Source of the DNA: a virus
Direction: 5' to 3' (one strand)
Virus record (IMG/VR): IMGVR_UViG_3300037234_000153
Span: 1-23,454 of that record
Length of the DNA stretch: 23,454 nt
Within the stretch, counting starts at the first letter, position 1; every line of letters starts with the position of its first letter. This document shows positions 1 through 23,454 of the stretch, piece after piece. The position numbers and the translations under genes are program-made. The notes beneath the pieces are model-generated. The model was given only the letters and a program-made list of their open reading frames with translations, was not told where the DNA came from and did no database searches.

Positions 1-554
1 TTAACGCCGATTGTTGTTTTTACATCAGCCCATCTCTTCTTCATGTTCTTCTTGACTCCCGCTTCGGTACCATCCAATGGGTCTAATGCTTTTTTCACCA
101 CAACGTCAAGCTCTGCTATTCTATCGGTGTCTGCCATGGTTTTCTCCGTAGCCACCATTAAGCTTCTCTGTGCGTTTAAACCGTTAATCCTGTCTGTATC
201 AATCTCTTCGTCTGGTTCGTGTGCATGGGCTTTGACGTCGTAAAAAATCTCAAACTCAACCGGAGTCATTTCGGTTACTGTGCTGGGGAATAACTCTAGG
301 GCTTCTGTCGCAAAGTCTTGAGGCACAGATATACAGCATGTCTGCTTGCCGTAAGGGGATTCCGCTGAATCGTCTTTGTGCCCGCTTGTCTTGTCGTACT
401 GCATACCGCCGCCGTGAACGTCTAAATACTTAGACCAATCCATACCTTTACGGGCAGCGGATGATATAAGGTTGAAATTTGGATATGCTGCATGTCCATT
501 TGTAGGGTCAATTCCTACTTCAATTCTTAAAGGTACTAAATCTCTGTCTGCCAT
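1..554 (-). CDS. Hypothetical phage protein, 3' end cut by window edge
   Basis: The gene starts at the ATG at 554-552 (MADRDLVPLR), about 10 bases after an AAGGAG ribosome site, and stays open for 184 codons to base 3. The stop lies beyond the window. The visible part begins with a short beta-rich stretch, has a CC pair near residue 73, an acidic segment (HEPDEEIDTD) near residue 113, and a lysine-rich, probably helical end (KKNMKKRWAD). No family is recognised. It follows the fibre-like gene by 25 bases, so it belongs to the same late transcript and may be a tail or tail-associated protein; that is inference from position only. Confidence 0.8.
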   Translation of the reverse strand, partial: MADRDLVPLRIEVGIDPTNGHAAYPNFNLISSAARKGMDWSKYLDVHGGGMQYDKTSGHKDDSAESPYGKQTCCISVPQDFATEALELFPSTVTEMTPVEFEIFYDVKAHAHEPDEEIDTDRINGLNAQRSLMVATEKTMADTDRIAELDVVVKKALDPLDGTEAGVKKNMKKRWADVKTTIGV

Positions 555-579
555 CTTTCATTACTCCTTATCTAAAAAA

Positions 580-2106
580 TTAAATTATTCTAGTATTGTA
601 ACTTGTCATAAAAGCATTAAGTGTTAGCACTGGCAATGCTTTAGCGAAAGTTAAGTTATCGGAATTATACCCAGAAGCTACCAGTGTTAGCAATGGTAAA
701 CTTTTAACAAGTGTACCTCCTGCTCCGCCTGATACTAAATAAGCGTTTAAGGTCATCACAGGCAATGTACTTGCAAAGCCGTGAAGGCCGCCGACTTTAA
801 ATGATACGTTTAGGGTTATCGTCGGTAATGTATTTGCAAATATAATTGCATTTCCCACTGTCAGGGTTGCGCTCAACGTCAGTAGCGGCAATGTCTTGGC
901 GAGGCTTCCTGTATCTGTGCTTGTAAGTGTTGCGGATAACGTAAGGAGTGGCAGGGTATGTTCTACCTTCGTACCCATCCTTACAGAAACAGTCAGTACA
1001 GGCAACTTGCTGGCGAAATTATTAACATATCCGGAAATCAAAGTCGCACTCAAAGACAGTACTGGCAACGATGAAGCAAAGCTCATGTGGTGATAGCTCT
1101 CTGCGCTTAGTGTCAACACAGGCAGCGAGGCCATAAAGGTTGTTGCAAATGTGGATATAGACGGTGCGTGAAGCGTTAAGCCCATTGTTACTTCATCTGG
1201 GAATACAGACAGTGAAGTAATTACAATAGTTGGAGTATGTAATGAAAAAGCTGCTGAGAGCTCGCTGTCGATTATCGCATCTTGTGCGTTTACAACTACT
1301 GGTGTTTCAAATACTCCTGTAAGTGCTAAGGCATCCGGTGTCACAACTGCATCTTCGGGCATTACTATAGACGGGTCATGCTCCAAAGCGTCTGGTGTTA
1401 CAGTGGCATCCGGGTCTGAAGTACCAAGCCTAGCATCCACATCGTTTGTTTCTATGCCCTGTGGGGAAGTATCAATGGCAGATACATTCTCACTCGTCTT
1501 CATGGTAGATGTGAATTGCCCTGATTGCAGATATAGCTTGTCTCCACTGTACCCACACCATGCAGTGTCGGTTCCATTCCATGTTATACCAGAAGAATTA
1601 GACTCAATACTAAGGATATCTAGGCTATCCTTGATCGTTGAGGTAAATTGCCCTGATTGCAGATATAGCTTCCGGCCACCGTTTCCAGTCCATGGCGTGT
1701 TGATTCCATCCCATGATAAACCGTTTGGGTTTGTATCAATACCACTAGCATCCCAACTGGTTTTCATCGTTGAGGTAAACTGGCCACTCTGTAGGTACAA
1801 CTTATTAGCGGTCTGGCCAGACCATGGGGTATGCGTTCCATCCCACGATATATCCGATACGAAGTCAATGGCAAGGACGTTGATACTGTCCTTCATCACT
1901 GAGGTAAACTGACCACTCTGTAGGTACAAGTCGCTGTTGACATTCCCACACCATGGGGTATTTATTCCATCCCATGATATACCATTTGAGTTAAGTTCCC
2001 AAAAACTGATGTCTTCACTGGTTTTCAGAACAGATGTAAACGTACCGCTTTGTAGATATAACTTGTTTCCTTCGAGCCCAGTCCACGGTGTATCTATTAA
2101 CGCCAT
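580..2106 (-). CDS. Repeat-built tail fibre-like protein (508 aa)
   Basis: The ATG follows AAAGGAG by about 10 bases. The protein has two unrelated repeat arrays. Residues 1-220 hold five copies of a 43-44 residue unit with the core LYLQSGQFTSTxK and the linker SWDGxNTPWxG; LYLQSG begins at residues 16, 60, 103, 147 and 191. Regularly spaced W, G and short beta strands suggest propeller-like blades or a stacked beta structure. Residues 220-290 are an acidic, proline-containing linker (repeated VTPDAL). Residues 325-497 carry nine copies of LPVLTLSA-type strands about 20 residues apart, with two degenerate copies before them. Such arrays are typical of fibre shafts. Position after the tail genes supports a receptor-binding or fibre role, but no catalytic domain or known fibre family is recognised. 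Confidence 0.85.
   Translation of the reverse strand: MALIDTPWTGLEGNKLYLQSGTFTSVLKTSEDISFWELNSNGISWDGINTPWCGNVNSDLYLQSGQFTSVMKDSINVLAIDFVSDISWDGTHTPWSGQTANKLYLQSGQFTSTMKTSWDASGIDTNPNGLSWDGINTPWTGNGGRKLYLQSGQFTSTIKDSLDILSIESNSSGITWNGTDTAWCGYSGDKLYLQSGQFTSTMKTSENVSAIDTSPQGIETNDVDARLGTSDPDATVTPDALEHDPSIVMPEDAVVTPDALALTGVFETPVVVNAQDAIIDSELSAAFSLHTPTIVITSLSVFPDEVTMGLTLHAPSISTFATTFMASLPVLTLSAESYHHMSFASSLPVLSLSATLISGYVNNFASKLPVLTVSVRMGTKVEHTLPLLTLSATLTSTDTGSLAKTLPLLTLSATLTVGNAIIFANTLPTITLNVSFKVGGLHGFASTLPVMTLNAYLVSGGAGGTLVKSLPLLTLVASGYNSDNLTFAKALPVLTLNAFMTSYNTRII
616..1134 (-). repeat. Nine-copy LPVLTLSA protein repeat (~60 bp period)
   Basis: Protein-level repeat in the C-terminal part of the fibre-like gene. 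The core LP(V/L)(L/M)TL(S/N)A begins at about residues 328, 347, 368, 385, 406, 427, 447, 470 and 491, so spacing is 17-23 residues. The linkers vary in length and sequence, which fits beta strands with free loops rather than recent exact DNA duplication. Confidence 0.85.
1447..2103 (-). repeat. Five-copy LYLQSG/WDG protein repeat (~131 bp period)
   Basis: N-terminal array of the fibre-like gene. Five units of 43-44 residues share LYLQSGxFTSxxK and (S/T)W(D/N)Gxxxx(W)xG. The DNA copies are similar but not identical (for example the two stretches around 1780-1800 and 1905-1925 are almost the same), so the array arose by duplication and has diverged. Confidence 0.85.
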
Positions 2107-2121
2107 TTATATTTTACTCCT

Positions 2122-3273
2122 TTAAGCTACTGTAACTGGTAATATTTTTGTTCTTATTTCGTCATATGGCTGTAGAAGCACTTTTACATTTCCACTTGGT
2201 ATCGACAGAAAATCCCACTGTTTCCACCCGCTCCACCTAAAATTTACATCCCAATCACTCTGCCCTAGCGGGTCTGGCAAGATAGGCGGCGGTGCGATTG
2301 CTGGTTCAGATTGATATTGGTCTAACAATCCAAATGTAGTAGGTACCATAGGGGTGGTGTTGTCCACCATTGAACCGATTTCTTGAAACGTCGTATATGG
2401 CACATCCTTTGATTCAAACATAGTCATACCCATGTCGCTGCCTGAGTAATAGTGCATCCTTGGTTTAGAGGCGGCGTCATCGTCATAGGCGATATACGCC
2501 GTAAAAGCTCCTTGCATATACATAAAGCATTTTCCCGTGGTTAATGAAGGGTGCCCGGCAAAGACGCTTAAATCGACATTGAATCTTGCTCTAGTCTGCC
2601 AGTAAGCCCAAATAGGAAACGATAGGAGGTACCTTGCTGCATACCACGACTGCCGTGAGGGCTCTTCTAGCCAGAAGTCATAAGGGTCTACGGAATACAG
2701 ACCCCAACAGTCGGCATTGCTTGCGAAACTAAAAGGAACATATCTATTGCCATCGTAATTCAAATCCCAAAGAACATCTACTGCCATAGTGCTATTCTCT
2801 GTGTCGGGGGTATATGCCGTTAATGTTATATCATAATTTCCGGGTCTTTCGTAAGTATGTGATGCTATAGGGTCGCCGGGAGTAACTGCATTGAGAAATG
2901 CGTTTTGGTTATCTCCCCAATTTACAAGGAATTTATTAAAACACAAATCTTCTGCTGTGGTAATCTCAACGTATAGTCCATCTATAAGAGTAATGGTAAA
3001 CTTGGCGGTGTCAATACACCCTGCTGTTATTGGCTGAGCGAAAATACGGATGGTATCAATACCCTGTACAGAACCGACATGGACTCTTATACCACCGCCT
3101 TTTTGATAAGACTTACTGTGACGTGGCGAAACAACCCATGCCGACCTATTTATCGGCACGGATTGTCCGAGTGTGTTCTTCATTCTGTCAAGCCAGTTCT
3201 GAGCCCACGGTATCCATGTTTTTGTTCTACGTGTGTCGCCCTGCAAAATCAGACGGGGAGCCTTGCTTCTCAT
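2122..3273 (-). CDS. Tail/virion protein with PKD-like domain (383 aa)
   Basis: The ATG follows AAGGAGAG by six bases. Residues about 85-160 look like a PKD/Ig-like fold: a strand ending in FLVNWGDNQ (117-123) and then HTYERPGNYDITLTAY (139-154), the WGD...H.Y...G.Y.v.lt signature of PKD domains. The remainder is rich in W, Y and F with no recognised catalytic motif. The C-terminal quarter contains a proline run (APPPILPDP). It lies between two small structural genes and the repeat-built fibre gene, 15 bases before the latter. PKD-like domains occur in phage tail and fibre proteins that contact surface glycans; the specific role here is inferred. Confidence 0.75.
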   Translation of the reverse strand: MRSKAPRLILQGDTRRTKTWIPWAQNWLDRMKNTLGQSVPINRSAWVVSPRHSKSYQKGGGIRVHVGSVQGIDTIRIFAQPITAGCIDTAKFTITLIDGLYVEITTAEDLCFNKFLVNWGDNQNAFLNAVTPGDPIASHTYERPGNYDITLTAYTPDTENSTMAVDVLWDLNYDGNRYVPFSFASNADCWGLYSVDPYDFWLEEPSRQSWYAARYLLSFPIWAYWQTRARFNVDLSVFAGHPSLTTGKCFMYMQGAFTAYIAYDDDAASKPRMHYYSGSDMGMTMFESKDVPYTTFQEIGSMVDNTTPMVPTTFGLLDQYQSEPAIAPPPILPDPLGQSDWDVNFRWSGWKQWDFLSIPSGNVKVLLQPYDEIRTKILPVTVA

Positions 3274-3283
3274 AAAGCTCTCC

Positions 3284-3718
3284 TTAACTAGCGGGTTGAG
3301 TCAAGTCCCAAGTATCAATAGTCTGAGTCGCACCGGATGTAATAGTAACACCAGACATGTTAATATCAGCACCACTGGTACCAACGGTTCCTTGCAGTCT
3401 TATTTCAGTAGCGCTTGATACACCTGTATCTGTGTTTACTACTAATCGGAAATAAGAAGCAGTACCAGTTGCACCGGCTACTCCACTCCATATATCTGCG
3501 GCTTTACTCAGCACTCCCGCAACGGCGGCGGCTAAGAAGTGACAATGTGTGTCACCGGCATCAGAACCAATACTTACAAGTAAAGTGCCTTCTGCGTCAT
3601 CTGCGGAAGAAGGGGCAACACCTGAGTATATCTTTACCCGGCTTGCGTCTAAAAGTGTTTTGAACGGAGATGTGTCAAGCATCCCATTTCTTAATCCTGT
3701 ACTTAGTATTAACGACAT
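3284..3718 (-). CDS. Small phage structural protein (144 aa)
   Basis: The ATG follows a GGAGG site. The sequence starts MSLILSTGLRNGMLDTSPFK and then reads VKIYSGVAPSSADDAEGTLLVSI, a pattern I associate with a small virion protein seen in many phages near tail genes: the short N-terminal helix names no enzyme, and IYSGxxPxSAD is followed by beta strands, alanine-rich turns and a final SGATQTID strand. There are no cysteine clusters, membrane segments or catalytic signatures. It sits between two other small structural genes, ten bases before the PKD protein. Recognition comes from memory of the sequence pattern and not from a search; the exact role is unknown. Confidence 0.7.
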   Translation of the reverse strand: MSLILSTGLRNGMLDTSPFKTLLDASRVKIYSGVAPSSADDAEGTLLVSIGSDAGDTHCHFLAAAVAGVLSKAADIWSGVAGATGTASYFRLVVNTDTGVSSATEIRLQGTVGTSGADINMSGVTITSGATQTIDTWDLTQPAS

Positions 3719-3759
3719 TTTGTACCTCCGAAATTAAATGTTAATTGATGTAGTAGATA

Positions 3760-4170
3760 TTATGTTAATGTTATAATACCGTTTGCGTGCCACTGGATTG
3801 TAAAAGTTCCTGCGGTAACGGTTTTAACTCCACCAAAATCAAATGAACAAACAAGATCGTCAGTTCCTACGGTGTCATCATAAAGTACTGCGTGATATGC
3901 ACTAAATGTAGCGGAAGTCCAAGCCGTATCATCGGCATCAAACTTTGTGGTTGCAGTTTGCGTAACTGCCTTTGTTGTCAAGGCTTTTGTTTTCTGCGTA
4001 TAGCCCCCGGCTGTCGGAAGTTCGTTGGTATCAACGTCTCCTACTACATTGTGAGTTGCTGTAAAAGCGTGTGAGTTGTCCATTAGCATAACTATAATAG
4101 TATCTGCCTCAAGGTCAACTTCCTTGTTGAGTACATTTGCTTTGAATCTCTCGTATATTCCACTGGCCAT
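3760..4170 (-). CDS. Phage structural protein (136 aa)
   Basis: The ATG follows an AGGAGGG site by eight bases. The N-terminus (MASGIYERFKANVLNKEVDL) is helical and the rest is beta-rich and threonine-rich. It ends with VLYDD...VCSFDFGGVKTVTAGTFTIQWHANGI, a C-terminal pattern I recognise from small phage virion proteins encoded near tail genes. It has no cysteine cluster and no transmembrane segment. The 114-base leader in front of it contains a hairpin, so it may begin its own transcript or be processed. It could be a tail tube, baseplate or decoration component; the sequence does not decide between these. Confidence 0.7.
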   Translation of the reverse strand: MASGIYERFKANVLNKEVDLEADTIIVMLMDNSHAFTATHNVVGDVDTNELPTAGGYTQKTKALTTKAVTQTATTKFDADDTAWTSATFSAYHAVLYDDTVGTDDLVCSFDFGGVKTVTAGTFTIQWHANGIITLT

Positions 4171-4284
4171 TATTAGCCCTCCTGATTAGATGTTGTTAAA
4201 AAGTTAGTCTTTTTTCACTTAGCATCAATCTGAGAGTTTTGCGGTTGGAATATCCAAGAGTCGCAAGTCAAACGTATCTATGTG
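4171..4284 (-). other. Intergenic leader with nested hairpin (4239-4266)
   Basis: On the minus strand TTGCG...CGCAA (4239-4243 with 4262-4266) encloses TTGGA-TAT-TCCAA (4245-4249 with 4253-4257), a bulged hairpin with a 3-base loop. It is followed by an A-rich stretch and then the ribosome site of the 4170 gene. There is no T-run directly after it, so it does not look like a classic terminator; it could be a processing or stability element. No clear promoter was found here. Confidence 0.4.
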
Positions 4285-4497
4285 TTACTCGATGTTATGA
4301 GCCGATTTAAACTGCTTAATCAGCTCAAGTGACGGAGCATGTACTATTACATCCTGCCTGCCGTCTGGTAATGTTATTTCTTCTACGATAGGGTCGATGA
4401 CAAGAATCTCCTTGCCGTCCACCATTTGCTTTCTAGCTTTGAAGTTTTTCGGTTCCTCTGCCCAATCAACCACGGTTTTTACCGGAGGACTATCCAT
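4285..4497 (-). CDS. Hypothetical small phage protein (70 aa)
   Basis: The ATG at 4497 overlaps the TAA of the preceding 15-residue peptide (TAATG), with an AAAGG about nine bases upstream that lies inside that peptide gene, so the two are translationally coupled. The protein starts MDSPPVKTVVDWAEEPKNFK, has a beta-hairpin-like centre (VDGKEILVIDP / EEITLPDGRQDVIVHAP) and a short C-terminal helix. No family is recognised. It is the last gene before the 114-base leader of the structural gene at 3760-4170 and sits within the tail block. Confidence 0.65.
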   Translation of the reverse strand: MDSPPVKTVVDWAEEPKNFKARKQMVDGKEILVIDPIVEEITLPDGRQDVIVHAPSLELIKQFKSAHNIE

Positions 4498-4544
4498 TAC
4501 TTCTTACCTTTGCCCTTGCCGTGCTTCTTTCCTTTGCATGCCAT
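4497..4544 (-). CDS. 15-residue lysine/glycine-rich peptide
   Basis: A short reading frame, MACKGKKHGKGKGKK then TAA, starts eight bases after GGGAG and begins five bases after the stop of the beta-propeller-like gene. Its TAA shares a base with the ATG of the next gene. Eight of fifteen residues are lysine and four are glycine, with one cysteine and one histidine. Very short basic peptides of this style occur next to phage structural genes. The spacing and ribosome site support translation, but it could also act only as a coupling leader. Function unknown. Confidence 0.55.
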   Translation of the reverse strand: MACKGKKHGKGKGKK

Positions 4545-4549
4545 TTTTC

Positions 4550-5467
4550 TTACTCCCATAAAGTTGTGATGTATTGAGCTAAACCATTTTGCTCCCGGAA
4601 AAGCCCTGCTCCAAATCTCTTGTCCGGGGTGTTGAACTTGCCTTGTGTTATATTTATAAATCTGCCGCTATTGGCTCCTATGCAAATACCGCCGTCCGAA
4701 GCCCACATAATAACTGTGCCACTAAGCCCTTCTCCTACCTTACTGCCGTCTTTAATGGTTACGTCGGAACCTTCTATACATCCGTAATTTGCAAAGCTTC
4801 TACGTGTAAATTCTTCCCTGACGGCTCCTTGGATGAAATATGTATTTTGCCGGTTTATATCGCCTACGCAAACCCACATTCCGTCATCCACGGCTCTGAG
4901 CATGGTTATTTCGTTTTCAAACTCAATGAAATTATATCGCCTGTCTACTTGGTTAAAATAGTTTACATCGGTATACCAAAGAGTTTCGTTTCTTGCAATG
5001 TAAAGCCTGCCGTTGTAATACTCTATGTGTTGGCCGGGCAGCGGTATATGCCTATGTTCTTCCGTAGGTGCGGTGAATAAAGTATTTACTCCGTTGGCTA
5101 CGTATCCTATTACAGACGGGTTTGAGTAGTAGTACTTATCATTTACCTCTACATAGCTCATGTGGTAATTGGCTACATTTGTACGCAATACCGTACTTGT
5201 ATAATCTTCATTGAGCCTTTTAAGAACTCCGTTTTCAACGTAGAAGCACATCTTGTTGTCGCCATACATGCTGTGTATTACACCGGATGGCGTGACTTTC
5301 TTTGTCCTGCCGCTTCTACTAGAAGGTTTGCCTTTGTCGGAAATGTCTATGTTATAAGCATATACGAGTTGGTGCGGCTCCATCCTTGCGGGGTCTACGA
5401 CGTTGTTTATACCGGAAACCGTTCCTATTTCGAAGCTCCCAGAAGATATGTCGATATTACGAGTCAT
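4550..5467 (-). CDS. Beta-propeller-like tail protein (305 aa)
   Basis: I place the start at the ATG at 5467, five bases after GAGGT; a TTG one codon earlier is possible. The N-terminal part (NNVVDPARMEPHQLVYAYNIDISDKGKPSSRSG) looks like the entry strand of phage tail proteins that list a reference state and then count values. The body is a series of short strands with YYNGRLYIA (about residue 150), MWVCVGDINRQNTYF (about 197) and ISSNSGRFINI-like repeats near the end, typical of beta-propeller blades. It follows the adaptor-like genes, as tail or stabilisation proteins often do in short-tailed phages. No exact family is assigned; it could be a tail hub, nozzle or stabilisation protein. Confidence 0.7.
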   Translation of the reverse strand: MTRNIDISSGSFEIGTVSGINNVVDPARMEPHQLVYAYNIDISDKGKPSSRSGRTKKVTPSGVIHSMYGDNKMCFYVENGVLKRLNEDYTSTVLRTNVANYHMSYVEVNDKYYYSNPSVIGYVANGVNTLFTAPTEEHRHIPLPGQHIEYYNGRLYIARNETLWYTDVNYFNQVDRRYNFIEFENEITMLRAVDDGMWVCVGDINRQNTYFIQGAVREEFTRRSFANYGCIEGSDVTIKDGSKVGEGLSGTVIMWASDGGICIGANSGRFINITQGKFNTPDKRFGAGLFREQNGLAQYITTLWE

Positions 5468-5690
5468 CAATTACCTCTATCTTTATTCCCATTTCATAGT
5501 CACATTTAGGGCAAGCAACGGTTATGTCTGGTTCGTCTTCTGCTATGATTACTGTCATGCCATCGTAACACATACCGCAAAGAGCTGACTCCACACCGCC
5601 TATCACTACCTCACTGCCGCCTTCTGCAAGCTTGAATGGGTTATTGCAGAGGTTGCATATCTTATCTGGTTCGTAGTTACGTGCTACCAT
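5457..5690 (-). CDS. Small zinc-binding protein with three CxxC motifs
   Basis: The ATG follows GGAGGG by six bases. In 77 residues there are three CxxC pairs: C12/C15, C38/C41 and C60/C63. The first two flank a glycine-rich beta segment, like a treble-clef or rubredoxin-type knuckle, and the third starts a short C-terminal hairpin. It overlaps the end of the HNH gene by 14 bases and the beginning of the beta-propeller-like gene by 11, so it is embedded in the tail operon. Zinc binding is inferred from the cysteine pattern. It may bind nucleic acid or help assembly; no family is recognised. Confidence 0.7.
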   Translation of the reverse strand: MVARNYEPDKICNLCNNPFKLAEGGSEVVIGGVESALCGMCYDGMTVIIAEDEPDITVACPKCDYEMGIKIEVIDDS

Positions 5691-5991
5691 TTTGTTCCCT
5701 CCTAAGCCTTCCGTGCAGTTTAGCGTGACAATTCAAACAAAGACAATCACATTTCTCCAACTCCCTCAAGACTCTTTTTACGGAAAGCCCTATTTTCCAT
5801 AATCTACTAACACTGAACTCTTTATCCTTTGGGACTCGGTGGTGAGCGCATAAAGCATCATGGTCAATCTCATTACATCTTAAGCACCCATCTTTTCTAA
5901 ATTCAGTAATATAGCCTTTTATTTTCAGGCCATTCTTTTTGTTCCATTTCCTCTTATACTCCCTTTGCTTCTCAGGGTCTCTGTAGGGCAT
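5677..5991 (-). CDS. HNH endonuclease (104 aa)
   Basis: The ATG overlaps the stop of the adaptor-like gene (TAATG). The protein has a basic N-terminus (MPYRDPEKQREYKRKWNKKN), then the HNH zinc module: C36xxC39, the HH pair at 50-51, and C85xxC88-H89 followed by H93. In HNH nucleases these cysteines hold a structural zinc while the histidines form the beta-beta-alpha-metal catalytic core. Small free-standing HNH genes within phage virion modules are often homing endonucleases, but some take part in packaging. The 1-base coupling with the neighbour means it inserted without breaking the operon. Catalytic activity is inferred, not shown. Confidence 0.85.
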   Translation of the reverse strand: MPYRDPEKQREYKRKWNKKNGLKIKGYITEFRKDGCLRCNEIDHDALCAHHRVPKDKEFSVSRLWKIGLSVKRVLRELEKCDCLCLNCHAKLHGRLRREQNGST

Positions 5992-6620
5992 TAAGTATTT
6001 ATTATTGACGCACTCGGTCTTTCCCCAAACCGCTTAGTAAATCTTGCCAGATGTTCCTTTGCTTTGCCAAGGTCTAAAGTCTCAGCGTCCTGCTTCGAAT
6101 ACGCCCGGTGTAGCATATAATCAATCAGTCCCAAATGGTACTGTGTGTCTATTTCCGGAGACACTATGAGTTTGTCCGCAAGTAGCATCGCTTCAAGGGG
6201 AAGTCTTGATATCATCAACGAAAGCGTATCGCTTGCAATCGGACTCTTATATAAGGTGATCTTATTCGTATCGTCCGGGAGCCAGCTCCTTACCGTGCCT
6301 GTATCTACTTCCCAGTTAGAATAGGTCGCATCTAAAACACGACGACTTGTTTTGACCAACGGCTCGGTACCGCTTAACAACTTAGCACGCTTTATAAGAA
6401 GAATTTTTTCGTCTATGCTGTAAGTAGCTGTACCGGAAATAACCGCAATTGTGGCCAAAGCAGAGGTCTTGTCTATTAAGATATTAGCACGAATACACGC
6501 TTCGTTTTCCGCATCATTAGCGTACTCAGTCCACTCAGCCTCAGTCCATAATAAATCTGGTTTGTCTAAGACTTCATCTGCTTGGTTCTGAGCCGCTATT
6601 ATTATTTCGCTTAAATTCAT
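5991..6620 (-). CDS. Head-to-tail adaptor-like protein (209 aa)
   Basis: The ATG follows AAAGGA by five bases. The protein starts with a helical region (MNLSEIIIAAQNQADEVLDK), then WTEAEWTEYANDAENEACIRANILID, a central beta part and a C-terminal helix YHLGLIDYMLHRAYSKQDAET. The combination WTxxEWxxyxNDAExEaxxR and YHxxLixYmLxrAYxKxDaE is one I associate with phage adaptor proteins that extend the portal. Length, location after the coat module and pairing with the 210-aa neighbour fit a short-tailed phage connector. Identification is from sequence pattern, not from a search. Confidence 0.7.
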   Translation of the reverse strand: MNLSEIIIAAQNQADEVLDKPDLLWTEAEWTEYANDAENEACIRANILIDKTSALATIAVISGTATYSIDEKILLIKRAKLLSGTEPLVKTSRRVLDATYSNWEVDTGTVRSWLPDDTNKITLYKSPIASDTLSLMISRLPLEAMLLADKLIVSPEIDTQYHLGLIDYMLHRAYSKQDAETLDLGKAKEHLARFTKRFGERPSASIINT

Positions 6621-6629
6621 AAGAATCCT

Positions 6630-7262
6630 TTATACAAATCTCTCTTGCTGTGCTTGAGAATTTCCGGAAAAGCCGGTAAGCACAGATATTCTTAGTTTAC
6701 TCCTACCACCTTCATACTCTTTTTTATGGTGTAATGCAAGCTTTTCGTTGAATAAAGCAGGAATAGGCATCATGTAAATTTTCCATTTAACATAATCCTT
6801 TACTGTTTCAAGGTGTTCGTCTTCTATTTGTCGTGGAATATCACTGTCTGTAATACTGGTAGGAATTAACGAAACAGTAAATGTTACATCATCCCCGGTC
6901 TTGTCTGGTATCTTAGACCAGCGAACAGTGTTTCCGCCTTCATAAACAATATAGTTCGGAGTGCCAGTATTTATTGCCCATTGCGGATTGAGATGCTTCA
7001 TCTCGCCAATGGTTTTATTATCAAGTATCTTATTCAAGTACTTGCCATGCAAGAATTTAACCACCATCGAGTCTGCGGTTACAGCTACCAATGTGTGTAC
7101 TGGCACGCCTGCTGCCGACGTATCGGCGATGTCTTCGGTGAAGCACTGGCTTTTCCGGCAAAGCTCTTGAATACCTTCCATTAAGAACTTCTCTACGAAT
7201 ATGTCTTCGTTTACCGGAAGCTCCGATAATACCGGCTGTCTCCACTCTATAATTTTTGTCAT
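6630..7262 (-). CDS. Second adaptor-like protein (210 aa)
   Basis: The ATG follows the stop of the preceding gene directly (TAA ATG). Starting MTKIIEWRQPVLSELPVNED, it has the helical N-terminus, central beta sandwich and late helix (EHLETVKDYVKWKIYMMPIPALF) that I expect of portal-extending adaptor proteins; the ending is GGRSKLRISVLTGFS. Its size nearly equals that of the next gene, so the pair may form successive rings of the connector. It shows no cysteine clusters, membrane segment or enzyme motif. The role is inferred from position, length and fold-like pattern and could be another neck component. Confidence 0.6.
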   Translation of the reverse strand: MTKIIEWRQPVLSELPVNEDIFVEKFLMEGIQELCRKSQCFTEDIADTSAAGVPVHTLVAVTADSMVVKFLHGKYLNKILDNKTIGEMKHLNPQWAINTGTPNYIVYEGGNTVRWSKIPDKTGDDVTFTVSLIPTSITDSDIPRQIEDEHLETVKDYVKWKIYMMPIPALFNEKLALHHKKEYEGGRSKLRISVLTGFSGNSQAQQERFV

Positions 7263-7745
7263 TTACCTAGCTATTTGCCTTTCCATCCCAGCGGCAACAC
7301 GTTCCATTTCAGTATTGCTGTTTGGATTATTTTTAGGCTTGTCATCCGGGATGTAATACTCATGTGAGCGCAACGGCGTACCGTCCGCAGTGCAAGGTAT
7401 TAAATCACCCCTCTTTAAAAGCTGGGGGGTTGACGAGTTGACTCTGCCGTTTTTAGGATGCTTGAGGTAGCGAGGGATGATTTTTTCAATTGCTATGCGA
7501 GTCTCTTCATCGCAGTATTCATCTGCTGCTATTTCCCCAAGGGCTACCTGCGCTTTCATTATAAGTTCACCACGAATGATGCCTATATGCTTTAAGAGAT
7601 TAAGAGTGAGTCCGAATTTCTTTTTAGCAAGTACCGCTAATGCTTCCTTGTTTAGCTTGCCTATCTTCTCTATGTCTTCTGGTGCTACCGGCTCAAGTTC
7701 CGGCTTCTTTCCTTCGCCCATTTCAAATACGTCGTCTTTTGCCAT
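7263..7745 (-). CDS. Virion-module protein with LIPC domain (160 aa)
   Basis: The ATG follows GGAGG by seven bases. Residues 1-90 are helical and charged (APEDIEKIGKLNKEALAVLAKKKF, an SAP/LEM-like or lipid-free helix pattern). Residues 92-124 (RYLKHPKNGRVNSSTPQLLKRGDLIPCTADG) match the neighbour at 7774-8049 closely: (F/Y)L(R/K)HPK(T/N)G, a stretch with a hydrophobic pattern, and then LIPC. The shared segment is therefore a module present twice in a row. Position between coat-associated genes and adaptors suggests a head-completion or internal protein; the function is not known. Confidence 0.65.
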   Translation of the reverse strand: MAKDDVFEMGEGKKPELEPVAPEDIEKIGKLNKEALAVLAKKKFGLTLNLLKHIGIIRGELIMKAQVALGEIAADEYCDEETRIAIEKIIPRYLKHPKNGRVNSSTPQLLKRGDLIPCTADGTPLRSHEYYIPDDKPKNNPNSNTEMERVAAGMERQIAR

Positions 7746-7773
7746 TTACAACCTCCACTTTGAAAATATAAAA

Positions 7774-8049
7774 TTAATTAAATCTATTGAATTGCCTGTT
7801 GTCATATACTGCCTTGCCTGTTTCATCACAAGGTATGAGATGCTTCTGCTTGATTATTGCATCGTTAACCGAGAATACAGTTCCAGTTTTTGGATGACGT
7901 AGAAACTTAATTTCTACTTCTTCCGGAATATCCTTCTTTACTCTGGAAAGCCTGTGGTCGTTTACTATGTCCTCAACAGTGCCTTCGTCTGGGTCTACTG
8001 ATAACTGATTAGAAATATACAACTCATGGTTTGTTAAATCTTTGTGCAT
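7774..8049 (-). CDS. Small protein sharing the LIPC domain (91 aa)
   Basis: I place the start at the ATG at 8049, preceded by GGAGGCAGGAA; an upstream in-frame extension to 8100 would run through the terminator and lacks a ribosome site. Residues 46-80 (EIKFLRHPKTGTVFSVNDAI...HLIPCDETGKAV) match residues 92-124 of the next gene. The N-terminal half is acidic (VDPDEGTVEDIVND). Its leader follows a strong rho-independent terminator, so expression depends on readthrough or a nearby start that I could not identify. Function unknown; partner of the neighbouring gene by inference. Confidence 0.65.
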   Translation of the reverse strand: MHKDLTNHELYISNQLSVDPDEGTVEDIVNDHRLSRVKKDIPEEVEIKFLRHPKTGTVFSVNDAIIKQKHLIPCDETGKAVYDNRQFNRFN

Positions 8050-8071
8050 TTCCTGCCTCCGTGAAAAGATT

Positions 8072-8120
8072 AAAAAAAATACGGGGCAAGGGGTGGGCAA
8101 AATTCTATGTCCACCCCTTG
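8072..8120 (-). terminator. Rho-independent terminator after capsid genes
   Basis: On the minus strand a perfect 10-bp GC-rich stem (CAAGGGGTGG, 8111-8120 with 8087-8096, loop of 14 bases) is followed by CCCCGTA and then eight T bases (8072-8079). This is a textbook intrinsic terminator for transcripts coming from the coat and paralogue genes. It lies 16 bases after the stop of the gene at 8136-8591. Confidence 0.85.
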
Positions 8121-8135
8121 TTTGCTCCCCTGAGT

Positions 8136-8591
8136 TTACCCCAGCATAAAGCCTTTTGCGAACACTGTTATCTGTGCGGCATCTACGGTATGAGCCGGGT
8201 CGATATCTATTGTATCAACATCGGGATAATACTTTCCCGGATGGTACAAATCAAGGAAAGTGTCGGGCGTTGCTGCTGCCTGAATCTTACCAGACTGGAA
8301 GAAAGCTCCGGGTGTACCGTTAAGGTCAACGGCAGTCGCAAGCCAGTCATTGGCGCCATCTCCATCACCAAATACCGCAGTGCAAGTTGCACCCTGAGCC
8401 CTGTCAAGCCTGATACCGAATGTAGTCATCCAGAACTTAGCCGGGAGAAGAATCATCTGGCCAATATCAGTAGAAATCAAGTTGTTGGCGGCGGTGGAAA
8501 AGTCAATTGTGTTTATAAATACAATTTCCCTTCCAGTTGAGCCGTCTACAACGCCAGTTGTGTTGGTTTGAGTTAGGTTTATATTGGGCAT
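8136..8591 (-). CDS. Capsid-associated protein, paralogue B (151 aa)
   Basis: The ATG follows GGAG by seven bases. The protein is a diverged copy of the gene at 8676-9107. Shared blocks include NTIDFS, N-L-(x)-(S/A)TDIG-M near residue 40, TFG(I/V)RLD, and VFGD, then ANxW(L/I)AT, DL(N/D)GT, and the end VDTIDIDP.H.VDAA.ITVFA.GFM. Both are beta-rich, have no cysteine pair or membrane segment, and follow the coat gene. Small beta proteins next to the coat gene are often decoration or stabilising proteins. That function is inferred. It is the last gene before the strong terminator at 8072-8120. Confidence 0.75.
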   Translation of the reverse strand: MPNINLTQTNTTGVVDGSTGREIVFINTIDFSTAANNLISTDIGQMILLPAKFWMTTFGIRLDRAQGATCTAVFGDGDGANDWLATAVDLNGTPGAFFQSGKIQAAATPDTFLDLYHPGKYYPDVDTIDIDPAHTVDAAQITVFAKGFMLG

Positions 8592-8617
8592 ACAAAATCT
8601 CCATGATCTTAAGGTTG

Positions 8618-8653
8618 CTTAGCCAGTCCCATACACTATCGAGACTGGCTAAG
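8618..8653 (-). other. Intergenic stem-loop between the paralogue genes
   Basis: A perfect 11-bp inverted repeat, CTTAGCCAGTC at 8618-8628 and its complement at 8643-8653, has a 14-base loop. On the minus strand it is not followed by a T-run (CAACCTTAAG), so it is not a standard terminator. It lies between stop of paralogue A and the ribosome site of paralogue B, where it may set relative expression by blocking 3' decay or by partial termination. Confidence 0.7.
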
Positions 8654-8675
8654 AAAAGTAGTTCTTTATTGCTGA

Positions 8676-9107
8676 TTACTCTACCATAAACCCAGCCGCA
8701 AATACTGTGATTACCGCAGCATCAACAACGTGGCCGGGGTCTATGTCAATTGTATCTGCAACGTGATACAGCTTACCGCCAAGCGCTGGGAAAGTATCAC
8801 CCGGCAAGCAGAATGAAGTATCAAGAGCGGTTCCGTCAAGGTCGTAAGACGTAGCTATCCAGCCATTAGCGGCGGTAGCGTCACCGAATACACAAGTTGC
8901 AACCGCACCCTGAACAACGTCCAGACGGACTCCAAAAGTGTGCATAAAGAAACCTGCCGGAATATTAAGCATACGCCCGATATCCGTAGCAACTAACTCG
9001 TTTCCAGAAATAGAAAAGTCGATAGTGTTTTTAAACACCATCTGCTTTCTAGCCGCAGTCTCAGAGACACCAGTTGTGCCACCAAGGGTTAAGTCTATAT
9101 TAGCCAT
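8676..9107 (-). CDS. Capsid-associated protein, paralogue A (143 aa)
   Basis: The ATG at 9107 follows AGGAGG by seven bases; an in-frame extension upstream to 9230 would cross the promoter and stem-loop and is rejected. The protein begins MANIDLTLGGTTGVSETAAR and carries NTIDFSISGNELVATDIGRM, TFGVRLDVVQGA, VFGD and ADTIDIDPGHVVDAAVITVFAAGFM, all matching its downstream paralogue. It sits right after the coat gene and has its own near-consensus promoter and a 5' stem-loop, which suggests a very abundant product. A decoration or minor capsid role is inferred from position and copy style; no direct motif proves it. Confidence 0.75.
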   Translation of the reverse strand: MANIDLTLGGTTGVSETAARKQMVFKNTIDFSISGNELVATDIGRMLNIPAGFFMHTFGVRLDVVQGAVATCVFGDATAANGWIATSYDLDGTALDTSFCLPGDTFPALGGKLYHVADTIDIDPGHVVDAAVITVFAAGFMVE

Positions 9108-9131
9108 TGTTAAACCTCCTGTTAGAAATAT

Positions 9132-9167
9132 TGTCCTGCCCCCTATGGTTTCAATGGGGGCAGGACA
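9132..9167 (-). other. 12-bp stem-loop at the 5' end of a capsid transcript
   Basis: GTCCTGCCCCC (9133-9143) and its exact complement (9156-9166) form an 11-bp GC-rich stem, extended by one T-A pair, with a 12-base loop. It begins at the predicted transcription start of the promoter at 9171-9199, so it would cap the 5' end of the mRNA. The bases after it on the minus strand (AATATTTCT) are only weakly T-rich, so a terminator role for upstream transcripts is possible but less convincing. Confidence 0.75.
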
Positions 9168-9170
9168 TAG

Positions 9171-9199
9171 ATTATATAGTAAAGAATAAAATAAGTCAA
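9171..9199 (-). promoter_or_regulatory. Near-consensus sigma70 promoter for capsid paralogues
   Basis: On the minus strand TTGACT (9199-9194), a 17-base AT-rich spacer and TATAAT (9176-9171) match the sigma70 consensus at 11 of 12 positions. It sits just after the stop of the coat gene and directly before the stem-loop at 9132-9167, giving the capsid-associated gene its own transcript. Confidence 0.8.
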
Positions 9200-9201
9200 G
9201 C

Positions 9202-10077
9202 TTACGCTTTTTTCGCTGGCATGTAAACACCTGAATCTTCGTGTGTTACCTTGTAACCATACACGTTCAATCCACGAATAGCGTCTCCGAAAGTATCCTG
9301 CAATCTGATCGTTTCAGTCTTAACGAACTGAGAAGCGAAACAGACAAAATCCCTCGTACCTGCGATGCAGTGGAAAGTACCAGTTGCGGCGACACCTGTA
9401 AGTGCTATGTTGTTAGATACATAGATCATAAATCTATCTATCATACCAAGTCTACCATTCCTGATAACCGAGGTTAAGTCACCTGACAGAGAAGCGTCTT
9501 TCAAATCACCCTTCTTAATCATTCCAGCAATCCAAGGCGTAATTACCAACCATCTGCCTTCGACTGGGATGTTAAGCTGGTCAAGCTCGGTGCCTGCATC
9601 GACAATCCACTCTAATACGTTAGTCTTTGTGATTACCGTAGAAGCAAGAGAGCTTGTCGCATCTGTGTAGATGTTCGCAAGCACGTCTATATCAATTGTG
9701 ATCTTAGTCTGCTCTGCGGCATCCAGAGTAGTTTCGTCGATTACGCTGATATCAGACTGAGCTTTGTCAATGTCATCGACTTTGAAAGCGTAAACTTTCG
9801 CTTTGTCTATCAAGAGTTCCAGCTTTTCATCTGTTAAGTCCTGATAGTTAATAGTTCCACCAACTTGGTAATCACTTACCACGATGGTAGGCCTTTTACG
9901 GATGATAACCTTGGAACCCTGTCCTTGGATTTCACCCTCCCAGTCGTTGTTGCTTATCGCACCAAATACTGTGGTTGCATAAAATTTAGCTTGGAGCTTT
10001 CTACTCCAAACTTCCGGTATAAAATAACCGTTAGGTAGGTTATTATATCCGGCTGATACTGGAACATTTCTAGGCAT
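9202..10077 (-). CDS. Major capsid (coat) protein, HK97-like fold (291 aa)
   Basis: The ATG follows AAGGAGGG by eight bases. The sequence has features common to short HK97-fold coat proteins: an N-terminal arm (MPRNVPVSAGYNNLPNGYF), a region around residue 20-50 with PEVWSRKLQAKF and NNDWEGEIQGQG, then VIIRKRPTIVVSDY, a central helical part, and a C-terminal beta hairpin with GYKVTHEDSGVYMP. Location immediately after the scaffold gene and in a portal-scaffold-coat order supports the call strongly. No additional insertion domain is apparent at this length, unlike the longer P22 coat. Coat identification is by context plus pattern, not by search. Confidence 0.85.
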   Translation of the reverse strand: MPRNVPVSAGYNNLPNGYFIPEVWSRKLQAKFYATTVFGAISNNDWEGEIQGQGSKVIIRKRPTIVVSDYQVGGTINYQDLTDEKLELLIDKAKVYAFKVDDIDKAQSDISVIDETTLDAAEQTKITIDIDVLANIYTDATSSLASTVITKTNVLEWIVDAGTELDQLNIPVEGRWLVITPWIAGMIKKGDLKDASLSGDLTSVIRNGRLGMIDRFMIYVSNNIALTGVAATGTFHCIAGTRDFVCFASQFVKTETIRLQDTFGDAIRGLNVYGYKVTHEDSGVYMPAKKA

Positions 10078-10204
10078 AGCTAAGCCCTCCTTTATCTTAA
10101 GTTAAAAAAATATTATCAATTTTCACTTTAGATCAATTCGGGAATCATGGCTTGCCTAAGCAAGGTGTTCACGGCCTCTTATCTCTAAATCATACAACTA
10201 CTGC
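10078..10204 (-). other. Leader between scaffold and coat genes
   Basis: This 127-base region carries a strong ribosome site for the coat gene and a small hairpin at 10151-10164 (CTTGC-CTAA-GCAAG), plus an AT-rich part containing TTGATC and TAATAT-like boxes at poor spacing (15). I see no convincing promoter or terminator; a weak promoter or processing site for the coat mRNA is possible. Confidence 0.4.
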
Positions 10205-11281
10205 TTAACGAACTTGTCCATTTCTCATGGCTTCGTTTACTGCTCCTTCATTTTCAGCCCACTCCTTTTCAGTCCAAGCGTGCATCTGCGCCTGCGTGAA
10301 CAAAATAGGCTTGTCATCTGTGTTTACTTCTTTAGCCTTATTAAATTGAGGGGTCTGTAGCTTCTTGGCTTTATCAAGCTTCGAATCGGCGGACTTAGCA
10401 TTTTGCGTTTCGGTACCACCGGGAAGTTTGTAGCCATTGGCCTTTTTAAATTTCGTCAGTAATGATATTACGTCTTTTGTTTTACCGTTGTTACGGATAG
10501 ATTGTGCCCCAATTCTTTCTACTGAGTCGAGTCCTTCAATCCATTCGTCCAATAGCGGTTCTTGGGATATTTCGCCAAAATCTGGATGTGCGGCTGCAAT
10601 GGTCTCGTAATGATTATTCTCTTTACTTACCTTTGCGTCTTCATCTCTTTTCCTCTCTCTTTCTTCCTGCTTATCAAGCCTTTCCTGCAAGGCGTTATTC
10701 TGCGCTGCCTGCCTCTGCATCATCTTAATCATAGGCTCTGCTATTTCAGGATATTCCTGTCTTAGCTTTTCAAGGTCGCTGTCGATTTCTTCCGTTGTCT
10801 GATTTAGCGAAGTGTCAACTTCTTCTTTTTCCTTGTTTATAGGGTCTGACTTTGGAGCCTCAGTGGCTTTTTGGTCTACCAATGTCCTGAGATCATCGTT
10901 TTCCTTCTTAAGCCTGTTCTGTTCTTCCACGGCATCTTTAGCACTTTTATTGCTGGTGTGCATTTTGTTCTGAGCCGCACTTATCCTCTTGGTCGCATTT
11001 TCAACCGTAAGGTCTTTCGTTAAGTCTTCCTCGCCTACTGCCGGTTCTTCCTTTTTAGGTTCCTCTTTAGCCGGTTCTTCCTTTTTGGGTTCTTCTTCCT
11101 TTTTAGGTTCTTCTTTTGGAGGCTCTTCGTCAAGGGGAGTTTTACCGTCCTCTTGCAAGCCTTGGTGTTCATAGAATAGCTTGTTTGCCTCAGCGTCTTC
11201 TTTTGTTGCGTAATCAACTATGGCTTGACTGACTGTATCAACCATAGGAATTACTTCTTCTGTAGCTTTTGTTGGTGACAT
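10205..11281 (-). CDS. Scaffolding protein (358 aa)
   Basis: The ATG follows AAGGAG by ten bases. The protein is very charged and mostly helical. Residues 51-82 hold tandem EEPKK-type repeats (DEEPPKEEPKK and relatives), followed by a long coiled coil of K, E, Q and R (for example AAQNKMHTSNKSAKDAVEEQ near 100 and KEEVDTSLNQTTEEIDSDLE near 155, then ERLDKQEERERKRDEDAK near 205). The C-terminus is basic and ends GQVR. A highly charged, repeat-containing helical protein between portal and coat is the expected form of a phage scaffold, which binds coat subunits during head assembly and is later released. No protease motif is seen. Confidence 0.8.
   Translation of the reverse strand: MSPTKATEEVIPMVDTVSQAIVDYATKEDAEANKLFYEHQGLQEDGKTPLDEEPPKEEPKKEEEPKKEEPAKEEPKKEEPAVGEEDLTKDLTVENATKRISAAQNKMHTSNKSAKDAVEEQNRLKKENDDLRTLVDQKATEAPKSDPINKEKEEVDTSLNQTTEEIDSDLEKLRQEYPEIAEPMIKMMQRQAAQNNALQERLDKQEERERKRDEDAKVSKENNHYETIAAAHPDFGEISQEPLLDEWIEGLDSVERIGAQSIRNNGKTKDVISLLTKFKKANGYKLPGGTETQNAKSADSKLDKAKKLQTPQFNKAKEVNTDDKPILFTQAQMHAWTEKEWAENEGAVNEAMRNGQVR
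11042..11128 (-). repeat. EEPKK tandem repeat in scaffold gene
   Basis: Low-complexity tandem repeat at residues 52-80 of the scaffold. Units are EEP followed by KK, AK or PK, with a DNA period close to 15-18 bases (CTTCCTTTTT-type units on the plus strand). It looks like a flexible linker created by slippage. Confidence 0.75.
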
Positions 11282-11296
11282 TTATGCACTCTCCTT

Positions 11297-11521
11297 TTAA
11301 ACTCCGCTTAAAATGTTTGCCGCTTTTGTCTCAATAGTTGCCAATTCCTTGAGCTCTAAAGCACAGCCCTGAAAGAACCTGTGATCGCTATTTGTCGTCT
11401 CACATTGGTTCCGGGCTATTATGTATTTCCTCTGAACATACGCTTTGAATATTTGCCAATTCGGGTCGTTACTCAGTACAAGCACCGCCCTTGCTTCTTC
11501 TTCTCCAAGATGTTTGCCCAT
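11297..11521 (-). CDS. Hypothetical protein between portal and scaffold (74 aa)
   Basis: The ATG follows AAGGGG by eight bases and lies three bases after the portal stop. It starts MGKHLGEEEARAVLVLSNDPNWQIFKAYVQ and looks helical, with cysteines at residues 40 and 53 but no pattern. Small proteins at this position are common in short-tailed phages, but no family is recognised here. It is co-transcribed with portal and scaffold. Function unknown. Confidence 0.6.
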   Translation of the reverse strand: MGKHLGEEEARAVLVLSNDPNWQIFKAYVQRKYIIARNQCETTNSDHRFFQGCALELKELATIETKAANILSGV

Positions 11522-11524
11522 CTC

Positions 11525-13630
11525 TTACCCCTTCTTATTTAAAATTTTAACTGGTTTTGCCTTTGCTGTTTTACTTGGTTTGCCTCCTTCCTCTTTCTTT
11601 TCCTTCCTTGCATTTACCATGTCTACTTCATGCTTCTCACGGTTTACCTTCCGCTTTTCCTTGATATCCTCTGCCAGTGCTATTCTTCTCTGACGGAGGA
11701 ACTCTTTATCATATTCTATCTTGGAATTGTTTTTGTTTTCCTCACTGTTCAATACATCTACCTTGGCTCGTAATTCCGCATTTTCAAGCTCAGCTTTTTC
11801 AATTGCCAGCTCTTTTATTCTTTCTTCCTGCGGGTCTGGCGTATTAAGCTCTTTCCTTATTTCTTTATCGGTCTTGATGTCTTCTTCGTCCAAGCCCATA
11901 TTCCTAGCTATCTTACGTAATATTCCGGGACGCTTTACAAGCGGCATATCAAATTCGTTTGCGGTTATACTTAAGAACTCCGTCATAAGGCGGCTCTGTA
12001 CTTCCTTGGCTACTAATATACTAGAGCCCAGCGCATTGATTTTCATATCGCCTTTTATTTTGTCGTCATCGCTCCAATCCATATTGAAGTTGTAATACGA
12101 TTTAATCAAAGGCTTTACGAGGAAATCGTCTATATTTTTTACAACCGACTTGATAACTACCTGTGCTGCTCCCATCAACATAGACATACCACTCGCTGTT
12201 TCCGCTCCGGGAGTACTTTCTTGAGTCGGTTGTCCAGATATCAAAGATGGCAGATTTGTTTCGTCATCAATGAAATTCCTTACCATCATAATGATCTGTA
12301 TGAGATCATTACCCATACTTGGTACTTTATGCACCGTTATTGCATTATATGCTTCGTCTCCACCGCTGCGATACCATATCTTCCACGGCTTAATTTTATT
12401 GGCGTTATTAACAGACCTGTCATCAAGCCTGTCAACGTTTATCTCTAGCTGGTTCCCGGTCATTGCGACATCATCTAAAAGTCTTCGGAAAGCGGCGTTA
12501 AGCACGTCTTGGGAGTCCATCATTATCTCTGGCACCCCAACACCCCATAGCTGATTAGAGACTTGCTCATACGGGAATACAAAGTACTTCTTGCCCTTGT
12601 TAATGCTTTCGTCTATGAGTATCTTTATTACTTTATGCCCGGATATCCAAACATTAGCTTGGTACCCCTGTTTTAACTGGTCTTCGCCAACATCGAAACC
12701 GGCATCTCTAAGGTCTTGCCCGTCCACGTATCCCCAGTATTCAAGGACTTCGTAATACCCGCTACTGTCGAAATGCTGGATATTACCAAGGGACTGTCTT
12801 TCTATTTCATGGTGTTCTCTATTGTGATTTCCATTCGGGTAGTCTATTACTAAATCATCTATGACGTCTTCTCTAAACCCAGTGGAGTTTTTAAGGTCTC
12901 TTATTTCTTCCTTGTTTAAAATATGTCTTTCATAGGTGCCTATAGAATTATCGGCGCTATTAGCGTTTATGTCAAAGTAGACATCAAACGGGGAAGGCTG
13001 AGACATTCCGGGAACAATATGGTCTTCCTGCACTAACTCCCAATCACCAATGCCTTGCACCCAATTCTTTTTACGCTCTACCTTTACCATCCCGGCTTTA
13101 ATAACTCCGGAACCAAAGGTACATGCGTCTTTAATAGCAGCTCTTATAAGAGCATCTGCATCGCCTTCAACCAATTGGTCGTTGATTCTCTCAGACATCC
13201 TACTGGTTGTTTCTGTAAGTACTTCTTCTGTTGTTAATCTCTCCCCGGATTCTTCGTCTATAAAGTCCTCCTCGTCCCATATCTCATTATTCAGCACAGG
13301 ATAAGGAGTAGGCTTTATGCCCCAGAACTTATGGCCACTGGCCGGGAAGTAAATATCCACAAGCCTTGCATACGCCGCCGTTGTCTTCATTCTGGTAATG
13401 CCTATGTACTGAGTAGAACCATTTGGGTCGAACTGCGCTCTTACATCTGCATCATATACAGAGTTATAAGCCCTTAAGTTTTTCAGCCATTGTTCTTCTA
13501 TTTTACGCTTACGGTCACGCCAATAAGTAAATCTTTTATACAGCTTTGCGCCTAACGCATATATTTCCGACTCGTCATTAATCTCAACTATAGGTATTTT
13601 AACCTTGTCTTTGTCTTTTATTTCAGGCAT
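11525..13630 (-). CDS. Portal protein (701 aa)
   Basis: The ATG overlaps the TerL stop (TAATG). The sequence is typical of a podovirus-type portal: an N-terminal helical part with YKRFTYWRDRKRKIEEQWLKNLRAY (residues about 30-55), a conserved central region with KTTAAYARLVDIYFPASGHKFW (about 80-105), DPNGSTQYIG, and a helical end. The C-terminus, from about residue 590 to 701, is a coiled coil (RIKELAIEKAELENAELRAK, then KEKRKVNREKHEVDMVNARK) ending in a lysine-rich tail. Length near 700 resembles P22-type portals. It forms the dodecameric channel through which DNA enters. It follows TerL and precedes scaffold and coat, as expected. Confidence 0.85.
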   Translation of the reverse strand: MPEIKDKDKVKIPIVEINDESEIYALGAKLYKRFTYWRDRKRKIEEQWLKNLRAYNSVYDADVRAQFDPNGSTQYIGITRMKTTAAYARLVDIYFPASGHKFWGIKPTPYPVLNNEIWDEEDFIDEESGERLTTEEVLTETTSRMSERINDQLVEGDADALIRAAIKDACTFGSGVIKAGMVKVERKKNWVQGIGDWELVQEDHIVPGMSQPSPFDVYFDINANSADNSIGTYERHILNKEEIRDLKNSTGFREDVIDDLVIDYPNGNHNREHHEIERQSLGNIQHFDSSGYYEVLEYWGYVDGQDLRDAGFDVGEDQLKQGYQANVWISGHKVIKILIDESINKGKKYFVFPYEQVSNQLWGVGVPEIMMDSQDVLNAAFRRLLDDVAMTGNQLEINVDRLDDRSVNNANKIKPWKIWYRSGGDEAYNAITVHKVPSMGNDLIQIIMMVRNFIDDETNLPSLISGQPTQESTPGAETASGMSMLMGAAQVVIKSVVKNIDDFLVKPLIKSYYNFNMDWSDDDKIKGDMKINALGSSILVAKEVQSRLMTEFLSITANEFDMPLVKRPGILRKIARNMGLDEEDIKTDKEIRKELNTPDPQEERIKELAIEKAELENAELRAKVDVLNSEENKNNSKIEYDKEFLRQRRIALAEDIKEKRKVNREKHEVDMVNARKEKKEEGGKPSKTAKAKPVKILNKKG

Positions 13631-15429
13631 TAATTTTTACTCCTAGCTATATAATCAGCCGCAGATTCGTAATTAGCTCTTTTGCTTTTATTTTTCTTTA
13701 TTCCTTCATCTCTTTGGTTCCTTGCTTTAGGAATTGTGTACAACATTTCAAGAGCGATTGCCATGCTTATAACCAAATCGTCAAAACAGCCAAGCTTTGC
13801 ACCATAAGTACAGGTGCCGCTATCGCCTTCATGGATGGTGTACTCTCCCATTTGTTTAATTGTATCTTTACTAACAACACCGCACTCACCGTCTCGCAGA
13901 GCACTTCGCAATCCGTCGATTATTTTATACTTTGATTTCTTAGTCGTAAGCCATCCGGCCTGTTTTTGCTTCTTACCATCTCCATGGCTGTCTAACTTCT
14001 CTCTCTGGTACAGGTTAGCGTAATTAGCTTTCTTAAGAGTAGTTATAGTCGTCAGCCCGTGGTTGTTAGCTTCCACGCCCATCAAGGCTTTGTTGTAATA
14101 CCGACCTAAATAGTTCAGGATATCACCAAATGTATCCGGGTCTATCTTGCCGTGTATTTGCGCTACCTGTTCACCATAAGGCAGCTTGAGAACATCGCAG
14201 CATGTAAAGTCGCCTTGGATTAAGCCCTCAGCGACATCTGCGCCAATGACGTATTTAGCACCGGGTATGGGTTTTTCCCATATCTTGAGCATACCCTTTG
14301 GTTCGGCTTCAAACCTGCCATTGTGCATATTGAAGTCGCCCACGAATAAAGGCTCAAAACAATCCTCCTTAGCGTTCCTGAGATCGGATGCAGGGAATAC
14401 TTGTTTGCCGGAATAAATGAAAGCTTCCTCGGAAGTCGCAGGATACCACTGTCGGAAAAATTCCTCCTTTGTGTAACCCATCGGTGCCGACATCGTACTG
14501 ATTTTCCATCGTCGCCATGCCAACTGTTCATACGAGACCATTGCGCCGCTTGGAAGCTCCTGTTTAAGTAGCCATTCTTCGTCATCATCTAAACTGTCCT
14601 TAATTTCCTGTCTCTGCTCGTTTGTAAGAATTTTACTGTACTGACTGTGGTAGAACCAAGGAATGAATATCCTGAGATAATCAGGGTCTTTACCCTTTGC
14701 TTCTTGTGCTTCTGAGTCTCTCCATGTGTTATAAAAGATGCCGCCGACTCCATTTGCCGTTGATTCCATTATAACTTGAGTTCCAAGTATTGCCGGGTAT
14801 TCAGAAGGCACACTTTCCAGAAGTCCGGCCACGGTATTAAGGGCACTGTCTTTAAAGAAAGCATATTCTGATAAATGGATATAGTGCGTTGTAATACCAA
14901 GCCCACCTTTGGACTCACACGTTTTTACGTCATACCTGCTTTTCAGCCCGCTTTCACCGCTACCCTTTGGCGTGTCAAATATCAGTGCTTTTTCATTGCT
15001 GGCTCTGGTTTGTGGCCTCACAGCCGCCGGTGCGTTTTCGTGGAACGTCTTCACCATGTTGAATAAGTTATCCCGGCTCAAATCCGCCTCTGTCATAATC
15101 ACAGCACGTTTACCTTTTCTATAACTGATTTTGTGGTAAAACCACGATTCAACAAACGTGGAACCGCCCCACTGCCTACACTTAAGCATGATAGCTCGGA
15201 TGTATCCTTTGCGCTCCAACTCTTTCTTCAAAAGATTATGAACGTATAATTGAGACTCATTCAGTTTGAACGGTACCAATTGCCCTTGCTTGTTTGTTAT
15301 TTTATGACAGCGTGGAGCATAATAGAGGTAGTCATTAGCAAGGCGTTCCCTCATGGCTTTACGCTTTGCGTCCATATCAGTCTCGACCACTCCAAGTTCT
15401 TCGTCTGTTATTTCTATTGTCGATTCCAT
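13630..15429 (-). CDS. terL: Terminase large subunit, ATPase and nuclease (599 aa)
   Basis: The ATG at 15429 overlaps the TAA of the zinc-knuckle gene (TAATG). The N-terminal ATPase has a Walker A variant at residues 83-91 (KCRQWGGST), a Walker B-like strand ending in HLSEYA (185-190, catalytic E188) and a coupling motif MESTANG (221-227). The C-terminal nuclease has the three RNase H-like acidic residues: D398 in GADVAEG, E453 in VEANNHG and D550/D551 in FDDLVISMA. The architecture is that of the phage packaging motor that pumps DNA into the procapsid and cuts the concatemer. A small terminase subunit was not recognised with confidence. Confidence 0.95.
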   Translation of the reverse strand: MESTIEITDEELGVVETDMDAKRKAMRERLANDYLYYAPRCHKITNKQGQLVPFKLNESQLYVHNLLKKELERKGYIRAIMLKCRQWGGSTFVESWFYHKISYRKGKRAVIMTEADLSRDNLFNMVKTFHENAPAAVRPQTRASNEKALIFDTPKGSGESGLKSRYDVKTCESKGGLGITTHYIHLSEYAFFKDSALNTVAGLLESVPSEYPAILGTQVIMESTANGVGGIFYNTWRDSEAQEAKGKDPDYLRIFIPWFYHSQYSKILTNEQRQEIKDSLDDDEEWLLKQELPSGAMVSYEQLAWRRWKISTMSAPMGYTKEEFFRQWYPATSEEAFIYSGKQVFPASDLRNAKEDCFEPLFVGDFNMHNGRFEAEPKGMLKIWEKPIPGAKYVIGADVAEGLIQGDFTCCDVLKLPYGEQVAQIHGKIDPDTFGDILNYLGRYYNKALMGVEANNHGLTTITTLKKANYANLYQREKLDSHGDGKKQKQAGWLTTKKSKYKIIDGLRSALRDGECGVVSKDTIKQMGEYTIHEGDSGTCTYGAKLGCFDDLVISMAIALEMLYTIPKARNQRDEGIKKNKSKRANYESAADYIARSKN

Positions 15430-15611
15430 TATATTTTACTCTCGTCTAGTTTGTGTTGCCCGCACCAATCCATCGTATACATCACAGGCCACCCGCTCAT
15501 AGTAGGTGCGTTACGCCTGCAACGGCCTATCTGAGTATCTCTTTTAATGACGAAATACATGCAAGCCTTACATCGCATATTTTCGCTTTTGTGTTTCCAG
15601 TTGTCTTCCAT
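15429..15611 (-). CDS. Four-cysteine zinc-knuckle protein (60 aa)
   Basis: The ATG follows GAGG by five bases. The protein has C14xxC17, C31 and C50 with the pattern CKACMYF...IGRCRRNAPTMSGWPVM...DWCGQ. I recognise this as a common small phage protein; the CxxC pair, a GxCRR...P block and a final DWCG probably bind one zinc. The function of the family is not established to my knowledge. It lies one base before TerL, separated from its upstream gene by a structured RNA, so it is likely expressed with packaging genes. DNA or RNA binding is a reasonable guess. Confidence 0.7.
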   Translation of the reverse strand: MEDNWKHKSENMRCKACMYFVIKRDTQIGRCRRNAPTMSGWPVMYTMDWCGQHKLDESKI

Positions 15612-15625
15612 ATAGGCCTCATATC

Positions 15626-15640
15626 GGTGTCAATGACACC
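15626..15640 (-). other. Small perfect hairpin near the TerL-block ribosome site
   Basis: GGTGTC-AAT-GACACC (15626-15640) is a perfect 6-bp stem with a 3-base loop, 15 bases before the start of the zinc-knuckle gene. It could reduce or time translation of the TerL block. It lies directly after the structured element at 15651-15713 in the direction of transcription. Confidence 0.55.
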
Positions 15641-15650
15641 TAAAATTATG

Positions 15651-15713
15651 GCAATAAAAAAGGCCAAGACATGCGGGGGTGCAGCCCTGCACGGCTTAGC
15701 CTATAGTTATTGC
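15651..15713 (-). terminator. Nested structured RNA with terminator-like end
   Basis: On the minus strand three nested stems can form. The outer one pairs GCAATAA (713-707 in the last three digits) with TTATTGC (657-651). The middle one pairs GGCTAAG (701-695) with CTTGGCC (668-662), including one G-U. The inner one is GTGCA with TGCAC around a GGGC loop (692-679). Six T bases (661-656) follow the middle stem. The middle stem plus T-run would be an intrinsic terminator; the outer stem uses two bases of that T-run, so the two could compete. It lies 13 bases after the stop of the 85-aa gene. A known RNA family was not recognised. Confidence 0.6.
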
Positions 15714-15725
15714 TAAAGTTTTACA

Positions 15726-15983
15726 TTAAAAAATGTGTCTTCTTATCCATCCAACAATCGTTTTATCTTTAATCCTTGCCAGTTCCTCGCAAGTTTCTGC
15801 GTTCTGTCTTTGTGCTTCCGCAACTCTTTTTGCCATATTAACTTTTAAGTAATGAATATCGCATACCATCTTTGTTATTAAATGTAAAGTAAACTTATCA
15901 AAATCTTTACTGACTTTCCCACCGCACTCACTCCCTGCGGTAAGGGTTAACTTCTCGTTGTTATTACCCCATTCATACTTCAC
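15726..15983 (-). CDS. Hypothetical protein upstream of TerL block (85 aa)
   Basis: The start is a GTG at 15983, with AAGGGG six bases upstream. The protein is MKYEWGNNNEKL..., has a beta-like start, then a helix (FTLHLITKMVCDIHYLKVNM) and a charged coiled helix (KRVAEAQRQNAETCEELARIK), ending in GWIRRHIF. It is the first gene after the promoter region at 16017-16054 and precedes the structured RNA and TerL. The position fits a small terminase subunit but 85 residues is short for one and no DNA-binding motif is visible, so this remains open. Confidence 0.6.
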   Translation of the reverse strand: MKYEWGNNNEKLTLTAGSECGGKVSKDFDKFTLHLITKMVCDIHYLKVNMAKRVAEAQRQNAETCEELARIKDKTIVGWIRRHIF

Positions 15984-16016
15984 ATTACCCCTTTTCTTTT
16001 TAATGACCCATTTGGT

Positions 16017-16054
16017 ATTATATACTATGTATCAGTTATATAAGCACTTGTCAA
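16017..16054 (-). promoter_or_regulatory. Promoter region before the TerL block
   Basis: On the minus strand TTGACA (16054-16049) comes right after the stop of the membrane protein gene, and a perfect TATAAT (16022-16017) lies 26 bases on. A second AT-rich box, TACATA, sits 17 bases from TTGACA. Either TTGACA with TACATA or a weak GCTTAT-type -35 with TATAAT would be usable, so the region is probably a promoter although the exact boxes are uncertain. Confidence 0.55.
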
Positions 16055-16507
16055 CTATTTTGATAATATTTTTTCCAACATTTTTTCTATTTTTACATTT
16101 TCCATCTTATCACAGTTCGCTTTATATCTTAGATATCCAAAGGAAGAGCCAAGTATAATCCCGGCTATGGTAAAGTATACCAGCCAAGTACTTAGGATTT
16201 CCCTCTTGGTTTTCTTCTGGACTATCATCGTATTTACTTTCTTTTTTACTCCGCCAAGCTCGCTTTGATGTTCGAGGAAAAATTTATCGTATTTCTTTTC
16301 CATCCTCAACAGAGTGCCGTTTTGAGCCTTTGTATGGTCTTCGAACCTGTCTTTTTCCGGACAGTTTTCATGGCAGTCCTTAATTAGTTGATGGATACCT
16401 TCGAACTTTGTTTCGTTGTCTCTGTTGTGGGCATCAAGGCTTTTGTCTACTCTTTTTACAATCGTAGCGGTCTCTACTATTAAGTCCCTTGTTCGTTGTC
16501 CAAACAT
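16055..16507 (-). CDS. Coiled-coil protein with C-terminal membrane anchor (150 aa)
   Basis: The ATG at 16507 follows AAGGACGG; a GTG upstream at 16540 lies inside the previous gene and is less likely. Residues 1-100 are helical and charged, with NENxx-poor but heptad-like segments (IVKRVDKSLDAHNRDNETKF) and two cysteines (C45, C49). A single transmembrane helix spans about 104-126 (ILSTWLVYFTIAGIILGSSFG), followed by a basic tail. This layout, long soluble coil then C-terminal TM, resembles the XhlA-type holin partner and other lysis accessory proteins. That is structural resemblance only; no family was confirmed. Confidence 0.65.
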   Translation of the reverse strand: MFGQRTRDLIVETATIVKRVDKSLDAHNRDNETKFEGIHQLIKDCHENCPEKDRFEDHTKAQNGTLLRMEKKYDKFFLEHQSELGGVKKKVNTMIVQKKTKREILSTWLVYFTIAGIILGSSFGYLRYKANCDKMENVKIEKMLEKILSK

Positions 16508-16508
16508 T

Positions 16509-16688
16509 TTAAGACCCGTCCTTATTCCAGTAAGTAACACGGTTACTCGCTTTCTTTATTGCGGCTCTCATAGCCGCTTTGTCGTCTGCGTTTACACTGT
16601 CACTTCGATCAATTATATCAGCAATTTTTAAGGATAAAGTAAGTAACTGCGCAATCAGTGGTATTATAACTGAAACTGGTATGCTCAT
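16509..16688 (-). CDS. Small membrane protein (59 aa)
   Basis: The ATG at 16688 follows AGGAG by eight bases. The reading frame is MSIPVSVIIPLIAQLLTLSL..., a hydrophobic N-terminal helix (about residues 3-25), then DIIDRSDSVNADDK, an AAMRAAIKKA helix and the end TYWNKDGS. It ends one base before the ATG of the coiled-coil membrane gene, so the two are coupled. Being short, with one N-terminal membrane helix and a charged tail, it could be a holin or a holin regulator. No family is recognised. Confidence 0.65.
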   Translation of the reverse strand: MSIPVSVIIPLIAQLLTLSLKIADIIDRSDSVNADDKAAMRAAIKKASNRVTYWNKDGS

Positions 16689-16699
16689 TGCTTTTGCTC

Positions 16700-17080
16700 C
16701 TATTGAGGTTGACTGGCAGCTAGATACTTATTGAGGATGACGAATAATTCCGATAACTCCATAGCCAAGTCTCTGTACTGTGTATCATCCCCGGTGTCTA
16801 CGGCTATAGCCGCCGCAACCCCCATGGCCTTATATGCCGTCACTGCTTGGTTGAAGGCTTCCCTAGCCGCTATGCAATCGCCTTCGTCCAGCACACCGCC
16901 TGCGCACAAAGCTATTAATGTTGGCTTTGCTGTTTCTAGGGTCACGCCTATTGATTCGTATGTAACTACCGTGCGTTTCTGTATGGAACCACAACCAAGA
17001 GAGCTAAAGACGAAAAGAGACCACAATACAAACAGAAAAAAACAAGTAAATTTTTTGTTGTTAATATAAAAGTTCTTCAA
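16700..17080 (-). CDS. Secreted lipoprotein candidate (126 aa)
   Basis: The start is a TTG at 17080, eight bases after AAGGAG. The N-terminus has basic residues (KNFYINNKK) and a hydrophobic core ending at FSSLGC30, a lipobox-like site with S rather than L/V/I at -3, so the signal is imperfect. The mature part starts GSIQKRTVVTYESIG, then is mostly helical and alanine-rich (AREAFNQAVTAYKAMGVAAA) with an intramolecular cysteine pair possible (C59, C68). In the membrane-gene cluster it could be an outer-membrane spanin-like partner, but no spanin signature beyond the lipobox is visible. Confidence 0.65.
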   Translation of the reverse strand: MKNFYINNKKFTCFFLFVLWSLFVFSSLGCGSIQKRTVVTYESIGVTLETAKPTLIALCAGGVLDEGDCIAAREAFNQAVTAYKAMGVAAAIAVDTGDDTQYRDLAMELSELFVILNKYLAASQPQ

Positions 17081-17137
17081 AACTCAAGCTCCTTGGTTGT
17101 GATAAAAAAGGTTAACTTACAACTCTATGTAATAAAT

Positions 17138-17575
17138 TTAAAGAGCATTGACTGTCGCCAGTGCTTCTTTCTTGTACTCGGTGTTGTGATTACCCGTGCC
17201 GTACCGGCCTTCTTGCCTGTCTCGGAGTTCCCCGATTTTAGACTTATTCCAGTTCTGAACACGGCTGTAATACCCTACAATGCGGGTAACACCAAAGCAT
17301 TTAATAGGGTTTTCCTCGCAATTTATTACTTTCAAAAACCGAGACACTGTTTTCGAATCGTAACACTTTGCAAAGATTTCCGGTAACTCAACGGTTATCT
17401 GATGGCCTTCAACGTCTTCTGCTACGTCGCTATTCTCAAGCACAAGGATATCGGAACCATTACAGCCCCCACCTTCTACTTCGGCGACAATCTTCAAGTT
17501 GTCGTACTTCGCTGCTTCTGATACAAACAACTCAAGGCTGTTCATAAAAACATTTTCCATCGAATCCGTTGTCAT
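17138..17575 (-). CDS. Stand-alone glycyl-radical domain protein, NrdD C-terminal type (145 aa)
   Basis: The ATG at 17575 follows AAGGAG by nine bases; an in-frame extension to 17710 runs into the upstream gene and is rejected. Residues 97-120 read VTRIVGYYSRVQNWNKSKIG, with the R(I/V)xGYY...WNxxK(x)xExxDR pattern of the glycyl-radical C-terminus of anaerobic ribonucleotide reductase (NrdD); the radical would form on G101. Cysteines C86 and C93 precede it and could be zinc ligands. The protein lacks the ten-strand barrel and the substrate-site cysteines of a complete reductase. It may act like GrcA, replacing an oxygen-cleaved radical domain, or supply a radical to an unknown partner. The radical needs a separate activase, not seen here. 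Function is inferred. Confidence 0.7.
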   Translation of the reverse strand: MTTDSMENVFMNSLELFVSEAAKYDNLKIVAEVEGGGCNGSDILVLENSDVAEDVEGHQITVELPEIFAKCYDSKTVSRFLKVINCEENPIKCFGVTRIVGYYSRVQNWNKSKIGELRDRQEGRYGTGNHNTEYKKEALATVNAL

Positions 17576-17609
17576 ACTACATTTCTCCTTTATTGAAAAA
17601 GTTATAAAA

Positions 17610-17864
17610 CTATTTATTAAATCCTGCTTTGTCCACACTGTTGTATTCATCTGCAATCCTGTAATCCTCTGCTTTTTTCTTGGCAATATATAACTGCCTG
17701 TCGAGGTCACTGATCTTTTTTAGTAATCCTTCTTTTGTTATAGCATTGTATCTGAAAATAATAGTAAAAATTTTAGTACGTAGGTGTGCCTGAGCGTCAA
17801 TCTTAAGTTGCTCAGTGGGGATTCCTTCCATTATATCTCTTACTGCTTCGTGAATATCATTCAT
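17610..17864 (-). CDS. Hypothetical helical protein (84 aa)
   Basis: The start ATG at 17864 lacks a strong ribosome site. The protein is almost fully helical: MNDIHEAVRDIMEGIPTEQL, a central segment (TKIFTIIFRYNAITKEGLLK) and a coiled-coil end (KISDLDRQLYIAKKKAEDYR). There is no cysteine, membrane segment or recognised fold. It lies between the FN3 protein and the glycyl-radical protein, with 34 bases to the latter, so it shares their transcript. Function unknown. Confidence 0.6.
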   Translation of the reverse strand: MNDIHEAVRDIMEGIPTEQLKIDAQAHLRTKIFTIIFRYNAITKEGLLKKISDLDRQLYIAKKKAEDYRIADEYNSVDKAGFNK

Positions 17865-17899
17865 AGCGGAGTTATTTAAGTTTTTGGGTTAATTATTAA

Positions 17900-18421
17900 T
17901 TAAGGTCTTGGCCTAATTAAGTTCACGGTGCCTGCTGTGATATTTACAACGCCTACTACTTCCTTAAACATCACAGGTTTACCGGGTGCGTCTTGGTCTT
18001 TAGCCTTGGCACTTACTTCCAAGCTGTAATCCGACTGGTTGTTAGCAGCGTCATAAGCAGTGAGAACCGCAAAATACAACGTGCCCTTTATCAGGCCGGG
18101 CAGCTTGGCGGTTGTTACATTTTTTACGTCTGTAATTCTGTCGTAACTTCCGGATGTAAGGCCGCTATGTATCCTATAGCCAGTCACTCCATCGCTGGCC
18201 GGGTTTGCGTTCCATTGAAACCTTAAAGAGCCGTCATTGCTTTGACAAAAAGCAGACGAAGAATAGCACATCAAGAAAATAAATACAAGAGAAATAATCT
18301 TTTTCTTTATGCCGAACTTACTACGGAAGCCCTCTTGAAACTTCTCGAAGTTTTTCTTTTGCTTCTTGTTGATCTTAAGCCCTGTACCGGGTTCTTTTTT
18401 CTTCTTTTTATCCTTTGCCAT
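17900..18421 (-). CDS. FN3-domain protein with basic start and signal-like segment (173 aa)
   Basis: The ATG follows GGGAGGA by seven bases. The first 40 residues are strongly basic (KDKKKKKEPGTGLKINKKQK), then a hydrophobic segment (residues 41-58, ending SSSAFC) looks like a signal or membrane anchor. Residues 65-140 match a fibronectin type III domain: LRFQWNANPASDGVTGYRIH, then GSYDRITDVKNVTTAKLPGL and YFAVLTAYDAANNQSDYSLEV. The C-terminus is VNLIRPRP. FN3 domains on phage proteins usually bind surface carbohydrates. The long basic region before a membrane segment is unusual and suggests an N-in anchor with the FN3 domain outside. Confidence 0.75.
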   Translation of the reverse strand: MAKDKKKKKEPGTGLKINKKQKKNFEKFQEGFRSKFGIKKKIISLVFIFLMCYSSSAFCQSNDGSLRFQWNANPASDGVTGYRIHSGLTSGSYDRITDVKNVTTAKLPGLIKGTLYFAVLTAYDAANNQSDYSLEVSAKAKDQDAPGKPVMFKEVVGVVNITAGTVNLIRPRP

Positions 18422-18617
18422 CTTTTATCCTCCCTTGCTTCCATACATCTACACCGCCCAGTGCGGCTATTAAAGTCATTGCGGTTATGGATGGAGCTCC
18501 TGTCGGTTCTGCGTAATGCAGATTCAAGAATACAATTAAAGTAATTGCAGCTACACACCAAAGTATAACGCCCATCCGTTTAATTCCTATCACCGCATTT
18601 CTTACTTGTTCTGTCAT
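18408..18617 (-). CDS. Two-TM membrane protein, holin candidate (69 aa)
   Basis: The ATG follows AGGAG by six bases. Two hydrophobic segments at about residues 15-32 and 42-57 flank a short loop, and the end is basic (WKQGRIKDGKG). This size and layout fit class II holins, which form the membrane lesion for lysis, but many small phage membrane proteins share it. It overlaps the next gene (18421) by 14 bases and the previous one by four (ATGA), so it is translationally coupled. No endolysin was found next to it, so holin is only a candidate. Confidence 0.6.
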   Translation of the reverse strand: MTEQVRNAVIGIKRMGVILWCVAAITLIVFLNLHYAEPTGAPSITAMTLIAALGGVDVWKQGRIKDGKG

Positions 18618-18811
18618 ATTTGCTCCTGTTTCAAAACATTTTCAAAGACTTGCCTTAGCCTGTCTAGTTCTTCTGGTGTACAACATATCCTTATCTCCCT
18701 GCCATTCTCCACCATGAACTTTACAATATACCCTTCTGGTTTAGAGTTGGGCTGGTTTCTTATAGTGTCAACAGCCCAGCCAGTTGATTTATTCCAATCA
18801 GCTATTTCCAT
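18614..18811 (-). CDS. Hypothetical protein (65 aa)
   Basis: The start lies ten bases inside the preceding Tat gene, without a strong ribosome site, so coupled translation is likely. The sequence has a beta hairpin (EGYIVKFMVENGREIRICCT) and a C-terminal helix (PEELDRLRQVFENVLKQEQ), with a CC pair at residues 43-44. No family is recognised. Location between the Tat-exported protein and the two-TM protein is the only contextual hint. Confidence 0.6.
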   Translation of the reverse strand: MEIADWNKSTGWAVDTIRNQPNSKPEGYIVKFMVENGREIRICCTPEELDRLRQVFENVLKQEQI

Positions 18812-19134
18812 TGTGCCGTGGTTCCTTTCACAAAACCTGCCTCACTGCAAGTACAGGCGTCTTCGAATAAGCATTTATTGCAAGAAGGAGCTTCGAGTTG
18901 TCCGGGCTGGTCGAAGTAATAACCTAGTGGCTTGCCGGGAATATAATCCTTTATCGTCGGCCTAAACAGGTAGTCGTTGCACTTCCAGTTATCCACGAAC
19001 TTCACGTTCTCAGGAGGTCTGGGCTCAACTGCGGCTGCTACGGCATTTTTAGGAAATACTGGTATAGCCGCAACTGCAATCGCTGCAATGGTTCCAAGGC
19101 ATACTTTAAAAAAAGAACGTCTATCAAAATCCAT
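18802..19134 (-). CDS. Tat-exported small cysteine protein (110 aa)
   Basis: The ATG follows GGAGG by six bases. The N-terminus has a twin-arginine signal: D-RR-S-FF-K at residues 4-10 with a hydrophobic core (LGTIAAIAVAAIPVF) and a likely cleavage near AVAAA (residues 31-35). The mature part has C52, C85, C88, C94 and C96, with the cluster SCNKCLFEDACTC. Tat substrates often fold or take a metal cofactor in the cytoplasm before export, so an iron-sulfur or metal site is plausible; the size and Tat signal recall high-potential iron-sulfur proteins, but the exact HiPIP spacing is not matched. Tat-targeted proteins are rare in phages. Confidence 0.7.
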   Translation of the reverse strand: MDFDRRSFFKVCLGTIAAIAVAAIPVFPKNAVAAAVEPRPPENVKFVDNWKCNDYLFRPTIKDYIPGKPLGYYFDQPGQLEAPSCNKCLFEDACTCSEAGFVKGTTAQWK

Positions 19135-19369
19135 ATTCTCCTCCCTGTGGGTTCCTAACCGATTTCATAATTTGATTTTGGTGATACCATAAACACACAT
19201 TGGCAAGCTTTAATGTTACATGGATATTGCCAATAAACGACATTCGCCAGTCATTGCCTGTTGACCGGATTTCGTGATTTGGGTTTTGAAAAGCCATCAC
19301 CGCACCGTCTGGGTGCCTACGTTTTAACTCGTCAATCAATTCGTCTGTTGTGTGTAGTTCGATATCCAT
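19124..19369 (-). CDS. Hypothetical protein (81 aa)
   Basis: The ATG follows the glutaredoxin-like stop by nine bases with only a weak ribosome site, and the gene overlaps the next (Tat) gene by 11. It starts MDIELHTTDELIDELKRRHPDGAVMAF, similar in style to small helix-then-strand phage proteins, and has WRMSFIGNIHVTLKLANV near residue 42. No family is recognised. It may be co-translated with the Tat-exported protein. Confidence 0.6.
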   Translation of the reverse strand: MDIELHTTDELIDELKRRHPDGAVMAFQNPNHEIRSTGNDWRMSFIGNIHVTLKLANVCLWYHQNQIMKSVRNPQGGEYGF

Positions 19370-19378
19370 TAGTAGTTT

Positions 19379-19594
19379 TCAGATTTCTACTTCTACGGGA
19401 AATTCTTGGTTCTGCATTTGTAAAACCATAAAGGCTTCCTTGTCTATGTCGTCAAAAATACGGGGGTCGTTCTTAAGTCTGTCGCCGTTGCGTTCTTGAA
19501 ACAAGACGTGTTCATCTACGTACTTTTGCTTGAGCGCCTCACACGCACTGCACATAGGCATTGAATAGATAACCTTTAAAGGATGGTTGCTCAT
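19379..19594 (-). CDS. Glutaredoxin-like protein (71 aa)
   Basis: The ATG at 19594 overlaps the upstream stop (ATGA), preceded by AAAGG. The protein begins MSNHPLKVIYSMPMCSACEA: a beta strand then a CSAC redox motif (C15, C18), helix, and a C-terminal EFPVEVEI strand where P66 would be the cis-proline of the thioredoxin fold. At 71 residues it fits small glutaredoxins or NrdH-like proteins. It could donate electrons to a ribonucleotide reductase. The CxxC and cis-proline are seen; the reductase partner is inferred from the glycyl-radical gene in the same operon. Confidence 0.75.
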   Translation of the reverse strand: MSNHPLKVIYSMPMCSACEALKQKYVDEHVLFQERNGDRLKNDPRIFDDIDKEAFMVLQMQNQEFPVEVEI

Positions 19595-19731
19595 TTCCGA
19601 CCTTTCTTTTTCAATCGCAATCCGCACTTACCAAGAGCTGTGCAGTAAACCACGTTTTTATTCTCATTGAACAAACATAGGGTCGGGTGCCTTTCCTTAT
19701 ATCCGTCACAGTCTAAATGCGTAAATTTCAT
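19591..19731 (-). CDS. Small cysteine-containing protein (46 aa)
   Basis: The ATG at 19731 follows a perfect AAAGGAGG by four bases, with an ATGA overlap at each end. The sequence MKFTHLDCDGYKERHPTLCL... has four cysteines (C8, C19, C30, C36) with C30-x5-C36, and a basic end (RLKKKGRK). Four cysteines plus a basic tail fit a small zinc-binding nucleic-acid protein. The gene is short but the junctions and ribosome site argue that it is translated. Function unknown. Confidence 0.7.
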   Translation of the reverse strand: MKFTHLDCDGYKERHPTLCLFNENKNVVYCTALGKCGLRLKKKGRK

Positions 19732-19943
19732 TTTGCCTCCTTTACTGCGGTTATTGCTACTGACAAAGCTATATCAGGCGTTATGCACGGCTCTGTTATA
19801 ACTACGTCATTGTTTAAGATAAACGTCACAGTCCACATCATACGAGAAAGGCCGTCATTTAGCAAGGTTTTGTTGTAATACAAACCACGGAAACAGTCGC
19901 CTCCCAGACCTGCAATTAACTCGTCTAACGAGTAATCCTTCAT
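19728..19943 (-). CDS. Hypothetical protein (71 aa)
   Basis: The ATG overlaps the upstream stop (ATGA). It starts MKDYSLDELIAGLGGDCFRG, followed by a beta part (MWTVTFILNNDVVITEPC) and a C-terminal helix (DIALSVAITAVKEAK). The pattern of helix, two strands and helix is common for small phage proteins of the kind that hold host enzymes. No recognised family. It is one link in a chain of coupled genes. Confidence 0.65.
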   Translation of the reverse strand: MKDYSLDELIAGLGGDCFRGLYYNKTLLNDGLSRMMWTVTFILNNDVVITEPCITPDIALSVAITAVKEAK

Positions 19944-20218
19944 GTAAATTCCCCGTCGATAATACTTAGTCCTATCTTTTCAGTTGTTGCTTTTTTTGCA
20001 ACACCTTCGTTGGGCTTTTCACCCAATGGGCTTAGAGCATAATTCAGAGCGGCTGAGAAAGACTGGGTTGACCTGAACAGCTTCTCAGGAACAAAGTCTA
20101 CCACGTTTAAGCTGCCGTCTCCGTCGTAAGAAACTTTATTGGCAAGAGGTTTTGCTATGAGCTGGTCGTGCATTTGCTGCTGTATTTCTTTCGCCCGCCC
20201 TAACCCTTGCAATGCCAT
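19940..20218 (-). CDS. Hypothetical protein (92 aa)
   Basis: I place the start at the ATG at 20218, which overlaps the upstream stop (TAATG); an extension to 20275 would run through the membrane protein gene. It starts MALQGLGRAKEIQQQMHDQL, a helix, and continues VSYDGDGSLNVVDFVPEKLF with a second region of helix (STQSFSAALNYALSPLGEK). It ends IGLSIIDGEFT. No cysteines or membrane segments. No family recognised; position only. Confidence 0.6.
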   Translation of the reverse strand: MALQGLGRAKEIQQQMHDQLIAKPLANKVSYDGDGSLNVVDFVPEKLFRSTQSFSAALNYALSPLGEKPNEGVAKKATTEKIGLSIIDGEFT

Positions 20219-20421
20219 TATATAAGCACCAAAACAGTAACTACGGCAATGGCTAATGCTGCGACCATTACACATCCTATAAACATACCACGTATGGCGT
20301 TAAAGCCTTCGTTTGCGTCTACGCCGGTGTGTATTGTTCTTGACTGCTTTGCTTGCTCCTTAGCTATTAGGTCTTGGTGGAAGGTGCTTTTGCAATCGAA
20401 ACCGTTGTATACCTCGTTCAT
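20218..20421 (-). CDS. Tail-anchored membrane protein (67 aa)
   Basis: The ATG overlaps the upstream stop (ATGA). Residues 1-44 are soluble and charged (KEQAKQSRTIHTGVDANEGF). A single C-terminal transmembrane helix spans about 45-67 (GMFIGCVMVAALAIAVVTV), ending the protein. Such a tail anchor could place the soluble part on the inner face of the membrane. It is too short for known holins of two helices. Function unknown. Confidence 0.65.
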   Translation of the reverse strand: MNEVYNGFDCKSTFHQDLIAKEQAKQSRTIHTGVDANEGFNAIRGMFIGCVMVAALAIAVVTVLVLI

Positions 20422-20834
20422 ACTGTTTCCTCCTTTACAACATCTTGCAGTGCTGGCTTTATCTCTTCCCCGGCAAGAGCATTTGAAATTTGGAGATCGT
20501 CTATGTGCTCAATAGCGGCTTCTACAAGCTTTTTATAGCTAAGAACTCCGATGTTTTGAGTTTCCATTCTCGCACTAAATACATATGTGATTCCATGGTG
20601 TTCAATAAGGCCTCTGACGTAACGCTCAGCGATCTTAAGGGTTTCTATGTGGTGAACATTGTATCCTCTGTCGTTGAACTTGCCGTTGTCTCCGTAGTGG
20701 ATGTAGTCGCCGTATATATCAGGCAGTGATAATTCAAAATTGTCAAGATGTAAAGCTGGGCTGAGGGTGGTAGCGGGGTATGCTATTGATGCTCCTGATT
20801 GGTATTTGTATATCTCTACATTCATATTTTCCAT
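20418..20834 (-). CDS. Paralogue of the 20972-21304 protein (138 aa)
   Basis: I place the start at the ATG at 20834, 11 bases after AGGAG; a TTG upstream at 20858 includes that ribosome site in its coding sequence. The stretch GYNVHHIETLKIAERYVRGL, EHHGITYVFSARMETQNIG, and a helical end (YKKLVEAAIEHIDDL) match the neighbour upstream (GFTVHHLETL...FLRGLIEYKDKTHIFSIRVD). The protein is mixed beta and alpha with a long C-terminal extension not found in its paralogue. Two diverged copies in tandem suggest adaptation to two targets; function unknown. Confidence 0.65.
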   Translation of the reverse strand: MENMNVEIYKYQSGASIAYPATTLSPALHLDNFELSLPDIYGDYIHYGDNGKFNDRGYNVHHIETLKIAERYVRGLIEHHGITYVFSARMETQNIGVLSYKKLVEAAIEHIDDLQISNALAGEEIKPALQDVVKEETV

Positions 20835-20873
20835 GTCTTGCTTGTCTCCTTTTTTCAATACTGACCTATAAAA

Positions 20874-20975
20874 TTAACACCGGCACCATGCACAAATACA
20901 GCTTATGCAACGGCAGCAACTATAAACTGCAACGGCTACGGTTATAAACAAATACATCGGTTTTGTCAAGTTCAT
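20874..20975 (-). CDS. 33-residue cysteine-rich membrane peptide candidate
   Basis: The frame starts at the ATG at 20975, which overlaps the upstream stop (ATGA), after AAAGGGG by five bases. The peptide MNLTKPMYLFITVAVAVYSC is a hydrophobic N-terminal helix, and the last 14 residues hold seven cysteines (CCRCISCICAWCRC). This could be a membrane-linked metal-binding or disulfide-rich microprotein. A near-consensus promoter lies inside the same bases, so the frame could also be chance. The ribosome site and overlap argue for translation. No family known. Confidence 0.45.
   Translation of the reverse strand: MNLTKPMYLFITVAVAVYSCCRCISCICAWCRC
20941..20969 (-). promoter_or_regulatory. Near-consensus sigma70 promoter inside the micropeptide gene
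   Basis: On the minus strand TTGACA (20969-20964) and TATAAC (20946-20941) are separated by 17 bases, 11 of 12 consensus matches. It would start transcription upstream of the 138-aa paralogue and the chain of small genes that follow, including the glutaredoxin-like and Tat genes. Confidence 0.6.
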
Positions 20976-21304
20976 TTTGTCCCCTTTCTTATTTTGTCAA
21001 TAACCATGTTCATAATCTTTTCAAAGTCCTTATGCCCAAAATTATTAAGGTCAACTCTTATGCTGAATATATGCGTCTTGTCTTTGTATTCTATAAGGCC
21101 TCTGAGGAAATATATTTCAGGTTGAAGGGTTTCTAAGTGATGAACGGTAAATCCGGGGTAATAAGGAAGACCGATATTGAAGTTTTTGTCATCCGGGAAC
21201 AAGTCGGCTGGTCTTCGATTCTCCGTGCCTTTCGTTGCAGTCTCCGGGTATACAATATTTTCTCCGGGGTCAAACTCTTTAATTACCACATGATCTAAGT
21301 TCAT
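20972..21304 (-). CDS. Hypothetical protein with a downstream paralogue (110 aa)
   Basis: The ATG follows AAGGAG by seven bases. Residues around 50-100 (GFTVHHLETLQPEIYFLRGL, IEYKDKTHIFSIRVDLNNFG, then a helix) match the next gene but one. It starts MNLDHVVIKEFDPGENIVYP, a beta stretch. Both proteins have an HH pair in VHH(L/I)ETL. No family is known to me. As the first of the two copies it begins the dense gene chain. Confidence 0.65.
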   Translation of the reverse strand: MNLDHVVIKEFDPGENIVYPETATKGTENRRPADLFPDDKNFNIGLPYYPGFTVHHLETLQPEIYFLRGLIEYKDKTHIFSIRVDLNNFGHKDFEKIMNMVIDKIRKGTK

Positions 21305-21326
21305 TTCTGTCTCCTTTATAAATTAA

Positions 21327-22223
21327 TTAATAACCTTCTTTGATTAACATGATTGAAAAATGTACTGAGACTGCGGCTGTTGAAGAAGTCACTTTGGCCA
21401 TGTAAAGAATATCGGTCTTACCGGGGAAGCTATCCATGGGAGCTTTGAAATCAGTAGGGTTATGCCCGGTTACTCCAACGTAGTGCACTACTGTTCTTAT
21501 TGGAGTAAAAGGACTGGATGTTACGTCAATTCCCTGTCGTGACATAATCACTACGTCTACGGACTTTGTACTGTCAACGTCAATGTCTTGCTGTATGATA
21601 AAAGCATTGTATCCGTCCGGGACTGTATAGCATCCTATTTCCGATTGTCCCTGCGGTAGCGGTACGTCTGCTATTGTACTCCATATAGCTCCGGCACCTG
21701 AAACTCTAATTGACAACGCACCGACATGACTACCTGCGGTTTGTGTTCCATATGTCCCGCTTGCGCTGACAGCCCAGCGATAAACCCTTAATAAACTCGT
21801 AGGTATAGCAACGGCGGTTAGGCCATCGGTTGCATGAGCTGCTACGCTCTGTGTTAATTCGTCATAATTTGCGTCAATGCCTGTTACTGTATATGCCCAC
21901 GAGCCTATGTCGTCAAGTGCATCGGCGGTGTCGTCACTTACTATTTCCAAGGCAGTAGCGGCAGTAGGCGTTTGATAGGCAAGGCTTACAGTTAGGGGCG
22001 CAAGCGTGGTTCCAACTGTTCCATGGCCAAACTTGTGTACAATGCTGTGGCCGGGAATATTGCCTTTTTCTACTTCTGTATAGAAGTGCTCAGGTTGTCC
22101 GGCTGTACCTGACCATGCTCTTTGGCCACCGCCTGCTTGAGCTGAGGGGAAGGGCTGGAAAACAAGACAAGAAGCGGCTAAGACCGCCCATACTACAATT
22201 GTTAAAAAACACCATTTTCGCAT
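21327..22223 (-). CDS. Secreted virion-like beta protein (298 aa)
   Basis: The ATG at 22223 is preceded by GGAGGA eight bases upstream; a TTG at 22238 would put that site inside the gene, so it is rejected. Residues 1-30 are a Sec signal peptide (MRKWCFLTIVVWAVLAASCL then ...SAQA, cleavage after AQA30). The mature part is beta-rich: ALEIVSDDTADALDDIGSWA, then YTVTGIDANYDELTQSVAAH and LLRVYRWAVSASGTYGTQTA, a repeat style I associate with virion proteins that resemble each other across marine and soil podophages. No enzyme motif. A Sec signal on such a protein is odd, because virion parts are normally cytoplasmic. It may instead be surface-displayed. It has its own promoter and operator. Confidence 0.7.
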   Translation of the reverse strand: MRKWCFLTIVVWAVLAASCLVFQPFPSAQAGGGQRAWSGTAGQPEHFYTEVEKGNIPGHSIVHKFGHGTVGTTLAPLTVSLAYQTPTAATALEIVSDDTADALDDIGSWAYTVTGIDANYDELTQSVAAHATDGLTAVAIPTSLLRVYRWAVSASGTYGTQTAGSHVGALSIRVSGAGAIWSTIADVPLPQGQSEIGCYTVPDGYNAFIIQQDIDVDSTKSVDVVIMSRQGIDVTSSPFTPIRTVVHYVGVTGHNPTDFKAPMDSFPGKTDILYMAKVTSSTAAVSVHFSIMLIKEGY

Positions 22224-22262
22224 AAGACTATCCTCCAAGGGGGGTTATAAAGACTGTAAATC

Positions 22263-22294
22263 GTATTTACTCTGTGTATACGCAGAGTAAATAC
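22263..22294. promoter_or_regulatory. 32-bp palindrome, candidate operator
   Basis: The sequence GTATTTACTCTG, T, GTATAC, G, CAGAGTAAATAC reads the same on both strands except for one central mismatch pair (22275/22282). It covers the -10 region of the promoter at 22288-22316 and lies between two minus-strand genes. A palindrome of this length with no T-run after it is more like a repressor or other dimeric protein site than a terminator. Confidence 0.7.
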
Positions 22295-22316
22295 CATAAA
22301 AAACTTCTATAGTCAA
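22288..22316 (-). promoter_or_regulatory. Putative sigma70 promoter for the secreted protein gene
   Basis: On the minus strand TTGACT (22316-22311), overlapping the stop of the preceding gene, is 17 bases from TATTTA (22293-22288), which matches TATAAT only in its first three bases. The -10 box lies in the palindrome, so a bound dimer would block polymerase. Confidence 0.5.
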
Positions 22317-22471
22317 GTCTTATTTTCCTTAAGCGGGCAGAAGCGGTGAACTTTGTCTTCTATTGCTTCGTCGGTTACGTCTTCGCCGGTCTTTGCGCAA
22401 ATAAGCTGGAAATACGCTATAAAGGCGAAACTGCTTTGGTTTCTCAGGTGATCGCACAATAGACAGGTCAC
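22313..22471 (-). CDS. Small protein with CxxC start (52 aa)
   Basis: The start is a GTG at 22471, which overlaps the upstream TGA (GTGA). The sequence MTCLLCDHLRNQSSFAFIAY has a CxxC (C3, C6), then FQLICAKTGEDVTDEAIEDK and the end RFCPLKENKT with two more cysteines (C25, C45). An AAGG lies 12-13 bases upstream. Four cysteines allow zinc binding. It is the last gene of a chain of four small genes and ends at the promoter of the secreted protein gene. Function unknown. Confidence 0.65.
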   Translation of the reverse strand: MTCLLCDHLRNQSSFAFIAYFQLICAKTGEDVTDEAIEDKVHRFCPLKENKT

Positions 22472-22674
22472 TGCCAATATTTGCCTTCTTTCTTCATAAA
22501 ATACGAGCTGTTCTGCTTAAACCTTGCAATCGCTATCAAGGCTTCGATTTTGAATATTAACTTCATTACCTGCTTGCCGTGATTGAAATTAAGGCCACAA
22601 TCAAAGCAGCTACACCAATCAAGCTTAATACCTGCTCCTAAGTGAGTTGAATTACAAAGCGGGCATTTTCTCAT
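22468..22674 (-). CDS. Zinc-ribbon protein (68 aa)
   Basis: The ATG overlaps the upstream stop (ATGA). CPLC (C4, C7) followed by CSCFDC (C21, C23, C26) forms a zinc-ribbon-like motif, with GLNFNHGK after the second pair; the rest is a helix (LIFKIEALIAIARFKQNSSY) and a basic end. Such proteins often bind nucleic acids or a host polymerase. The family is not identified. Neighbours on both sides carry similar cysteine motifs. Confidence 0.7.
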   Translation of the reverse strand: MRKCPLCNSTHLGAGIKLDWCSCFDCGLNFNHGKQVMKLIFKIEALIAIARFKQNSSYFMKKEGKYWQ

Positions 22675-22853
22675 TTCATCATCCTCCTGAGAAAATTATA
22701 AACGGCGTCGTGTGCTCGTACATACCACGGCTCCCGGAACCTGCTCATTGAATTAGCGGCTAACATGCAATGTATACTGCAATATACTTTATTGCCTGCC
22801 TGTGCGAGTACATGCAGGTCTTTACTACAAAAACCGCATTTATTATGCTTCAC
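22671..22853 (-). CDS. Treble-clef-like zinc protein (60 aa)
   Basis: The start is a GTG at 22853, inside the last 11 bases of the upstream gene. Residues 6-29 (CGFCSKDLHVLAQAGNKVYC then SIHC) hold C6, C9, C25 and C29, similar to treble-clef or MYND-like knuckles. The C-terminal half is helical and basic (YVRAHDAVYNFLRRMMK). It ends four bases into the next zinc-ribbon gene. Nucleic-acid or protein binding is likely but unproven. Confidence 0.65.
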   Translation of the reverse strand: MKHNKCGFCSKDLHVLAQAGNKVYCSIHCMLAANSMSRFREPWYVRAHDAVYNFLRRMMK

Positions 22854-23175
22854 TTGCTTCGTCCTCCACTGCGTTGTAAGGCGTGTTGTCGAAATTATAA
22901 GTTTCTATTAGCTGTGCGGCATGTTCGGCGTCTTGAACAACACATGCGGTTATCTGCCAGTCATCGAACCATGCTTTGCAATTCACTACTCTGTCGTCTC
23001 CGGTTTCTACTCCGGCAAGCTGGTATATTTCGTAACTATCCACGCCTATGCCGCCAAACTTATCAGAATACGAACCACTGATTATCCCGGTGAAACCGCC
23101 GTTGATACTTGACTTGCTGCCGTTTTGTTTTACGACGGTTACGAACTCATACCTTCTGAACTTCTGCTTTGTCAT
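22843..23175 (-). CDS. Small beta-rich protein (110 aa)
   Basis: The ATG follows AAAGGAAAAAGG. The start MTKQKFRRYEFVTVVKQNGS and SINGGFTGIISGSYSDKFGG suggest a small beta barrel (KOW- or SH3-like style), then SYEIYQLAGVETGDDRVVNC and a short helix (EHAAQLIETYN). The end is acidic. Two cysteines are present (C66, C78). It is the first gene after the tRNA. No family is assigned. The fold suggestion is from strand patterns only. Confidence 0.65.
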   Translation of the reverse strand: MTKQKFRRYEFVTVVKQNGSKSSINGGFTGIISGSYSDKFGGIGVDSYEIYQLAGVETGDDRVVNCKAWFDDWQITACVVQDAEHAAQLIETYNFDNTPYNAVEDEASEA

Positions 23176-23200
23176 TTGCCTTTTTCCTTTCTGTAGATTA

Positions 23201-23284
23201 TGGCGGAAGACCAGAGAATCGAACCCTGTACGCTTTTACACGCCACGGTGTTCAAGACCGCTTGGCACCATTGCCGCATCTTCC
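23201..23284 (-). tRNA. tRNA-Ser (anticodon UGA)
   Basis: The minus strand folds into a class II tRNA. The 7-bp acceptor stem pairs GGAAGAT with GTCTTCC, followed by G and an encoded CCA. The anticodon stem GCGGT/ACCGT holds the loop CTTGAAC with anticodon UGA. The variable arm is about 16 bases with a 4-bp stem. The T arm CAGGG-TTCGATT-CTCTG is normal. The D arm (GGC, 6-base loop, GCC) is short. The acceptor and anticodon parts resemble bacterial tRNA-Ser(UGA). It decodes UCA. Confidence 0.92.
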
Positions 23285-23427
23285 ATAAAAGCCCTTCTTA
23301 AATCCTTACAAGCTTCGTCGAATGTTTTGCCTATGAGTTGGTTGTCAACAAAGACCACAATCTTGTTTCTTGATTGAAATTCTTCTACCTTGCTGCCGTT
23401 TATATACATCCTGTCTTTGAGTTGCAT
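23236..23427 (-). CDS. Hypothetical protein overlapping the tRNA gene (63 aa)
   Basis: The ATG follows AAAGGA by about seven bases. The sequence MQLKDRMYINGSKVEEFQSR then KIVVFVDNQLIGKTFDEACK is a mix of strands and helix. The last 16 residues (MEDAAMVPSGLEHRGV) come from the 5' part of the tRNA-Ser sequence, a 49-base overlap. The true C-terminus may therefore be a by-product of the tRNA. No family is recognised. Confidence 0.6.
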   Translation of the reverse strand: MQLKDRMYINGSKVEEFQSRNKIVVFVDNQLIGKTFDEACKDLRRAFMEDAAMVPSGLEHRGV

Positions 23428-23454
23428 TATACATCCTTTCTTTGTATGGCAGGA

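Follow-up and report, generated by a model that had tools for sequence, protein, structure and literature searches.

Lambda CI/Cro-type operators comprise multiple 17-bp sites situated beside the repressor gene, and the operator of QacR, a repressor of the TetR family, overlaps the transcription start point. The QacR operator, going by the title of Grkovic et al. 2001 as cited in PMC4424350, is a long palindrome occupied by a pair of repressor dimers. A second TetR-family repressor, MbdR of Azoarcus, leaves a footprint that runs from -16 to +18, taking in the start point as well as the -10 box; its operators have ATAC and GTAT on their flanks (PMC4424350).

We analyzed a 23,454-base IMG/VR record of a tailed phage (hereafter the window), the minus strand of which encodes a terminase, an SU10-like portal protein and a major head protein, and found a palindrome that is probably a repressor operator lying over a sigma70-type extended -10 promoter. 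Like the QacR operator it is a long, near-perfect palindrome at a promoter; it differs from it in that the left arm itself constitutes the -10 box and in that no TetR-family protein was found among the phage ORFs scanned. Its placement nearly equals that of the MbdR footprint, whereas its outer arms read TATTTA/TAAATA around a GNGTAWACAC core in place of the ATAC and GTAT of MbdR. With the lambda CI/Cro operators it shares the position of a dyad over a phage sigma70 promoter, but here there is one site of ~30 bp per contig and no repressor gene was recognized among the 44 ORFs of G003, a 41-kb contig of a relative; on these two grounds an operator of the lambda type was rejected. Literature searches returned no lytic-phage precedent for such an operator. 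The mechanism would be an ordinary one, an operator over a promoter being of a common and already known kind; what the locus offers is a precise candidate promoter-operator for an uncultured group of tailed phages without a known regulator, and a dyad motif that could serve as bait by which the binding protein might be fished out.

Geometry of the palindrome and its promoter

The palindrome, GTATTTACTCTGTGTATACGCAGAGTAAATAC, occupies positions 22263-22294 (minus strand) and forms 15 of 16 base pairs about a centre between 22278 and 22279, the single mismatched pair being the fourth from the centre. A first-pass annotation of this DNA had counted 31 of 32 positions as paired; the count is 30 of 32, and its description of a near-perfect palindrome holds. 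This is the top dyad of the entire window and, extended to 22260-22297, it also ranks first among the inverted repeats, with 17 of 19 pairs. The exact sequence occurs once in the window record, in agreement with the remark that this is the only such site there. Among 300 versions of the window generated by a first-order Markov model, the best loop-free dyad reached 11-14 of 16 pairs, and 15 was never attained. No intrinsic terminator (a G+C-rich stem with a T-run) was called at the palindrome on either strand, and a T-run is absent after it, as the annotation had also observed.

On the minus strand all elements of the previously described TTGACT-17-TATTTA promoter are present: the -35 box TTGACT at 22311-22316, with TTGnnn at an equal 17-nt distance in five relatives, and an extended -10 element, TGG plus TATTTA, at 22288-22296, in which TATTTA (22293-22288) doubles as the left arm of the dyad. 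Transcription would be expected to start 6-9 nt after the -10 box, at 22278-22282, on or adjoining the dyad centre; the palindrome covers both the -10 box and this expected start point, extending from -10 to about +17 relative to it. A promoter-prediction tool placed the promoter (22316-22288) below its consensus cut-off because the -10 box ends in A. The first gene behind it, of the phrog_8198 family and of unknown function (21327-22223, minus strand), encodes a protein with a signal-peptide-like N-terminal stretch on reading of the sequence. Its start codon is likely to be the ATG at 22223-22221, served by the ribosome binding site GGAGGA (22231-22236), rather than the TTG at 22238; the dyad lies 40 bp upstream of this ATG, and the terminase gene follows ~7 kb downstream of the palindrome. 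The genes on both flanks are co-oriented and the palindrome is therefore not at a divergence. Given this co-orientation and the absence of the dyad from two relatives (see below), the suggested role as a key switch separating two blocks of genes is plausible at most.

The promoter block in related phages

Relatives were gathered by IMG/VR protein searches with the phrog_8198 gene product and the terminase. The combination of promoter and dyad recurs before the homologous phrog_8198 gene in four other contigs of the phage group, giving five with the window: L005 (block at 1519), L002 (9951), L018/L028 (4156/9351) and L008/L029 (4194/9708). The conservation that the first-pass annotation had proposed to look for in related phages is thus present. 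In L008/L029 one small ORF separates the block from the gene, while in the others the block stands directly before it; the phrog_8198 proteins of these relatives are 42-63% identical to that of the window. The relatives' pattern, looser than that of the window, is TTGnnn followed by 17 nt ending in ATGG and then the dyad TAWTTA-n4/5-GNGTAWACAC-n3/4-TAAWTA. By reading of the sequences, each of the five contigs has a 17-nt spacer, TATGG or AATGG runs into a -10 box and left arm of TATTTA, TATTTT or TAATTA, and the GNGTAWACAC core is followed by a right arm of TAAATA, TAAAATA or TAATTA.

The dyads of L005 (14/16 pairs), L002 (12/16) and L029 (11/15) are the best, or near-tied best, of their own contigs; that of L018/L028 has only 9/16 pairs unless shifted by one base, and near-perfect symmetry is limited to the window and L005. 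Across the four diverged sites the halves of the dyad show ungapped identities of 0.63 and 0.58, versus 0.33-0.37 for the flanks and spacer, the -10 box alone accounting for part of the left-arm conservation and the sample being five sites of shared ancestry from one phage group. Direct computation yielded the dyad and its placement over the promoter, as well as its single copy and its conservation at the corresponding place in relatives. The dyad is missing from two of the seven contigs compared, L016/L031 and L003. The former keeps the promoter, TTGATT-17-TACTTA with TGC before the -10 box; the latter has, by eye, at most a weak TTGCCT-17-TAGAAG further upstream and not before the phrog_8198 gene itself. 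In the remoter relatives of the gene that were inspected (L025-L045) the block is not directly upstream.

The annotation had also suggested searching for copies elsewhere in the genome, and none was found, the dyad being single-copy in the window record as in the relatives searched; a single-site operator is, however, normal. Besides members of the group, a scan of IMG/VR with the composite pattern recovered five stretches, of which four are identical in sequence; as they show neither the promoter setting nor a right arm, they were judged to be chance matches. No credible copy outside this phage group came from motif scans of IMG/VR, whether exact or relaxed, and a BLAST search of named phages with the DNA of this region gave no match. 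Further protein searches recovered relatives at only 26-29% identity for the phrog_8198 gene and about 30% for the terminase, and a search of cellular genomes with the phrog_8198 gene gave a single weak Phycisphaerales match.

Several other features were noted. A tRNA-Ser(tga) gene lies upstream of the promoter (window 23201-23284, minus strand), and L005, L028 and L029 have similar DNA upstream of theirs. Small, otherwise different proteins encoded upstream of the promoter share a tail peptide, RF(K/M)(Q/K/E)NSSY(W/F), which is near the C-terminus in most bearers (window 22468-22674, minus strand; L002 about 9885-9915; L005 122-298; L018 3935-4108; L016 3895-4335). In L003 the phrog_8198 gene is present in two tandem copies (9029-10777), with the operator not directly before them.

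A candidate operator and alternative readings

The locus combines a symmetric DNA site overlapping promoter elements with conservation above the flanking DNA at orthologous promoters. The dyad centre is the most conserved part, invariant or nearly so across sites, and the outer arms vary symmetrically: TATTTA/TAAATA in the window, TAATTA/TAATTA in L029 and TATTTTAC/GTAAAATA in L002. Such changes, as expected from symmetric protein contacts, point to a site that acts as DNA. Together with an RNA hairpin that is not kept, they argue for a dimeric DNA-binding protein in preference to an RNA structure. The earlier reading as an operator for a dimeric or tetrameric regulator gains from conservation at the same promoter, while no binding protein was identified among the phage ORFs scanned. 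From this arrangement we infer that the promoter is active and starts transcription where expected, that it is repressed and not activated through the dyad, and that a binding protein exists. The promoter would start the phrog_8198 gene and probably also the structural genes that follow in the same orientation. A homodimeric or dimer-of-dimers protein would recognize TAWTTA-n4/5-GNGTAWACAC-n3/4-TAAWTA and, by occupying the start point together with the -10 box, would bar RNA polymerase until removed or released. This protein might be an uncharacterized phage-encoded one or a host regulator. A bolder form, in which an apparently lytic group would use one bipartite 30-bp operator, bound by an undescribed and possibly host regulator, to place its structural genes under a signal sensed by the host, we regard as unlikely.

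The same dyad and weak promoter could instead bind a phage-encoded factor, an activator or a phage-modified polymerase, needed for opening. The promoter is indeed weak by consensus, as against the strong divergent promoters of L029 (6213-6241 and 6380-6407), which match at 12 and 11 of 12 positions as for early genes, and a weak late promoter dependent on a factor would fit. However, proteins bound over the span of the dyad, -10 to about +17, usually block, and the -35 box, 17-nt spacing and extended -10 element are all retained, even in L016 which lacks the dyad; we hold this reading, too, to be improbable.

Little credence is likewise due to an RNA element, whereby read-through transcripts would fold the palindrome into a leader hairpin affecting stability, processing or translation. 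The hairpin is strong in the window (-17 kcal/mol, z -6.7) and L005 (-10.4 kcal/mol, z -4.7), but it is not kept in the other relatives, where folding compared with shuffled sequences gave z 0.01 (L018), 0.37 (L008) and -2.0 (L002). Moreover, the most conserved part is the centre, which as the would-be RNA loop would need no conservation, and the promoter's own transcript, starting near the centre, would carry only half of the palindrome. No Rfam family reached its gathering score at the palindrome (best weak match RsaH, 22.4 bits versus 50).

It is very unlikely that the site serves a recombinase or another DNA-processing protein, with the promoter overlap incidental. A 30-bp site that is nearly symmetric and has TA at its centre would suit such a protein, and the window and L005 share ~80% DNA identity over 22219-22411 with downstream proteins only 42% identical, which implies that exchange took place beside the block. 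Against this, the site is single in each contig, its register with the promoter elements is constant in diverged phages, and no recombinase was recognized adjoining it. That the palindrome arose by chance or is inherited functionless sequence, as its looser symmetry outside the window and L005 might suggest, is scarcely tenable given the shuffle statistics and the dyad identity raised over the flanks across diverged phages.

Gene content of the phage group

The ORFs of G003 that were searched for the repressor of the proposed operator include those for a DnaD-like loader, a primase/helicase, an SSB, a polynucleotide kinase, a Holliday junction resolvase and a DarB-like giant protein. The product of L029 2521-2748 has a possible helix-turn-helix by eye (AKQLGRSVQAVHALRNR), and Pfam gave no match for it. 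The strong consensus divergent promoters of G003/L029 suggest that a host-type polymerase probably serves the early genes of G003. The same divergent region of L029 contains a hairpin of 15 pairs with a 3-base loop (6067-6099). An N4-like system of hairpin promoter and virion RNA polymerase was considered and rejected: two relatives encode giant proteins of the DarB-like/polyvalent kind, which have helicase domains and gave no RNA polymerase match. The polyvalent DarB-like protein of L078 (998-15253) is 4751 aa long and carries a pyrophosphatase domain and LPD1; L075 (187-9537) encodes a 3116-aa version without matches to either.

Elsewhere in the window, intergenic stretches that are AT-rich and bear TTAATTAAG/TTATTTAA motifs recur before small structural-region genes (17870-17960, with counterparts in L007, L016, L017 and L018) and possibly represent a second type of promoter or signal. 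Finally, the window encodes a 508-aa protein (580-2106, minus strand) in which repeats of the KLYLQSGQFTSTMKTS type occur; L077 has a homologue that also bears repeats (12604-14187).
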